This document shows, one piece after another, positions 1 through 57,779 of a stretch of DNA of 57,779 bases. Origin of the DNA: Rhodoflexus caldus (lineage in GTDB: Bacteria > Bacteroidota > Bacteroidia > Cytophagales > Thermoflexibacteraceae); contig NZ_JAJPRF010000020.1 in NCBI RefSeq assembly GCF_021206925.1, forward strand, positions 1-57,779. Direction: 5' to 3'. A program made the position numbers and the translations under genes. The notes beneath the pieces were generated by a model. The model did no database searches and was not told the origin of the DNA. It worked only from the letters and a program-made list of their open reading frames with translations. Every line of letters begins with the position of its first letter. Position 1 is the first letter of the stretch.

Positions 1-28
1 ACGCTCTAAAACAAACTTACCCGAATGA

Positions 29-124
29 CTACCTCTTCCAGTACTTCATTCTGTATGCCATCCTGTCAATGAACTCTCCGCTAATCCTTCCGATTAGCTT
101 TGTACCCCTAATAACCTCCACCAT
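29..124 (-). CDS. Possible 31-residue ORF, unrecognised
   Basis: The ORF starts with ATG 11 bases after the leftward TAACTTTG element at 135-142 and encodes a basic peptide beginning MVEVIRGTKLIG. I recognise no family. A second frame stays open past its stop toward the edge, so this could also be the start of a decayed gene. The promoter position is the main reason to list it. The leader would be only a few bases long. Confidence 0.15.
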   Translation of the reverse strand: MVEVIRGTKLIGRISGEFIDRMAYRMKYWKR

Positions 125-134
125 TTTGGGGCTG

Positions 135-142
135 CAAAGTTA
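135..142 (-). promoter_or_regulatory. Leftward -7 element TAACTTTG
   Basis: The minus strand reads TAACTTTGC followed by a GC-rich run, matching the Bacteroidota primary sigma -7 consensus TAnnTTTG. A weak TTG lies about 20 bases upstream. It would drive transcription toward the window edge. Confidence 0.4.
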
Positions 143-223
143 GATAACCTCTTTCATTTATCCAACATTTGGTTGGAAAATTTTTTTTCGCCTGCCACTC
201 ACTCCCCCCCACAAAACGGAGGG

Positions 224-231
224 CAAAAGTA
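224..231 (-). promoter_or_regulatory. Leftward -7 element TACTTTTG
   Basis: The minus strand reads TACTTTTGC, an exact TAnnTTTG match, followed by CCTCC. A near match (CACTTTTGC) lies about 100 bases further upstream at 331-338. Together with 135-142 this gives a series of leftward elements spaced roughly 90-110 bases apart. Confidence 0.35.
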
Positions 232-397
232 AAATGAATTTGGGAAAGTAACAAGAGTTTGCGCTCTTTGTTTTTTGTTACCTCTCTTTTGCGAACCGTG
301 TTTTAAAGAACTTGTCCCTGAATCGGGGTGCAAAAGTGGTAATACATTTTGTTTTGTGCAATAGGTAGTGCAATATTTTTTCAAACTTTTTTATTAT

Positions 398-1033
398 TCA
401 CTGATTATCAGGCGACTTATTTTCTACAACCGATGAATTTGCCCATTTATCTACGACGTATATGATAGAAGCATAGGTATTGGAAAGCATTTTTGCTCTT
501 TCTTCAACACCTGCCCACTTTACTTTGGTGATGTCTTCTTCTGTTTGAGGCCTCATCTGAGTGTCGTCTAAACACTGCATCTCATACCATGTGGTTTTCT
601 TTAATGTATTAATTTTATTCTGCGTGTAGGTATGCCATACGCTTCCTATTTTGCGTATCAACTTTGCTTTAATACCGCACTCTTCCCACACTTCGCGCAC
701 TGCGGCAGTTTTTTTGTCTTCTCCTTTGTCTATTTTCCCTTTTGGTAAATCCCACTTCCCTAATCGCTTGATGAAAAGTATCTGACTTCCTTTTGTTACC
801 AAACCACCGGCAGCATAAATAATTTGAAAATGTGCTTTAATCTGGTCTTTAACTTTTTGGTAATCATCGGGCAAAAAATTGTACTGAACGCTTTTATGTA
901 TATGGGCATTGGTTACCTGCTCATAAAGGCGTATAATCTCATCGGCACTGTTGATAGGTAATGTTACTCCTTCCGGCATAGCCTCACCGGGCTTTATCAG
1001 ATTGAAAAGTGCATTATTTACAAAAATTTTCAT
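398..1033 (-). CDS. Nudix hydrolase
   Basis: A 211-residue protein with a complete Nudix box. G99 is followed by five residues and E105, then seven residues and R113-E114, E117-E118 and G120, matching GX5EX7REUXEEXGU. The glutamates bind the divalent metal that hydrolyses a nucleoside diphosphate linked to another group. The roughly 65 residues before the Nudix fold (from about residue 68) are an extension whose role I cannot name. The substrate cannot be read from the sequence. The gene stands alone and diverges from ahcY. Confidence 0.88.
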   Translation of the reverse strand: MKIFVNNALFNLIKPGEAMPEGVTLPINSADEIIRLYEQVTNAHIHKSVQYNFLPDDYQKVKDQIKAHFQIIYAAGGLVTKGSQILFIKRLGKWDLPKGKIDKGEDKKTAAVREVWEECGIKAKLIRKIGSVWHTYTQNKINTLKKTTWYEMQCLDDTQMRPQTEEDITKVKWAGVEERAKMLSNTYASIIYVVDKWANSSVVENKSPDNQ

Positions 1034-1178
1034 TCCAAGGGCAAGAGTTATTGCTTTTGCGACGCAAGTTACAAGGAAGATTGTACTTGGCGAACAGGGT
1101 AAAGTTGTCAGATGTTAATATAACTGATTATCAATGATGAAAGTGCCTCTATGTGGATTATTTACGCAAGCGTTATAT

Positions 1179-1186
1179 TATCTTTG
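1179..1186 (+). promoter_or_regulatory. ahcY promoter, -7 element TATCTTTG
   Basis: TATCTTTG matches TAnnTTTG exactly and predicts a start site near 1193. It sits inside an upstream extension of the ahcY frame (which is open from 1153), so that extension cannot be translated from this transcript. This supports the ATG at 1216. No good TTTG -33 element is visible. Confidence 0.6.
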
Positions 1187-1215
1187 CGTTTCAAATAATG
1201 TTATTCTTTCAAAAC

Positions 1216-2526
1216 ATGGTAGAAACCACTTATTTGCCTTATAAGGTAAAGGACATTAAGCTGGCAGAATGGGGCCGCAAAGAGATTCGCTTGGCAGAAG
1301 CTGAAATGCCGGGTTTGATGGCACTTCGCAAGTTATATGGTGAAAGTAAGCCATTGGCAGGTGCCCGTATTGCAGGCTGTTTACACATGACTATTCAGAC
1401 TGCTGTGCTGATTGAAACACTGGTGGCGCTGGGCGCAGAAGTAACATGGTCTTCATGCAATATTTTCTCCACACAAGACCATGCAGCAGCGGCAATTGCA
1501 GCGGCAGGTATTCCGGTTTATGCTTGGAAGGGGCAAACGGAAGAAGAATTTGACTGGTGCATTGAGCAAACATTATTCTTTGGCCCTGAGCGCAAGCCTT
1601 TGAACATGATTCTGGATGATGGCGGAGATTTGACCAATATGGTGCTCGACCGCTATCCGGAGTTGGTAGCAGGCATTAAAGGTATTTCGGAAGAAACTAC
1701 TACGGGGGTTCATCGTTTGTATGAGCGCATGAAAAAAGGCACTTTGCCGCTGCCTGCCATTAACGTAAATGACTCCGTTACTAAGTCTAAGTTTGATAAT
1801 AAATACGGTTGCAAGGAATCTTGCGTGGATGCTATCCGTCGCGCTACGGATATCATGATTGCAGGCAAGGTGGCGGTTGTGGCCGGCTACGGTGATGTGG
1901 GCAAAGGTTCTGCTGCTTCTCTGCGCGGAGCTGGTGCGCGTGTTATCGTAACGGAAATTGACCCAATTTGTGCCTTGCAGGCTGCTATGGACGGCTACGC
2001 AGTAAAACGCATGGCTGATGCCATTAAAGAAGCCGATATTGTGGTTACTGCTACGGGCAATGTAGGCATTGTACGCGAAGAGCATTTCCGTGCGGCCAAA
2101 GACAAAGCTATTATCTGTAACATTGGGCACTTTGATACAGAAATTGACATGGCTTGGCTCAATAAAAACTACGGACATACGCGCACTGAAATTAAGCCTC
2201 AGGTTGATTTGTATAATATTGACGGTAAAGATGTAATTATACTTGCCGAAGGTCGTTTGGTGAACTTGGGCTGCGCAACCGGACACCCTTCTTTTGTAAT
2301 GTCCAACTCGTTCACAAATCAAGTGCTGGCACAAATAGAACTGTGGACAAACAACGACAAGTACGAGAAGAAGGTTTATACACTGCCTAAGCATCTGGAT
2401 GAAATGGTGGCACGCCTGCACTTAGAGAAAATCGGTGTGGAGTTGGATGTACTTTCTCCGGAACAAGCCGAATATATTGGTGTGGACGTTCAAGGCCCAT
2501 TCAAGCCTGAATACTACCGTTACTAA
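1216..2526 (+). CDS. ahcY: Adenosylhomocysteinase
   Basis: A 436-residue S-adenosyl-L-homocysteine hydrolase. It splits SAH into adenosine and homocysteine in the cytoplasm and so relieves product inhibition of methyltransferases. The NAD-binding loop GYGDVGKG is at about residues 224-231, preceded by the family segments [15 protein letters not shown] and [13 protein letters not shown], and the C-terminus ends in the usual KPEYYRY-type tail. The frame stays open for 21 codons upstream, but the promoter lies inside that extension and family members begin near this ATG. Length is normal for the family. A strong hairpin terminator follows, so the gene is probably monocistronic. Confidence 0.96.
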
Positions 2527-2557
2527 TTTGAATATCAATTGTTATGTAGTTGCTAAA

Positions 2558-2591
2558 AGTCATCCTGAAATTTTTCGGGATGGCTTTTTAT
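2558..2591 (+). terminator. Rho-independent terminator after ahcY
   Basis: AGTCATCCTGA pairs with TCGGGATGGCT (11 bp with G-U pairs) around a short AAATTT-type loop and is followed by TTTTTATTT. It begins about 30 bases after the ahcY stop. Confidence 0.8.
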
Positions 2592-2635
2592 TTATTGGCA
2601 AACGGCACAATGGTGCGCTCTATAGCGGACTAAAA

Positions 2636-2720
2636 AGGCGGATTTGGAAATGCGGATTTCGGATTTGCGCAGAAATCGACGCAAAATCGGCGTTTATCCG
2701 TGAAATCCGCTAAAATCTGT
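2636..2720. repeat. Degenerate GCGGATTT palindrome
   Basis: GCGGATTTCGGATTT (2652-2666) is mirrored by ATCCGTGAAATCCGC (2696-2710), an imperfect inverted repeat in the gap between ahcY and the EamA gene. Similar GCGGATTT/AAATCCGC words occur at 32971-33029, 40705-40827 and 55911-55927. No ORF is supported here. Confidence 0.45.
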
Positions 2721-2770
2721 GTAGCAATCTATGCGTTTCAATTTATTCACTTGTTTACTTTGGGAATATC

Positions 2771-3751
2771 ATGTCATATAAAATACAAGCCGTAGCACAA
2801 AAATTTGACTGGCGGCAAATTTGGGGGGCACTGTTGATTATGACCGGCGCCGTGGGCTTTGCGTCTAAGGCAATTATTGCCAAGTTGATGTATCGCTATG
2901 AGGTGGACACCTCGTCGCTGCTTAGCCTGAGGATGTTGTTTGCTATGCCGTTTTTTGTCGGTGTGATTATTTACAACTATCGCCGCGTGCCATTCAGCAG
3001 TTTCAGCACAAAGGATAAAATCCTGATTCCGCTGATGGCCTTTATCGGCTACTACCTGTCCAGCCTGTTTGATTTCTGGGGCTTGCAATATGTGAGTGCA
3101 GGTTTGGAACGGCTCATTTTGTTTGTTTACCCGACGATTGTGGTTGTGCTTTCGGCACTTTGGTTCAAAAAACCTATTCTCAAACAGCATTATTATGCGC
3201 TGGTACTCACCTACGCGGGTATTGCCATTGCACTGACTACCGACTTCTCGGCAACGGGCAGTTACTTCTGGGCAGGGGCAGGGCTGATTTTTTTGGCAGC
3301 ATTTACTTATTCTATCTACTTGATTGTCAGCGGCAGGCTGATTCCGCGCATCGGTTCGGTGGTTTATATTTCGTACATCATGCTTTTTGCCACCGTCCCG
3401 ATTTTGATTCAATATTTTATCAAAAATCCGGGCAGTTTGTGGCGGTTTGATGCGGCTGTTTATGAACTGAACATCTGGATGGCTATTGTGGCAACGGTTG
3501 CGCCCGCGGTGATGACCTCGGAAGGAATCCGCCTGATTGGGGCTGCCAATGCGGCTATTGTGGGTAGTATCGGCCCTATTGCTACCATTTTTCTGGCACA
3601 TGTGCTGCTGGGCGAACCCTTTTCTTTCTGGCAAATGATTGGGACGCTGTTTGTGCTCACGGGGGTACTGATTATCACACTGCGCAAGCAGGAAGCAAAA
3701 ACTCCTGCCGCAAATGAAGAAAATAGCGAAAGCACAACAATGGATATCTAA
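2771..3751 (+). CDS. EamA/DMT-family transporter
   Basis: A 326-residue inner-membrane protein with about ten hydrophobic segments arranged as two EamA repeats. The second repeat begins near residue 165 ([24 protein letters not shown]). Family members export amino acids, nucleosides or other metabolites. The substrate cannot be read from the sequence. The hydrophilic tail after about residue 308 is rich in K, E and S. A weak GACAAAA/TTTTGTC hairpin directly follows the stop, 60 bases before panB, so co-transcription with panB is possible. Confidence 0.85.
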
Positions 3752-3810
3752 GACAAAAACAACAATTTTGTCCGTACAAGCTAATTTTCATCAAAAAAAT
3801 CCGTAAACGC

Positions 3811-4635
3811 ATGTCCGTACATAAAAGCAGCGAACTAAAGCGCGTTACCACACATCGGCTGATAGAAATGAAGCAGCGCGGTGAAAAAATCGCCATGCTG
3901 ACAGCCTACGATTATTCAATGGCAAAAATTGTGGATAGTTCGGGAATTGACGTGATTCTGGTGGGTGATTCGGCTTCCAACGTGATGGCGGGGCATGAAA
4001 CCACGCTGCCCATGAGCCTTGAAGAAATGATTTATCATGCAACATCGGTTATTCGCGCCGTCAAACGTGCTTTTGTGGTGGTGGATATGCCTTTTGGAAC
4101 GTATCAGGGCAATTCGCGGCTGGCGTTGGCATCTGCCATTCGCATCATGAAGGAGTCGGGCGCACACGCCGTTAAGATGGAGGGTGGTGCGGAAATTAAG
4201 GAATCCATAGAACGTGTGTTAAGTGCCGGTATCCCCGTGATGGGGCATTTGGGGCTTACGCCGCAGTCTATCTACAAATTCGGAACGTACACGGTGCGCG
4301 CCAAGGAGGAAGCCGAAGCTCAAAAACTGCTGGAAGATGCGCAAATGTTGGAACAGTGCGGTTGCTTTGGATTAGTAGTAGAAAAAATTCCGGCTTCGCT
4401 GGGCAAAAAATTAGCGGAAACCGTAAAAATTCCGGTTATTGGTATCGGTGCGGGAGGGCATGTGGACGGTCAGGTGCTGGTTGTGCACGATATGCTGGGT
4501 ATTACCAACGAATTTCGTCCGCGTTTTTTGCGCCGTTATGCAGACCTGCACGGTATTATGACACAGGCTTTCAGCCAATATATTGAAGATGTCAAAAGTC
4601 GTAATTTCCCTAACGAATCGGAAAGCTATGAATAA
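3811..4635 (+). CDS. panB: 3-methyl-2-oxobutanoate hydroxymethyltransferase
   Basis: A 274-residue PanB, the first committed enzyme of pantothenate (CoA) synthesis. It transfers a hydroxymethyl group from 5,10-methylenetetrahydrofolate to 2-oxoisovalerate to give ketopantoate. Family segments are clear: [26 protein letters not shown] near residues 29-54 (metal site), then [26 protein letters not shown] and [15 protein letters not shown]. Length is normal. Its last eight bases overlap the start of the small membrane protein gene, so the two are translationally coupled. No other pan gene is in the window. Confidence 0.96.
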
Positions 4636-4885
4636 CAACCACACCCATACTCCAATGGCAAAAGTTGCTTTTGTTGCCGTTGCCGTTCTGATTATTGCAC
4701 AGGTGGTTCAAACGTTGTTGAAAACCATGAGCCTGTACTACTTTTCAGCTGTTTGTCTGATACTTTCGGGCATAGTGGCGGCCGCAACAGGCATAGCATT
4801 AGGCGCTAACAAATGGCTGACAGGGTTGCTGGCGCTGTTGGGTATCGGCTTCGGCGTGCTGAAATTCTTTGTTATCTGGAACTGA
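4628..4885 (+). CDS. Small two-helix membrane protein, unknown
   Basis: An 85-residue protein with an N-terminal hydrophilic stretch (NNNHTHTP) and two or three hydrophobic helices covering most of the rest. I recognise no family. The ATG overlaps the panB stop in the form ATGAATAA. The frame is open upstream to 4583, but that extension runs inside panB, so the overlapping start is preferred. Two alanine/glycine-rich helices and a short FVIWN tail suggest a simple inner-membrane protein. A role with PanB is not implied beyond co-expression. Confidence 0.65.
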
Positions 4886-4925
4886 AAAGCACCTGCGGCG
4901 ACCCTATCGTTCGAAAAAATTTGTT

Positions 4926-6221
4926 TTACTGCTTTTCATGCTTTGCATTAGAGAATGCAATGCCGGTGAATATTGTCAGAGAAACAAGAAGCATGGCAAT
5001 GCTCACTATACTCAGCGATTGAGCAATTGCATCGGGTTTGCCAAAATAATAATCGGTTAGGAGTGCAACTAACGTGGGGCCTAAGCCTAAACCTAACAAA
5101 TTTTGACAAAGCAAGAGTGAAGCGGAGGCCAGCCCGCGCGACTCCGCAGGCACCAAATGTTGTACAAATGCGGCCGTAACACCCACAGGCGCGCTCAGCA
5201 ACAAAACCGCAGGTATGAAAGCCGCCATGCCTTGCCAAGTTGTTTTCAGAAAAGGCAATGCCAACATAACGGGAATGAGTGCAGCGGCGGTAATAATAAA
5301 TATGAGTATTTTGGTTTTGTTTTGCCCTGCATTTTTGCCGTTATCGGCCATATAGCCACCCAAAAGAACACCGGCAGGCGCTCCCAACATCATCAACAAA
5401 CCCATAAAAATGCTGGTGGTTTTTAAATCAGCGTGCCATACACGCATCATGGTTGCCGGAGCCCAAGAAGAGAAGGCATAGCTGACGACGGTAAAGAAAG
5501 ATGATGCCACACATAACCGACGAAATACAACCTGTGATTTCAGCAGTTGGAATAAAGAAACAAACAGATGCAGTAGCGGTATTTTGGACTGCGGCGGCAT
5601 GGCGTATTTTCTGGGCGGTTCTGCCAAAAGAGCCACTCCTACCGCAATCAGCAAGCCGGGCAAGCCTACTGCAATCAGTACTAACTGCCAATTAAAAATC
5701 TGTCCGCCCCAAGGCAAGTTTAAAGGGGGCATATCTTTTACCCAATCAAGGATTTTTCCGCCTGCCAGATATGCCATACCGGAACCTATGTAAATTCCTA
5801 CAGAATAGACGCTGAGTGCCGAAGCCAAACGTTCTTTGGGAAACCAGTCCGCAATAAGCGAATAGGCAGCAGGCGAGAGGGTTGCCTCACCGACACCAAC
5901 CCCCATGCGCGCCATAAAAAGTTGCCAATAGTTTTGAGCTACGCCACCCAAAGCAGTCATCAAACTCCACAGCGTAATACCTGCCGCAATGAGATTTTTG
6001 CGATTGGTGCGGTCTGCCAAATAGCCGGCAGGCACACCCAAGGTAGCATAAAACAGCGCAAAACTTGCACCGAGCAATAAACCGATGGCGGTATCGCTCA
6101 GGCCCAAATCGCGCTTGACCGGTTCTACCAGTAGGTTGAGCACGTATCTGTCCATGAACGAACAGACATAGGCCAGCATTAACATGCCAACAGCAACCCA
6201 CGGATGCCTGAAAATTCGCAT
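4926..6221 (-). CDS. MFS transporter
   Basis: A 431-residue major facilitator with about twelve transmembrane helices. Typical signatures are MDRYVLNLLVEPVKRDLGLSD after helix 1, the helix 2-3 loop GVPAGYLADRTNRK and GVGEATLSPAAYSLIADWFP in helices 4-5. This pattern resembles the spinster/hexuronate-like subgroup. The substrate is unknown. The ATG overlaps the stop of the RicT-like gene as TGATG; a GTG one codon upstream is the alternative. Both genes form a leftward operon. Confidence 0.88.
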   Translation of the reverse strand: MRIFRHPWVAVGMLMLAYVCSFMDRYVLNLLVEPVKRDLGLSDTAIGLLLGASFALFYATLGVPAGYLADRTNRKNLIAAGITLWSLMTALGGVAQNYWQLFMARMGVGVGEATLSPAAYSLIADWFPKERLASALSVYSVGIYIGSGMAYLAGGKILDWVKDMPPLNLPWGGQIFNWQLVLIAVGLPGLLIAVGVALLAEPPRKYAMPPQSKIPLLHLFVSLFQLLKSQVVFRRLCVASSFFTVVSYAFSSWAPATMMRVWHADLKTTSIFMGLLMMLGAPAGVLLGGYMADNGKNAGQNKTKILIFIITAAALIPVMLALPFLKTTWQGMAAFIPAVLLLSAPVGVTAAFVQHLVPAESRGLASASLLLCQNLLGLGLGPTLVALLTDYYFGKPDAIAQSLSIVSIAMLLVSLTIFTGIAFSNAKHEKQ

Positions 6222-7636
6222 CACTCTTTTTTGTCTTTGCCACCGTCTTTATTGAAAGGAGGACGACGATTCTTATGATTAGGTTTGCGATGATGTGGCA
6301 GGCGCGGCTTCTGCGGTTGCTCTTCCTGAGCTATCGGCGGCTTTTTTTCGCTATTGGCCGACAAGTCGGGTTTTGACTGGCGCGGAGGTCTATTTTTAGC
6401 AACAACGGGCGTGCTGTTTTCTGATTTGGGAGTTGCCGCAGTTGTATCGGATTCGGCAGCAGGACGCGCGGGTTTGCGTTTTTTGCGCTTCTTTTTGTTG
6501 CTTCCGCGTGTTTTGGCGGCAAAAGCATCTTCATCTACGCTGTCCACTACCCACTGGTCGGCTACTACCGGGTCAGCTACTTTATCGCCGGAGGCCGCAT
6601 CGGGTTTGTCCTGTGTAAGCGATTCTACAACCACTCCTTGTTTGTTGAGGTCTATAATCTGCTTCACGCGTTCTGCCGGCAACGGATACCATGTGCTTTC
6701 GGTATCGTAGCTAAACCACATGATTTTCTTAAAAATATCGGTTTTTTGCAGATGCGCCTCGCCGCGAACCGTTTGCAGCGGCTTATCTACTTTGGGAATA
6801 TCAACGAGTGCATCCAGATAGGTTTCCAGCTCATAGTTCAGGCAACATTTCAGCCTGCCGCATTGTCCGGAAAGTTTACTTGGGTTCAGTGAAAGGTTCT
6901 GATATCGTGCCGCTGTGGTAGAAACGCTTTTGAAGTCGGTGAGCCAAGTAGAGCAGCATAATTCGCGACCGCATACGCCTATGCCCCCCAAACGGCTGGC
7001 TTCGTGGCGCAGGCTGATTTGACGCATTTCTACCCGTATGCGAAATTCACTTGCCAGCACTTTAATCAGCTCGCGAAAGTCCACCCGGTCGTCTGACGAA
7101 TAATAAAATGTGGCTTTGGTATTATCTGCCTGAAATTCAACGTCGGACAGTTTCATGTCCAACTTCATGTCTTTGATGATTTCGCGAGTGCGGTACAATG
7201 TCGGCATTTCGCGGTTTTGCACATCGGCAAATTTTTCAAGGTCTTTGGCAGTAGCTATCCGTATAACGGGTTTGATTTCCGCATTGTCCTTTACCTTTTT
7301 TTTCATCATTTGCAGGCGCACTAATTCGCCTTGCAGGCTGATATAACCAATATGGTAGCCGCCACCCGATGCCTCTACTACCACCGCATCGCCGGTAGTG
7401 AGGTCTAAGGCTTGCTGATTGCGAAAGAAATCTTTTCTTCCGCCTTTGAACCGAACTTCTATAATATCAAAGCGCTGAAAGGCAGGCAAATCCATGTTGC
7501 TCAGCCAATCAAATACATTCAGTTTATTGCATCCTGACGTACCGCAAGTGCCATTATTTCGGCAACCTGCCACCGTACCATCGGTTTTTTTTGCATGTGA
7601 ACCACACCCTCCGGTTCCACAATTACTACAACCCAT
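6221..7636 (-). CDS. RicT-like PSP1-domain protein
   Basis: A 471-residue protein related to the PSP1/YaaT (RicT) family, which in Bacillus forms an iron-sulfur regulatory complex acting on RNase Y and phosphorelay steps. The PSP1 core carries the conserved cysteine motifs CGRELCC and CGRLKCCLNYE near residues 220-270. Residues 1-40 are very cysteine-rich (GCSNCGTGGCG and CRNNGTCGTSGC). From about residue 385 the tail is basic and low in complexity (K, R, P). The near-consensus minus-strand element TACCTTTA at 7676-7683 could be its promoter. It shares an operon with the MFS gene. Confidence 0.85.
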   Translation of the reverse strand: MGCSNCGTGGCGSHAKKTDGTVAGCRNNGTCGTSGCNKLNVFDWLSNMDLPAFQRFDIIEVRFKGGRKDFFRNQQALDLTTGDAVVVEASGGGYHIGYISLQGELVRLQMMKKKVKDNAEIKPVIRIATAKDLEKFADVQNREMPTLYRTREIIKDMKLDMKLSDVEFQADNTKATFYYSSDDRVDFRELIKVLASEFRIRVEMRQISLRHEASRLGGIGVCGRELCCSTWLTDFKSVSTTAARYQNLSLNPSKLSGQCGRLKCCLNYELETYLDALVDIPKVDKPLQTVRGEAHLQKTDIFKKIMWFSYDTESTWYPLPAERVKQIIDLNKQGVVVESLTQDKPDAASGDKVADPVVADQWVVDSVDEDAFAAKTRGSNKKKRKKRKPARPAAESDTTAATPKSENSTPVVAKNRPPRQSKPDLSANSEKKPPIAQEEQPQKPRLPHHRKPNHKNRRPPFNKDGGKDKKE

Positions 7637-7706
7637 ATATATTTCGGTTAAATGAGTATCTTTTCAAATATGGTTTAAAGGTACAAGAATTGCGCATTTG
7701 TTGCCA

Positions 7707-9962
7707 ATGTTAAAAGCGATTTTATATTCATTTCCTGTTCAACTGCTGCTGTTTCAGTTGCGGCGCAACCTGTTGTTGCTGTCGCTTTGGGCGTTGCTGC
7801 TGGGCGTTACGGTCGGTCAATGGGGGGAAGGTTTGGGTATCCCTTACTTATTTCTTGCACCGGAGTACATGGGGCAAGCAGGTGCCGCTGCCATGTTCAT
7901 TATGGGGTTGGCTATCGGTACATTTATTATGTCCTTCCACATCACGGCCTACATTTTCGCAATCGGCAAGTTTACTTTTCTGAATTTTCTGCCGCGACCA
8001 ATGGCTTTGTTTTGCCTTAATAATGGTCTTTTGCCTTTTATTTTCAACCTGCTGTTTGTTCCTGCCTTCATACGCTATCAAACCGAATACGAATTGATAG
8101 GTCAGTCGGAGATGTTGCTGCATGTGCTGTTTTTCTTTGCCGGCCAGTTATTGGTTGTTGTTTTGTATTTTATCTATTTCCGACTGACCGGGCAGCCGCT
8201 GTTCAGCGGTTTTGGCTGGAAAGTAGATGAGCGGCTGCGCAAAACAAAAATCACACGCTACATGACTTTGCAACGTGTGCGCAATATTCGCGGGCGCGAT
8301 ACGCAATACGAGGTACATTCTTATCTGGATTTTCCTTTGAAAGTGCGGTCATTACACGGGCTGCCGCCTGTCATATTGCACGAATCGGCAAAGTTCTTAG
8401 ACCGCAATCAGCTCAATGCGCTGGTAATAGAGTTGTTCCTCTTCGCACTCTTTTTGGTATTAGGACTTTTCAGGGACAATCCTGCATTTCAAATTCCGGC
8501 TGCGGCAAGCGGAATATTGCTGTTGGCTTTGCTGATTATGCTGGCCGGAGCATTAACGTATTGGCTCAAAAAATGGGCATGGGGTGTAACCGTTATCGGT
8601 ATGCTGCTGTTCAGCGCATTGGCAACGGACAACGGGAAAAATCCCTATCACCGAGCGTTCGGCCTGAATTATGACACCATAAAGGCAGAGTACAGCCTGA
8701 AAAGATTGGAGTTGCTCAACAACGATGCTTATTATGCGGCAGATGTAGCAAGCACTTTGCATATTCTGAACAATTGGCGTGCGAAGTTTCCCAACAACAG
8801 CCCTCCCAAAATGATTTTTATTTGCACCAGCGGTGGCGGACAGCGGGCTGCCGCATGGACACTGCGCTGCTTACAGGCCTTAGACAGCACCTTTCAGGGG
8901 CGGGTTATGCAGCAAACCATGCTTATGACAGGCGCTTCGGGCGGCATGATTGGCGCGGCCTATTACCGCGAAATATACCGCAGAGTAGCCGAGGGGGAAA
9001 TTACTCATACGCAAAGCGATGAGTTTTTGGAAAGAATAGCCAAAGACCGACTGAATCCGTTAGTGCTTTCATGGATTGTAAGCGACCTTTTCCTGCCTTT
9101 TCAGGAAACCAACAAAGACTCTCTGCGCTATTTTAAAGACAGAGGCTATGCTTTTGAGCAAAAACTCAACTCCGATATGGCAGGCTGGTTAGACAAACCC
9201 TTGGCTGCCTACCGCATACCGGAACAGCGCGCACAAATTCCGATGATGATTATTGCTGCGTCGGTAATTAATGACGGGCGGCGGCTGTACTTTGCCTCTC
9301 AGCCGATTTCCTACATGAATAATGCCGCTCCTTTGGCACGCCGAACTATTCGCACACGCACAAGAGGCATAGAGTTTTTGCGATTCTTCCGACACCATCG
9401 GGCTGACAGCCTGCGCCTGACAACAGCACTCCGCATGAATGCAACTTTTCCTTATATCATGCCCAATGTATTGTTGCCCAGCGAGCCGGCCATGGAGGTA
9501 ATGGATGCCGGCCTTTCCGATAACTACGGCGTAAACGATGCTGTGCAGTTTTTGTATGTATTTCGCGAGTGGATTGCGAAAAATACCTCCGGTGTGATTA
9601 TCATCCGCATCCGCGATTCACCCAAGGAGCGCGAAATTAAGCCCTATCAGAGCCGCTCGCTGTTGTTCAAGCTGTTCTCTCCGATAGAGCATTTTCTCAG
9701 CAACATGTATTTCCTGCAAGACGGCCGCAACGACGTAGCCATTGAGTTGGCCGAAGGCTGGTTCAAAAACGATTTAAAAACCGTTGATTTTGAGTATAAT
9801 CCCTACTATTTAAACAACAACCTTGCAGATACACTCGCCCATATTCGCAAAGCCCCCCTCAGTTGGCGGCTTACTGCCCGCGAATTGGACGGCATCCGTG
9901 CCATGATTCACTCTGCCGAGAACCAGAGCGCCATGCGGAAATTGAAAGGCTATCTGAAGTAG
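7707..9962 (+). CDS. Membrane-anchored patatin-like phospholipase
   Basis: A 751-residue protein with a patatin catalytic region in its second half. The oxyanion motif SGGGQRAA is near residue 375, the nucleophile elbow GASGG near 409-413 and the catalytic aspartate in MDAGLSDNYG near 600. Patatins hydrolyse acyl esters of lipids through a Ser-Asp dyad. The first 310 residues hold about seven hydrophobic segments, so the enzyme is tethered to the membrane. The frame opens with two TTG codons, but the ATG three codons downstream is the better start. A near-consensus TATCTTTT lies at 7657-7664. It stands alone and converges on manC. Confidence 0.85.
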   Translation: MLKAILYSFPVQLLLFQLRRNLLLLSLWALLLGVTVGQWGEGLGIPYLFLAPEYMGQAGAAAMFIMGLAIGTFIMSFHITAYIFAIGKFTFLNFLPRPMALFCLNNGLLPFIFNLLFVPAFIRYQTEYELIGQSEMLLHVLFFFAGQLLVVVLYFIYFRLTGQPLFSGFGWKVDERLRKTKITRYMTLQRVRNIRGRDTQYEVHSYLDFPLKVRSLHGLPPVILHESAKFLDRNQLNALVIELFLFALFLVLGLFRDNPAFQIPAAASGILLLALLIMLAGALTYWLKKWAWGVTVIGMLLFSALATDNGKNPYHRAFGLNYDTIKAEYSLKRLELLNNDAYYAADVASTLHILNNWRAKFPNNSPPKMIFICTSGGGQRAAAWTLRCLQALDSTFQGRVMQQTMLMTGASGGMIGAAYYREIYRRVAEGEITHTQSDEFLERIAKDRLNPLVLSWIVSDLFLPFQETNKDSLRYFKDRGYAFEQKLNSDMAGWLDKPLAAYRIPEQRAQIPMMIIAASVINDGRRLYFASQPISYMNNAAPLARRTIRTRTRGIEFLRFFRHHRADSLRLTTALRMNATFPYIMPNVLLPSEPAMEVMDAGLSDNYGVNDAVQFLYVFREWIAKNTSGVIIIRIRDSPKEREIKPYQSRSLLFKLFSPIEHFLSNMYFLQDGRNDVAIELAEGWFKNDLKTVDFEYNPYYLNNNLADTLAHIRKAPLSWRLTARELDGIRAMIHSAENQSAMRKLKGYLK

Positions 9963-9982
9963 CAGCCCTTAGCAATCGGTTT

Positions 9983-11062
9983 TTACAAAAACTCTGCACC
10001 TTTGCTGTCGCGCACATCATCCAAAATGTACTTAATCTGCTGTTCTCGGTCTTTGTGGCAAATGAGCAACACGTTGTCATGCTCCACGATGATGTAGTTG
10101 TTCATCCCCTGTACTACAATCAACCGATTGGAAGAGGATTTTATCAGGCTGTTAAAAGTTTCGTAGGTGAGAATATTGCCACTGAGCACGTTTTTGTTTT
10201 CATCGTGCGGCAAATATTCGTAGAGCGATTTCCATGTGCCCAAATCAGACCAACCTAAGTTGCAAGGCACCACATACACATTTTCGGCATGCTCCATAAT
10301 GCCGTAATCAATGGAAACGCTGCGACAACGCTCATATGCCCAATAAATAGCCTGTGATTCTTCGTCGGTATAAAATTTTGGCATTACAGCCTCGAACACC
10401 TCGTGAATTTCAGGTAAATGCTGGCGGAAGGCATTAATAATGGTTTGGGTATTCCAAATAAAAATACCCGCGTTCCACACATAATCTCCGCTGTCCAAGA
10501 ATGCCTGAGCAAGTTCTTCATTAGGCTTTTCGGTAAAGGTGCGTACTTTATACACATCTTCCACGAGCAATTTCTCTTCAATGTTGATGTAGCCGTAGCC
10601 TGTATCGGGGCGCGTGGGAGTAATACCCAGCGTTATGATGGCATTGTTCTTCTGTGCTGCATGAAGCGCTGTAAGTGCTGCCTTTTCAAAAGCATCCTGA
10701 TACAACATCACATGGTCGGAGGGAGCTACCAGAATGACAGCTTTGGAGTCTTTCATGGAGATTTTATAGCTGCCGTAGGCAATACAAGGTGCTGTATTGC
10801 GCATAAAGGGCTCCAATAAAATCTGTTCTTCGGAGAAATGCGGCAACTGTTCCCGCACCAAATCGCCATAGGTTTGGTTAGTAACAATGTAGATATTTTC
10901 TGTCGGGCAGATTTTCTTAAAACGCTTCACTGTTGTTTGAAGCAGTGTTTCGCCAATACCCAATATGTCTTGAAATTGTTTGGGTCGCTCCACACGACTG
11001 AATGGCCAAAAGCGCGTACCGATACCGCCCGCCATAATGATTACATAGTGATGTTTGTTCAT
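9983..11062 (-). CDS. manC: Mannose-1-phosphate guanylyltransferase
   Basis: A 359-residue nucleotidyltransferase that makes GDP-mannose from GTP and mannose-1-phosphate, for glycans and exopolysaccharide. The signature MAGGIGTRFWPFSRVERPKQF begins near residue 11, with APSDHVM, GYGYINIE, FTEKPN, YVWNAGIFIW and GWSDLGTWKSL following in the usual order. It has only the pyrophosphorylase domain and lacks the phosphomannose isomerase domain of the long bifunctional form. The DciA-like gene lies 77 bases upstream on the same strand. Confidence 0.94.
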   Translation of the reverse strand: MNKHHYVIIMAGGIGTRFWPFSRVERPKQFQDILGIGETLLQTTVKRFKKICPTENIYIVTNQTYGDLVREQLPHFSEEQILLEPFMRNTAPCIAYGSYKISMKDSKAVILVAPSDHVMLYQDAFEKAALTALHAAQKNNAIITLGITPTRPDTGYGYINIEEKLLVEDVYKVRTFTEKPNEELAQAFLDSGDYVWNAGIFIWNTQTIINAFRQHLPEIHEVFEAVMPKFYTDEESQAIYWAYERCRSVSIDYGIMEHAENVYVVPCNLGWSDLGTWKSLYEYLPHDENKNVLSGNILTYETFNSLIKSSSNRLIVVQGMNNYIIVEHDNVLLICHKDREQQIKYILDDVRDSKGAEFL

Positions 11063-11139
11063 TGTCTATTAGTGGTTTTGAAACACACAACTGCATGAAT
11101 GCGCTTTCACCGCGCATACATTCCCATAAGATTTGAATG

Positions 11140-11460
11140 TTAAATTAACACAATTGCCCGAATGTTGGCGGCTTTCGGTTCTTTTTCTTTCAATCGCAGC
11201 AACAGTTCATCGCGCCACATGGACAGCTCTTTTCGTAAAGGCGCAGAATGTAATTTCACAAACACTTGGTTGTTGCGAATGAAAATATCGCCGAGTTGAT
11301 TGCCGAAAGCAGCCTCCAAAATATGGCGAAGGGCTTGGATGACTTGCACTTCTTCGTATTTCGCAGAAAGCCCGTAAACCTCTAACATACGGCTGATGGC
11401 TTCCTGCAAGGGCGTGGCTTCTGCTTTTCGGATAAATTCGGGGGGGAGAGACTTCGGCAC
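11140..11460 (-). CDS. DciA-like DUF721 protein
   Basis: A 106-residue protein of the DUF721/DciA type. Some members help load the replicative helicase, but the short Bacteroidota forms are not characterised. The central part ALRHILEAAFGNQLGDIFIRNNQVFVKLHSAPLRKELSMWRDELL fits the family fold, a KH-like domain with a conserved L.SA.LR.EL.. block. It precedes manC by 77 bases on the same strand, a gap that may hold a separate promoter. Confidence 0.75.
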   Translation of the reverse strand: MPKSLPPEFIRKAEATPLQEAISRMLEVYGLSAKYEEVQVIQALRHILEAAFGNQLGDIFIRNNQVFVKLHSAPLRKELSMWRDELLLRLKEKEPKAANIRAIVLI

Positions 11461-11521
11461 GGCAACAAAATTTTATAACTGAGCAGTAAGCGAGTGAGCA
11501 GTTTCAATCGTACTTTAAATT

Positions 11522-11610
11522 TTTTACCGCTGAGTTGTACGCCACGCACGCCGTGTGTTTTTCCGGCGATTCTTTCTTTTGTGTACTTGGCTGCACACTT
11601 TGCGGTAAAA
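11522..11610. repeat. TTTTACCGC...GCGGTAAAA palindromic element
   Basis: TTTTACCGC at 11522-11530 and GCGGTAAAA at 11602-11610 are perfect inverted ends. The arms continue imperfectly for about 23 bases to CCA/TGG. It fills the gap between the DciA-like and small membrane protein genes. The same words recur at 57492-57590, and GCGGTA-type words occur near 40783. Confidence 0.5.
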
Positions 11611-11648
11611 GCGAATATGCTATTCTGCCCAAATGCTTACAGGCAAAA

Positions 11649-11954
11649 TTACCGCAATAAACTACGCAACACGGCAAAAAAGAATAAAAGAGGCAAAATC
11701 AATGTCAGGCAGAGCAGACCGAAACTCACCCATTCGGACGTGATATACTCCGATTCGTGGAAGCTCAGCAATAAGCTAACGCCACAAACTGCCGCCGTAA
11801 CCAATAAAAAGAAAGACAATACTAACCAGTTGCCCGTCACAGACTTTCTCCGACGCGGCGGCTGCCGAAGGATGTGGTCAGCGCCTGTTAGCCTTCCGAA
11901 CTCATCTACGCTGAGGAACTCCGATAACTCTTGTTTTTCCTCTGTCTTTTTCAT
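11649..11954 (-). CDS. Small two-helix membrane protein, unknown
   Basis: A 101-residue protein. The first 40 residues are hydrophilic, with a basic patch PPRRRKSVTG. Two hydrophobic helices follow, at about 43-63 and 77-98, separated by SFHESEYITSE. The frame begins with a TTG two codons upstream, but the ATG at 11954 is the natural start. I recognise no family. It lies upstream of the DciA-like and manC genes, separated from them by a palindromic repeat. Confidence 0.6.
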   Translation of the reverse strand: MKKTEEKQELSEFLSVDEFGRLTGADHILRQPPRRRKSVTGNWLVLSFFLLVTAAVCGVSLLLSFHESEYITSEWVSFGLLCLTLILPLLFFFAVLRSLLR

Positions 11955-12063
11955 ATTCAAATGCTGCGATTGAAAGGTGGAAACTTTGTGGAAATCAATA
12001 GCGAAGTTGCAGCATTAGTTTAGATAAATCCATAACGATAAAAGCGGCAGATTGTTTTAAGAC

Positions 12064-13869
12064 TCATTCCAACAAATGCAGCACTTCTGCCATTTTCCCT
12101 GAAAAAGGGAAGCCCTCGCGGCAACTTGTGTATAAAATAATCACCTGATAAACCCCTGCTTGTGCAGGTTTCCCCTCAAAAGTGCCGTCCCAGCCTTGTT
12201 CGGGGTCGTTGCTGCGATACACCAAATTGCCCCAACGGTTATAAATCTGAATGTCTATGCTTTGCAGGTTCTCATGGCGAATGCGGAACAGGTTATTGGC
12301 AGGCGTGCTGTGAGGAGTAAACGCAGTAGGAATTTCAATTTGTGCCTGACAGCAGTTTGTAACCACAATGCTGTCGCGATAGGAACACCCCCCTGTTGTA
12401 GTAACTGTCAGGAAATATTTACCCAATTCGCGCACAAGCAAGGTATTGGCAGAACCAAGCACTTGCCCGCGCTCATTTTGCCAGCGATAAGTCCCCAAAC
12501 CGCGGGGAGCTTCCAGCAGTGCCGATGCTTCGCCCGTGCAAATGGTAGAGTCGCCACCGATTTGGAAAACAGGCACAGGAACTACATTCACCTGCACTTG
12601 TGCTTGTGCCTCTCCGCAGCCTTTGGCAGTAAGCCGCAGCGTGAGTGATTCGGTCGGGCGCAGCGTGCGTGTCTGTCCGGTTTGACCGTCCGACCACTCA
12701 TAAACGGGATAGCCCGCGCCTGCATCTAAGGTTACAGATTGCCCGCGACAGACGGTAACGGTAGCAGGCAAACGCAGCGGGGGAGGGCTTTGCGGCGAAA
12801 ATACCGCCTGCCCCGTTGGGTGAAGCGCTGCCAGTTTTCCTTCGGTAACGGCATAGGCGCGATAGTAGTAGGTTTGTCCCGCCTGAATTGAACGGTCTGT
12901 AAAAGCAACGGCATTGTTTACCTGTGTCAGAAATTCATAATTCGTCCCATCGGTAGAACGGTACAGGGCTGTGCCTACCGCATTGGTTGCTTGATTTTTC
13001 CACTGCAACTCAACCGCATCGCTGCCAAGGCAATTTACTGTGAGTGCCGTTACCTGTCCGTTGGGAACGGGAGCATCAAACGTAAACTGTCGGCGCTGTC
13101 CATCGGCAGTACTGTGCAAAGGCGCAACTATACCGGGGCGAATCGGATTGCTTGTATTGGCTCCTTCGGCGGCGGCAATGGGGTTGAGGCTCACTGCCAT
13201 AAACTGCGAAGGCTCATTGCCACTGCCAATGCCGATATTAATGCTGTTCAGTTCTACGGCAGACTGAACTTGCCCGTAGCGTAATTCTATGCGACCACCT
13301 GTGGCATTACCGGGTGCTGTTTCGTAAATCACAATCTGGAAAGTAGCATCTGCCGTGCGGCTGGTGTAATTGACTGCCATATCGCGGCTTTCCACAACAA
13401 GGAATCGGTTAGGAGCCGTACCACCACGCCTGAAATGCACCCTGCCCGTAGCCGATGTGCGCAAAGAACCTACTTGCTCCTGATTTTGCGGGTTGAAATC
13501 AGTACCTACAAAAGGCACAATTCGCGCATTGCCCGGAATTGCATAAGAATTGCCCGTATTGATGATGGGCTGATTGCCTAAACGGATAACGCCGTTACTG
13601 TTCACGGAAAAATCGGTATAGCGCACCCCCATAAACCAAAACTCAAAACCAATGGGAAAAACCGCACTTGAACGCAGGTGTGTATTGGGGCCGTGCACCA
13701 GCGTAGTTGTGGCAATATCCATCGGCAGCAGCGAGGAGCTTGTTGTTGTATTGAAAGCATAGTTTCCGGCGCGCTGGGCATACAAACACAGACTAAGCAG
13801 AATTATTGCGCCGAAAATCAAACAAAAAAAGAGTATTTTGCTTTTATTAAGACAGATTCGGGTTTTCAT
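12064..13869 (-). CDS. Secreted protein with T9SS type-B C-terminal domain
   Basis: A 601-residue exported protein. Residues 1-32 form a signal peptide ending near LCLYAQ. A long N-terminal region (about 33-265) has no domain I can name. A fibronectin type III-like module follows (about 270-355, with TYYYRAYAV). Ig/PKD-like segments, including CRGQSVTLDAG and YEWSDGQTG, cover about 360-500. The last 85 residues match the gliding-motility-associated type-B sorting domain: IPTAFTP at the start, IYNRWGNLVYRS and WDGTFEGKPAQAGVYQVII. Such tails direct secretion through the type IX system. The stop is followed by the small membrane gene. Confidence 0.88.
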   Translation of the reverse strand: MKTRICLNKSKILFFCLIFGAIILLSLCLYAQRAGNYAFNTTTSSSLLPMDIATTTLVHGPNTHLRSSAVFPIGFEFWFMGVRYTDFSVNSNGVIRLGNQPIINTGNSYAIPGNARIVPFVGTDFNPQNQEQVGSLRTSATGRVHFRRGGTAPNRFLVVESRDMAVNYTSRTADATFQIVIYETAPGNATGGRIELRYGQVQSAVELNSINIGIGSGNEPSQFMAVSLNPIAAAEGANTSNPIRPGIVAPLHSTADGQRRQFTFDAPVPNGQVTALTVNCLGSDAVELQWKNQATNAVGTALYRSTDGTNYEFLTQVNNAVAFTDRSIQAGQTYYYRAYAVTEGKLAALHPTGQAVFSPQSPPPLRLPATVTVCRGQSVTLDAGAGYPVYEWSDGQTGQTRTLRPTESLTLRLTAKGCGEAQAQVQVNVVPVPVFQIGGDSTICTGEASALLEAPRGLGTYRWQNERGQVLGSANTLLVRELGKYFLTVTTTGGCSYRDSIVVTNCCQAQIEIPTAFTPHSTPANNLFRIRHENLQSIDIQIYNRWGNLVYRSNDPEQGWDGTFEGKPAQAGVYQVIILYTSCREGFPFSGKMAEVLHLLE

Positions 13870-13875
13870 TGTTGC

Positions 13876-14586
13876 ATGTTGCTGGATTTCGCCTTAATGG
13901 GGGTGCTTTTTCTGCTGAGTATTCCGCTCATTTGCGGCTACTTTGCTTATACGCACGGGCGTTCATTTTGGCTATGGTTCTGCTTAGGACTCTTTCTGCC
14001 GGGCATTGCACACCTGATATTGGTTTGCCTGCCCGACAAATCCAATCCGATAGAAAAAGAACTGGAAAATATACGAATAGAAAACAGTCTTCTGGGTACA
14101 CGGCCACAATCCGGTGCCGAAAAGCGTTTTCGCAAACTCATCAACGGCAAAAAACATACCATCAGATTTTCAGGCTGTATCGTTCGCGAGGGAGAAGCCG
14201 CAGCAGCCCAAATATGGATTGATGAACGCTCGCTGCTGGAACAGTTTATGACAAGTGAAAAGCTGCTAAAAAACTATCGGTTTGAACCGCTGCCGATAGA
14301 CCTGATTATGCCGCCATCCAACCATTTACTTGGCGAGCCTGTTGCCCCTTATCAGAACTATTACAAACGTTCAGCCATTTTTGTACATCGCAACGGCGCA
14401 GGCGTGGCTACCGCCCAAATCCGCGTAAAAATTGAACCCCAAGTAGAACACATTATTTGGCACGATTTCGTACTGGAACACATGGGCGTAGAACGTCCGC
14501 TGCGCGGAATTAAAGCACTGGTTTTCAATCGCCTGCAATACATAGAGGCCTTGGACTATTTGGCAGATTTGGAAATAAGGGCTTGA
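13876..14586 (+). CDS. Membrane-anchored protein of unknown function
   Basis: A 236-residue protein with two N-terminal hydrophobic segments (about 3-22 and 32-53) and a cytosolic-looking domain of about 180 residues, with segments such as IRFSGCIVREGEAAAAQIWIDE. I recognise no family. The chosen ATG is only six bases from the start codon of the divergent T9SS cargo gene. A TATTTTG element at 13834-13840 inside that gene could be the promoter. The frame is open further upstream, but that part is antisense to the cargo gene. It precedes the RNA methyltransferase gene by 30 bases. Confidence 0.65.
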   Translation: MLLDFALMGVLFLLSIPLICGYFAYTHGRSFWLWFCLGLFLPGIAHLILVCLPDKSNPIEKELENIRIENSLLGTRPQSGAEKRFRKLINGKKHTIRFSGCIVREGEAAAAQIWIDERSLLEQFMTSEKLLKNYRFEPLPIDLIMPPSNHLLGEPVAPYQNYYKRSAIFVHRNGAGVATAQIRVKIEPQVEHIIWHDFVLEHMGVERPLRGIKALVFNRLQYIEALDYLADLEIRA

Positions 14587-14616
14587 TTTGCAGTACTTTT
14601 TGAAAATTCTACTCCA

Positions 14617-15828
14617 TTGAAATTACACCAAAACTTAGTGGGAGCAGTCGTGGAAGGGCTGCTGGCTATCTTCGGCGAAGGCCGCTATGCCGATAAAGTG
14701 ATTGAAAGCGTTCTCCGCTCTAACCCCAAGTGGGGTTCCGGCGACCGAGGTTTTATTGCAGAAACCACCTACGATATGGTACGCCACTGGCGGCTGCTGT
14801 GGTATCTGGCCGATGCAGAGCCTTCACTCAAACATCAGGCCTTATGGCAACTTTTTGGCGTTTATTGGACATGGCGCGGTTTCGAGCTGCCCGACTGGCC
14901 GAAATTTGAACGCATCAGCTCTGCCCAAATTGCGGCACGCTTTGAACAGGCACAACAAGAACCCAAACTGCTGTACTCTTTCCCCGACTGGTTAGATACA
15001 CTGGCAAGTGAGGAACTTGGCTCGGAACGCTGGGCAAAAGAAGCCGCTGCGCTTAATACACAAACACAGGTAGTGCTGCGCACCAACACGCTCAAAACCG
15101 ACCGCGACACGCTGATTCGCTTGCTGGCAGAGCACAACGTAGAAGCCTTTCCGGTTGAGCACCTGCCCGATGCAGTGGTTCTCAAAAAACGACTCAACAT
15201 ATTCGGCAATCCGCTCTACAAGCAGGGTTTGTTTGAAATTCAGGATGGTTCGTCGCAATTGGTTGCACCTTTCGCCCATGTAGCGCCCGGTATGCGGGTG
15301 ATAGATGCCTGTGCGGGTGCAGGAGGCAAAACACTGCACTTGGCAGCCCTGATGCAAAACAAGGGCAGCATTATCAGCATGGATGTAGAGGGTTTTAAAC
15401 TGGACGAACTACGCCGACGTGCCAACCGCGCCGGCATCAGTATTGCAGAAACACGACTGATTGAAAATAACAAGACCATCAAACGCCTGCGCGAAAGTGC
15501 CGACTTGGTGCTTTTAGATGCTCCTTGTTCGGGAACGGGCGTTATCCGCCGCAACCCCGACAGCAAATGGAAACTGTCGGAAGAGTTTATTGAACGCGTG
15601 CAGGAAATACAGCGCGATATTTTGCGCCGCTACAGCCAAATGACCAAACCCGGCGGCACGCTGGTTTATGCCACTTGCAGCATTCTGCCATCGGAAAACC
15701 TGCGACAGGTGGAATGGTTCTTAGATGAACCCGAGGGCAAAGACTTTACTCTGGAAGAAGAACGGGCGGTTATGCCTTCCGAATTTGGCTTTGACGGCTT
15801 CTACATGTCGCGCCTGAAACGGCGTTAG
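14617..15828 (+). CDS. RsmB/NOP2-family RNA (cytosine-5) methyltransferase
   Basis: A 403-residue SAM-dependent enzyme that methylates C5 of cytosine in rRNA or tRNA. SAM motif I is DACAGAGGKT (about 230-239). The two catalytic cysteines are C304 in DAPCSGTG and C354 in YATCS. The start is TTG: no ATG is near, and the sequence MKLHQNLV matches the usual beginning of the family. An N-terminal domain of about 130 residues precedes the catalytic fold. The target nucleotide is not determined by sequence. It is the last native gene before the AT-rich restriction-modification pair. Confidence 0.88.
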   Translation: MKLHQNLVGAVVEGLLAIFGEGRYADKVIESVLRSNPKWGSGDRGFIAETTYDMVRHWRLLWYLADAEPSLKHQALWQLFGVYWTWRGFELPDWPKFERISSAQIAARFEQAQQEPKLLYSFPDWLDTLASEELGSERWAKEAAALNTQTQVVLRTNTLKTDRDTLIRLLAEHNVEAFPVEHLPDAVVLKKRLNIFGNPLYKQGLFEIQDGSSQLVAPFAHVAPGMRVIDACAGAGGKTLHLAALMQNKGSIISMDVEGFKLDELRRRANRAGISIAETRLIENNKTIKRLRESADLVLLDAPCSGTGVIRRNPDSKWKLSEEFIERVQEIQRDILRRYSQMTKPGGTLVYATCSILPSENLRQVEWFLDEPEGKDFTLEEERAVMPSEFGFDGFYMSRLKRR

Positions 15829-15875
15829 CATCGGGCGGGGATGTATGCACTTCTATTTTAAGACAAACAAACAAT

Positions 15876-16622
15876 ATGCTTGAAACCAACCAAAAAGTAT
15901 TTGAAGATGTTGAAGGACGTTACTACTTCGCCCCTATCAAAAAGAACTTTGAGAAAAAGGTAAAGGAAGTGGGAGCAGAAAAGGCTATTTCATTCCTTAC
16001 AGAAATTATGCAAAGTTCAACAGTAGAAGTTGAAAAAACTATCCAAAAACGTATCAAAAGTGGCGAAATAAATGACGCCTCACAAACGAGAAAAGCAGTT
16101 GCAGGAAATGGTTTTCAAGGTTTAGTCGCTTATGCCTTGATTTATTTGCAAAACGAAGACTTGATAAACAAGGACTTAGTTATCACGCTAAAACCAAAGA
16201 AACACAAACTTATAGAAGACTATGCCACGATACAAGTAGGTGATGACGTGCAAAAGCCAGACGTGGATTTAATGATTTATCACAACAAGAAATTAGAAAA
16301 AGCACCCGTTTTGATTTTCTCAATGAAAACATCTTTGAGAGAAAGAGCAGGGCAAACCTATAAATGGAAACTTTTAATGGACATTGCAACATCAAAAGAC
16401 TGTATGCAAATCAAACAAAAATACGGTTTGAGTTTTGAAGTAAAGGCGGATTTTAGAGTAGGTTTCATCACGACTAATTTTTATGATGAAATTACGCAAC
16501 CGCAACAAATAGGAATGTTGAATTTCTTTGATTTTGTGTATCTAACCAAATCAGGAAAATTCAAATCACCTATCAACGAATTTTCAAAAATCGTATCAGA
16601 CCTCAAAACACTTTACAAATGA
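15876..16622 (+). CDS. Type II restriction endonuclease, BsaWI-like
   Basis: A 248-residue protein with a PD-(D/E)XK-type core. PDVD is at about 128-131, followed 18 residues later by SMKTSLRERAGQ with the catalytic lysine near K151. The S-x-K-T-S-(L/I)-R-(D/E)-R string is what I recall from BsaWI-like enzymes that cut CCGG-centred sites, but the assignment is from memory. The adjacent methyltransferase gene overlaps its stop by four bases, which makes a restriction role very likely. Base composition is far richer in AT than its neighbours, a sign of horizontal transfer. Confidence 0.75.
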   Translation: MLETNQKVFEDVEGRYYFAPIKKNFEKKVKEVGAEKAISFLTEIMQSSTVEVEKTIQKRIKSGEINDASQTRKAVAGNGFQGLVAYALIYLQNEDLINKDLVITLKPKKHKLIEDYATIQVGDDVQKPDVDLMIYHNKKLEKAPVLIFSMKTSLRERAGQTYKWKLLMDIATSKDCMQIKQKYGLSFEVKADFRVGFITTNFYDEITQPQQIGMLNFFDFVYLTKSGKFKSPINEFSKIVSDLKTLYK

Positions 16623-17869
16623 TACTAACCGAGAAAAAATATACAGATTTTTCGTGGGACTTCGTTGGGGCAAATACCAAGCAATTTACGCATTGTTACC
16701 ACAACTACCCCGCTATGATGATACCGCAAATTGCAGAACGTATTTTAACAAAATACGGAGCTGATAGTCATTTGCTTTTTGACCCTTATTGTGGCACAGG
16801 GACGAGTTTGGTAGAAGCCAATTTGAAAGGAATCAACGCCATTGGCACAGATTTAAACCCTTTGGCAAGGCTTATTGCCAAAACAAAAACAACTAAAATA
16901 AATCTACAAGTTTTAGACTTGTACCTCAAAGATTTTAACGATTATATGTTTTCCTTGATGTTTAATTACAACAATAAGGTAAGTGTAGTTATTCCCCAAA
17001 TCAATAATATTGACTTTTGGTTTGATAAGAGCGTACAAGAAAAATTGGCTATCATCAAAACTTTTATTGATAAAATAGAAGATGAAAGCGTAAGTAATTT
17101 TTTCAAAGTCGCATTTAGCGAAACCGTAAGAGAAAGTAGTTTTACACGCAATAGCGAGTTTAAATTGTTCCGAATGACAGCCGAACAAATGCAAAAGTTT
17201 AACCCTGATGTGTTTGGTTTAATGCAAAGTAAATTAGCCCGAAACCATAAGGGACTGAAAGCATTTTTAGAACAAAAACCCAAAGGTAATTCAAAAGTAT
17301 ATGATTTTAACACAAGTAATGAAGTACAGTATATTGAAAATGAAAGCGTTGATATTGTTATAACTTCACCGCCTTATGGAGATAGTCGCACAACGGTTGC
17401 CTACGGACAATTTTCAAGACTTGCAAACGAATGGTTAGACGTAGAAAATGCCAACCAAATAGATAACAACTTAATGGGCGGAAAACGACAAAAAGAAGTT
17501 TGTAATTTTGACAGTTTGACACTCAAAGAAAGCCTTGAAAAAATTGCAACATTAGACGAAAAAAGAGCCAAAGAGGTTTCTTCGTTTTATTACGATTACC
17601 AAAAGTCTATTGAAAATGTAGCCAAAACAATCAAAAAAGGTGGTTATGCTTGTTATGTAGTGGGAAACAGAAAGGTAAAAGGCAAAGTTTTACCCACAGA
17701 CGAAATAACCAAAGACTTTTTTGAAAATCAAGGTTTCTCCCACATAGAAACCATTATTCGTAACATTCCCAACAAACGTATGCCGAGCAAAAATAGCCCG
17801 ACAAACATAACAGGAAAGAAAGACGAAACAATGAACAAGGAGTATATTGTGATAATGCGAAAAGAATAA
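16619..17869 (+). CDS. Type II DNA methyltransferase, TSPPY type
   Basis: A 416-residue methyltransferase that would protect host DNA from the adjacent nuclease. The SAM-binding motif FDPYCGTGT is at about 54-62 and the catalytic motif TSPPYGDS at about 249-256. HCYHNYPAMMIP near residues 25-36 serves as motif X. An SPPY motif usually marks N4-cytosine methylation. About 185 residues, presumably the target-recognition region, lie between the two motifs (alpha-like order). The start overlaps the nuclease stop as ATGA. Composition is AT-rich like the nuclease gene. Confidence 0.85.
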   Translation: MILTEKKYTDFSWDFVGANTKQFTHCYHNYPAMMIPQIAERILTKYGADSHLLFDPYCGTGTSLVEANLKGINAIGTDLNPLARLIAKTKTTKINLQVLDLYLKDFNDYMFSLMFNYNNKVSVVIPQINNIDFWFDKSVQEKLAIIKTFIDKIEDESVSNFFKVAFSETVRESSFTRNSEFKLFRMTAEQMQKFNPDVFGLMQSKLARNHKGLKAFLEQKPKGNSKVYDFNTSNEVQYIENESVDIVITSPPYGDSRTTVAYGQFSRLANEWLDVENANQIDNNLMGGKRQKEVCNFDSLTLKESLEKIATLDEKRAKEVSSFYYDYQKSIENVAKTIKKGGYACYVVGNRKVKGKVLPTDEITKDFFENQGFSHIETIIRNIPNKRMPSKNSPTNITGKKDETMNKEYIVIMRKE

Positions 17870-18025
17870 AAACAAGTGCTAACATTGCATTTGTGGCAAG
17901 GCGGACAGAGATGCTAATTAAACCCTTCTACTTTCTATTGGCTTCTGCGCACGTATAGGCAATAGGTGTCTAAGCTGACTCTGTACAAATAACTTTACGA
18001 TATACCCAGCCCTAACCCCATCCAT
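17870..18025. other. Island 3' flank without genes
   Basis: No ORF is supported between the methyltransferase and the convergent photolyase gene. The sequence GTGCTAACATTGCATTTGTGG near 17876 resembles TGCTAACA-type words I recall near exchangeable genes in Bacteroidota, but no matching partner is visible upstream of the island. Confidence 0.3.
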
Positions 18026-19330
18026 TTACTCGCGCAGTCCTGCTTTGTAGGTTTCTAAGGCGCGGTTGCGGGCAAACTCGTGCTGCACAATGGGTTGGTA
18101 GCTCAGGCTGCCAAACTCAGGCACCCACTTGCGTACATAGCGCAATTCGGGGTCAAATTTTTGGGTTTGCAGCGCAGGATTAAATACACGGAAGTAAGGC
18201 GCCGCATCGCAACCGCTGCCTGCCGCCCACTGCCAGCCGCCGTTGTTGGCCGAAAGGTCAAAATCGAGCAATTTTTTGGCAAAATAAGCCTCCCCCCAGC
18301 GCCAATCTATGAGCAGGTGCTTAGTTAGGAAACTTGCCGTAATCATGCGCACGCGGTTGTGCATAAAACCTGTTTCGTTCAATTCGCGCATACCGGCATC
18401 TACAATTGGGTAGCCGGTTTTACCGTTGCACCATGCTTCAAATTCTTTTTCGTTATTGCGCCATTGGATATGGTCATAAGCAGGCTTGAAAGCGCGGGTA
18501 GCAACATGAGGGAAATGATACAGAATCATCATATAAAAGTCGCGCCAGATGAGTTCATTCAGCCAAGGCTCGCTCAAAGCAAGGCCGCGGCGTGCCAGTG
18601 CGCGAATACTTACCGTACCAAACCGCAAATGCACACTGAGGCGAGAAGTACCCGGCAAGGCAGGGAAATCGCGTTTAGCCCCGTATTGCTGCAATAAGGT
18701 ATCAGGCACACCCATGGGAGGAAAAACCGCCTCCACCGAAACAAAGCCCATATCTTCCAATGTCGGGACAAGCAACGGCTTAGTTTTGAGAAAATTGTGG
18801 AACAGTGAAACCGTATCGTAAGCCGCCGTGTGCGCATCGGTGAGCAGTTTTTTCCACTTGCGGCTGTACGGCGTAAAGACAGTATAGGGGCTACCGTCGT
18901 CTTTTACCACTTCGTCGCGGTCAAAAATGCACTGGTCTTTGTAGTCGTGAAACGGTATGCCTGCGCGAGAAAGTATCTGTGCTATTTTACCGTCGCGTTC
19001 TTTGGCATAGGGTTCGTAGTCGCGGTTAGTGAATACGGCCTTTACGTCGTACTCCCGCAAAATTTCCGGCCAAACCTCCTCGGGCTTGCCGTATTTTACC
19101 AACAGGCTGCTGCCCATCTGCCGCAACTGTTCCGAAAGGCGCAAAACATGCCGATGGATAAATACCACGCGCTTGTCGTGCCTGTCGTCTAAGGCATCCA
19201 GAATGTGGCGGTCAAATATGAAGAGCGGCAGCACAGGCAACCCCGACTGCAAAGCATAAAAAAGACCTGCATTGTCTTCCAAACGCAGGTCGCGGCGATG
19301 CCAAAATATTGCAATACTATTTTTTGTCAC
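18026..19330 (-). CDS. phrB: Deoxyribodipyrimidine photolyase
   Basis: A 434-residue photolyase/cryptochrome of class I size. It repairs UV pyrimidine dimers using FAD and blue light. The N-terminal FWHRRDLRLEDNAGL marks the antenna domain. The FAD-binding half contains ELIWRDFY, GYPIVDAGMRELNETGFMHNR, RMITASFLTKHLLIDWR and the block DLSANNGGWQWAAGSG. The start is GTG and overlaps the last 14 bases of the rhomboid gene, so translation is probably coupled. A cryptochrome role cannot be excluded but repair is more likely. Confidence 0.93.
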   Translation of the reverse strand: MTKNSIAIFWHRRDLRLEDNAGLFYALQSGLPVLPLFIFDRHILDALDDRHDKRVVFIHRHVLRLSEQLRQMGSSLLVKYGKPEEVWPEILREYDVKAVFTNRDYEPYAKERDGKIAQILSRAGIPFHDYKDQCIFDRDEVVKDDGSPYTVFTPYSRKWKKLLTDAHTAAYDTVSLFHNFLKTKPLLVPTLEDMGFVSVEAVFPPMGVPDTLLQQYGAKRDFPALPGTSRLSVHLRFGTVSIRALARRGLALSEPWLNELIWRDFYMMILYHFPHVATRAFKPAYDHIQWRNNEKEFEAWCNGKTGYPIVDAGMRELNETGFMHNRVRMITASFLTKHLLIDWRWGEAYFAKKLLDFDLSANNGGWQWAAGSGCDAAPYFRVFNPALQTQKFDPELRYVRKWVPEFGSLSYQPIVQHEFARNRALETYKAGLRE

Positions 19331-20228
19331 TGTATTTAAAAAGCGTTTGTTTCTCTTCGGTTGTCAGGCTTTCGTAACCGGTTTCGGAAATTTTATCGAG
19401 TATGCGGTCAATTTCTTCTTGCGAAGGCACGGCTCGCGAACCTGTTCCGCTGCCTCGCTGGTTACGGGAAGCATCTTTATGAGAAACTCTAATTTTTGAT
19501 TTTGGTTTGGTTATGCGATGCCAAAAATTAGGAACTATCCAAAGTAAGCGATTCAGAGGCACGGAAATATCCGTTCCGCGCTGCAAAAGTTTGATGAAAA
19601 TATAACCCATCAGTGCGCCGCCCAAGTGCGCAATATTACCGCCCGCATTAGAACCCGATGAACCTATGAACGACAAAAAGATAGTAATGGCAGCTACGTA
19701 TTTCAGCCTGACAGCACCAAACAGGAGCAAGTGTATGCTATACTCGGGCAGCAGCGTAGCAATACCCGTAATAATGGCGTAAACACTTGCCGATGCGCCA
19801 ATCATACCAACAGCAGGCATGTTGTTGTAGAAAAAGGGAACAGTATTGTACACTAACAAATACAAGACACCGCCCACAAGTCCGCCATATACATACATGG
19901 CAATGGTGCGCTTGCTGCCCAAAAACTCATCGGAAAGCATCCCGAACCAATACAGCATAAGCATGTTGAACAAGATGTGGAAGAAACTCTGATGAGTAAA
20001 GAAATAAGTAACAATCGTCCATGGGCGCATAATAAAGTACTCAATAGGCGCAGGGATGTAAAACAGCGCATGAACAAAGTGAGCCAGAGGCGCGACATCA
20101 AAAATTTGCGCTGTCCACATGGCTACATTCAGTACTACAAAAACCACTACATTGATAATAATCAGCCTGCTGAGCCCGCTATTTTGTTTGTTCCAAGCAA
20201 CTTTGAAGTCCTGCACAAAACTGTTCAT
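19317..20228 (-). CDS. Rhomboid-family intramembrane serine protease
   Basis: A 303-residue rhomboid that cleaves transmembrane substrates within the inner membrane. The catalytic serine is in GASASVY (S146) and the histidine in GNIAHLGG (about H201). Around six hydrophobic helices are present. From about residue 225 a hydrophilic basic tail ends in a helical segment EEIDRILDKISETGYESLTTEE, a type of tail common in Bacteroidota rhomboids. A TTG two codons upstream opens the frame, but the ATG is preferred. It is the second of two adjacent rhomboid genes and overlaps the photolyase start. Confidence 0.9.
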   Translation of the reverse strand: MNSFVQDFKVAWNKQNSGLSRLIIINVVVFVVLNVAMWTAQIFDVAPLAHFVHALFYIPAPIEYFIMRPWTIVTYFFTHQSFFHILFNMLMLYWFGMLSDEFLGSKRTIAMYVYGGLVGGVLYLLVYNTVPFFYNNMPAVGMIGASASVYAIITGIATLLPEYSIHLLLFGAVRLKYVAAITIFLSFIGSSGSNAGGNIAHLGGALMGYIFIKLLQRGTDISVPLNRLLWIVPNFWHRITKPKSKIRVSHKDASRNQRGSGTGSRAVPSQEEIDRILDKISETGYESLTTEEKQTLFKYSDKK

Positions 20229-20272
20229 ACCCAAATAATCAATGTGTTAATGCTTTAAAGATAATGAATCGG

Positions 20273-21055
20273 CTAAATTTCACCTCGCTGCCTCCAACGA
20301 CGAATCAGGATAAATGCAAACAGCATCCCGCCCAAATGAGCAAAGTGGGCAACGTTATCGGTCGGGGCTGACTGTATGACAGAATAAATTTCATATACGC
20401 CATAGAAAAGCACCAGATATTTGGCCTTAATAGGAATGGGCGGGAACAACAGCATCAGTTCTATGTTAGGGAACATCATACCAAAAGCCATCAAAATGCC
20501 GAAAACCGCACCCGAAGCACCAACCATGGGCACATTTGCTTTTGCTTCATACAAATCGAGCGCAACCTGCCTGCTAGCGGCTATCAGTTCCGCACTTTGC
20601 GGATGATTGCCGAATGTTTCTACAAAGTTCATCAGTGCCGTATTGTACACATTGCCATACTCGGCTATCAAACCGTCAAAAGCCGTAAAGCCGGGATTTT
20701 GGATGTATGCCTCTACTGCCGTGCGCAGTTGATAAAGCTCGGCAGCTTCCACGCCCAGATAGCAGGCACTTGCTCCCAGCCCGCAGATAAGGTAAAACAT
20801 GAGGAATCGTCTGCCGCCCCAGAACATTTCCAGCGCAGGGCCAAATACAATCAGCGCCAGCATGTTGCTGAAAATATGCCCAAAATTCGCATGGACAAAC
20901 ATGTGGGTAAATATCTGATAAAAAGCAAATTCACCGGAACCGGGGAACCGCAACCCGAACATTTCCGTCATGTTGACATCCAGAAGTGCGCCAAGGGCAA
21001 AAACTGCCACATTCAGCAGCAACAGGTTGCGGACGATAGGAGTGAGTTGGAACAT
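20273..21055 (-). CDS. Rhomboid-family intramembrane serine protease
   Basis: A 260-residue rhomboid. The catalytic serine is in VGASGAVFG (S181) and the histidine in AHFAHLGG (about H240), with the helix 2 signature HANFGHIFSNM near 55-65. Between helices it carries a hydrophilic insertion at about 103-172, which is large for the family. The neighbouring rhomboid is 44 bases downstream on the same strand and lacks this insertion. Substrate unknown. Confidence 0.9.
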   Translation of the reverse strand: MFQLTPIVRNLLLLNVAVFALGALLDVNMTEMFGLRFPGSGEFAFYQIFTHMFVHANFGHIFSNMLALIVFGPALEMFWGGRRFLMFYLICGLGASACYLGVEAAELYQLRTAVEAYIQNPGFTAFDGLIAEYGNVYNTALMNFVETFGNHPQSAELIAASRQVALDLYEAKANVPMVGASGAVFGILMAFGMMFPNIELMLLFPPIPIKAKYLVLFYGVYEIYSVIQSAPTDNVAHFAHLGGMLFAFILIRRWRQRGEI

Positions 21056-21108
21056 TGCGTGATGTAAAAAAAGGAATTGAAAACTTTTACCATAAGAACG
21101 CAGGCAGC

Positions 21109-21852
21109 CTAAGAATGTTTTCCTTGCCGCTGACGCAAGGCTTCAAACAAACAAATGCCTGCTGCTACGGACACATTGAGCGATGAAATATGCCCTACCA
21201 TCGGTATGGAGGCTTTCACATTGGCAAGCGATAAAAGCTCGGGGCTGATGCCGTCTTCTTCCGAACCCATCAGAATAACGGTAGGTGCGGTAAAATCCAC
21301 TCCATAAATATCGGTATCGCCTTTTTCGGTACAGGCCACCACTTGCAAGCCATTGCTTTGCAGAAAGTGCAGCGCGCCGCGCAGACTCCGCTCGCGGCAA
21401 ACGGGCAAATAGCTTAATGCTCCCGCCGAGGCCTTGAAGGCGTCGCCGCCTAACCTTGCACCGCCGCGTTCCGGCAAGATGAGTGCCTGCGCACCGGCAC
21501 AATCTGCCGAACGGGCAATAGCCCCCACGTTGCGCACATCAGTAACACGGTCTAAGGCAATAACCAACGGCAGTTGGCCGGCCGCATAGGTTTCACTGAT
21601 GATGTTGTCTAACGAAGCAAAAGTTACGGCAGATAAAAAGCAGATAACCCCTTGGTGATTTTTGCGCGTAATGCGGCGCAATTTTTCCTCCGGCACCTGT
21701 ACTACGGGAATATTGACTTGACGACACTGTTCCACAAGTTCGGCGATTGCGTCATTTTGGATGCCTTTCTGAATCAGCAGCTTATCTATTTCCTTGCCCG
21801 ATTGCAGCACCTCCTGTACGGGACGAATCCCAAAAACAAAATCTGTTGTCAT
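21109..21852 (-). CDS. rlmB: RlmB-like 23S rRNA 2'-O-methyltransferase
   Basis: A 247-residue SpoU/TrmH-family enzyme. The three SPOUT motifs are present: DRVTDVRNVGAIARSA (about 112-127), MGSEEDGISPEL (about 193-204) and IPMVGHISSLNVSVAAGI (about 214-231). Together with the N-terminal substrate domain, which begins FVFGIRPVQEVLQSG, this fits RlmB, which methylates the ribose of G2251 in the 23S peptidyl-transferase loop. Another TrmH member is possible. Its likely promoter sits in a repeated hairpin element just upstream. Confidence 0.85.
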   Translation of the reverse strand: MTTDFVFGIRPVQEVLQSGKEIDKLLIQKGIQNDAIAELVEQCRQVNIPVVQVPEEKLRRITRKNHQGVICFLSAVTFASLDNIISETYAAGQLPLVIALDRVTDVRNVGAIARSADCAGAQALILPERGGARLGGDAFKASAGALSYLPVCRERSLRGALHFLQSNGLQVVACTEKGDTDIYGVDFTAPTVILMGSEEDGISPELLSLANVKASIPMVGHISSLNVSVAAGICLFEALRQRQGKHS

Positions 21853-21869
21853 GTTAAAAAATTCAACTA

Positions 21870-21877
21870 CAAATATA
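21870..21877 (-). promoter_or_regulatory. rlmB promoter, -7 element TATATTTG
   Basis: The minus strand reads ATGTATATTTGTAG, an exact TAnnTTTG match, 18 bases before the rlmB ATG. The first bases of the element belong to the repeat copy at 21874-21921. Confidence 0.5.
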
Positions 21878-21921
21878 CATAAACCCGACGGGTTTCAGCA
21901 ACCGGTCGGGTTTGAAACTGC
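21874..21921 (-). repeat. Hairpin repeat family A, copy 4
   Basis: On the minus strand the segment runs from GCAGTTTCAAACCCGAC through GTCGGGTTTATGTATA, with the arms AAACCCGAC/GTCGGGTTT. It aligns over about 48 bases with the copies at 32885-32971 and 54974-55060. It lies after the VWA gene stop and before rlmB, so it can also act as a terminator. Confidence 0.65.
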
Positions 21922-21938
21922 CACAGGGCAGGTAGCTC

Positions 21939-23042
21939 CTACATCTTCTTGCTGCGATGCTTGTTGCGCCTGTAATCCTCAAAAATCAGATGCCCCAAGC
22001 CTTCTAAACTGCTGAAATAGGCATTGCCGCCATTCACTCTGGTAAACTCGCGCACAAACTCCTGCAAGTAGGTATCCGAAGCAATCATAAAGGTTGTTAT
22101 CGGGATATTGAGGCGGCGGCACTGAGCAGCCAGATTGAGCGTTTTGCCCATAATCTTGCTGTCCAAACCGAAACTGTTTTTGTAGTAGCGAACGCCTTCT
22201 TTCAAACAGGTCGGCTTGCCGTCGGTAATCATAAAAATCTGCTTGTTCTTATTCTTGCGGCGGCGGAGCAAATCCATGGCCAGTTCCAGACCGGCAACAG
22301 TATTGGTATGATAAGGGCCTACCTGTAAATAAGGCAAATCTTTAATCTCTATTTGCCAAGCATCGTTCCCGAAAACGATAATATCCAGCGTATCTTTTTT
22401 GTATTTGGTTGTAATCAGTTCGGCAAGTGCCATGGCCACTTTTTTGGCGGGCGTAATGCGGTCTTCTCCGTAAAGAATCATGGAGTGGCTGATATCAATC
22501 ATAAGCACGGTGGAGGTTTGGGTTTTATACTCTTTTTCTACCACTTCCAAGTCTTGCTCGGTCAGCATAAAATCGCCCAGCCCGTGATTGATTTGCGCAT
22601 TTCGGATGGTTTCAGTCATGGAAATTTGGTCTAACTCATCTCCGAAACGATACTGACGGATATCGGCACTGAGTTCATCGCCTGCTCCGCTGAAAACGGT
22701 TTTATGATTGCCCCCCGCCGATTTTTTCAGTTTGCCGAAAATTTCCTCCAATGATTGGCGACGGATGGTTTGTTCGCTTTTGGCAGTGATTTGTATGCTG
22801 CCGTCTATCGGGTTTTCTTCAATGTAGCCTTTCTGCTTCAGGTCTTCAAAAAAGTCTCCGATGCCGTATTCGCTGTTGGTAAGTCCGTAGCGGCGGTCTA
22901 AATTGGTCATCCAGCGCATGGCTTCGCCCACATCTCCCGAAGTCATGTTGAGCAGCTGCATGAAAATATTCAGCAAGTTTTCAAAAGTTGCCTTTTTTTT
23001 GTTTTCCTCCGGATTGAATCGGGTAAAGCGGTAGCCAAGCAT
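21939..23042 (-). CDS. VWA-domain protein
   Basis: A 367-residue protein whose C-terminal half (from about residue 165) is a von Willebrand factor A domain. The metal site DISHSM (D173-S175-S177) is followed by HTNT and ITDGKPT, so the MIDAS is complete. The N-terminal half is helical and charged, with no membrane helix, so the protein is probably cytosolic. Relatives often work with MoxR-type AAA ATPases in complex assembly; no such gene is adjacent here. The tail ends in a basic RRNKHRSKK stretch. Confidence 0.85.
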   Translation of the reverse strand: MLGYRFTRFNPEENKKKATFENLLNIFMQLLNMTSGDVGEAMRWMTNLDRRYGLTNSEYGIGDFFEDLKQKGYIEENPIDGSIQITAKSEQTIRRQSLEEIFGKLKKSAGGNHKTVFSGAGDELSADIRQYRFGDELDQISMTETIRNAQINHGLGDFMLTEQDLEVVEKEYKTQTSTVLMIDISHSMILYGEDRITPAKKVAMALAELITTKYKKDTLDIIVFGNDAWQIEIKDLPYLQVGPYHTNTVAGLELAMDLLRRRKNKNKQIFMITDGKPTCLKEGVRYYKNSFGLDSKIMGKTLNLAAQCRRLNIPITTFMIASDTYLQEFVREFTRVNGGNAYFSSLEGLGHLIFEDYRRNKHRSKKM

Positions 23043-23166
23043 AAAATCAGGTAAAGAAAAGAATGGTACAATTCAAAGGATAGTCAATAAACGTGATAAA
23101 CCGGCATTTCGGATTTTCAAAAACCGTTTCATCTGCGGCAATCCGCAGGGCATGTGTCATGCAATT

Positions 23167-23970
23167 TTAAATTGCCGAACTGCTTGCAACAGAGTATTGC
23201 CGCATAAACTCTATGGAATAACGATTAAACAACTCAGGTTGTTCCACATTGCACACATGCCCGCAATTTTTCAGCACTTTCAGTTCTGCATTTTTGTGTT
23301 GTCGCACAATGTTTTTTACCTGCGGAAGAAACATATAATCCTCATCACCCATCAGATAAAGCGTAGGAATGGGTAATTCTTTTTCGCGGAAATAGCGCAA
23401 TAGCGGATTGATACTTGCCGTAAGGGTAAACCACCGCAAAAACTCCGATTGGCGTAATTTTTTGGCATCTTCTATAAAAAGACTTCTAGACTCACGATTG
23501 CGGGCGCGCGGCATCAGAATATACGCACAAATGGTATAAATCCAGATGAAAGGCACAAAGGGCTTTACCGTATCGGCTAACCACACCAGAAAGCGCGAAC
23601 GAATGTTCAGGCGCGTGATGGCTCCACCCAAAATCATGGTTTGAATTTTTGAACGGTCTATCTCGGCAATGGTGCGTATAATCAATGTGCCAAGCGATAT
23701 GCCTACAAAATGTGCCTTTTCTATGCCCACGTGCTGCATCACTTCCAATACATCGCGACTGACATCGTTAAAAGAATAGTTGCGTTGCGCAAAAACATCT
23801 TTTGACTTGCCATGCCCCCGCAAATCGAGCAAAAGCACGTTGAAATTAGCCATGTAATCGCGCAGTTGGCGAAACCATATGGAAGAACTACCGCCCGCAC
23901 CATGAACCAATACTACCCAATCGGTTGCGGTCGGATGTTTATAAACTTTGTGATAAAGCATGTGCGCCAT
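23167..23970 (-). CDS. Alpha/beta hydrolase
   Basis: A 267-residue hydrolase fold. The oxyanion motif HGAGG is at about 23-27, the nucleophile elbow GISLG places Ser at about 92, an acid lies in MGDEDYMF (about 216-223) and the catalytic histidine in CGHVCNVEQPE (about 241). Substrate unknown; esterase, lipase or lactonase activities are typical. The 124-base gap to the VWA gene holds no feature I can name. Confidence 0.88.
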   Translation of the reverse strand: MAHMLYHKVYKHPTATDWVVLVHGAGGSSSIWFRQLRDYMANFNVLLLDLRGHGKSKDVFAQRNYSFNDVSRDVLEVMQHVGIEKAHFVGISLGTLIIRTIAEIDRSKIQTMILGGAITRLNIRSRFLVWLADTVKPFVPFIWIYTICAYILMPRARNRESRSLFIEDAKKLRQSEFLRWFTLTASINPLLRYFREKELPIPTLYLMGDEDYMFLPQVKNIVRQHKNAELKVLKNCGHVCNVEQPELFNRYSIEFMRQYSVASSSAI

Positions 23971-24023
23971 GTATTTATTACCTTAAATTTAACGTAAAAA
24001 GAACATTGCACATACTTTTTTGG

Positions 24024-24053
24024 TTTGGCTTCGTTTAATAATTGTTATTTTTG
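24024..24053 (+). promoter_or_regulatory. Consensus promoter for the HAMP/GAF/PAS gene
   Basis: TTTG (24024-24027), an 18-base spacer and TATTTTTG (24046-24053) match both Bacteroidota promoter elements. The predicted start site is about 30 bases before the ATG at 24088. Confidence 0.65.
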
Positions 24054-24087
24054 AGCAAGTCTCCAAAATTATTTAACTGCAAAGCTG

Positions 24088-26043
24088 ATGCAAGCGTTAA
24101 GCCTCCGCCGTTCTCTCACTCTGTATGTAATAATTAGCATTTTGCTGGTTACAGTAGGCGGCTTTTTTTTACGGCAATCGTGGATAAACCGCGTAGAGAG
24201 TGAAAACCTCTATCGCAGACGCATGTTGCAGCAAGCATCGTCTATACTTTTTGAGTGCGGCTATTTGGCACAAGCCGTCATGCGTTATCCGGAAGATGAC
24301 AACCTGCGCAATCAACTCAGCGTTGCCAAATCCAAAATGGAGAACATCATACGAATACTCGTACAAGGCGGCGTATATAGTTCCAGCAACGTTGCCGATA
24401 ATATGCCTCTCCAGCCCGCCAAAGGCGAAAACTTGGTCAATATGCAACAATTGGCCGTCGGATGGCAGGAAATGAAGAAAGTACTCGACCGCTTGGAAAG
24501 TAATATCCTTGCGGCCAACAGTAATAATTTAAACCCCATAGAGTACCGAAATCAGGTAAATGCGGTGGCTGATTTTTTATCGCAAAATCTGATGAAGCTC
24601 AGCCGAAATCTGGAAGTAGATATTGCTATTGCCACCCTGCACGTCAATGAAGAAGAACGGACAGCATTTGGCTGGTTGTATGTCTGCCTTGCCGTGTTGT
24701 TAGTGAATGCCATTGTAGGCTATATTTATTTTCGCGACTACATTATTACACCCATTGAAAAAATTAGTGCCAAAATCAGCGCAGTTGCCGATGGCCGACA
24801 AAGCGAAACCATTACGTTGCCCAAAAACAGCGCCCCTGAAATGCTTGAACTCAATGACGGCATCAATCAACTCGGTGAAATCCAACAAGCCATGGCAGAT
24901 TTTGCCTCTGAGGTCGGCAAAGGCAACTACAACCACCCTTTCAGTGCCCGCAGCAACAATGACACCTTAGGCATTGCCCTGATTGCCATGCGCGACAACC
25001 TGATGCGTGCCGACAAGGAAGATGCCATCCGCACATGGGCTAACGAAGGTCAGGTTAAGTTTGGCGATATTTTCCGACAATATGCCAATAACTTGGAGCT
25101 TTTTTCTTACCACACCATTTCAGAGTTGGTAAAATATGTAGGGGCTAACCAAGGCTTTTTCTTTGTGCTCAAAAACCAAGACAAAGAAAAAGCCTATTTA
25201 GACCTGACGGCAGCCTATGCCTATGAAAAGCGCAAATACCTCAGTAAACAAGTACAACTTGGCAGCGGACTATTGGGGCAGGCCGTCTTAGAAAAGCAAT
25301 CCCTGTATTTTACAGACATTCCACAAAATTATGTCAGCATTACCTCAGGTTTGGGTGAAGCCACGCCCGCGTGCCTGATGATAGTACCGCTGATGATTAA
25401 CGAAATTGTGTACGGTGCTATTGAAATCGCTTCTTTTGAACCATTCGAGCCGCATCAAATAGATTTTATTGAAAAAATAGCTGCCAACATTGCCGGAACG
25501 CTTGCCTTTGCTCAAACCAATGAGCAAACCCAACGCCTTTTGGCGGAAACGCAGACCTTTGCCGAGCAAATGCGCGCTCAGGAAGAAGAAATGCGCCAAA
25601 ATATGGAAGAGTTGGTTGCTACACAGGAAGAAATGCAGCGCGTACAGGCCGAAATCCGCAAGAAGGAAGCAGGACTCAGCAGCCTGATTAACAATACCGA
25701 CACCTACATATTCTCCTTAGACAAAGGTTTCAACCTGTTGCTTGCCAACGATGCATTCAAGAAATACCTCAAAGCCACTTCGGGTATTGAACCCCAAATA
25801 GGTATGAATATGCTCTATGATATTGTACCGGAAACTAATCGGGAAATGCGCCGCCGACAATACGAACGCGCCCTGTCCGGTGAAACATTCACGGTGATTG
25901 AAAACTACAAAGGAAAAGACCACTCTGACAACTATTACGAAATATCTTTCCAACCAATTTTCAATCAGGCCAATCAGGTGGAAGGGCTGTCAGTATTTAT
26001 GCGCAACATTACCCACCTCAACCCTATCCGCTGGGAACTGTAA
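24088..26043 (+). CDS. Membrane sensor with HAMP, GAF and PAS domains, no kinase
   Basis: A 651-residue inner-membrane protein. Helix 1 (about 12-28) and helix 2 (about 193-212) flank a periplasmic sensing region. A HAMP-like segment follows (about 213-265), then a GAF domain (about 325-475), a glutamate/glutamine-rich coiled coil (about 478-530) and a PAS domain (about 530-645). The protein ends right after PAS. There is no histidine kinase, cyclase, GGDEF or methyl-accepting output domain. It probably signals by protein contact, or is a truncated kinase. gldH begins eight bases after the stop. Confidence 0.85.
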   Translation: MQALSLRRSLTLYVIISILLVTVGGFFLRQSWINRVESENLYRRRMLQQASSILFECGYLAQAVMRYPEDDNLRNQLSVAKSKMENIIRILVQGGVYSSSNVADNMPLQPAKGENLVNMQQLAVGWQEMKKVLDRLESNILAANSNNLNPIEYRNQVNAVADFLSQNLMKLSRNLEVDIAIATLHVNEEERTAFGWLYVCLAVLLVNAIVGYIYFRDYIITPIEKISAKISAVADGRQSETITLPKNSAPEMLELNDGINQLGEIQQAMADFASEVGKGNYNHPFSARSNNDTLGIALIAMRDNLMRADKEDAIRTWANEGQVKFGDIFRQYANNLELFSYHTISELVKYVGANQGFFFVLKNQDKEKAYLDLTAAYAYEKRKYLSKQVQLGSGLLGQAVLEKQSLYFTDIPQNYVSITSGLGEATPACLMIVPLMINEIVYGAIEIASFEPFEPHQIDFIEKIAANIAGTLAFAQTNEQTQRLLAETQTFAEQMRAQEEEMRQNMEELVATQEEMQRVQAEIRKKEAGLSSLINNTDTYIFSLDKGFNLLLANDAFKKYLKATSGIEPQIGMNMLYDIVPETNREMRRRQYERALSGETFTVIENYKGKDHSDNYYEISFQPIFNQANQVEGLSVFMRNITHLNPIRWEL

Positions 26044-26050
26044 TCAAATC

Positions 26051-26521
26051 ATGAAGTACTCTTTACTCGCCTTTGCAATCATTTTTCTGCTTGCATTGGC
26101 ATCGTGCAGCGATGCAGCTTTTGAAGGAAAGCAAGATTTGCCTCAAAACAAGTGGATTCGCAAGAACCCCGTCAGTTTTGACTTTGAAATCAGCGACCCC
26201 TTGCCTGCCTACGAAATCAGCTATGCCGTACGCTATGCCAACACATACCCCTACTACAATTTATATGTGCAGTACGAACTGAAAGATGAGGCAGGCAACA
26301 GCCTCCAAGGCAAAATGAACCAAACCAACCTGTTTGAACCCGAAACAGGACAACCCTTGGGCAGCGGTATAGGCAACCTGTACGAGCGAGAGGTTGTGCT
26401 TATTCCTTCTTATCGCTTTGCGGCAAGCGGGAAATACAAGTTGTCTATTTTTCAATACATGCGCCCCGATACACTGACCGATATTCAATCGGTGAGCGTA
26501 AAAGTTCGCCCGTTGAAATAA
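26051..26521 (+). CDS. gldH: Gliding motility lipoprotein GldH
   Basis: A 156-residue lipoprotein with lipobox LASC (Cys19). GldH is one of the lipoproteins needed for Flavobacterium gliding and is linked to the type IX secretion apparatus, probably facing the periplasm or outer membrane. The family pattern includes FDFEISDPLPAYEISYAVRY and YPYYNLYVQYEL, followed by a beta-rich second half. The start is the ATG before the signal peptide. The frame is open upstream but overlaps the sensor gene. It is probably co-transcribed with the sensor. Confidence 0.88.
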   Translation: MKYSLLAFAIIFLLALASCSDAAFEGKQDLPQNKWIRKNPVSFDFEISDPLPAYEISYAVRYANTYPYYNLYVQYELKDEAGNSLQGKMNQTNLFEPETGQPLGSGIGNLYEREVVLIPSYRFAASGKYKLSIFQYMRPDTLTDIQSVSVKVRPLK

Positions 26522-26531
26522 TCGCCCTGCT

Positions 26532-26562
26532 TTTGCCGATTCCAATAAAAATTATACCTTTG
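26532..26562 (+). promoter_or_regulatory. Consensus promoter for the DivIC-like gene
   Basis: TTTG (26532-26535), a 19-base spacer and TACCTTTG (26555-26562) match the Bacteroidota consensus. The leader then contains the hairpin CAATTGG/CCAATTG at 26568-26591, with a ten-base loop, and reaches the ATG at 26630. Confidence 0.65.
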
Positions 26563-26629
26563 AAAACCAATTGGTTAAAATCTGCCAATTGAAGTTTTAC
26601 TGAATGGCTCACCCCAAAATCGTTATGCC

Positions 26630-26926
26630 ATGAAAAACAAAATCAAGCAACTGGCAGGCAAGCTGAACAATTTCTACGTTATTTTTGCCGGGCTGTTTAT
26701 CCTTTGGATGGCATTTTTTGACGGCAACAATCTGTACAGCCAGTACGAACAACACCGGCGCATTCGCGAACTTCGCAAAGAGCGCGATTTTTACAAAAAC
26801 AGTGTTGAACAACTGGAAAAGGAAATTGCCGAACTAAATCGCAATCCTAAGATGTTGGAAAAACTGGCCAGAGAAAAGTATTTAATGAAAAAGCCTAACG
26901 AGGACATCTACATCGTTCAGGAATAA
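26630..26926 (+). CDS. DivIC/FtsB-like septum formation protein
   Basis: A 98-residue bitopic protein: short cytosolic start, one transmembrane helix (about 15-32), then a coiled coil (about 38-75) and the conserved ending LEKLAREKYLMKKPNEDIYIVQ. This is the standard architecture of the FtsB/DivIC family, which recruits septal cell-wall enzymes in the divisome together with FtsL and FtsQ. It has its own consensus promoter and is followed eight bases later by the transketolase-half gene. Confidence 0.88.
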   Translation: MKNKIKQLAGKLNNFYVIFAGLFILWMAFFDGNNLYSQYEQHRRIRELRKERDFYKNSVEQLEKEIAELNRNPKMLEKLAREKYLMKKPNEDIYIVQE

Positions 26927-26934
26927 CCACATTC

Positions 26935-27894
26935 ATGAAAAAGTACACATTTACCGAAAAAAAAGATACCCGTTCGGGTTTCGGTGCCGGTTTGCTGGAA
27001 GTAGGCAAACAAAATCCAAACGTTGTGGCGCTATGCGCCGACCTGACAGGTTCACTGAAAATGAACGATTTTGAAAAAGCCTTCCCCGAACGTTTTTTCC
27101 AAGTCGGAATTGCCGAAGCCAATATGATGGGACTTGCCGCAGGCATGACCATCGGCGGTAAAATCCCTTACACAGGCACTTTTGCCAACTTCTCTACCGG
27201 AAGAGTGTACGACCAAATTCGCCAATCCATTGCTTACTCGGGCAAAAATGTGAAAATATGCGCCTCACATGCCGGCATAACACTTGGCGAAGATGGTGCC
27301 ACACATCAAATTCTGGAAGATATCGGCATGATGCGCATGTTGCCGCATATGACGGTTATCAATCCATGTGATTATAACCAGACCAAAGCCGCTACCATTG
27401 CCATTGCAGCGCACGAAGGCCCCGTGTATCTGCGCTTTGGCAGACCCGCAGTGCCTGTTTTTATGCCTGCCGACCAGCCTTTTGTAATTGGTAAAGCCAT
27501 TGTGCTCAATGAAGGTGCGGATGTTTCCATTTTCTGCACCGGACACTTGGTTTGGGAGAGCATCGTAGCAGGGGAAATATTGGCTGAACAAGGAATTGAT
27601 GCCGAAATTATCAATATTCACACCATCAAGCCATTAGACGAAGCGGCTATCCTCAGTTCCGTACTGAAAACTCGCTGTGCCGTAACAGCCGAAGAACACC
27701 AGATTCACGGCGGGCTGGGTGATGCCGTTGCTCAGGTACTGGTGCGCAACTTGCCCGCCCCTGTGGAAATGGTAGCCGTTCGCGACCGATTTGGCGAAAG
27801 CGGTACACCTGACCAACTGATGGCCAAATATGGTTTGAAAGCTCAAAATATTGTGGAAGCAGCCAAAGCTGCCATGAGTCGCAAGGCAAAATAA
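26935..27894 (+). CDS. Transketolase, C-terminal subunit
   Basis: A 319-residue protein equal to the pyrimidine-binding plus C-terminal parts of transketolase. It contains RSGFGAGLLEVG, ADLTGSLKMNDFEKAFPERFFQVGIAEANM and the C-terminal EEHQIHGGLGDAVAQVL. In such split enzymes the thiamine-diphosphate-binding N-terminal half is a separate chain and the pair acts in the pentose phosphate pathway. That partner is not next to this gene or anywhere in the window. A DXS-like role is possible but the length fits split transketolase. Confidence 0.85.
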   Translation: MKKYTFTEKKDTRSGFGAGLLEVGKQNPNVVALCADLTGSLKMNDFEKAFPERFFQVGIAEANMMGLAAGMTIGGKIPYTGTFANFSTGRVYDQIRQSIAYSGKNVKICASHAGITLGEDGATHQILEDIGMMRMLPHMTVINPCDYNQTKAATIAIAAHEGPVYLRFGRPAVPVFMPADQPFVIGKAIVLNEGADVSIFCTGHLVWESIVAGEILAEQGIDAEIINIHTIKPLDEAAILSSVLKTRCAVTAEEHQIHGGLGDAVAQVLVRNLPAPVEMVAVRDRFGESGTPDQLMAKYGLKAQNIVEAAKAAMSRKAK

Positions 27895-27913
27895 TCTCGC
27901 GGTTCTCCCATGT

Positions 27914-27960
27914 AAAAATCCCTGTCTGTGGCAATGAACCAAGACAGGGATTTTTATTTT
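27914..27960. terminator. Bidirectional terminator
   Basis: AAAAATCCCTGTCT (27914-27927) pairs perfectly with AGACAGGGATTTTT (27942-27955), giving a 14-bp stem with T runs in both directions. It separates the convergent transketolase-half and tatC genes. Confidence 0.9.
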
Positions 27961-28009
27961 ACGCCATAGCAACAACACCTCTTTAGCCTGCTTTCACTTA
28001 CATTCGGTA

Positions 28010-28870
28010 TTAATCGGGCAGTTGGTCTAAGGGAGTTTGCGGCAAGTTATTGGCAGGCAGCGAAGAGGTTTTTTCTTCCAACAACTCCGCCTCTTGGTTT
28101 CGCTTTTCGGTAATAGCCACCACCCAAATACTGATTTCATAAAGTAACATCAGCGGCAAGGCAATTAAAATCTGGCTGATAACATCGGGCGGGGTAATAA
28201 TGGCAGAAATAATAAGCACAATCACAATGGCGTGGCGGCGGTATTCGCGCATGAAGGCAGGCGAAAGCAACCCCACTTTGGCAAGGAAAAATGCCACCAT
28301 CGGCAACTGAAACATTAGCCCTGTTGCCAGCACCAGCGTTGTCAGCGTGGAAATATAGGAAACAATATCAAACTCGTTGGAAATAGACGGGTCTAACTGA
28401 TAGTTTGCCAAAAACTGAATGGACAGCGGCGAAATAACGTAATAGCCAAATAGAATACCCAAAATGAACAACAGCGACACAAAGAATGTAGCTCCGCGGG
28501 CTGCTTTTTGTTCATTGGGGTACAGCCCGGGTTTAATGAACCGCCAAATTTCCCAAAAAGCATACGGAAATGCACAGATAACACCAATGACCAACGAAGA
28601 CAGCATGTGCATCGTGAACTGCCCCGTCATCAGGCGGCTTTGCAACTTGAAGTTGATTTTATCAATACAAGTAACCTCTGATAAGGCACAAAGCATCCGA
28701 TACGTCCAAAAATCTACTTTGGAAGGCCCCAAAATGAGCGTTCCATAAACAAAATCTTTGGACAAAAAGGCAATTACCGAAAAAACCGCCACCGAAGCAA
28801 CTGCGCGGATTAAGTGCCAGCGCAGCTCCTCCAAGTGGTCTATAAACGACATTTCTTTTTCCTGTGTCAT
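28010..28870 (-). CDS. tatC: Sec-independent translocase subunit TatC
   Basis: A 286-residue TatC with six transmembrane helices. The N-terminal FIDHLEELRWHLIRA and the loop FYWEIWRFIKPGLYPNE-type signature (here AFWEIWRFIKPGLYPNEQ) form the twin-arginine signal-peptide site in the inner membrane. About 40 charged residues form a C-terminal tail. Its ATG overlaps the ileS stop as ATGA, so it is co-translated. tatA/B is not in the window. Confidence 0.95.
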   Translation of the reverse strand: MTQEKEMSFIDHLEELRWHLIRAVASVAVFSVIAFLSKDFVYGTLILGPSKVDFWTYRMLCALSEVTCIDKINFKLQSRLMTGQFTMHMLSSLVIGVICAFPYAFWEIWRFIKPGLYPNEQKAARGATFFVSLLFILGILFGYYVISPLSIQFLANYQLDPSISNEFDIVSYISTLTTLVLATGLMFQLPMVAFFLAKVGLLSPAFMREYRRHAIVIVLIISAIITPPDVISQILIALPLMLLYEISIWVVAITEKRNQEAELLEEKTSSLPANNLPQTPLDQLPD

Positions 28871-31800
28871 GCTTTGGCTATGCGGATAGGCACCATGAAC
28901 TCGTCAATTTCGTAGGCTTCCATACCGTTCAGGTCGTTGCCGATTTCTAATGCAACCGCCTGTGTTTCCGTCTGAATGTAGTCGGCAAAGTCTTTGGCAG
29001 CATCGGCTACCAATGCTTCGTTTGCCGCAATGGCAATGCTGATTTTGTCCTGTACCTCAAAGTTCAGGTCTTTGCGCAAGTTCTGGATGCGGTTTACCAA
29101 GTCGCGAGCGATGCCTTCTTTGCGCAGTTCGGGCGTTACGGTAATGTCCAGCGCAACAGTGATGCCCTCGTCGGTAGCCGATGCCCAGCCCGGGATGTCA
29201 AAGGCTTCAATCAGCACATCTTCCACTGTCAGCGTCAGGTTGCCGCCGTCGGCTGCTACGCTCATTTGCCCTGCTTTTTGGAAAGCGATAATATCGGCAG
29301 TTTGCATTTGCCCCAGATGCGCCTGAATGGCTTTCATCTGTTTGCCAAGCCCCTTTTGTGCCAGCACGGGGAAATTCGGTTTGATTTTCTTAGTTACCAG
29401 ACCTTCTGTATCGCCAATGAACTCAATATTTTTCACATTGGTTTCGCTCATAATCAGGTCGCTGACTTCGCGCACGTAGTTTTGGAAGGTTTCACTCAGC
29501 GCGGGAATCATCATTTTTTGCAGCGGCAGGCGCACGCGCAGTTTCTTGTCCTTGCGAATAGAATGCACCAATGAGCAAATGGTTTGTGCCAAGTGCATTT
29601 TTTCTTCCAGTGCGATGTTGCTTTCTGCTTCGTTGAAAGTCGGGTAATATGCCAAATGCACCGACTCGGCGTTTTCTTTGCCCGTAATGTTATTCAAGTC
29701 GCGGAACAGCAGGTCGGTATAGAACGGCGCAATCGGCGAAGCCAGCTTGGCAACTGTTACTAAACAAGTGTACAGCGTCTGATAGGCTGCCAATTTATCG
29801 GTATTGTACTCGCCTTTCCAGAAACGCTTGCGGTTCAGGCGCACGTACCAATTGCTCAAATCATCATTCACGAAGTTGAGAATGGCGCGTGCGGCACGGG
29901 TCGGGTCGTAGTCGGCATATGCCTCATCGGTTTCTTTGATGATGGCGTTCAGGCGCGAGAGAATCCAGCGGTCGCTTTCGGTGCGTTCTGCCGGCGGTAC
30001 ATCGGCTTCCTGATAGCGGAATCCGTCCAAGTTGGCATACAGCGCAAAGAAGTTGTAGGTATTTTGCAGCGTCCCGAAGAATTTGCGCTGCATCTCTGCC
30101 AGCCCGTCCAAACTGAATTTGAGGTTTTCCCAAGGCGCGGCGTTGGCAATCATGTACCAGCGTACGGCATCGGGACCGTATTTTTCTACCGTCTCAAACG
30201 GATTGATAACGTTGCCCAAACGCTTGCTCATTTTGTTGCCGTTGGCATCCAGCACAAGCCCCGTAGAAACGACGTTTTTAAAGGCTACGCTGTCAAAAAC
30301 CAAGCCTGCAATGGTGTGCAGGGTGAAGAACCAACCGCGTGTTTGGTCAACACCTTCGGAAATAAAGTCCGCAGGATAGGTCTTATTTTGGTCAATCAAA
30401 TCGGCATTTTCAAAAGGATAATGCCACTGTGCATAAGGCATCGCGCCGCTGTCAAACCAAACGTCAATCAGGTCGGGTTCGCGCTTCATGGGCTTGCCCG
30501 AAGGCGAAACCAGCGTTACCTCATCTACATACGGGCGGTGCAAATCGGCCAATGAAGTCGGCTGTTGCAAGCCCAATTTTTCGTTTGCTTTGGCAATTTC
30601 GGCGGCTAACTCTTCGGTAGAGCCGATGCAGATTTCCTCTGTACCGTCTTCGGTGCGCCAGATAGGCAGCGGTGTTCCCCAATAGCGGCTGCGGCTCAAA
30701 TTCCAGTCCACTAAATTTTCCAACCAGTTACCGAATCGTCCCGTGCCGGTGCTTTCGGGCTTCCAGTTGATGGTTTTGTTGAGGGCAACCAAGCGGTCTT
30801 TCAACGCCGTTGTGCGGATAAACCAACTTTCCATCGGGTAGTACAATACGGGCTTATCCGTACGCCAGCAATGCGGGTAGGTATGTTCGTATTTTTCTAC
30901 TCGGAAAGCCTTATTTTGCTCTTTGAGGATGATGGAAATAATAACGTCGGTTGATTTGTAGTCGGGGTGCGACTCGTCCTCACCGGTGTAGTTTTTCACA
31001 TAGAAATCATCCGCACCAAGCGGCTTGTGGGTTTTGATAGCGTATTGCTGCGTCAGCTCGGCCAGATGCGCGCCGATTTCGCGAACGAACTTGCCTTTTT
31101 TATCCACCGTTGGTTGATAGTGCCCGTGTTCGTCGGATACCAGCAGCGCAGGTACGTTATTTTGCTTGCCCAAACGCGCATCGTCCGCACCGAAAGTGGG
31201 CGAAATATGCACAATGCCGGAACCGTCTTCGGTCGTTACAAAATCGCCCGCATATACTTTGAAAGCATTTTGCAGGTTTTCGTGCGGCTGTACAAAGGGC
31301 AGCAGTTGTTCGTATTCCATGCCCACCAGCGTTTCACCCTTAAATTCTTCGGTAATCACATAAGGAATTTTGCCACTGTGTTTACCTTCCACAAAATCGT
31401 TGCGGTTGATGTAGTTGCCGCCCAGTACGTAGCCCATGCGCTCTTTGGCGAAGATGACGTTAACGGGCTGTTTGGTGTACTGGTTGTGGGTCTTCACTTT
31501 TACGTAAGTGATGTCCTTGCCCACAGCCAGCGCGGTATTGGAAGGCAACGTCCATGGCGTAGTCGTCCATGCCAGCAGGTAGTCATTGTCGGTGCCTTTT
31601 ACCTTGAACTGCGCGATAACCGACGTATCTTTCACGTTCTTGTAGGTACCAGGCTGATTGAGTTCGTGGGAACTCAAACCTGTTCCCGCCGCAGGTGAGA
31701 AGGGCTGGATAGTATAGCCTTTATACAGCAGGTCTTTGGCGTGCAGTTGTTTGAGCAACCACCAGCAAGACTCAATGTAGTTGTTGTCAAACGTGATGTA

Positions 31801-32250
31801 GGGATTTTCCAAGTCTACCCAAAAGCCGATGCGCTCGGTCAAATTGTCCCATTGGGCTTTGTATTTCATCACTGCCTCGCGGCACTTTTGGTTGTAGTCC
31901 GCAATGCTGATTTTCTTGCCGATGTCTTCCTTGGTGATGCCCAATTCCTTTTCCACCTGCAATTCCACGGGTAGCCCGTGCGTATCCCATCCGCCTTTGC
32001 GTTCTACGCGGAAGCCTTTCAGGGTTTTGTAGCGGCAGAAAATGTCTTTGATGGTACGCGCCATCACATGGTGAATACCGGGCGTTCCGTTGGCAGAAGG
32101 CGGCCCTTCGTAGAAAACAAACGGGCGGTCAGCCGGACGCGATTCAACAGATTTTTGAAAAACGGCATTTGCCTTCCAATAGGCAAGGATGCTCTCACCG
32201 GCTTGCTTGCCAAGCTCGGTTACAGACTGTTTATATTCGTTGTATTTCAT
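28867..32250 (-). CDS. ileS: Isoleucyl-tRNA synthetase
   Basis: A 1127-residue class I aminoacyl-tRNA synthetase that charges tRNA-Ile. The HIGH-type motif appears as GIHHV, the editing-domain entrance as GWDTHGLPVE and the ATP motif as KMSKR in GNKMSKRLGNV. The long anticodon-binding C-terminus resembles the eukaryote-like (type 2) form. The frame is open 44 codons upstream, but the consensus promoter lies there, so the ATG at 32250 (MKYNEYKQS) is chosen. tatC is downstream with a four-base overlap; the acetyltransferase gene lies 43 bases upstream. Confidence 0.95.
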   Translation of the reverse strand: MKYNEYKQSVTELGKQAGESILAYWKANAVFQKSVESRPADRPFVFYEGPPSANGTPGIHHVMARTIKDIFCRYKTLKGFRVERKGGWDTHGLPVELQVEKELGITKEDIGKKISIADYNQKCREAVMKYKAQWDNLTERIGFWVDLENPYITFDNNYIESCWWLLKQLHAKDLLYKGYTIQPFSPAAGTGLSSHELNQPGTYKNVKDTSVIAQFKVKGTDNDYLLAWTTTPWTLPSNTALAVGKDITYVKVKTHNQYTKQPVNVIFAKERMGYVLGGNYINRNDFVEGKHSGKIPYVITEEFKGETLVGMEYEQLLPFVQPHENLQNAFKVYAGDFVTTEDGSGIVHISPTFGADDARLGKQNNVPALLVSDEHGHYQPTVDKKGKFVREIGAHLAELTQQYAIKTHKPLGADDFYVKNYTGEDESHPDYKSTDVIISIILKEQNKAFRVEKYEHTYPHCWRTDKPVLYYPMESWFIRTTALKDRLVALNKTINWKPESTGTGRFGNWLENLVDWNLSRSRYWGTPLPIWRTEDGTEEICIGSTEELAAEIAKANEKLGLQQPTSLADLHRPYVDEVTLVSPSGKPMKREPDLIDVWFDSGAMPYAQWHYPFENADLIDQNKTYPADFISEGVDQTRGWFFTLHTIAGLVFDSVAFKNVVSTGLVLDANGNKMSKRLGNVINPFETVEKYGPDAVRWYMIANAAPWENLKFSLDGLAEMQRKFFGTLQNTYNFFALYANLDGFRYQEADVPPAERTESDRWILSRLNAIIKETDEAYADYDPTRAARAILNFVNDDLSNWYVRLNRKRFWKGEYNTDKLAAYQTLYTCLVTVAKLASPIAPFYTDLLFRDLNNITGKENAESVHLAYYPTFNEAESNIALEEKMHLAQTICSLVHSIRKDKKLRVRLPLQKMMIPALSETFQNYVREVSDLIMSETNVKNIEFIGDTEGLVTKKIKPNFPVLAQKGLGKQMKAIQAHLGQMQTADIIAFQKAGQMSVAADGGNLTLTVEDVLIEAFDIPGWASATDEGITVALDITVTPELRKEGIARDLVNRIQNLRKDLNFEVQDKISIAIAANEALVADAAKDFADYIQTETQAVALEIGNDLNGMEAYEIDEFMVPIRIAKA

Positions 32251-32288
32251 AGAAACCTTGTTCCGCACGCCTGCAAAAAGCGCAAGGG

Positions 32289-32296
32289 CAAAGTTA
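32289..32296 (-). promoter_or_regulatory. ileS promoter, -7 element TAACTTTG
   Basis: The minus strand reads CCTAACTTTGCCC, an exact TAnnTTTG match about 40 bases before the ileS ATG. It overlaps the last bases of the acetyltransferase gene, so ileS can be expressed independently. No convincing -33 element is visible. Confidence 0.55.
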
Positions 32297-32851
32297 GGTT
32301 TTTTCGTTTGAACTTGAATTTTTAATGTGCCAATCCTGTCGGGTGATGCAATAAACAAAGTTCCATTTGGGCTGTTCGCCAAAGTAGGTTACTTCCTGCT
32401 CACCGACTTTGACTGCGCCCAAGCGGCTGATGGCTATTTGAGAGCGGATATTTTCTGCCCCGATGTGGAAAAAAACGCTTTCCACAAATTGGAAGATATA
32501 GTCCAGCATCATTGCCTTTACGGCATGATTGATGCCCTTGCCCCAGCATTGGACAGCATAGAAAGTATAGCCAATCAGGATGCTGTTTTCTTGCGCGTCG
32601 TAGTCATAAAAGCGGGTACTGCCAATTGACTCTCCCGTGGTTTTGTCCACAATTTTGAAAGCCCCCTTGCTTTGCATCGCGCCGTCAAAGAAAGTTCGGA
32701 AAACATCCCTTTGCCAGCGGTTTTTATTGGGGTGCTGTTCCCATATTTTGGGGTCTGATGCAACGGCATACAAAGCTTCAAAGTCCTTTTCCTGCAAAGG
32801 ACAAAGGATGACCCGGTCGTTAGCTAAGGTGGGTTGGATGCTGAAAGTCAT
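32294..32851 (-). CDS. GNAT-family N-acetyltransferase
   Basis: A 185-residue acetyltransferase of the RimJ/RimL-like type. The acetyl-CoA-binding region is GYTFYAVQCWGKGINHAVKAMMLDYIF, where QCWGKG takes the place of the usual Q/RxxGxG/A loop. Conserved flanking parts are VILCPLQEKDFEALYAVASDP and IRSQIAISRLGAVKVGEQE. The acceptor is unknown. The ATG at 32851 is chosen over a TTG eight codons upstream. It lies upstream of ileS on the same strand. Confidence 0.83.
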   Translation of the reverse strand: MTFSIQPTLANDRVILCPLQEKDFEALYAVASDPKIWEQHPNKNRWQRDVFRTFFDGAMQSKGAFKIVDKTTGESIGSTRFYDYDAQENSILIGYTFYAVQCWGKGINHAVKAMMLDYIFQFVESVFFHIGAENIRSQIAISRLGAVKVGEQEVTYFGEQPKWNFVYCITRQDWHIKNSSSNEKT

Positions 32852-32884
32852 GAGCGTTTTTTTGATATTATACAAAAGCGTAAG

Positions 32885-32971
32885 TTGTTTGCGAAAAATG
32901 TTTATGTAAACTACTGAAAAGCAGTTATTTAAAACCCGACAGTTTTTAGAAACCTGTCGGGTTTGTGTATA
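32885..32971 (+). repeat. Hairpin repeat family A, copy 1
   Basis: The copy begins GTTTGCGAAAAATG, includes TGAAAAGCAGTTATTTAA and ends in a hairpin AACCCGACAG...CTGTCGGGTT followed by TGTGTATA. It aligns along its full length with 54974-55060. It lies between the divergent-looking ends of the acetyltransferase and Tag genes, where no ORF is supported. Confidence 0.7.
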
Positions 32972-33029
32972 GCGGAATTGATTTAAAGAAAAATAAGCGC
33001 AAAGCTGTGTTATCCGCCTAAAATCCGTG
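32971..33029. repeat. GCGGATTT-type degenerate repeat
   Basis: AGCGGA at 32971-32976 is mirrored by TCCGCC at 33013-33018, followed by TAAAATCCGTG. The words match the palindrome at 2652-2710 and the pieces at 40705-40827 and 55911-55927. Confidence 0.3.
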
Positions 33030-33044
33030 TTCTAAAAATTCGTT

Positions 33045-33590
33045 CTACCCTGCAAAGGGCGGATTGCATTTGAGTACTTCGGCATAAATCGGGCAGGAAG
33101 GACTGTGCGCGCCGGGCAGGTAGCCCGTACTCATCAGAAACTCACCCGTGATTTCGCCACCTGTAAAGCGGAACGTCTTTTTAAACAACTTCACCCATTC
33201 GGCTTTGGGCAGCGGGTGGTGATGGTCTAACCAGTTTTTAAAAGAACCGAAACGTTGTTGCAGTGTCAATACGGTTTGGGCGTTGGCAATGGCGGCATCC
33301 ACCTTCAAGCGATTGCGGATAATACCCGCATCCTGCAATAGGCGTTCGCGGTCAGCATCGGTAAAATGCGCAATAGCATCAATAGCAAAACCTGCATAAG
33401 CCGCCCGAAAATTTTCCTGCTTGTTGAGAATGGTCGTCCAACTCAGTCCCGCCTGATTGATTTCCAAAATGAACCTGCCAAATAGTTCATTATCGTCGTG
33501 AATCGGGAAACCGTAAGCGGTGTCGTGATAGATGCGGTGCACAATTGCAGTATCAGGCTGTGCCGCAAAATCGCAATATGAATGAGCCAT
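33045..33590 (-). CDS. tag: DNA-3-methyladenine glycosylase I (Tag)
   Basis: A 181-residue glycosylase that removes 3-methyladenine from alkylated DNA. Conserved parts are YHDTAYGFPIHDDNELF (about 21-37) and EINQAGLSWTTILNKQENF (about 43-61). The zinc ligands of the family are visible as C6, H22 and the C-terminal GAHSPSCP (H and C near 163-167). Length is normal. The ATG lies eight bases after the histidine kinase stop, so the two genes are one operon. Confidence 0.93.
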   Translation of the reverse strand: MAHSYCDFAAQPDTAIVHRIYHDTAYGFPIHDDNELFGRFILEINQAGLSWTTILNKQENFRAAYAGFAIDAIAHFTDADRERLLQDAGIIRNRLKVDAAIANAQTVLTLQQRFGSFKNWLDHHHPLPKAEWVKLFKKTFRFTGGEITGEFLMSTGYLPGAHSPSCPIYAEVLKCNPPFAG

Positions 33591-33598
33591 CGGTAAAT

Positions 33599-35389
33599 TT
33601 AGAAAGTAGTTGCTGCTTGACTATCGCCGTCAATGTCGCGCGATTGGGAAGGATTGTCTTCTGCTGCCAATGGAAACGACATGTAGAAAATGGCTCCGTT
33701 GGGCTTGTTGTCTTCGTGCCAAACCGTGCCGTTGTGCATTTCTACACACTGCTTCACTATGGACAGCCCCAGCCCCGTTGAACTTTCACCTTCCGTGCCA
33801 TAGCGGCGGGCTGCGCCGAATTGTTCAAACAAATGCTCTTTCAGATGGTCGGGGATGCCGATGCCTGTATCTGCAACGGTAACTAATGCAAAACCTTCCG
33901 ATTTTTCTACCGAAACGGTGATTTTGCCGCCCATGGGCGTAAACTTGATGGCATTCACTATCAAATTCTCTAACGCCCGTGCAATTTTATCGGGAACGGC
34001 GTTGATGATGATGTCGTTTTTGGCAGGTTTGAGTTGCAGCAATACACCTTTTTTGGTAGCGCGGTATATCTGCGGATAAACTGTTTGCTCTGCCAGACTG
34101 AATAGGTCGGTTTTTTGACCGGACAAATGCACAATATTCTTTCGGGTACAAAGCTCTAACAAATCCTCTATGATTTCCATTGTGCGCTTCTGGCTGAGTC
34201 GCATCATTTCCTGATATTCCAACAACAACTTCTTACCCTGCCCGTAATTAGATTTCTGCAGTTCGGCTGCCACCATGTCAAGCAGTTGTAAAGTGTTGGC
34301 TACCGGATTGCGAAGGTCATGGCTGACCGTGGCAATTACGCGGTCTTTGTAGGCAATGGTTTGCAGAAGTTGCTGCTCGGTTTGTTTAGATGTGGTAATG
34401 TCTTGTACGATACCTTTGCTGTGGAAGAAATTTTTGTCGGGTACATATGTTGCCTGAATACAGGAAACAGCAATCCAGCGCTCGCCGTGTTTGGGATGCA
34501 GGCGAAAATCAAAAGAATATTTACCGCCTTCCTGCGCCCCCTTGATAAGATTCTCAATAACAAAGTCCACATCGTCGGGGTGTACATTGGCAGCAATCGT
34601 TTCGCGATTGATAACGGTATCTAACGGGATGTGCAAAATTTCATAGGTTTCTTTGCTCCACCGCGTATGCCCGTCGGAAGTAACTTCCCAAAAACCCACT
34701 TTGGCCAACTGCTGGGCAATGCGCAGTTCTTGCCCCTGCCTGATGAGTTCGCGAGTGATTTTGCGATTGGCTTCTATTTTATCCATCAGGTTATGATGTA
34801 CCCGATTGTTCAAATTAATCAGTAACCAAGCCGAATAGATAAAAAGTGCGAAATAGACGATGGTAGCGATGTTGGCATATCGTTTCAATTCTGCCTCTGA
34901 ACGCTCAATCGGCTCTATCCAAGGGATATCAACAAAAAGTAAACAAAACAGCACAGCCAGTGGGAATACGATGCTAAATAAAATACCCAAAGGACGATTG
35001 CGCGGCGTAATGGCAAAGCCAATCATGGGAATCAGAAAAAGCACCAGATAGGTATTCAGGTGATGTCCTTCCCGATACGATATGTAGCCATTAAAGACAG
35101 AACCAAAAACAATGTAAACAGGACGAGCAATATGGTCGTATCCTTTTTTATTGAGTAAAATAAGTCCCCAAAAAACAACTACTAAAAGACCTATTGCTGT
35201 AATTCGTTCTATAACATTACTTTGAAAACCTACGACCGGCACAGAAGCCAAGGCAAGCAGCGATATGTAAAAAAGCAGTTTGTTGAAAATTCGCACCTGA
35301 TGAATCTCATAGCGGCTGCGCCCTTGTTTGGGAATGGTTCCCAAAAAGAAGTTAAGGCGGCGTTGCAAACGATTTATCAGGGGCATCAT
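33599..35389 (-). CDS. PAS-domain sensor histidine kinase
   Basis: A 596-residue inner-membrane kinase. About six hydrophobic helices fill residues 36-195, with a small periplasmic part. A PAS fold follows (about 225-345, with GFWEVTSDG and the PAC-like FDFRLHP). The dimerisation domain has the phospho-acceptor H367 in TVSHDLRNPVAN. The ATPase domain has NLIVNAIKFTP, DTGIGIP and GLGLSIV. No receiver domain or response regulator is adjacent. The only partner in the operon is the Tag glycosylase eight bases downstream. The first of two consecutive ATGs was taken as start. Confidence 0.92.
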   Translation of the reverse strand: MMPLINRLQRRLNFFLGTIPKQGRSRYEIHQVRIFNKLLFYISLLALASVPVVGFQSNVIERITAIGLLVVVFWGLILLNKKGYDHIARPVYIVFGSVFNGYISYREGHHLNTYLVLFLIPMIGFAITPRNRPLGILFSIVFPLAVLFCLLFVDIPWIEPIERSEAELKRYANIATIVYFALFIYSAWLLINLNNRVHHNLMDKIEANRKITRELIRQGQELRIAQQLAKVGFWEVTSDGHTRWSKETYEILHIPLDTVINRETIAANVHPDDVDFVIENLIKGAQEGGKYSFDFRLHPKHGERWIAVSCIQATYVPDKNFFHSKGIVQDITTSKQTEQQLLQTIAYKDRVIATVSHDLRNPVANTLQLLDMVAAELQKSNYGQGKKLLLEYQEMMRLSQKRTMEIIEDLLELCTRKNIVHLSGQKTDLFSLAEQTVYPQIYRATKKGVLLQLKPAKNDIIINAVPDKIARALENLIVNAIKFTPMGGKITVSVEKSEGFALVTVADTGIGIPDHLKEHLFEQFGAARRYGTEGESSTGLGLSIVKQCVEMHNGTVWHEDNKPNGAIFYMSFPLAAEDNPSQSRDIDGDSQAATTF

Positions 35390-35544
35390 GCTATTTTTGC
35401 ACTTGTCCGGGTTACATCATAACGACAAATGAAGGTAATAAATTGTAAGCCTGCACAAAAGACCAAATCGCGTCAATTTATTACACATATGCATAATTGT
35501 TGCAACATGTATTATTGTACTTTTAACAGAAATTTTATCCAACC

Positions 35545-36690
35545 ATGAACAGCATACTGCAAAGCAAACTCCCGAACGTAGGCACAACCATTTTTACCGT
35601 CATGTCAGGGCTTGCCACAGAGTACGGCGCAATCAATCTTTCACAAGGTTTCCCTGATTTTGGCAGCGATGAAGCCCTTTCGGAACTTGTATATACATAC
35701 ATGAAAAAGGGCATGAATCAGTACGCACCCATGCCCGGTATCATGCCCCTGCGCGAGCGAATTGCTGAAAAGACAGAGGCGCTCTATGGCTATCGCCTGA
35801 ATCCTGACACTGAAATAACGGTTACATCGGGGGCAACAGAGGCTCTTTATGCCGCTATTGCTGCCATTGTCAGGCAGGGAGATGAGGTAATCGTGCCGGA
35901 GCCTTGCTACGACAGTTACATACCTGCCATTGAACTCAACGGCGGTACGATTGTACCCGTAGCACTCCCCGCTCCCGATTTTCACATCAACAGAGAAGCG
36001 CTGGCAGCAGCCATCTCACCGCGTACACGCGCCCTCATCATCAATACGCCGCACAACCCCACAGGCGCAGTGATGAGTGCAGAAGATATGCAGTGGTTGG
36101 AAAATCTGCTAGCAGATACTGACATTTTCCTCATCAGCGATGAGGTTTATGAACACATCATTTTTTCGGGTACACACGAAAGCGCTCTTAAATATCCGCG
36201 CTTGGCCGAGCGGAGTTTTGTTATTTCCTCTTTCGGAAAAACTTTTCACGTAACAGGTTGGAAAGTAGGTTATGCCGTAGCGCCTGCACCACTGATGCGC
36301 GAGTTCAGAAAAGTGCATCAGTTCCTCACTTTCAGCACGGCAACTCCGCTGCAATATGCCATTGCCGACTACCTGAAACAGCCGGAAAAATATTTGCACG
36401 TGCCTGCGTTTTATCAGGAAAAGCGCGATAAGTTCTGCGCATTGATGCAGGAAACCCGTTTCCGATTCACTCCTTCGGAAGGCACCTATTTTCAATTGGC
36501 CGACTACTCTGCCATATCAGACGAAGCGGATACGGACTTTGCCGTTCGCCTGACTAAGGAAATCGGCGTAGCGACTGTTCCGGTTTCCGTATTCTACGGG
36601 CAGCCCAAACAAGAACACCTGCTGCGCTTTTGTTTTGCCAAAACAGACCAAACCTTGGAAAGGGCGGTGGAAAGACTGGCTAAATTGTAG
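35545..36690 (+). CDS. Methionine aminotransferase-like PLP enzyme
   Basis: A 381-residue fold-type I aminotransferase, closest in pattern to YbdL-type methionine/kynurenine aminotransferases. Landmarks are NLSQGFPDF at about 31-39, TSGATEALYAAI at 94-105, INTPHNPTGAVMS at 156-168, SDEVYEHI at 188-195 and the PLP lysine K232 in SSFGKTFHVTGWKVGY. Such enzymes transaminate methionine, including in methionine salvage, and aromatic amino acids. Its 3' end overlaps the convergent cutC gene by 11 bases. Confidence 0.88.
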   Translation: MNSILQSKLPNVGTTIFTVMSGLATEYGAINLSQGFPDFGSDEALSELVYTYMKKGMNQYAPMPGIMPLRERIAEKTEALYGYRLNPDTEITVTSGATEALYAAIAAIVRQGDEVIVPEPCYDSYIPAIELNGGTIVPVALPAPDFHINREALAAAISPRTRALIINTPHNPTGAVMSAEDMQWLENLLADTDIFLISDEVYEHIIFSGTHESALKYPRLAERSFVISSFGKTFHVTGWKVGYAVAPAPLMREFRKVHQFLTFSTATPLQYAIADYLKQPEKYLHVPAFYQEKRDKFCALMQETRFRFTPSEGTYFQLADYSAISDEADTDFAVRLTKEIGVATVPVSVFYGQPKQEHLLRFCFAKTDQTLERAVERLAKL

Positions 36691-37417
36691 CCAATAACTG
36701 CTTCATCCGGCTAACCGTAGCCTCATCGGCCGTTGCCCAATGCACTATATTTTGCGCATTGGCGGCAGGGTGCGCCTGATACAGATGCGCAAGCGGGCTT
36801 TGCTGCGTTATTTTGGCGGAAAAGTGATATTCGGTGGCATTGGTCGCAGCAACCAATGCCTGAATGTTGCTTGTATTAACACCGCTGCCGGGCATGATAC
36901 GGATGCGATTAACTGCCTGTTGTACCAATCGGGCAATGGTATCCGTACTTTCTATGGCTTTTGCTTTGCCTCCCGAGGTTAGTATGCGCTCAAAGCCAAG
37001 CGCTACGGCTGTTTCAAGCGCAGCAAACAGATTGGGCGCTACGTCAAACGCACGATGAAGGGTTACTCCCAACGGTCGGGCAGCGGCAATCAGTGCGGCG
37101 TTTTTAACAGGGCAAAGTTCGCCTTGCGAGTTGATTACACCCGTTACGATACCGTCTGCACCTGCTGCCTTGGCGTCTGCCACTTCCTGCAACATCATGG
37201 CAAACTCTTCATCGGAATAAGTAAAATCACCACCGCGGGGGCGAACCATCACATATATCGGGATATTGACTGCCTTTTTTGCAGCCATAATAAAAGCCGA
37301 TGAAGGGGTCAATCCTCCATCGGCCAATGAGGCGCAGAGTTCTAATCGGTCGGCACCGCCACGGGCAGCAGCCACGACTCCCTGCAAATTATCCACACAG
37401 ACTTCTAACAACCGCAT
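36680..37417 (-). CDS. cutC: CutC-family protein
   Basis: A 245-residue TIM-barrel protein of the CutC family, named for copper homeostasis in E. coli although its biochemical role is uncertain. Family blocks are EVCVDNLQGVVAAARGGADRLELCASLADGGLTPS, VMVRPRGGDFTYSDEE, ADGIVTGVI, VTLHRAFD and ILTSGGKAKA. Two residues separate its start from the stop of the upstream lipoprotein gene, so they share an operon. Length is normal. Confidence 0.92.
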   Translation of the reverse strand: MRLLEVCVDNLQGVVAAARGGADRLELCASLADGGLTPSSAFIMAAKKAVNIPIYVMVRPRGGDFTYSDEEFAMMLQEVADAKAAGADGIVTGVINSQGELCPVKNAALIAAARPLGVTLHRAFDVAPNLFAALETAVALGFERILTSGGKAKAIESTDTIARLVQQAVNRIRIMPGSGVNTSNIQALVAATNATEYHFSAKITQQSPLAHLYQAHPAANAQNIVHWATADEATVSRMKQLLATI

Positions 37418-37419
37418 GA

Positions 37420-37980
37420 TTACTGCACACAGTCGCTGCCGTTCCAGCGTGGACGGTTAGAGGGGCACGGCTGAGGAAAGTCATACAGCCAGCGGCGCGC
37501 GCGGGGTGTGCCGGGGTTAGTTGCCAATGCAAATTGCAACTTGTTGACTTTCTGCTTGTTGGCATCAAAACCGATAAATTGTCCATGAACAGTAGATGCC
37601 GGATTGGTTTCTCCGGGCATGGTTACACCAATAATGCTCTCATTGCCGGCAACCGATTGCTGGTCAATAGAAAGTTCTACTGCATTGCTGCCAATCCGCC
37701 CGAACTTAACGGTATAACTGATAGTGCGGGGCTGACCGCCTTCCAAAAAGGTTTCTTCAAAAATCACCTGATTGTTTACGGGTGCCTTGCGCACTACTAC
37801 CTGTGTGTAGCGTGAAAAATCTTGGTCGGTAGTGCTTTTGAAGCCTACAAAAGGGCCGTTGTCCACCATAATCTGTACAAAGTCAGGCGGAGGCATTTGC
37901 ACAACATTTTCTTTACAGGCATTATTGAGCAGCCCGACCCATACTAACCCTAAAACAGTGAAAACTTTTTTCGCAGTCAT
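37420..37980 (-). CDS. Predicted lipoprotein, unknown
   Basis: A 186-residue protein with a lipoprotein signal ending in LLNNAC (Cys at about 22). The mature part is beta-rich, with segments such as GFKSTTDQDFSRYTQVVVRKAP and ISYTVKFGRIGSNAVELS, and ends in a proline- and cysteine-containing tail PCPSNRPRWNGSDC. I recognise no family. It has its own consensus -7 element and lies directly upstream of cutC. Confidence 0.75.
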   Translation of the reverse strand: MTAKKVFTVLGLVWVGLLNNACKENVVQMPPPDFVQIMVDNGPFVGFKSTTDQDFSRYTQVVVRKAPVNNQVIFEETFLEGGQPRTISYTVKFGRIGSNAVELSIDQQSVAGNESIIGVTMPGETNPASTVHGQFIGFDANKQKVNKLQFALATNPGTPRARRWLYDFPQPCPSNRPRWNGSDCVQ

Positions 37981-38003
37981 TCTAATTCAAATATTTAATG
38001 TTA

Positions 38004-38011
38004 CAAATTTA
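38004..38011 (-). promoter_or_regulatory. Promoter of the lipoprotein-cutC operon
   Basis: The minus strand reads CATAAATTTGTAAC, giving TAAATTTG as the -7 element 24 bases before the ATG at 37980. A TTTA word 17 bases upstream may serve as -33. It starts transcription just after the YigZ gene stop. Confidence 0.5.
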
Positions 38012-38027
38012 TGCCAAGAGGTTCAAC

Positions 38028-38642
38028 TTAAACGGTTTCTACGACAAAATCAATGTAGTGCAACGGTTGGAGCGCCGCCTCAAAAACAGGTAGTTCACCG
38101 AGCTTCACCCGAAAGCTAAGGTGCTGGATTTCAGGATTAGCGGTGTTTTCCTCAAATAGCGGCTGTTGTTTTTGCTTTTTAGCAATGGTCATTACTTCGT
38201 TTAGGTGTGCAAAAGGCACTTTAACGGTAACTTTTGCGGTCAAATAACGCTCTTTCAATACTGCCTCATTCAATACGCCCGCGGCTGCGGTTTTGTATGC
38301 CTGCACAAGTCCTGCTGCTCCCAATTTCGTGCCACCGTAGTAGCGCACCACTACAACCAACGTATTTTGAACACCCTTTGCCCTGATTTGGTTCTGAATG
38401 GGCAAACCTGCTGTGCCCGAAGGCTCACCGTCATCGCTTTGGCGGGTAGTTGCCTTCGGATAGCCTACCGTATAAGCGTAGCAATGATGCGTAGCATCGT
38501 AATATTTTTTGCGCAGTTCGGTCAATTTTTGTTTGGCTTCATCTTCCGACTCAACGGGAAAAGCATAGGCAAGAAATCTGCTGCCTTTTTCTTTAAACTG
38601 AAATTCGGCAGCGCTTTGCAAAACGTAGTACGTATCGTTCAT
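38028..38642 (-). CDS. YigZ/IMPACT-family protein
   Basis: A 204-residue protein of the YigZ (UPF0029/IMPACT) family. The N-terminal domain carries EFQFKEKGSRFLAYAFPV, KYYDATHHCYAYTVG and the strongly conserved DDGEPSGTAGLPI, followed by VVVRYYGGTKLGAAGLVQAY. A smaller C-terminal domain follows. Eukaryotic IMPACT regulates translation; the bacterial role is unclear. The ATG overlaps the stop of the lipoprotein gene as ATGA, which fixes the start. Confidence 0.9.
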   Translation of the reverse strand: MNDTYYVLQSAAEFQFKEKGSRFLAYAFPVESEDEAKQKLTELRKKYYDATHHCYAYTVGYPKATTRQSDDGEPSGTAGLPIQNQIRAKGVQNTLVVVVRYYGGTKLGAAGLVQAYKTAAAGVLNEAVLKERYLTAKVTVKVPFAHLNEVMTIAKKQKQQPLFEENTANPEIQHLSFRVKLGELPVFEAALQPLHYIDFVVETV

Positions 38643-39061
38643 GGTTTCGGTTGCAGGTAGGATGCATTCCAAAAGTAAGTCCCTTCGGGACGCAACTTGT
38701 CGGCAGAAAAAAAGTCGTAGATACCCTCAAAAGTCTTTTGCGAAGGGTTCAAGCTGTTTTCCGTGATGTGAATTTGCCCGGGTTTTAACTCAAAAAACAA
38801 TTTGTTCGTATCGCTGCTGCCCGAAAGTTCGGTAGAGACGTAGAAATTTTCTTTGTAGCGCTCTGCTTTGCCGCTGATATAACGAGTCTGGCGGTTGCGT
38901 TTGGAAATAATCTGAAAAGCAATGTTCCCGCGTTTCAATAGTGCCACTTCCATGATATTTCCCGAGCTGTAATAAAGCCCCTCACGCGGTTTACTTGCGC
39001 ACGCAGTCATCACAATCAGCAGCCACAGGCAGGCAATGCGCTGCAAAACAGGTAATTTCAT
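38639..39061 (-). CDS. Predicted lipoprotein, unknown
   Basis: A 140-residue protein with a signal peptide and lipobox MTAC (Cys21). The mature chain has many aromatic and charged residues, including YYSSGNIMEVALLKRGNIAFQIISKRNRQTRYISGKAERY. I recognise no family. The frame is open 14 codons upstream, but the ATG before MKLPVLQRI gives a standard signal peptide. A TAAATTTG element at 39065-39072 lies right before this ATG, so the mRNA may be almost leaderless. It overlaps yigZ by four bases. Confidence 0.72.
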   Translation of the reverse strand: MKLPVLQRIACLWLLIVMTACASKPREGLYYSSGNIMEVALLKRGNIAFQIISKRNRQTRYISGKAERYKENFYVSTELSGSSDTNKLFFELKPGQIHITENSLNPSQKTFEGIYDFFSADKLRPEGTYFWNASYLQPKP

Positions 39062-39184
39062 AAGCAAATTTACGCCAAAACAGCCGTAAACCGATGGGCT
39101 CATGCAACAGATAAATCAAACTTTGCCGCCAAAAATCAGTTGTTTTTGGCATAGCTTTACCGTCAATTTTATCAGGCTTTGGGC

Positions 39185-40687
39185 ATGAAAGCAGTAGTTA
39201 TCGGTTCGGGGATTGCAGGTATCGGAGCGGCCATTCGCCTGCAATGCATGGGCTTTGAAACGGAAGTATTTGAAGCCAACACCTACACGGGCGGCAAACT
39301 GTCGGAAATTGTGCAGGATGGCTACCGCTTTGATGCGGGGCCTTCGCTCTTTACGCTGCCCGAAATGGTAACGGACTTGTTCCGATTGGCAGGCGAACAC
39401 CCCGACGAACATTTTCCCTACGTTCGCTTAGACGTTATCACACACTACTTTTTTGAAGACGGTACGTTTTTGCGTGCCTTTGCCGACCCGCAACGCTATG
39501 CTGCAGAAATTACCGAAAAATTAAACACAGACGGACAAAAAGTATTGCGTTTTTTGGAAAGCAGCCGCGAAAAATACGAGCTCACCGCCGATATTTTCCT
39601 GAAAAGTACTCTGCATCGCCTCAATGCATTCACGCGCCCGCAAGCTATCGGCAAAGTGGCAAAAGCCGTTGCGCAAATAGGCAAGTTAGACCTGTTCCGC
39701 ACCATGAATGCTGCCAACGAAGCCATGTTACAGCATCCCCAATTGGTGCAGTTGTTCAACCGCTATGCCACCTACAACGGCTCTAATCCTTACCAAACGC
39801 CTGCCACGCTCAATATCATTCCGCATTTGGAACACGGCATAGGCGCGTTTTTCCCAAAAGGCGGCATGCACGAAATCAGCCAAAGTTTGGTGCGGCTGGC
39901 ACAGCGCAAAGGGGTAAAGTTTCATCTGCAAAGTCCTGTCAGCCAAATTATTACCAAGCAAAGCAACGGCAAAAAAACGGCAACGGGCATCATCGTAAAC
40001 GGGCAAACCGTAGAAGCCGATATTGTGGTTTGCAATATGGACGTTACCAATGCCTACCGCCGACTGCTGCCGCAGGAAAAAGCACCCGATAAAATTCTGA
40101 GTCAGCCCAAATCAAGCTCGGCACTGATTTTTTACTGGGGCATAGCGCGAAGTTTTCCGCAATTGGATTTGCACAACATTTTTTTCAGCGCCGACTATCG
40201 CACGGAGTTCGCCCATATTTTCGAGAAAAAAACCATCGGCAACGACCCGACGGTTTACATCAACATTACAAGCAAATACAAGCCCGATGATGCGCCCGAA
40301 GGCTGTGAAAATTGGTTTGTGATGATTAACGTGCCGAACAACAGCGGGCAGGATTGGGACACACTCATTGCACAAGCCCGAAAGGACATTATCGCCAAAT
40401 TGAGCCGCATGTTGGGTACGGACATTGCACCGCTGATTGCCACCGAAGCCATTTTAGACCCGCGCAGCATCGAGTTGCGCACCTCTTCGGCAATGGGGGC
40501 GCTCTACGGCAACAGCAGCAACAACCGCTATGCGGCATTTTTGCGCCACGCCAATTTCTCTAATAAAATCAGCGGTTTGTACTTCTGCGGCGGCAGTGTG
40601 CATCCGGGCGGCGGCATTCCGTTGAGCCTTTGTTCGGCAAAAATTGTCGGCGATTTGGTAGCCGAAGACTTTGGCGCGAAATTGTAG
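39185..40687 (+). CDS. crtD: CrtD-like carotenoid desaturase
   Basis: A 500-residue FAD-dependent amine-oxidase-fold enzyme of the phytoene desaturase family. The dinucleotide motif VVIGSGIAGIGAAIRLQ is at the N-terminus, followed by EANTYTGGKLSEI and GYRFDAGPSLFTLPEM. The sequences LDLFRTMNAANEAML, NRYATYNGSNPYQTPATLNIIPHLE and the C-terminal GLYFCGGSVHPGGGIPLSL fit the group usually called 1-hydroxycarotenoid 3,4-desaturase (CrtD) in Bacteroidota. Such enzymes help form monocyclic or acyclic red-orange carotenoids. A CrtI-type activity is possible. No other crt gene is in the window. Confidence 0.85.
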   Translation: MKAVVIGSGIAGIGAAIRLQCMGFETEVFEANTYTGGKLSEIVQDGYRFDAGPSLFTLPEMVTDLFRLAGEHPDEHFPYVRLDVITHYFFEDGTFLRAFADPQRYAAEITEKLNTDGQKVLRFLESSREKYELTADIFLKSTLHRLNAFTRPQAIGKVAKAVAQIGKLDLFRTMNAANEAMLQHPQLVQLFNRYATYNGSNPYQTPATLNIIPHLEHGIGAFFPKGGMHEISQSLVRLAQRKGVKFHLQSPVSQIITKQSNGKKTATGIIVNGQTVEADIVVCNMDVTNAYRRLLPQEKAPDKILSQPKSSSALIFYWGIARSFPQLDLHNIFFSADYRTEFAHIFEKKTIGNDPTVYINITSKYKPDDAPEGCENWFVMINVPNNSGQDWDTLIAQARKDIIAKLSRMLGTDIAPLIATEAILDPRSIELRTSSAMGALYGNSSNNRYAAFLRHANFSNKISGLYFCGGSVHPGGGIPLSLCSAKIVGDLVAEDFGAKL

Positions 40688-40704
40688 GGAATTAATCACA
40701 TTAG

Positions 40705-40827
40705 AGCGGATTTTTACCGAAGAGGTTACAAAGGCTAAATTGCGGAGTACGCAAGAAAAATGCTTGGCATAAAACTTTGCGGTAGAAGGTTTACTGCTCA
40801 ACTGCTTCGTTCATAAAAAAATCCGCG
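40705..40827. repeat. Composite degenerate palindrome
   Basis: AGCGGATTTTT at 40705-40715 is mirrored by AAAAAAATCCGCG at 40815-40827. Between them lie TTACCGAAGAGG and ACTTTGCGGTA words. The right end AAAAAAATCCGCGTTCC recurs exactly at 55911-55927. It fills the gap between crtD and the T9SS plug-domain gene, where no ORF is supported. Confidence 0.45.
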
Positions 40828-40873
40828 TTCCCAAAAGAAAAAGCCTCTTACCGAATTAAAACCAACCCAACAC

Positions 40874-42139
40874 ATGAAATACCTCCTCTTGCTTGCGGGC
40901 TTTCTGATAGCAACTTTCACGGCTGCTTTCGCTTCGCCCGTGCTGAAAATGGAAGACCTGAACTATCAGCCCGACGTTCGCACGGTGCAACTGTATCCGC
41001 TGACGGGCAACCCGCTGCAAAGCCAACTGCTGCCGCCCGTTGTGCCCAAAGGCGGGCAACTCATCCTGACTTTTGACAAATTGACCAACGAAATAGAACG
41101 CTTAGCGGTCAAAATCATCAACTGCAATGCCGATTGGACTATCTCGCAATTGAGCCCCGTTGAATATTTGCAGGGCTACAACGAATTTTTCATCACCGAC
41201 CGCCAATTGTCGTTCAACACCAAAGTAAACTTTGTTCACTATCGCTTTGAAGTACCGCAGGTGCAGGTTTCGGGCAACTACGTGCTGGTTGTTTACGAAG
41301 AAGGCAACGAGCGCAACCTGTTTTTGTCGCGGCGATTTATGGTGTACGAGTCGTCGGTCAGTATCAGCGCATCGGTAAAAAATCCCGTAGGGGTAGAAGA
41401 AGCCTTTCGCAACCAACAAGTTGATTTCAGTATCGGCTACGGTTCATTGCAGCAGGCAGGCAACCCGCAACAACAAATACAAGTCATGGTGCGGCAAAAT
41501 TTCCGTTGGGACAATATGATGCGACAACTGCAACCCACGTTCGTTCGCGACTATGAGCGCATATTGCAGTATGACAATTTTACGGCAGACCGTCAGTTTA
41601 AAGGAGGCAATGAGTTTCGCGTATTCAATACAACCAATATGAACACGCGATTGCTGAACGTAGGACAAATTAACCTGCGGCCGCATTTGAACGAAGTTTT
41701 CATCATGCCCGACCAAAGCCGCAACGGATGGGCTTACAACCGCATGTTCCCCGACCAAAACGGCCGATTTATGATTGCCACTGTACAAGTCAGCCGCGAC
41801 CCGGGAACGGAAGCCGACTACGCCGAAGTCGTTTTCACCTTGAAAAGCCATGAATTGCCCGAAGGGAAGGTGTTTATCAGCGGCGGCTTTTCCGATTGGC
41901 GGCTCGATGAAGCCTTTGAGATGAAATACTATCCCGCGCAGGAAGTCTATCAGGGCGTTGTATTGCTCAAACAAGGTATTTATGACTACCAATATTCGCT
42001 GTTGCGCAAAGACGGCAAACGAGACGATGTTTTTCTGGAAGGCAGCCACGGACAAACTCAAAATAATTACGAAATATTTGTTTATTTCCGCCCGTTCGGC
42101 GCACGAACAGATTTTCTGGTAGGTTATAAACTGTTGTAA
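40874..42139 (+). CDS. T9SS plug-domain protein (DUF5103)
   Basis: A 421-residue exported protein with a signal peptide (about 1-20, ending AAFA). It matches the DUF5103 family, whose members include the plug that closes the SprA translocon of the type IX secretion system. Characteristic parts are NCNADWTISQLSPVEYLQGYNEFFI, RRFMVYE and a C-terminal region with FSDWRLDEAFEMKYYPAQEVYQGVVLLKQGIYDYQY. It acts in the periplasm or outer membrane. The RidA-like lipoprotein gene starts two bases after its stop. Confidence 0.85.
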   Translation: MKYLLLLAGFLIATFTAAFASPVLKMEDLNYQPDVRTVQLYPLTGNPLQSQLLPPVVPKGGQLILTFDKLTNEIERLAVKIINCNADWTISQLSPVEYLQGYNEFFITDRQLSFNTKVNFVHYRFEVPQVQVSGNYVLVVYEEGNERNLFLSRRFMVYESSVSISASVKNPVGVEEAFRNQQVDFSIGYGSLQQAGNPQQQIQVMVRQNFRWDNMMRQLQPTFVRDYERILQYDNFTADRQFKGGNEFRVFNTTNMNTRLLNVGQINLRPHLNEVFIMPDQSRNGWAYNRMFPDQNGRFMIATVQVSRDPGTEADYAEVVFTLKSHELPEGKVFISGGFSDWRLDEAFEMKYYPAQEVYQGVVLLKQGIYDYQYSLLRKDGKRDDVFLEGSHGQTQNNYEIFVYFRPFGARTDFLVGYKLL

Positions 42140-42141
42140 CG

Positions 42142-42633
42142 ATGAAAAAACTCTCGCTTTTTCCTGTTTTACTGCTACTGGCTTTTGCCTGCAAGCCGCC
42201 TGTCGGCATGGTTAAAAGATACGACAACAATCCGTCCTCTCCTATCTTGCAGGGAGTAGAAGTTCCGGCAGGCAAACGCTGGATTCACACCAGCGGGATT
42301 GTTGCCGCCATCGCCGACAGCAGTGCCGCCCCGGGCAGCCGCCAACGCTTCGGCGATACGTACACGCAGAGCATCAGCATTATGAAGCGTATTGAAGGCA
42401 TTCTCAAACAAGGCGGCATGACACTGAATGATGTCGTTTTTCTGCGGGTATATGTTGCCCCTGACCCCCAGAAAGGCAATCAACCCGACTACAACGGCTG
42501 GTTTGAAGCTTACAAACTGTTTTTCAATAACCCGCAAAATCCTGTAAAAGTAGCTCGTAGCACATTAGGGGTGCAGTCATTAGTAACACCCGATTATCTG
42601 ATTGAAATTGAGGCGATTGCAGTGGAAAAGTAA
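42142..42633 (+). CDS. RidA-like lipoprotein
   Basis: A 163-residue protein with a lipoprotein signal (lipobox FAC, Cys17) fused to a RidA/YjgF fold. The fold shows HTSGIVA, FGDTYTQSISIMKRIEGILKQGGMTLNDVVFLRVYV and the end RSTLGVQSLVTPDYLIEIEAIA. Cytosolic RidA deaminates reactive enamine/imine intermediates. The catalytic arginine position is held by R in KVARSTLGV. Placing this fold outside the inner membrane is unusual. It is two bases from the T9SS plug-domain gene. Confidence 0.82.
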   Translation: MKKLSLFPVLLLLAFACKPPVGMVKRYDNNPSSPILQGVEVPAGKRWIHTSGIVAAIADSSAAPGSRQRFGDTYTQSISIMKRIEGILKQGGMTLNDVVFLRVYVAPDPQKGNQPDYNGWFEAYKLFFNNPQNPVKVARSTLGVQSLVTPDYLIEIEAIAVEK

Positions 42634-42663
42634 TCATACGGACTGCCCTTATCACCATTGAGT

Positions 42664-42705
42664 CAAAAAAAGAGCTGCCCCGCATTTGGGACAGCTCTTT
42701 TTAAT
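42664..42705. terminator. Bidirectional terminator
   Basis: AAAAGAGCTGCCCC pairs with GGGACAGCTCTTTT around a GCATTT-type loop, with A/T runs on both sides. It separates the convergent RidA-like and susD genes. Confidence 0.9.
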
Positions 42706-42728
42706 AGATTCACTTCAAACCTGACCGA

Positions 42729-44243
42729 TTAGTAGCCGGGGTTTTGAGTAAGTTTTGGATTAGCATCAATCTGAGCCTGTGGAATAGGGAACAGGTTGCG
42801 GATAGGCTGGCTCGCAGGCTTGTTTGTCCACGCATTGGTAAAGCGGTTGTGGCGAATCAAGTCTGTACGGCGAGTAGCCTCCCAACCTAATTCTGTTGAG
42901 CGCTCACGCAGGATTTGTGCACGGAATGTATCGCGGTTAAAACCTGCTACAGAAAGCGGACGAGCAGGGCTGATAGAACGGTTGCGCACCTGATTGACCA
43001 AATTGACAGCCTCAGCAGTCGGGCCGTTCAGTTCGTTCAGGGCTTCAGCCTTCATCAGCAGCACATCGGCATAGCGGAAGATGAAGTAGTCGTTACCTGC
43101 ATCACCGCCATTTTGAGCAGGGTCAATCTGCCATTTCAATACGCGCACACCTGCACCCTCTGAGGCATTTACCAGCGGTACATCGCGAGTGAATATCAGC
43201 GGGTTGCCGCTGCGGTCAAAAGCAGGCTGTCCTGTCAAAAAGTTAATGGCACGACCTTCCTGCAAGATGTTGCGACGCACATCGCCGGGTTCGCTAAATT
43301 GGTCAATAAACTCGGCGATGGTACAGAAACCGTTCCATGGTGATTGCGGCAACTGGTTGTAGTGGAAGTTCCGCATAGTGAACGTCAGACCTAAACCGCC
43401 TTGATTAACGTTGCCAATCAAGAAAATTGCTTCGGGTGAGTTTTCGTTATTGACAGCAAAGTTGTCAAAATAGTTGTTTGCCAAACGGTAAACATTGCTG
43501 TTAATTACCGCATCGCAAGCAGCAATACAATCTTGCCAACGCGCTGTTCCTGTATAAACCTGTGCATTCAGGTACATTCTGGCAAGCAGGGTATTGGCAG
43601 CACCTTTGGTGGCACGTCCCAAATTAGGGCCGGTTGCAGTAGCAGGCAAATCGGCTACAGCCTCACGCAGTTCTTTCTCGATGAAGTTAAACACTTCCTG
43701 ACGACTATTGCGGGCAGGAGGATTGGCAGCATCCACCGTAGGTGTAGTTACAATAGGCACTCCGCCGAAGAAATCCATCAATTGGAAGTAGAAATAGGCA
43801 CGCAGGAATCTTGCTTCTGCATTGAAGGCCTTTTTCAGGTTGTCGTTTACCGAAGAGCGGCTCAGGTTGTCGATAAACACATTGGCACGTGCAACACCTG
43901 TATAAGCATCAATCCATGCTCCGTTGAGCATTGGGTGTGTTTTATCCCATGTGTGCGTGTGCAATTGTGCCCAAACACCACCATCACCCCAGTCGCCACC
44001 ACGCTGAGGTACCATTGTTTCATCAGAGGTATGCTGTGAAATGTTGTAGTAATTCCACAGATATGAACGCAATTGTGCGTATATCGGAATCAGCGTTGAT
44101 AACGCCTGTGCATCGTTCTGGAAAAACGTTTCAGGCACAATTTGGCTGAATACGTCTTCATCCAGATTCGTACAACCGGAGTAAACCAGCGTGGAACATG
44201 CCATCGCTCCGGCCACGAAATACTTTGTTATTTTGCTCTTCAT
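42729..44243 (-). CDS. SusD/RagB-family outer-membrane lipoprotein
   Basis: A 504-residue lipoprotein (lipobox VYSGC, Cys about 24) that forms the surface lid over its SusC channel. Typical helices and segments are QALSTLIPIYAQLRSYLWNYYN, NAEARFLRAYFYFQLMDFFGGVPIVT, NTLLARMYLNAQVYTG, YFIFRYADVLLMKAEALNELNG and the C-terminal RRTDLIRHNRF. The frame starts nine codons earlier, but the ATG at 44243 gives a normal signal peptide. It follows susC in the operon. No glycosidase, sulfatase or regulator gene is next to the pair, so the substrate is unknown. Confidence 0.92.
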   Translation of the reverse strand: MKSKITKYFVAGAMACSTLVYSGCTNLDEDVFSQIVPETFFQNDAQALSTLIPIYAQLRSYLWNYYNISQHTSDETMVPQRGGDWGDGGVWAQLHTHTWDKTHPMLNGAWIDAYTGVARANVFIDNLSRSSVNDNLKKAFNAEARFLRAYFYFQLMDFFGGVPIVTTPTVDAANPPARNSRQEVFNFIEKELREAVADLPATATGPNLGRATKGAANTLLARMYLNAQVYTGTARWQDCIAACDAVINSNVYRLANNYFDNFAVNNENSPEAIFLIGNVNQGGLGLTFTMRNFHYNQLPQSPWNGFCTIAEFIDQFSEPGDVRRNILQEGRAINFLTGQPAFDRSGNPLIFTRDVPLVNASEGAGVRVLKWQIDPAQNGGDAGNDYFIFRYADVLLMKAEALNELNGPTAEAVNLVNQVRNRSISPARPLSVAGFNRDTFRAQILRERSTELGWEATRRTDLIRHNRFTNAWTNKPASQPIRNLFPIPQAQIDANPKLTQNPGY

Positions 44244-44283
44244 TGTCATATGAACAGAGTTTAGTTTCAATTTACAATTTTTT

Positions 44284-44304
44284 GTTCAAAAAGGTTGTTT
44301 GAAC
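44284..44304 (-). promoter_or_regulatory. susC-susD intercistronic hairpin
   Basis: On the minus strand GTTCAAA pairs with TTTGAAC across a seven-base loop, 41 bases before the susD start. A longer weak stem (ATAGC...GCTAT) lies nearer the susC stop. Such structures can set the relative abundance of the two products, but this is inferred. Confidence 0.4.
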
Positions 44305-44378
44305 GCATGCTTATTTTTTTTGTTATAGCAGCCACTTTGTCAAGCACTTACAGGGGGCGGCGGCTATTGCAATCTTGT

Positions 44379-47333
44379 TTAGAAACCTACATTGAGGCCG
44401 AACATCACGGTGCGTGCACGAGGATAGTTCGCATAGTCATAGCCGGGGAACGCAGCAGCTACTTCTGGATCTAAACCTGTGTATTTGGTAATCAGGAACA
44501 GGTTTTGTCCGGTAGCATATACGCGCAGATTGCTCAACCATTTCACACTGCTGATGTCAAAATTGTAGCCGACAGTAGCATTTTGCAAACGAAGGAATGA
44601 ACCGTCTTCAATCCAACGGCTGGAATACTTAGGTGTTTCTGTCAGGTTCGTACCGTCATTTAAGGCATCACGCAACATGTTGATATTAGTGAACACGTTG
44701 TTTTTCACAGTGTACTCCAATGCAGTGTTGTTAAACACTTCCATTCCTTGTACGCCTTGCAAGAAGAAGCTGAAATCCAGACGCTTATAACGGAAACTGT
44801 TGTTGATGCCGTAAGTGAAGCGTGGATTAGGATTGCCTAAAACCTGACGAGGGCCTAAGATTTGTACGCCGTTTTCAATGCGCACCAATGTAGGGCCGTA
44901 CCATGAGTTGGCAGGCAGCCCCGGCGCAATTACCTGTGTGTTTACACCGGACTGACCGGCACCTGAAGCATTGGCGCGGAAAATAGAGTCTGCGCTACCC
45001 GCAAGGCTCACTACTTTGTTTTGTATGTATGCAAAGTTGGCAGAAACATCCCAACGGAAATCACCTTTATCTACGGCAGTGTAGTTAGCTGAAAACTCGA
45101 TACCCTTGTTTTGTACTTCACCGGCATTACCCAAAATAGTAGGTACTACTGCGGGTTGAGGCACGGCGAACTCCAACAACAGGTCGGTAGTGCGCTTAAC
45201 GAAGTAGTCGATGCTACCGGTCAGGCGGTTATCCAAGAAGCCGTAATCTACACCTATGTTTAACTGAGAAGTTTCTTCCCATTTCAGGTTCGGGTTGGGG
45301 TTCTGTGTCAAAGCCACACCTGTTTGAGGTATGCCACCAATGATGGCGCGCAGTCCCGGGTCGGCGTTGAAGATGGTCAGCGAACGACGATTACCGATTT
45401 CCTGACTACCGGTGATACCATAGCTCACGCGCACTTTCAGGTCGGTTATCGCGTCAATGCCTTTCATGAAGTTCTCTTCCACAATACGCCATGCTACTGA
45501 AGCTGACGGGAAGTTACCCCACTTGTTATTGGCACCGAAGCGGGAAGAACCATCGCGACGGAAAGTAGCAGTAAACAGATACTTGCCGGCGATGTCATAG
45601 TTGGCACGTGCATAGAATGAAATCAGTTTGTTATTTTCTTTGAATGAGAATGGAGGAATACCTGCCAAAACAGTTGAATTACCTGCACCTAAGTTGTTGG
45701 CTCCAAATGCGTCAGTGATGAAGTCGCGGCCGGCAGCACCAAAACCTTCACGGTTGAAAATTTGATAGTCATAACCGGCAATAACATTCAGGTTGTGGTT
45801 GTCCAGCAGATTTTTCTGATAGCTCAGGTAAGACTCGAAGCGTTCAAAACCAAAATCGTTTTGGCGAATCGCTGCTTCACCGCCAAACGGCAAACCGGCA
45901 GGGTTGCTGCGTGGTACATAGACCTTACGGGTAGAAAGGTTGCGGTCTGTACTTACGGCAATGCGGGCTTTCAGTCCTTGAATAATTTCGTAGGTAGCAC
46001 CCAAGTTGGCAAAAATACGGTTGGTAACTACGTTATCGCTCAACTGAGTAGCCAATGCAACCGGGTTACGAATAGACGGAGAAGGATACTCGAAGAAACT
46101 GCCGTCCGGTCTTCTAACGGGGAAAGTAGGGTTCATTTTCATTACGTTGGTAAACAGACCGCCCTCAAAACCACCTGTGGCAGAATAAGGCACCAATTGG
46201 TCATTTACCTGAGAACCCATCAGTTGCAGTTCCAGATTGAGTTTGTCATTAATCGCCTTATGGTTTACGTTGATACGACCGGAAACGCGGGTCATACCGG
46301 AGTTAATCACCATACCCTCTTGGTTGAAATAGTTCACGGAAGCGCGATACTGTGTTTTGGCTGTACCACCGCCAAAAGAAAGGTCATGGTTATGTACCAT
46401 TGCCGTACGCAATACTTCGCGCTGCCAATCGGTATCGGCATTGCCTAAGTCGTTGTTCAGGCGGTTAGATTGCACAAACTGACGATACTCAGCCGCATTG
46501 AGCAAAGGCAAATATTTAGAAGGCGTATTGAAACCTACGTAAGTATCGTAGTTGAGTGTTCCTCTGCCTTCTTTGCCTTTTTTAGTAGTAATGATGATAA
46601 CACCGTTAGCACCGCGTGAACCGTAGATAGCAGCCGCAGAAGCATCTTTCAATACATCTATGGATTCAATATCGTTCGGGTTCAACGAGTTCAGCGGGTT
46701 ACGCGGAGGAGCTGCGCCCAAGTTTGCACCGCCGGGAGTTACCGTTCCGTTATCGATAGGTACACCGTCAATTACGTACAAGGGCAGGTTACTTGCGTTA
46801 ATGGATGTACCCCCACGGATACGCACGTTAGGGTTAGCACCGGGGTCGCCGTTGGCAGAAGTAATTACTACACCCGCTGCACGGCCTTGTAGTAATTGTT
46901 CAGGAGATACAATGGCACCCGGGTTAAAATCCTTAGCCTTTACAGAGGTCATAGAGCCGGTGATATCGCGCTTCTTTTGCTCACCGTAACCAACTACGAC
47001 AACCTCGCTCAGGGCTTTCACATCAACTGCCAGCTTAACGTCTATATTGTCTTTGCCGGCCACATTTACTTCCTGTGAGATAAAGCCCACATAAGAAAAT
47101 ACCAAAACCGGATTGTCTCCGGAAACATTCAGGCTGAAATTACCTTCTACGTCGGTAATTGTACCCGTATTAGTGCCTTTCAGGGTAACGTTTACGCCGG
47201 GTAGCGGGCTACCGTCTTCCTCTGACGTAACCTTACCCTTGACCGTACGGTTCTGCGCATAAAGCATCCCCGCACAAAACATCAGCAAAATTGCCAATGT
47301 CATTTTCAGTAAAGAGTTCACTTTCATGTTCAT
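44379..47333 (-). CDS. SusC/RagA TonB-dependent outer-membrane transporter
   Basis: A 984-residue barrel protein. A signal peptide (about 1-26, ending LYAQ) precedes a carboxypeptidase-regulatory-like domain (VKGKVTSEEDGSPLPGVNVTL, to about 110) and a plug domain (about 118-240) with VVVGYGEQKKRDITGS and the SusC signature DVLKDASAAAIYGSRGANGVI. A large beta-barrel then ends in VMFGLNVGF, with the usual terminal phenylalanine. With SusD it imports a ligand using TonB energy. A second ATG two codons in is an alternative start. A long leader with a cysteine-rich mini-ORF and a terminator-like hairpin precedes it. Confidence 0.94.
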   Translation of the reverse strand: MNMKVNSLLKMTLAILLMFCAGMLYAQNRTVKGKVTSEEDGSPLPGVNVTLKGTNTGTITDVEGNFSLNVSGDNPVLVFSYVGFISQEVNVAGKDNIDVKLAVDVKALSEVVVVGYGEQKKRDITGSMTSVKAKDFNPGAIVSPEQLLQGRAAGVVITSANGDPGANPNVRIRGGTSINASNLPLYVIDGVPIDNGTVTPGGANLGAAPPRNPLNSLNPNDIESIDVLKDASAAAIYGSRGANGVIIITTKKGKEGRGTLNYDTYVGFNTPSKYLPLLNAAEYRQFVQSNRLNNDLGNADTDWQREVLRTAMVHNHDLSFGGGTAKTQYRASVNYFNQEGMVINSGMTRVSGRINVNHKAINDKLNLELQLMGSQVNDQLVPYSATGGFEGGLFTNVMKMNPTFPVRRPDGSFFEYPSPSIRNPVALATQLSDNVVTNRIFANLGATYEIIQGLKARIAVSTDRNLSTRKVYVPRSNPAGLPFGGEAAIRQNDFGFERFESYLSYQKNLLDNHNLNVIAGYDYQIFNREGFGAAGRDFITDAFGANNLGAGNSTVLAGIPPFSFKENNKLISFYARANYDIAGKYLFTATFRRDGSSRFGANNKWGNFPSASVAWRIVEENFMKGIDAITDLKVRVSYGITGSQEIGNRRSLTIFNADPGLRAIIGGIPQTGVALTQNPNPNLKWEETSQLNIGVDYGFLDNRLTGSIDYFVKRTTDLLLEFAVPQPAVVPTILGNAGEVQNKGIEFSANYTAVDKGDFRWDVSANFAYIQNKVVSLAGSADSIFRANASGAGQSGVNTQVIAPGLPANSWYGPTLVRIENGVQILGPRQVLGNPNPRFTYGINNSFRYKRLDFSFFLQGVQGMEVFNNTALEYTVKNNVFTNINMLRDALNDGTNLTETPKYSSRWIEDGSFLRLQNATVGYNFDISSVKWLSNLRVYATGQNLFLITKYTGLDPEVAAAFPGYDYANYPRARTVMFGLNVGF

Positions 47334-47461
47334 GTGAATTGCTGTTTGTAATTAGATAGAAATTTATCAACCTTTTGCCTGCAAGGCAGCTACAGAACTG
47401 CAACATTGCAAGCATAACGGATGCAATAACTTGTACAATTAAAATAATTTGGGAGACAAAA

Positions 47462-47502
47462 AACTCCTCTTAAAATCAAAAAACGATGACTTTAAAGGAG
47501 TT
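47462..47502 (-). terminator. Terminator-like hairpin in the susC leader (candidate attenuator)
   Basis: On the minus strand AACTCCTTTAAAGTCA (47502-47487) pairs with TGATTTTAAGAGGAGTT (47478-47462): 15 bp with one bulge and one mismatch, and an eight-base loop. Six T residues follow (47463-47458). The 5' arm begins inside the stop codon of the 17-codon leader ORF. It lies about 125 bases before the susC start, so it would stop transcription early unless prevented. Confidence 0.6.
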
Positions 47503-47554
47503 AGCAGGCGTGGCAGTAGAATGAGCAGTAACAGTGGCTGGTTTCCATTTTCAT
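47501..47554 (-). CDS. Cysteine-rich leader peptide upstream of susC
   Basis: A 17-codon ORF encoding MKMETSHCYCSFYCHAC, with four cysteine codons (one TGT, three TGC), three of them in the last eight positions before the TAA and one directly before it. It begins about 25 bases after the predicted start site of a consensus promoter. The stop overlaps the 5' arm of a terminator-like hairpin. It has no signal peptide or known family. The peptide itself is probably of no importance; ribosome progress on the Cys codons is the likely signal. A metal-binding peptide is an alternative. Confidence 0.55.
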   Translation of the reverse strand: MKMETSHCYCSFYCHAC

Positions 47555-47584
47555 AATAGCGTTAGTTTAAATTACAGGTGATGG

Positions 47585-47613
47585 CAAATATAACAGAAAA
47601 AGAATATGTCAAA
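47585..47613 (-). promoter_or_regulatory. Consensus promoter of the susC-susD operon
   Basis: On the minus strand TTTG (47613-47610), a 17-base spacer and TATATTTG (47592-47585) match both Bacteroidota promoter elements. The predicted start is near 47579, which gives a leader of about 245 bases before susC. Confidence 0.65.
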
Positions 47614-47631
47614 CAAGTATCAGGTTTTTTT

Positions 47632-47639
47632 TATCTTTG
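47632..47639 (+). promoter_or_regulatory. clpS promoter, -7 element TATCTTTG
   Basis: TATCTTTG is an exact TAnnTTTG match 27 bases before the clpS ATG. It lies inside the upward extension of the clpS frame (open from 47606), which supports the downstream start. It is back to back with the susC promoter, separated by less than 20 bases. Confidence 0.6.
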
Positions 47640-47665
47640 TCAGTGGAAAGCTAAATTCATTACAA

Positions 47666-47953
47666 ATGCAACCTTGGGAAGATAATTCGGTTGAAATCCT
47701 TGAAATTGAAGTGCCGAACGAGAAGTTGGTGGATGCTCATGACCTTGTTGTTTTCAATGATGATGTAAACACGTTCGAGTTTGTGATTCAAACCCTGATA
47801 GATGTTTGCAAGCATACGCCGGAACAAGCCGAGCAATGCACACTCATCATTCATTACAAGGGGAAATGCAGCGTGAAAAAAGGCAGTTTTGACGAGTTGC
47901 GACCCATGCGCGATGCCATTACGGACAGAGGTATAGGTGCTGCCATTGTGTAA
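47666..47953 (+). CDS. clpS: ATP-dependent Clp protease adaptor ClpS
   Basis: A 95-residue adaptor that delivers N-end-rule substrates to the ClpAP or ClpCP protease. The conserved core is VVFNDDVNTFEFVIQTLIDVCKHTPEQAEQCTLIIHYKGKCSVKKG (about 28-74), with the DD-N-TFE ligand-binding motif. The first 25 residues are the flexible arm. The ATG at 47666 is chosen because the upstream part of the frame overlaps the promoter. recR starts 12 bases downstream. Confidence 0.93.
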   Translation: MQPWEDNSVEILEIEVPNEKLVDAHDLVVFNDDVNTFEFVIQTLIDVCKHTPEQAEQCTLIIHYKGKCSVKKGSFDELRPMRDAITDRGIGAAIV

Positions 47954-47965
47954 ACTATCTGCCTG

Positions 47966-48571
47966 ATGAACTATCCGTCAAAGTTGGTTGAAGATGCAGT
48001 TGCCGAAATATCCAAACTGCCCGGTATCGGTAAAAAAACTGCCCTTCGGCTGGCACTCCACCTGCTGAAACAGGAAGAAAAATACAGCACGCAACTGGCA
48101 GAAGCCATTGTAAAACTACGCACGCAAACCACCTACTGCCAATCCTGCCATCATATTTCGGAGTCGGCTTTTTGTCATATATGTTCGGACAATCGCCGAG
48201 ACAGAAGTATTATTTGCGTAGTGGAAGAATCGCCCGACATTTTAGCCATTGAAAATACCGGCCAATATACCGGCCTTTATCACGTATTGGGGGGGATTAT
48301 TTCTCCGATTGAAGGCATCGGGCCTGCCGATTTACATATTGAATCTCTCGTAAGCCGAATTGCCGCAGGCGAGGTTAAAGAGATTATCCTCGCCATCAGT
48401 GCCACCATGGAAGGCGATACCACCGCCTTTTACCTCTCTAAAAGGCTTAAAAATTATGAAGTGAAAATTACGACACTTGCCCGCGGGTTGCCTGTCGGCA
48501 GCGAATTGGAATATACCGATGAGGTAACGCTCGGGCGCAGTATTTTGGCTCGCACTACCTACGAAACCTAA
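47966..48571 (+). CDS. recR: Recombination mediator RecR
   Basis: A 201-residue RecR that, with RecO, loads RecA on single-stranded gaps. The helix-hairpin-helix KLPGIGKKTALRLALHLL is at about 18-35, the zinc finger CQSCHHISESAFCHIC at about 58-73, and the Toprim domain begins with IICVVEESPDILAIENTGQYTGLYHVLGG. The C-terminus has LARGLPVGSELEYTDEVTLGRS. Length is normal. It is in an operon with clpS. Confidence 0.97.
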   Translation: MNYPSKLVEDAVAEISKLPGIGKKTALRLALHLLKQEEKYSTQLAEAIVKLRTQTTYCQSCHHISESAFCHICSDNRRDRSIICVVEESPDILAIENTGQYTGLYHVLGGIISPIEGIGPADLHIESLVSRIAAGEVKEIILAISATMEGDTTAFYLSKRLKNYEVKITTLARGLPVGSELEYTDEVTLGRSILARTTYET

Positions 48572-48636
48572 GAGAAAATTTGGCTGATTATCGGCTGTTT
48601 TTCTAACTTAGCTCTCGTAATTTATTTCAACAAGTT

Positions 48637-49239
48637 ATGCAAAAAACATATCTGCTCACGGCACTGTTACTTTTGGGATGGGCATGCAACAGTCCTACCC
48701 AACAAACTACCGACACTGCTTCCGAAAGCGAAACCACAGCCAAAACGGCTACCGATTTTCAGGTTGCGGGCGACTCTATAGCCAACGCCGCACAAAAAGC
48801 ATTTGTAGGTGCTTTGATGAAGGCTATTAATGAACAAGGAACAGCAGGTGCTGTTTCATTTTGCAATGTTCACGCACTGCCTATTGCCGACTCCTTATCG
48901 CAGCACTACAACTGCACCATCCAGCGCATTTCTGACCGCTACCGCAATCCGGCAGACAAGCCCGATGCGACAGACAGCACCGTAATTGCCGATTATCAGG
49001 CGCAAAAAACCGCAGGAACGGCACTGGCCGCCCGTTTAGTGGAGCAGGAAAATCAGGTGATTTACTACAAGCCTATCATGGTTGGTATGCCTACCTGCTT
49101 GCAATGCCACGGCGACCCTAAAAATGATATTGACGCTGCCACACTGGCCGCCATTCGCGGCAAGTACCCTGCCGATTTGGCCACAGGCTATAAACAGGGC
49201 GACCTGCGCGGCGTATGGAAAATTGCTTTCCGCAAATAA
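48637..49239 (+). CDS. DUF3365 lipoprotein with CxxCH motif
   Basis: A 200-residue lipoprotein (lipobox GWAC, Cys17). The mature protein matches the DUF3365/Tll0287-like domain, a periplasmic sensor-like fold with a haem-binding CxxCH, here CLQCHG at about 154-159. A further conserved part is AVSFCNVHALPIADSLSQHYNCTIQRISDRYRNPADKPD. A role in redox sensing or electron transfer is inferred. It stands alone or is the last gene of the clpS-recR unit (65-base gap) and converges on the comM-like gene. Confidence 0.8.
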   Translation: MQKTYLLTALLLLGWACNSPTQQTTDTASESETTAKTATDFQVAGDSIANAAQKAFVGALMKAINEQGTAGAVSFCNVHALPIADSLSQHYNCTIQRISDRYRNPADKPDATDSTVIADYQAQKTAGTALAARLVEQENQVIYYKPIMVGMPTCLQCHGDPKNDIDAATLAAIRGKYPADLATGYKQGDLRGVWKIAFRK

Positions 49240-49260
49240 ACCATGCAACAGCACTTGGCG

Positions 49261-50799
49261 TTAGCCTGCCCAGTTTTCGCGGTCTAAACTGCGATACTGA
49301 ATAGCTTCGGCCAAGTGCTCTATTTTAATTTCCTGACTACCGGCCAAGTCAGCAATGGTGCGCGATACCTTTAAAATGCGGTCATAGGCGCGCGCAGAAA
49401 GCCCGAGTCGTTCCATTGCTGTTTTGAGTAATGTTTTACCGGGATTACTGATGCTGCATATTTCTTTGACCATCTGCGAAGGCATCATTGCATTGGAATA
49501 AATGCCTGCATATTCTTTAAATCGTTCGGTTTGTATGGCCCTTGCTTTCACTACCCTGCTGCGAATTTGTTCGCTGCTTTCAGCGGGACGCGTGCTGGTC
49601 ATCTGGTCAAAGGATACAGGCGTTACTTCCACATGCAAGTCTATGCGGTCTAACAGTGGGCCGCTGACCTTGTTCAGGTAGCGCTGCACGACCCCGGGGC
49701 CGCATACGCAATCTTTTTCAGGGTGGTTGTAGTAACCACACGGACAAGGGTTCATGCTGGCAACCAACATAAAGTTTGCGGGAAAATCAACCGTAACTTT
49801 GGCGCGCGAAATAGTTACCCGACGCTCTTCCAAAGGCTGTCGCATTACTTCCAGTACCGTTCGCTTGAACTCGGGTAGTTCGTCCAAGAAAAGTACGCCA
49901 TTATGAGCCAGTGAAATTTCCCCCGGTTGCGGAATACCGCCACCGCCTACCAGCGCCACATCGCTGATGGTGTGATGAGGTGCGCGAAACGGCCGCTGAG
50001 CTATCAAGCCGGCTTGCGCCCCTAACTTGCCTGCTACCGAATGAATTTTTGTTGTTTCTAAGGCTTCTTGCAGGCTCATCATGGGCAAAATAGAGGGTAG
50101 CCGTTTGGCAAGCATGGTTTTGCCTGCACCCGGAGGGCCAATCATGATAACATTATGGCCACCTGCCGCGGCTATTTCCAGTGCCCGCTTAATATTTTCC
50201 TGCCCCTGCACGTGCGAAAAATCTGCCGTATAGTGGCTTTGCTCGTGAAAGAACAACTCTCTTGTATCTTTCCGCAAAGGCTCAATTCTTTTGTCGCCGT
50301 TGATGTGCTCAATGGCATCCAGCAAGGTTTCTACGCCAATCACATCAATATTATTGACGATGGCTGCCTCATGCGCATTTTCTTTGGGGATGATAAGCGT
50401 TTTATAGCCCTTTTTGCGCGCCTCAATGGCAATGGGCAAAACCCCTTTAATGGGGCGCAAAAGACCATCGAGCGACAGTTCGCCCATAATCAGGTAACTA
50501 TCCAAATCATCTGCCCTTAGTTGCTCGGAAGCGCGAAGAATCCCGATGGCAAGTGTCAAATCGTATGCGGAACCTTCTTTGCGGAGGTCGGCAGGTGCCA
50601 TATTGATGACGACCCGCTGGCGCGGCATCTTATAGCCGAAAAATTTCAGTGCAGACTCTACTCGTTGCGCACTTTCTTTAACGGCACTGTCGGGTAAACC
50701 TACCATGACAAAGCCTGTACCTTGCATGATAGTTACCTCAACAGTAATGATGGATGCATCAACGCCGAAAACAGCGCTGCCGAAAGTTTTAGCAACCAT
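49261..50799 (-). CDS. comM: YifB/ComM-like Mg chelatase-type AAA ATPase
   Basis: A 512-residue AAA+ protein of the YifB family. The N-terminal region GLPDSAVKESAQRVESALKFFGYKMPRQRVVINMAPADLRKEGSAYDL is the ChlI-like domain with the Lon-type fold. The Walker A motif GPPGAGKTMLAKRLP is at about 218-232, Walker B in LFLDELPEF. A cysteine cluster CPCGYYNHPEKDCVCG probably binds metal. ComM-type proteins promote branch migration during natural transformation. It lies 12 bases after the solute-binding protein gene. Confidence 0.93.
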   Translation of the reverse strand: MVAKTFGSAVFGVDASIITVEVTIMQGTGFVMVGLPDSAVKESAQRVESALKFFGYKMPRQRVVINMAPADLRKEGSAYDLTLAIGILRASEQLRADDLDSYLIMGELSLDGLLRPIKGVLPIAIEARKKGYKTLIIPKENAHEAAIVNNIDVIGVETLLDAIEHINGDKRIEPLRKDTRELFFHEQSHYTADFSHVQGQENIKRALEIAAAGGHNVIMIGPPGAGKTMLAKRLPSILPMMSLQEALETTKIHSVAGKLGAQAGLIAQRPFRAPHHTISDVALVGGGGIPQPGEISLAHNGVLFLDELPEFKRTVLEVMRQPLEERRVTISRAKVTVDFPANFMLVASMNPCPCGYYNHPEKDCVCGPGVVQRYLNKVSGPLLDRIDLHVEVTPVSFDQMTSTRPAESSEQIRSRVVKARAIQTERFKEYAGIYSNAMMPSQMVKEICSISNPGKTLLKTAMERLGLSARAYDRILKVSRTIADLAGSQEIKIEHLAEAIQYRSLDRENWAG

Positions 50800-50811
50800 A
50801 TTCTCCCGCTG

Positions 50812-52608
50812 TTATTTTGCTTCTTTGTTTTGAGTGTTGGTCGCTTTGGGTTTCAGATACACCTCGCTGAAATCGCGATATTGCATCGGGTTATTGGGCA
50901 GGTTTTCCACATGCTGCTGCAACAGGCGATAGCATTCGTCATACCACAGTACGATAATCGGAGCATCTTGCATCATGATGGACTCTGCCGCCTGAAAATA
51001 TTTTGTTTGCTCTTCTATATTGGGGGCAGCAAGTGCTTTTTCGTAGTTTTCGTTAAACTTCGGATTGTAGTAGCGCGGGATATTCGGATAAGTATTTTCT
51101 CCTGCTTTGAAAGTGGATTGCTTGCTGTAAAACATCCACAGGAAGTTTTCAGGGCTTGGGAAGTCCGCCACCCATGAAAGGCGAATCATGGCGTAATTGC
51201 CCGATAAGCACTTGTCGGTAATATCGGAGTGCGTAACTACGTTCAGGTCAATGTCTATATTAAGCACTTCTTTGAGTTGGCGCTGCACTTCGGTTGCAAC
51301 CAGCGTATGGCGCTCGCCCTCGGGGTTCAGGTCAAGCGTAATTTTGGGGAAGTTTCTACCCATCGGATAACCGGCCTTGGCGATATAGTAAAGGGCAGAA
51401 TCTTTGTTGAAGTCGTAACCTTTGATTTTGTGGATGTCATACCAGCGGAACGATGGAGGCGTAAGGCCGTACAAACCTGCTTCATAGCCTTCTCCGTTCA
51501 ATACTCTGTCCAAAATTTCTTTGCGGTCAATGGCAAACGAGAAGGCTTTGCGCACGTTCACGTTTTTAAATACCGGATGGATATTGAGTAATGAGTAAAA
51601 TTGGGTCTGGGTTTCCGGTTCTCTTTGCAGCGTGTACTTGCTGATGCCGCCATCGGGGTCTGATTCGGCTTCTTCCAAAATTTCAATGATGTAATCGGTA
51701 GGAAGGCGATACATCATGTCCAGATTGCCTTTCTTAAACTCAAAAAATTCCGTGCGTTTTTCCCGTATAAACTGTATGTACACCCCGTCCAATAATGGCA
51801 ATTGATTGCCGAAACGGTCTTTTCTGTGATAGTTCGGATTGCGTTTGAGGGTGATAGAGTTATTGTCATCAATATTTTTCAGTATGAAAGGCCCCGTACC
51901 GACTGCTTTGAACTTCATCTCGTTGCCATATTTTTCGTAGGCCTCGCGCGGGAAAATGAAACCGCCGCTGCGCGCCAGATTGGACAATAACAAAGAGTAT
52001 GGCCTCTCTAAAAACAACTGAATTGTGTATTTACCAAGAACTTTGATGCCTTCTACTTCAAAGTCGGGCTTTTTCCCTCCGGCAGAGGCATTGTAGTACT
52101 CTTTTGCCCCTTTGATGATGCCGTCAAATAAGTGGAACGACTGGTTGTCGGGACTTTGTGTGCACAATTGCGTGAAGCAGTATTTCACATCTTCGGCAGT
52201 AAGCTCGCGCCCTTTGCCGCCTTCAAAAGCAGGGTCATCGTGAAAAAATACGCCCTTTTTCAGTTGGAAGGTATATATGGTTTGGGTTGGGTCTATTTCA
52301 AAGGTGTCTGCCAATGATTTTACGACCTCCATGTTGGTTTGGTCAAACTTGAAAAGCCCTTCATAGATATGATTAGCTACGCGATAAGAATATACATCAA
52401 CAATAGCCGGCGGATACAATGTTTTGATATACTCGGTTTCATTGATACGCAAAACGCCGCCATAGAATCGGCCGCCCTTGGCTTCACGAGGGCCGGAAGG
52501 TTCTTCCTGCCGCTGTGAAGGGGAGCAGCCGTATAAAGCTATGAATGCTGATACATAAAGAACAAACCTCAACAGGTATGATGCTTTATCCGAGAGCTTA
52601 TTTCGCAT
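50812..52608 (-). CDS. Peptide/solute-binding lipoprotein (SBP_bac_5)
   Basis: A 598-residue lipoprotein (lipobox ALYGC, Cys about 29) of the family 5 extracellular solute-binding proteins, which typically bind peptides, nickel or sugars for an ABC transporter. Signature parts are VANHIYEGLFKFDQTNMEVVKSLAD, VFFHDDPAFEGGKGRELTAEDVKYCF and the end YAMIRLSWVADFPSPENFLWMF. The ABC permease and ATPase genes are not adjacent. The ATG at 52608 is chosen over an in-frame start 10 codons upstream. It heads the unit with the comM-like gene. Confidence 0.9.
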   Translation of the reverse strand: MRNKLSDKASYLLRFVLYVSAFIALYGCSPSQRQEEPSGPREAKGGRFYGGVLRINETEYIKTLYPPAIVDVYSYRVANHIYEGLFKFDQTNMEVVKSLADTFEIDPTQTIYTFQLKKGVFFHDDPAFEGGKGRELTAEDVKYCFTQLCTQSPDNQSFHLFDGIIKGAKEYYNASAGGKKPDFEVEGIKVLGKYTIQLFLERPYSLLLSNLARSGGFIFPREAYEKYGNEMKFKAVGTGPFILKNIDDNNSITLKRNPNYHRKDRFGNQLPLLDGVYIQFIREKRTEFFEFKKGNLDMMYRLPTDYIIEILEEAESDPDGGISKYTLQREPETQTQFYSLLNIHPVFKNVNVRKAFSFAIDRKEILDRVLNGEGYEAGLYGLTPPSFRWYDIHKIKGYDFNKDSALYYIAKAGYPMGRNFPKITLDLNPEGERHTLVATEVQRQLKEVLNIDIDLNVVTHSDITDKCLSGNYAMIRLSWVADFPSPENFLWMFYSKQSTFKAGENTYPNIPRYYNPKFNENYEKALAAPNIEEQTKYFQAAESIMMQDAPIIVLWYDECYRLLQQHVENLPNNPMQYRDFSEVYLKPKATNTQNKEAK

Positions 52609-52731
52609 AGTTAATAGTAATTGGTTTGGCATACACACGAATCACTAATATTTGAGAACGGAAACACGGGCAATTTATTACGCTTGCTATATTAAACATA
52701 AAAAATCACTGTGCCAACAATAGCAGATGAC

Positions 52732-53496
52732 TCAGAGATTAATTTTTACTGAAACAGGACAATGGTCGGAGTGCATCGCTTCTTGCAAAATATCGCAATC
52801 GGCAATGCGAGGCCGAAGTGCGGTATCGGCTACCCAGTAGTCAATTCGCCAACCTAAGTTTTTGGCGCGCGAGTTGGCTCGTGTGCTCCACCATGTGTAG
52901 CGATGCGGCTCGTTGTGGAATTGGCGAAACAAATCAACAAAACCGTCATTGAACAGGCAGTCCATCCATGCGCGCTCTTCGGGAAGAAAACCCGAGCTTT
53001 TCTTGTTAGACACAGGATTGTGGATATCAATGGGGCGGTGTGCAATGTTGAAATCCCCGCCAATCAACAGGCCGCTTTGGCGCTGCTTCAAATCCTGCAA
53101 ATAGCCTTTGAAGTCGTCTAACCACTCGTATTTGAACTGCTGCCGCACCTCTCCCGTTGTGCCGGAGGGCATGTAAACATTCAGGATGGAAAAGTCGGGC
53201 AAATCAAACTTTATTACTCTTCCTTCTGCATCATACTTCGGATGCCCCATACCGTAGGTAACGGCAACAGGCGCTATTTTGGAAAAAACAGCTACTCCAC
53301 TGTACCCTTTCTTCTCCGCTTCGTGCCAATACGGGCTGTATCCCATATCGGCAAAAGGGGCTAAATCAACCTGATTGGGGGAGGCTTTTACCTCTTGCAA
53401 ACACAGAATATCGGGCTGTTCCTTTGCCAGCCATCCAAGAAAATCTTTTTTGATGGCCGAACGAATACCATTGACGTTGTAGGTAATTATCTTCAT
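52732..53496 (-). CDS. xth: Exodeoxyribonuclease III
   Basis: A 254-residue AP endonuclease/3'-5' exonuclease. It cuts DNA at abasic sites in base-excision repair. Catalytic and metal positions are visible in ITYNVNGIR, LCLQEVKA, GGDFNIAH and MHSDHCPVSV. The wider family fingerprint W-S-x(2)-N-x-R-A-K-N-LGWRIDYW is clear. Length is normal. It is the last gene of the leftward AhpD-like/unknown/exonuclease operon, starting three bases after the upstream stop. Confidence 0.94.
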   Translation of the reverse strand: MKIITYNVNGIRSAIKKDFLGWLAKEQPDILCLQEVKASPNQVDLAPFADMGYSPYWHEAEKKGYSGVAVFSKIAPVAVTYGMGHPKYDAEGRVIKFDLPDFSILNVYMPSGTTGEVRQQFKYEWLDDFKGYLQDLKQRQSGLLIGGDFNIAHRPIDIHNPVSNKKSSGFLPEERAWMDCLFNDGFVDLFRQFHNEPHRYTWWSTRANSRAKNLGWRIDYWVADTALRPRIADCDILQEAMHSDHCPVSVKINL

Positions 53497-53499
53497 GGG

Positions 53500-53856
53500 T
53501 TATGCTTCGGGAAATACTTCCTTGCGGAAATATTCAATAATGTGTTGTTTGAGCAGTTCCTCCTGCAATTTTAAGTTGAGGAAGGGCAATTTGGCGGTGG
53601 GTTTCCAGTGCGGCCAGCCGTCTTTGTCAGTCCCTTCCAGCTCATAAAATCCGGCATAGCTCAATACTTTGCAAACGGCAATGTGCATCAGGTCTTGTTT
53701 TTCTTCTTTACTGAAGTTGCGCACACCCTGCCCCAATTCCTGAATACCAATCAGAAAAAGCACACCGTTGAGGTCAGGCTTTTTGCCGAAGTGAACTTTC
53801 AGTCGCTCCAAAAGTTCTTCCCATTCTTGCTTAATGGAAATCTCGTCGGGAATCAT
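53500..53856 (-). CDS. Conserved hypothetical protein
   Basis: A 118-residue protein without signal peptide or membrane helix. It has a helical appearance with segments FLIGIQELGQGVRNFSKEEKQDLMHIAVCKVLSYAGFY and GWPHWKPTAKLPFLNLKLQEELL. I recognise no named domain, although the pattern is familiar from other Bacteroidota genomes. Its ATG overlaps the stop of the AhpD-like gene as ATGA and its stop is three bases before exonuclease III. Confidence 0.75.
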   Translation of the reverse strand: MIPDEISIKQEWEELLERLKVHFGKKPDLNGVLFLIGIQELGQGVRNFSKEEKQDLMHIAVCKVLSYAGFYELEGTDKDGWPHWKPTAKLPFLNLKLQEELLKQHIIEYFRKEVFPEA

Positions 53857-54200
53857 GAGGCTTGCTGCTTAAACTCATCCAGATATTCTACCGCGCGGCG
53901 CAGGTGCGGAATAACGATGCTGCCGCCCACCAATAAGGCTATGGAAAAAACTTCCTCTATCTCTTCGGGGCTGAGCCCGGCCTCTACGCACTTGCCGATG
54001 TGATATTTGATGCAGTCGTCGCAACGGAGCACCATGGAACTTGCCAGTCCAATCATTTCTTTGGTGCGCACGTCCAAACGACCGGGCGCATAGGCATTTG
54101 TATCTAAATTGAAAAACCGCTTGATAACCAGATTGTCCGAACTCAAAATGCGCTCGTTCATGCGGCTGCGATATTCGTTGAATTCTTCAATTTTTCCCAT
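53853..54200 (-). CDS. Carboxymuconolactone decarboxylase-family (AhpD-like) protein
   Basis: A 115-residue protein of the CMD/AhpD family with the redox motif CDDCIKYH at about 61-68. The proximal part DVRTKEMIGLASSMVLR and the end SIALLVGGSIVIPHLRRAVEYLDEF fit the family. Members act as thiol peroxidase partners or as ring-cleavage decarboxylases; the CxxC-x3-H arrangement favours a redox role. It heads a three-gene operon ending in exonuclease III. The start is the ATG directly opposite a divergent GTG of the comF frame. Confidence 0.85.
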   Translation of the reverse strand: MGKIEEFNEYRSRMNERILSSDNLVIKRFFNLDTNAYAPGRLDVRTKEMIGLASSMVLRCDDCIKYHIGKCVEAGLSPEEIEEVFSIALLVGGSIVIPHLRRAVEYLDEFKQQAS

Positions 54201-54239
54201 GTGAACAATAAATTTACCTTAAAAGTAAGCCAAAGGAAC

Positions 54240-54935
54240 ATGTTACTTGCGCAATTGTGGAGTGATTTTATACAATTAGCTTTCCCCAATACTTGCGGAG
54301 GCTGTAAATCTGCCCTGTTGGCCGATGAAGACATGGTTTGCACAAGTTGTCGGCTTAATTTCCCTTTAACACATTTTCATCAAATGCCTGCCAATAACCC
54401 GATGTTTGACAAATTCAAAGGGCGGCTGCCGATTGTTCATGCGTCTGCTTTTATGCACTTTTCAGATGACGGCATTGTGCAATCACTCGCGCATGAGGTC
54501 AAATACAAAGGAGCTTGCGAATTAGGCGTTCAATTGGGCAGATGGTACGGATACCACCTGTCGGCAACCGATATAGGCCATCGGTTTGACTGCCTTGTAC
54601 CTGTTCCGTTGCACCGCGAGCGGCAAAAACGACGCGGATATAATCAGTCGGCATGTTTTGCCCGAGGCATTAGCGAAATTACAGGGATTCCGCTGCGCGA
54701 GGACTTGGTTTTTCGCAGCAAAGCGACCCTGTCGCAGGTGCGAATGGAACGCGAGCAGCGCGTGGCCAATACCGCCGATGCCTTTCGGTTGTTTGCCGAT
54801 GCTTCAACCCAAAACCTCAAAATCCTTATTGTGGACGATGTAGTTACCACAGGTGCAACCATAGAGGCTTGCGCTGCGCCGCTCATCAAAGGTGGCTGCG
54901 AGACAATCGGCGTGCTGGCATTGGCAAACGTATAA
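54240..54935 (+). CDS. ComF-family phosphoribosyltransferase-like protein
   Basis: A 231-residue ComF protein. The N-terminal zinc finger uses CGGC and CTSC (about 20-40). The phosphoribosyltransferase fold ends in IVDDVVTTGATIEACAAPL, the PRPP-binding loop. The middle part has VKYKGACELGVQLGR and the motif VPVPLHRERQKRRGYNQSACFARGI. ComF members assist DNA uptake or recycling in transformation. The frame opens at a GTG 13 codons earlier, right beside the divergent gene, but the ATG at 54240 follows AAAGGAAC and is preferred. Confidence 0.9.
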   Translation: MLLAQLWSDFIQLAFPNTCGGCKSALLADEDMVCTSCRLNFPLTHFHQMPANNPMFDKFKGRLPIVHASAFMHFSDDGIVQSLAHEVKYKGACELGVQLGRWYGYHLSATDIGHRFDCLVPVPLHRERQKRRGYNQSACFARGISEITGIPLREDLVFRSKATLSQVRMEREQRVANTADAFRLFADASTQNLKILIVDDVVTTGATIEACAAPLIKGGCETIGVLALANV

Positions 54936-54973
54936 TTTCTCAAACGGTTGCGCCAATTATGCAAAATCGCAAC

Positions 54974-55060
54974 TTGTTTGCCAAAAATGTTTTATATAAA
55001 TTATTGAAAAACAGCTATTTAAAACCCAACAGGTTTCTAAAACTTGTCGGGTCTGTGTAT
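54974..55060 (+). repeat. Hairpin repeat family A, copy 2
   Basis: The copy starts CTTGTTTGCCAAAAATG, includes TTGAAAAACAGCTATTTAA and ends with the hairpin ACCCAACAGG...CTTGTCGGGT followed by CTGTGTATA. It aligns with 32885-32971 along its length. The gap 54936-55133 holds no gene otherwise. Confidence 0.7.
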
Positions 55061-55133
55061 AAAACACATTCAGGGGCTTCAACTATGCAAGCGAAGATTC
55101 CCGCCAAAATTTAGATAACGGCATTTTAAACAC

Positions 55134-55871
55134 TTACGATAGCTCAATGATATTTTCAGGCGCAAGACTTGGGTAGCAGCGCATCGCCAGATAGACCTGT
55201 GCGGTAACTTTTACGTCGCTGCGGCAATAGGCAGCGATGCGCTCATAATCGCCGTCGCGGTAGAATACGTCGTGTACCATGCTGCCGTCTATGTTGTCTT
55301 TGCCCGTAGGGATGCCAAAAAGAGTTGCCAGCAATTTGAGCGAAGTCAAATAGCGTTTGTCGCCGTATTGCCACATTTCCATCGTATCCAAATGCACAAT
55401 TTCCCACGGCTTTTGGTCGGCAATGTTGAGGATGGCAGGCGGCATGATGCGGTTAATCAACATGCGGCGGCACAGGTAAGGATAGTCAAAATGTTTGCCG
55501 TTGTGTGCCACAAGCCGCGTGCGCTTGTTGAAGCGGTTTTCCAGCAGGTATTTGAAATCGTGCAACAGTTGCGCCTCATCGGTGCCCGAAAAGGACTTGA
55601 CGCGGAGGCTCAACTGTTGTTCATCGTTGAGGTAAAAATAGCCCGCCGCAATGCAAATAATTTTCCCGAACTCTGCCGAAAGTGCAGCCCGTTGTTTGTA
55701 AAGAATGTCGGGGTTTTGCTGTGGGTCTAAACGGTTCGCCCGCTTTGTCCAAAGTGCCTGCATCGCTTCGTCTAACAAGTCCAAGTCGGGTTGTACCGAA
55801 ACGGTTTCAATGTCTATGAACAGCAGGTTTTTCAGTTCGCGGAAAATCTGCGCCGGAGTAAGCGGATTCAT
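55134..55871 (-). CDS. Predicted 3'-5' exonuclease, PolB-like DnaQ fold
   Basis: A 245-residue RNase H-like exonuclease. The three catalytic motifs are ExoI FIDIETVSV (about 18-26), ExoII LVAHNGKHFDYPYL (about 119-132) and ExoIII YCRSDVKVT (about 223-231). It resembles the predicted exonuclease group related to the PolB proofreading domain, without a polymerase part. A role in DNA or RNA trimming is inferred. Confidence 0.87.
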   Translation of the reverse strand: MNPLTPAQIFRELKNLLFIDIETVSVQPDLDLLDEAMQALWTKRANRLDPQQNPDILYKQRAALSAEFGKIICIAAGYFYLNDEQQLSLRVKSFSGTDEAQLLHDFKYLLENRFNKRTRLVAHNGKHFDYPYLCRRMLINRIMPPAILNIADQKPWEIVHLDTMEMWQYGDKRYLTSLKLLATLFGIPTGKDNIDGSMVHDVFYRDGDYERIAAYCRSDVKVTAQVYLAMRCYPSLAPENIIELS

Positions 55872-55910
55872 ATGATAGGCGATGTTGGAAATTTGCGGCT
55901 TAATCTACTG

Positions 55911-55927
55911 AAAAAAATCCGCGTTCC
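55911..55927. repeat. AAAAAAATCCGCGTTCC repeat unit
   Basis: The 17 bases are identical to 40815-40831 and are followed in both places by a CAAAAG word. It lies just upstream of the exonuclease gene start. The function is unknown. Confidence 0.35.
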
Positions 55928-55944
55928 GCAAAAGCCGACAGGCA

Positions 55945-56355
55945 TTAATGATGCAGAATACCTTTCAGTTCCAACTGCGGAATGTACACCAAATTTTCAC
56001 TGATGATACTTTCCGGTACGAAAATGAATTTCTTATCGTAAATCTGCCCGTTTACGTAGTAGCTCACCCAGTATTCGTTGAACAGGTGAAAAACCGAAGG
56101 GTCTATGAGTTCAATTTGCATGTGCTGCCCTGCCGCAATTGTTCCCAAATACTGCCGCAATACAGAGGTGCGCTGCTGCTCCTGTTTTTGCTCTTTTTCG
56201 CTGTATCCTTTGGACACAACCATTACATTGTCTATGTCAAACGCATTCGTATTCAGCAGATAAACCGCCCACTCGGGCGTTTCTGCTGTTGCATCTTTGC
56301 AGGCAACCGCTACGCGAATTCCTTCTACGGTTGGGAATACAATATCTTTTTTCAT
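55945..56355 (-). CDS. Conserved hypothetical Bacteroidota protein
   Basis: A 136-residue protein beginning MKKDIVFPTVEGIRVAVA. I remember a similar conserved pattern, with WAVYLLNTN, QRTSVLRQYLG, SVFHLFNEYWVSYYV, DKKFIFVPESI and NLVYIPQLELKG, in other Bacteroidota genomes, without a function. The ORF is open 12 codons upstream, but this ATG is placed just behind a consensus promoter. The mRNA would be almost leaderless. It diverges from anmK. Confidence 0.8.
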   Translation of the reverse strand: MKKDIVFPTVEGIRVAVACKDATAETPEWAVYLLNTNAFDIDNVMVVSKGYSEKEQKQEQQRTSVLRQYLGTIAAGQHMQIELIDPSVFHLFNEYWVSYYVNGQIYDKKFIFVPESIISENLVYIPQLELKGILHH

Positions 56356-56362
56356 AGTTTGA

Positions 56363-56392
56363 CAAAAATAAATGATTAGCCCGATATGCAAA
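56363..56392 (-). promoter_or_regulatory. Consensus promoter of the 55945-56355 gene
   Basis: On the minus strand TTTG (56392-56389), an 18-base spacer and TATTTTTG (56370-56363) match the Bacteroidota consensus. The predicted start site falls at about 56356-56358, within a few bases of the ATG at 56355. The -33 element overlaps the first codons of anmK. Confidence 0.65.
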
Positions 56393-57456
56393 ACAGCATC
56401 TACGCACTTGGCATGATGTCCGGAACGTCCTTAGACGGTCTTGATTTGGCATTGGTTGAATTTTGGCAGGATGCCCGATGGCATTTTCGCCTGCACGCAG
56501 CAACTACCGTTCCTTACAGCGATGAATGGAAAGCCGTTTTGAGCGATTTGGAAAACCGTTCTGCCTTTGACTATGCCCGTGCCGATATGGAACTGGGGCA
56601 CTATTTCGGCGAACAGGCGCGACAATTCATTGCGGCGCAAGCTGTTCAACCGCTGTTCATCGCTTCGCACGGGCACACGATTTTCCACCAGCCACCCATT
56701 CGGCTGACCACGCAAATAGGGCATGGGGCGGCACTGTCGGCTGCCTCGGGCTACCCCGTCATTTGCGACTTCCGCACGCTGGATGTTGCTTTGGGCGGGC
56801 AGGGTGCGCCGCTCGTCCCCATCGGCGACCGCCTGCTCTTCGCCGATTATGATTTCTGCGTCAATCTGGGCGGCATCTCCAACTTTTCGGTAGAACATCA
56901 AGGCAAACGCATTTCCTACGATGTGGCATTTACAAACATGTTGTTTAATTATCTGACAAAAAAGTTGGGACTTGACTACGACAAGGGCGGCGAAACAGCC
57001 CGCCGCGGCAACTGTCTGCCCGACTTACTGGCGCAATTCAATGCAGACCCGTATTTGCAGCAACCTTTCCCCAAATCGCTGGGCAAGGAAACTTTTATTT
57101 CGTACTACGTGCCGCTGATAGAAGCAAGCGGCGCTTCCGTCCCTGATTTGCTTTGTACGGCAGTGCATTATTCAGTCTTCCAATTGGCTGAAAATATTCG
57201 GCAGTTCAACCGCGTCAAGCCGAAAGTATTGCTCACGGGCGGTGGAGCTTTCAATACTTTTTTTGTGGAACTGCTGCAAAAGCAACTGCCCGAAGCGGAA
57301 ATCGTTATCCCCGATGCAGATATTATTGCTTTCAAAGAGGCCATTGTCTTTGCCTTTTTGGGTGTGCTGCGCTACTTGGGACAACCCAATTGCTTGGCTT
57401 CGGTTACGGGCGCAACAGCAGACAATTGCGGCGGTGCTGTCTGGGGAAAGTTGTAG
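56386..57456 (+). CDS. anmK: Anhydro-N-acetylmuramic acid kinase
   Basis: A 356-residue kinase that phosphorylates and opens 1,6-anhydro-MurNAc in cell-wall recycling. Family blocks are ALGMMSGTSLDGLDLALVEF, ASHGHTIFHQP, QIGHGAALSAASGYPVICDFRTLDVALGGQGAPLVP, NLGGISNF, and LLTGGGAFN with DADIIAFKEAIVFAFLGVL at the end. Length is normal. No terminator is obvious; the next 290 bases hold repeats and an insertion sequence. Confidence 0.94.
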   Translation: MQNSIYALGMMSGTSLDGLDLALVEFWQDARWHFRLHAATTVPYSDEWKAVLSDLENRSAFDYARADMELGHYFGEQARQFIAAQAVQPLFIASHGHTIFHQPPIRLTTQIGHGAALSAASGYPVICDFRTLDVALGGQGAPLVPIGDRLLFADYDFCVNLGGISNFSVEHQGKRISYDVAFTNMLFNYLTKKLGLDYDKGGETARRGNCLPDLLAQFNADPYLQQPFPKSLGKETFISYYVPLIEASGASVPDLLCTAVHYSVFQLAENIRQFNRVKPKVLLTGGGAFNTFFVELLQKQLPEAEIVIPDADIIAFKEAIVFAFLGVLRYLGQPNCLASVTGATADNCGGAVWGKL

Positions 57457-57491
57457 GTGAAGGCGGATATGTGGCTGGTAACGCGGGTTTG

Positions 57492-57590
57492 TTACACTCT
57501 TTGTGTTCTCTGTGGTAAATATTTGTGCCCTTTGCGGTAAACAATAAACCGTAATATACGCGGAGTCTCAAATGCAAAGAACACAGAGTA
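57492..57590. repeat. Palindromic element with CTCTGTGTTC and GCGGTAA words
   Basis: TTACACTCTTTGTGTTCTCTGTGG near 57492 is mirrored by AAGAACACAGAGTA at 57577-57590, and TTTGCGGTAA (57531-57540) is followed by ACCGTAA. The arms are imperfect, about 40 bases each. Similar words occur at 11522-11610 and 40776-40785. No gene is present. Confidence 0.5.
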
Positions 57591-57620
57591 GCATTGAAAA
57601 AGAACTACAAAAAAGCACAA

Positions 57621-57673
57621 GTGGTTTGCAAAAAAATATTTTGTGTGTAAATCCATGAAAACAGCTATTTAAA
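57621..57673 (+). repeat. Hairpin repeat family A, copy 3, truncated
   Basis: GTGGTTTGCAAAAAAATATTTT and CATGAAAACAGCTATTTAA align with the left halves of the copies at 32885 and 54974. The alignment stops where the insertion sequence begins. The hairpin half of the repeat is missing within the window. Confidence 0.6.
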
Positions 57674-57714
57674 GAGGCTGTCCAAAAAGTCTGGATAGCC
57701 TCTAATTAATTGAT

Positions 57715-57722
57715 TATCTTTG
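57715..57722 (+). promoter_or_regulatory. Transposase promoter, -7 element TATCTTTG
   Basis: TATCTTTG matches TAnnTTTG exactly, 24 bases before the transposase ATG at 57746, and lies inside the insertion sequence end. No convincing -33 element is visible within the element. Confidence 0.45.
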
Positions 57723-57745
57723 CTTTGCAAGCAGTATATAAGTGC

Positions 57746-57779
57746 ATGGGCAAAGTAGTCTTTAAGCAGCGACCGGGCA
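57746..57779 (+). CDS. Transposase, N-terminal fragment (window edge)
   Basis: Eleven codons are visible, reading MGKVVFKQRPG. The start resembles the M-x-K-V-x-F-K beginning that I recall for IS1182-family transposases in Bacteroidota. The gene is cut by the window edge, so its integrity is unknown. Confidence 0.5.
   Translation, partial: MGKVVFKQRPG

Follow-up and report, generated by a model that had tools for sequence, protein, structure and literature searches.

A terminator-like hairpin behind a Cys-rich leader ORF: a possible lineage-specific attenuator of a susCD operon in Rhodoflexus caldus

Can the expression of a SusCD importer be governed by a ribosome that translates a short leader ORF? 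The question is raised by a 57,779-nt stretch of the Rhodoflexus caldus genome (the window), which carries on its minus strand, from 5' to 3', a promoter, a leader of 30 nt, a 17-codon ORF, a hairpin, a U-tract, susC, and susD (Table 1). SusCD importers are controlled mostly by sigma/anti-sigma and hybrid two-component systems. Antisense RNAs are described as a further means of their control in an excerpt of PMC7366714. The original prediction for this locus, that no SusC–SusD attenuator of such form had been described, agrees with the open-licence literature: among the matches listed, none concerns a leader-peptide attenuator of SusC.

Table 1. Positions of the susCD leader elements and adjacent genes in the window
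Feature	Position	Strand	Basis or remark
susD (SusD/RagB lipoprotein)	42729..44270	-	PF07980, PF14322
susC (SusC/RagA TonB-linked outer-membrane protein)	44379..47333, ATG at 47333	-	TIGR04056, 835 bits
U-tract TTTTGTCTCCC after the stem	47451..47461	-	sequence
Intrinsic-terminator-like hairpin, 16 bp, 8-nt loop, one bulge	47462..47502	-	folding, -15.9 kcal/mol
Leader ORF MKMETSHCYCSFYCHAC, 17 codons + TAA	47501..47554	-	sequence; leader ORFs also in three congeners
Promoter TTTG-N17-TATATTTG, Bacteroidota-type	47585..47613	-	motif match; kept in 4/4 orthologous loci
clpS, divergent neighbour	47666..47953	+	start re-assigned here from 47606

The promoter is present in full on the minus strand at 47613-47585, as had been predicted, and is presumably used in the cell. 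Its exact motif, TTTG-N17-TATATTTG, is matched once in the window; chance alone would give 0.51 matches on the two strands together, and at least one is present in 43 of 100 shuffles. The leader ORF was likewise found at 47554-47501 with a Cys codon as its last codon, and its TAA shares the final two bases with the beginning of the hairpin's 5' arm, both in line with the original prediction. The four Cys residues (Cys8, Cys10, Cys14, and Cys17) are spaced CxCxxxCxxC. Among random ATG ORFs of 10–30 codons with leader composition, 10 of 1479 reach a Cys share this high, as do 3 of the 624 window ORFs of that length, the leader ORF included. The ORF thereby features what is characteristic of trp/his-type attenuators, a short frame rich in the codon of one amino acid. 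It starts in the A-rich context ATGAAAATG without a Shine–Dalgarno sequence and is probably translated in the cell.

The hairpin stands ahead of susC, at the predicted distance of about 125 bases. It has 16 base pairs and a bulge of 1 nt instead of the 15 pairs originally counted, and the run of six T ascribed to it is obtained only by including the last two T of the stem—four T follow the stem itself. A strict hairpin-plus-T filter returns three sites on both strands of the window: the leader hairpin, 2555-2588, and 51004-51035. In 12 Markov controls, the same filter averages 0.42 sites per strand, and it finds none in 200 kb of random sequence that has the leader composition; a hairpin of this kind is seldom produced by chance. 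No excess is seen with a permissive filter, which gives 22 sites on two strands and, in three controls, 17, 13, and 13 per strand. The leader hairpin is absent from the output of a stock terminator scan. Folding of the whole 136-nt leader segment gives no more structure than shuffles (z -0.31). By sequence, the hairpin qualifies as an intrinsic terminator placed after the leader ORF and ahead of the gene in the window species and its sister only, and it may act as such in the cell. Within the window, no Rfam cis-regulatory RNA is matched at gathering score. The leader was also considered as a repeated element, an idea that was rejected: a second copy of the whole leader was sought in the genome and none was found, and for the hairpin DNA the best other match in the genome (E 0.23) is not a full copy.

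A terminator at this position might belong to a gene further upstream. No annotated co-directional gene was found that it could serve; the nearest minus-strand gene assigned upstream of the susC leader is a YifB homologue with its end at 49261, past clpS and recR, the latter following clpS on the plus strand. The only open frame available is antisense to clpS, measures 105 codons from stop to stop, and ends 326 nt before susC. It is taken for chance because the nearest such frame in the sister species ends elsewhere (at -582). Transcription through this frame into the leader may nevertheless occur, and this is counted against an attenuator. The mechanical ORF of clpS spans 47606-47953 (+), with the ATG at 47666 as the likelier start. 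The clpS promoter region and the conserved promoter region of susC may share sequence, so that conservation there may serve both genes.

The position at which a ribosome would interfere with the hairpin was modeled by masking a footprint along the ORF, with its 3' edge placed 15 nt downstream of the first nucleotide in the P-site codon. The footprint length is an E. coli-type value, which may not be that of the host. When the A site holds Cys8, Cys10, or Cys14, the hairpin retains 14.3 pairs and -15.9 kcal/mol. Occlusion begins with codon 15 in the A site (-11.7 kcal/mol), and most of the hairpin is lost only with codon 16 (-7.3 kcal/mol), Cys17 (-4.3 kcal/mol), or the stop, the last of these bringing the most complete loss (0.9 pairs, -2.3 kcal/mol). 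Under the assumed footprint, a ribosome at the leader end hence covers the 5' arm of the terminator, which is the geometry of direct occlusion. Judged by the masking energies, a ribosome is productively placed at the end of the ORF alone. The original proposal that a stalled or slow ribosome would block the terminator stands for codons 16-17 and the stop and fails for Cys8, Cys10, and Cys14. Antiterminator pairing, which belongs to the trp/his type, does not appear in the minimum-energy folds of a non-exhaustive structure search.

These features are compatible with a lineage-specific, translation-controlled attenuator in the susCD leader, a tentative reading that we regard as quite possible though short of likely, and as the most probable of those considered here. 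In this attenuator, transcription would start below the promoter at 47613-47585, and a ribosome would initiate at ATGAAAATG independently of a Shine–Dalgarno sequence. A ribosome located on the last codons or the stop while the hairpin is being made would cover the 5' arm and allow for read-through into susCD. With the ribosome absent, held upstream (Cys8, Cys10, and Cys14 included), or already released, the hairpin would form and transcription would terminate. The switch would thus read the extent and promptness of short-ORF translation, with dwell at Cys17 or the stop as its productive state; in the simplest model, the leader reads translation itself. Prompt ribosome release would mostly result in termination, so that the ON state would need a slow step, a point that counts against this reading. 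Occlusion of this kind may take place in the cell insofar as the assumed footprint applies.

Besides this genome, the search for susC orthologues brought up three more from the same genus, with identities of 98, 92, and 85%. A further search of contigs gave 11 loci, of which the three at 85–98% are apparently the same congeners; the leader comparison excludes the remaining eight at 40–42%. In the next relatives (67 and 56%), no short ORF with at least two Cys was found within 600 nt. Within the genus, all differences in the promoter are confined to its spacer. The sister leader peptide, MKMKTSYCYCSFYCQVC, keeps all four Cys, and the third species features MKMKFDYCYCFARYFSCEVGILKLCNIGG (MKMKFDYCYC...). 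The peptide of the fourth species, MKMKYFYERLSHVSLIPPAPPC, has a single, terminal Cys and lacks the Cys cluster. This last leader ends in PPAPPC; its proline pairs could slow ribosomes, and the sensor, if there is any, may have changed.

An alignment of the orthologous leaders, proposed along with the original prediction as a check, came out divided across the four genomes. On the positive side, the promoter and the leader start ATGAAAATGRA are conserved in four of four and the CYC motif in three of four. On the negative side, only two of four combine the full set of four Cys with a terminator immediately after the stop. Regulatory codons are hence not conserved among orthologues in the manner of trp/his-type leaders. 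Retention of promoter and leader start is counted for the attenuator, as it persists despite a susC fourfold-site divergence of 58 and 67% in the two more distant species (16.8%, 81/482, in the sister). The position of the hairpin between promoter and gene, and its stability in the sister, are counted likewise. Counted against is that no terminator was found in the third and fourth species, merely weaker hairpins without a good T-tract.

Comparison of the window with the sister gives no change at 29 promoter sites, one at 30 sites of the leader before the ORF, seven at 54 ORF sites, and three at 42 sites in the rest of the hairpin; the stretch to susC has 12 changes and three gaps in 125 columns. 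Set against 16.8% at fourfold sites, the change in the ORF body appears close to neutral, which is also counted against the attenuator. Random mutants with seven changes retain the ORF plus all four Cys with a probability of 0.086, so that Cys retention between the sisters is not strong evidence of selection. The sister hairpin carries four substitutions—three of them loop changes, the fourth turning an A-U pair into G-U—and 4.9% of random four-change hairpin mutants are equally stable. Cys retention and hairpin stability may therefore be read as leanings toward selection, not as proofs. The stop codon is kept in the sister, with TAA replaced by TGA, followed by C. TGA-C is a slow termination context, and if it is slow here, the ribosome of the sister would dwell longer over the hairpin.

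A wider family of such peptides was sought with the 17-residue sister peptide in 390 genomes of the order, 63 of which gave a match at E <= 5, and was dismissed. Thirty loci (L058-L087) were inspected, two of them being the window's own and the sister's; among the other 28, to which this count is restricted, no homologous leader was found. An in-frame ATG is absent from 22 and present in 5 of 27 loci checked (L079 left out). L063 and L077, from one genus, begin with MKIIGC and contain three Cys, yet they run antisense to an open frame of 562 codons; L078 contains a single Cys; and in L074 and L084 the ATG sits 14–19 codons ahead of the match; all five were taken for chance.

Other receptor leaders were surveyed for the same arrangement. 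A promoter combined with a uORF of 5–50 codons occurs only at this locus among 26 SusC/TonB starts scanned in this genome, which represent 26 of about 32 receptor genes behind 44 matches, with six left out. A strong hairpin with a T-tract lies within 400 nt of 9 of 51 susC/TonB-receptor starts in this and related genomes, a count that leaves out L004, L007, L018, L023, L032, and L037, for which the match or contig does not give the gene start. The hairpins of L006, L020, L028, and L121 stand behind a co-directional open frame, that of L115 does so doubtfully (frame ending near -402), and L026, the ninth hairpin locus, was placed in neither group. Promoter and uORF together were found only at this locus and that of the sister among six of the nine (L020, L026, and L028 left out). 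At another of the nine hairpin loci, L125 (G000 contig 16), an apparent tRNA gene and terminator are located directly upstream of a TonB-dependent receptor gene.

The original prediction named cysteine as the signal: a shortage of charged tRNA-Cys would stall the ribosome at the Cys codons, block the terminator, and turn on susCD as a sulfur-scavenging importer. This appears very improbable. It draws support from a Cys content that few random ORFs equal and that the sister retains in full, from the predicted loss of the hairpin with Cys17 in the A site, and from the sulfur metabolism of the genus. PAPS/APS reductase (PF01507) and sulfite reductase (PF01077) have no match in any of the four genus genomes (G000-G003), whereas the two families are matched in 14 and 11 of 14 control genomes, respectively; hence, the genus probably requires reduced sulfur. 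Such dependence fits the cysteine idea in general, is equally true of the species without the Cys cluster, and does not tie this importer to sulfur. The direction of the switch, by contrast, conflicts with the geometry. A severe shortage should hit Cys8 first, where a stalled ribosome leaves the hairpin at full stability, so that the terminator forms—the opposite sign to the one proposed. The minimum-energy folds show no antiterminator pairing, the Cys cluster is missing from one of four species, and the terminator was not found in two. A sulfur-scavenging role finds no backing either: nothing in susC or susD was found to indicate sulfur, and the best-scoring solved relatives are named by family only ('SusC homolog', 'SusD superfamily protein'), the closest solved SusC relative presumably belonging to a glycan system. 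A regulon of Cys leaders was considered and rejected. The best cysteine-synthase-like match in this genome is cystathionine beta-synthase (TIGR01137, 532 bits, above cut-off), and its loci in the genus (L099-L102, 4/4) lack a uORF with at least three Cys within 350 nt. A 5-Cys ORF before ilvA (L104, L105) was dropped, as a TATATTTG box lies inside the ORF, nearer the gene; the ilvA leader in L106 features a 2-Cys ORF only. A mild tRNA-Cys shortage could prolong the pause at Cys17 and raise read-through, the sign not being given by the sequence. A recently evolved Cys-codon leader, in a lineage without PAPS/APS or sulfite reductase matches, that is ON under mild and OFF under severe cysteine limitation is thus conceivable and just as improbable; if true, it would constitute a two-sided cysteine response unlike the attenuators known to us.

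The main rival to the attenuator is a passive partial terminator, in which the hairpin would lower susC expression by a fixed amount and the Cys-rich frame would be incidental. It is unlikely on balance, yet the near-neutral change of the uORF body, the missing hairpin in two of four species, the small number of orthologues (just four), and the unremarkable folding of the whole segment all suit it. It leaves unaccounted for the promoter and ATGAAAATGRA retained in all four species and a CYC core retained in three, including a species with 58% divergence at fourfold sites. A further rival is arrest at the stop codon that depends on the peptide, of which TnaC is an example: a Cys-rich nascent peptide together with a ligand would slow release at Cys17-stop, open the hairpin, and switch susC on. 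The stop is the position at which the hairpin is disabled most completely, and a stop codon is retained in the sister; the C-terminal residues differ between the sisters, however (HAC vs QVC), and neither a ligand nor an arrest motif is known to us. Such arrest is improbable. Least probable of all is that the unit exists to make a short leader RNA or a small peptide, Cys-rich and metal-binding, while another promoter serves susC. The Cys spacing and the completeness of the promoter–ORF–terminator unit would agree with it, but the pattern T[TG]TG-N15-21-TAnnTTTG is not matched between hairpin and susC, and the peptide search brought up no homologous leader among the 28 loci inspected outside the sisters.

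The translation-controlled attenuator has a mechanistic parallel in ampC and pyrBI of E. coli, which are direct-occlusion attenuators: the ribosome on the leader ORF covers or hinders the terminator. Here, this occlusion is predicted from geometry, and signal and target differ. With trp/his-type attenuators, the leader shares a short ORF that repeats the codons of one amino acid followed by an intrinsic terminator; it differs from them in that no antiterminator was found, the distance from the first Cys codons to the hairpin is too great, and susCD is not a biosynthetic operon. Leader-peptide attenuators ahead of amino-acid operons are reported for Flavobacterium psychrophilum in an excerpt of PMC9723704. 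The polycysteine sORF attenuators of mycobacteria (Canestrari et al. 2020, as cited in PMC9094748) are termed phylogenetically conserved in the excerpts of PMC9094748 and leaderless in the title of the cited paper. They resemble the present case in a short Cys-rich ORF upstream of a gene as the proposed reporter of cysteine supply. Here, only two of four congeners have the full Cys set, the stop runs directly into a terminator-like hairpin, and control would fall on a SusCD importer. The DonS-like cis-antisense RNAs of Bacteroides PULs, divergently encoded according to the excerpt of PMC7366714, share RNA-level control at the susC 5' end, which is proposed here for an element on the sense strand.

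The complete element is confined to two sister species, which lowers its weight and at the same time makes it a neat test case for the origin of leaders. If the reading is true, such leaders can be acquired or lost inside one genus, and the status of translation, acting through a ribosome-controlled terminator ahead of susC, would join the modes of SusCD control.
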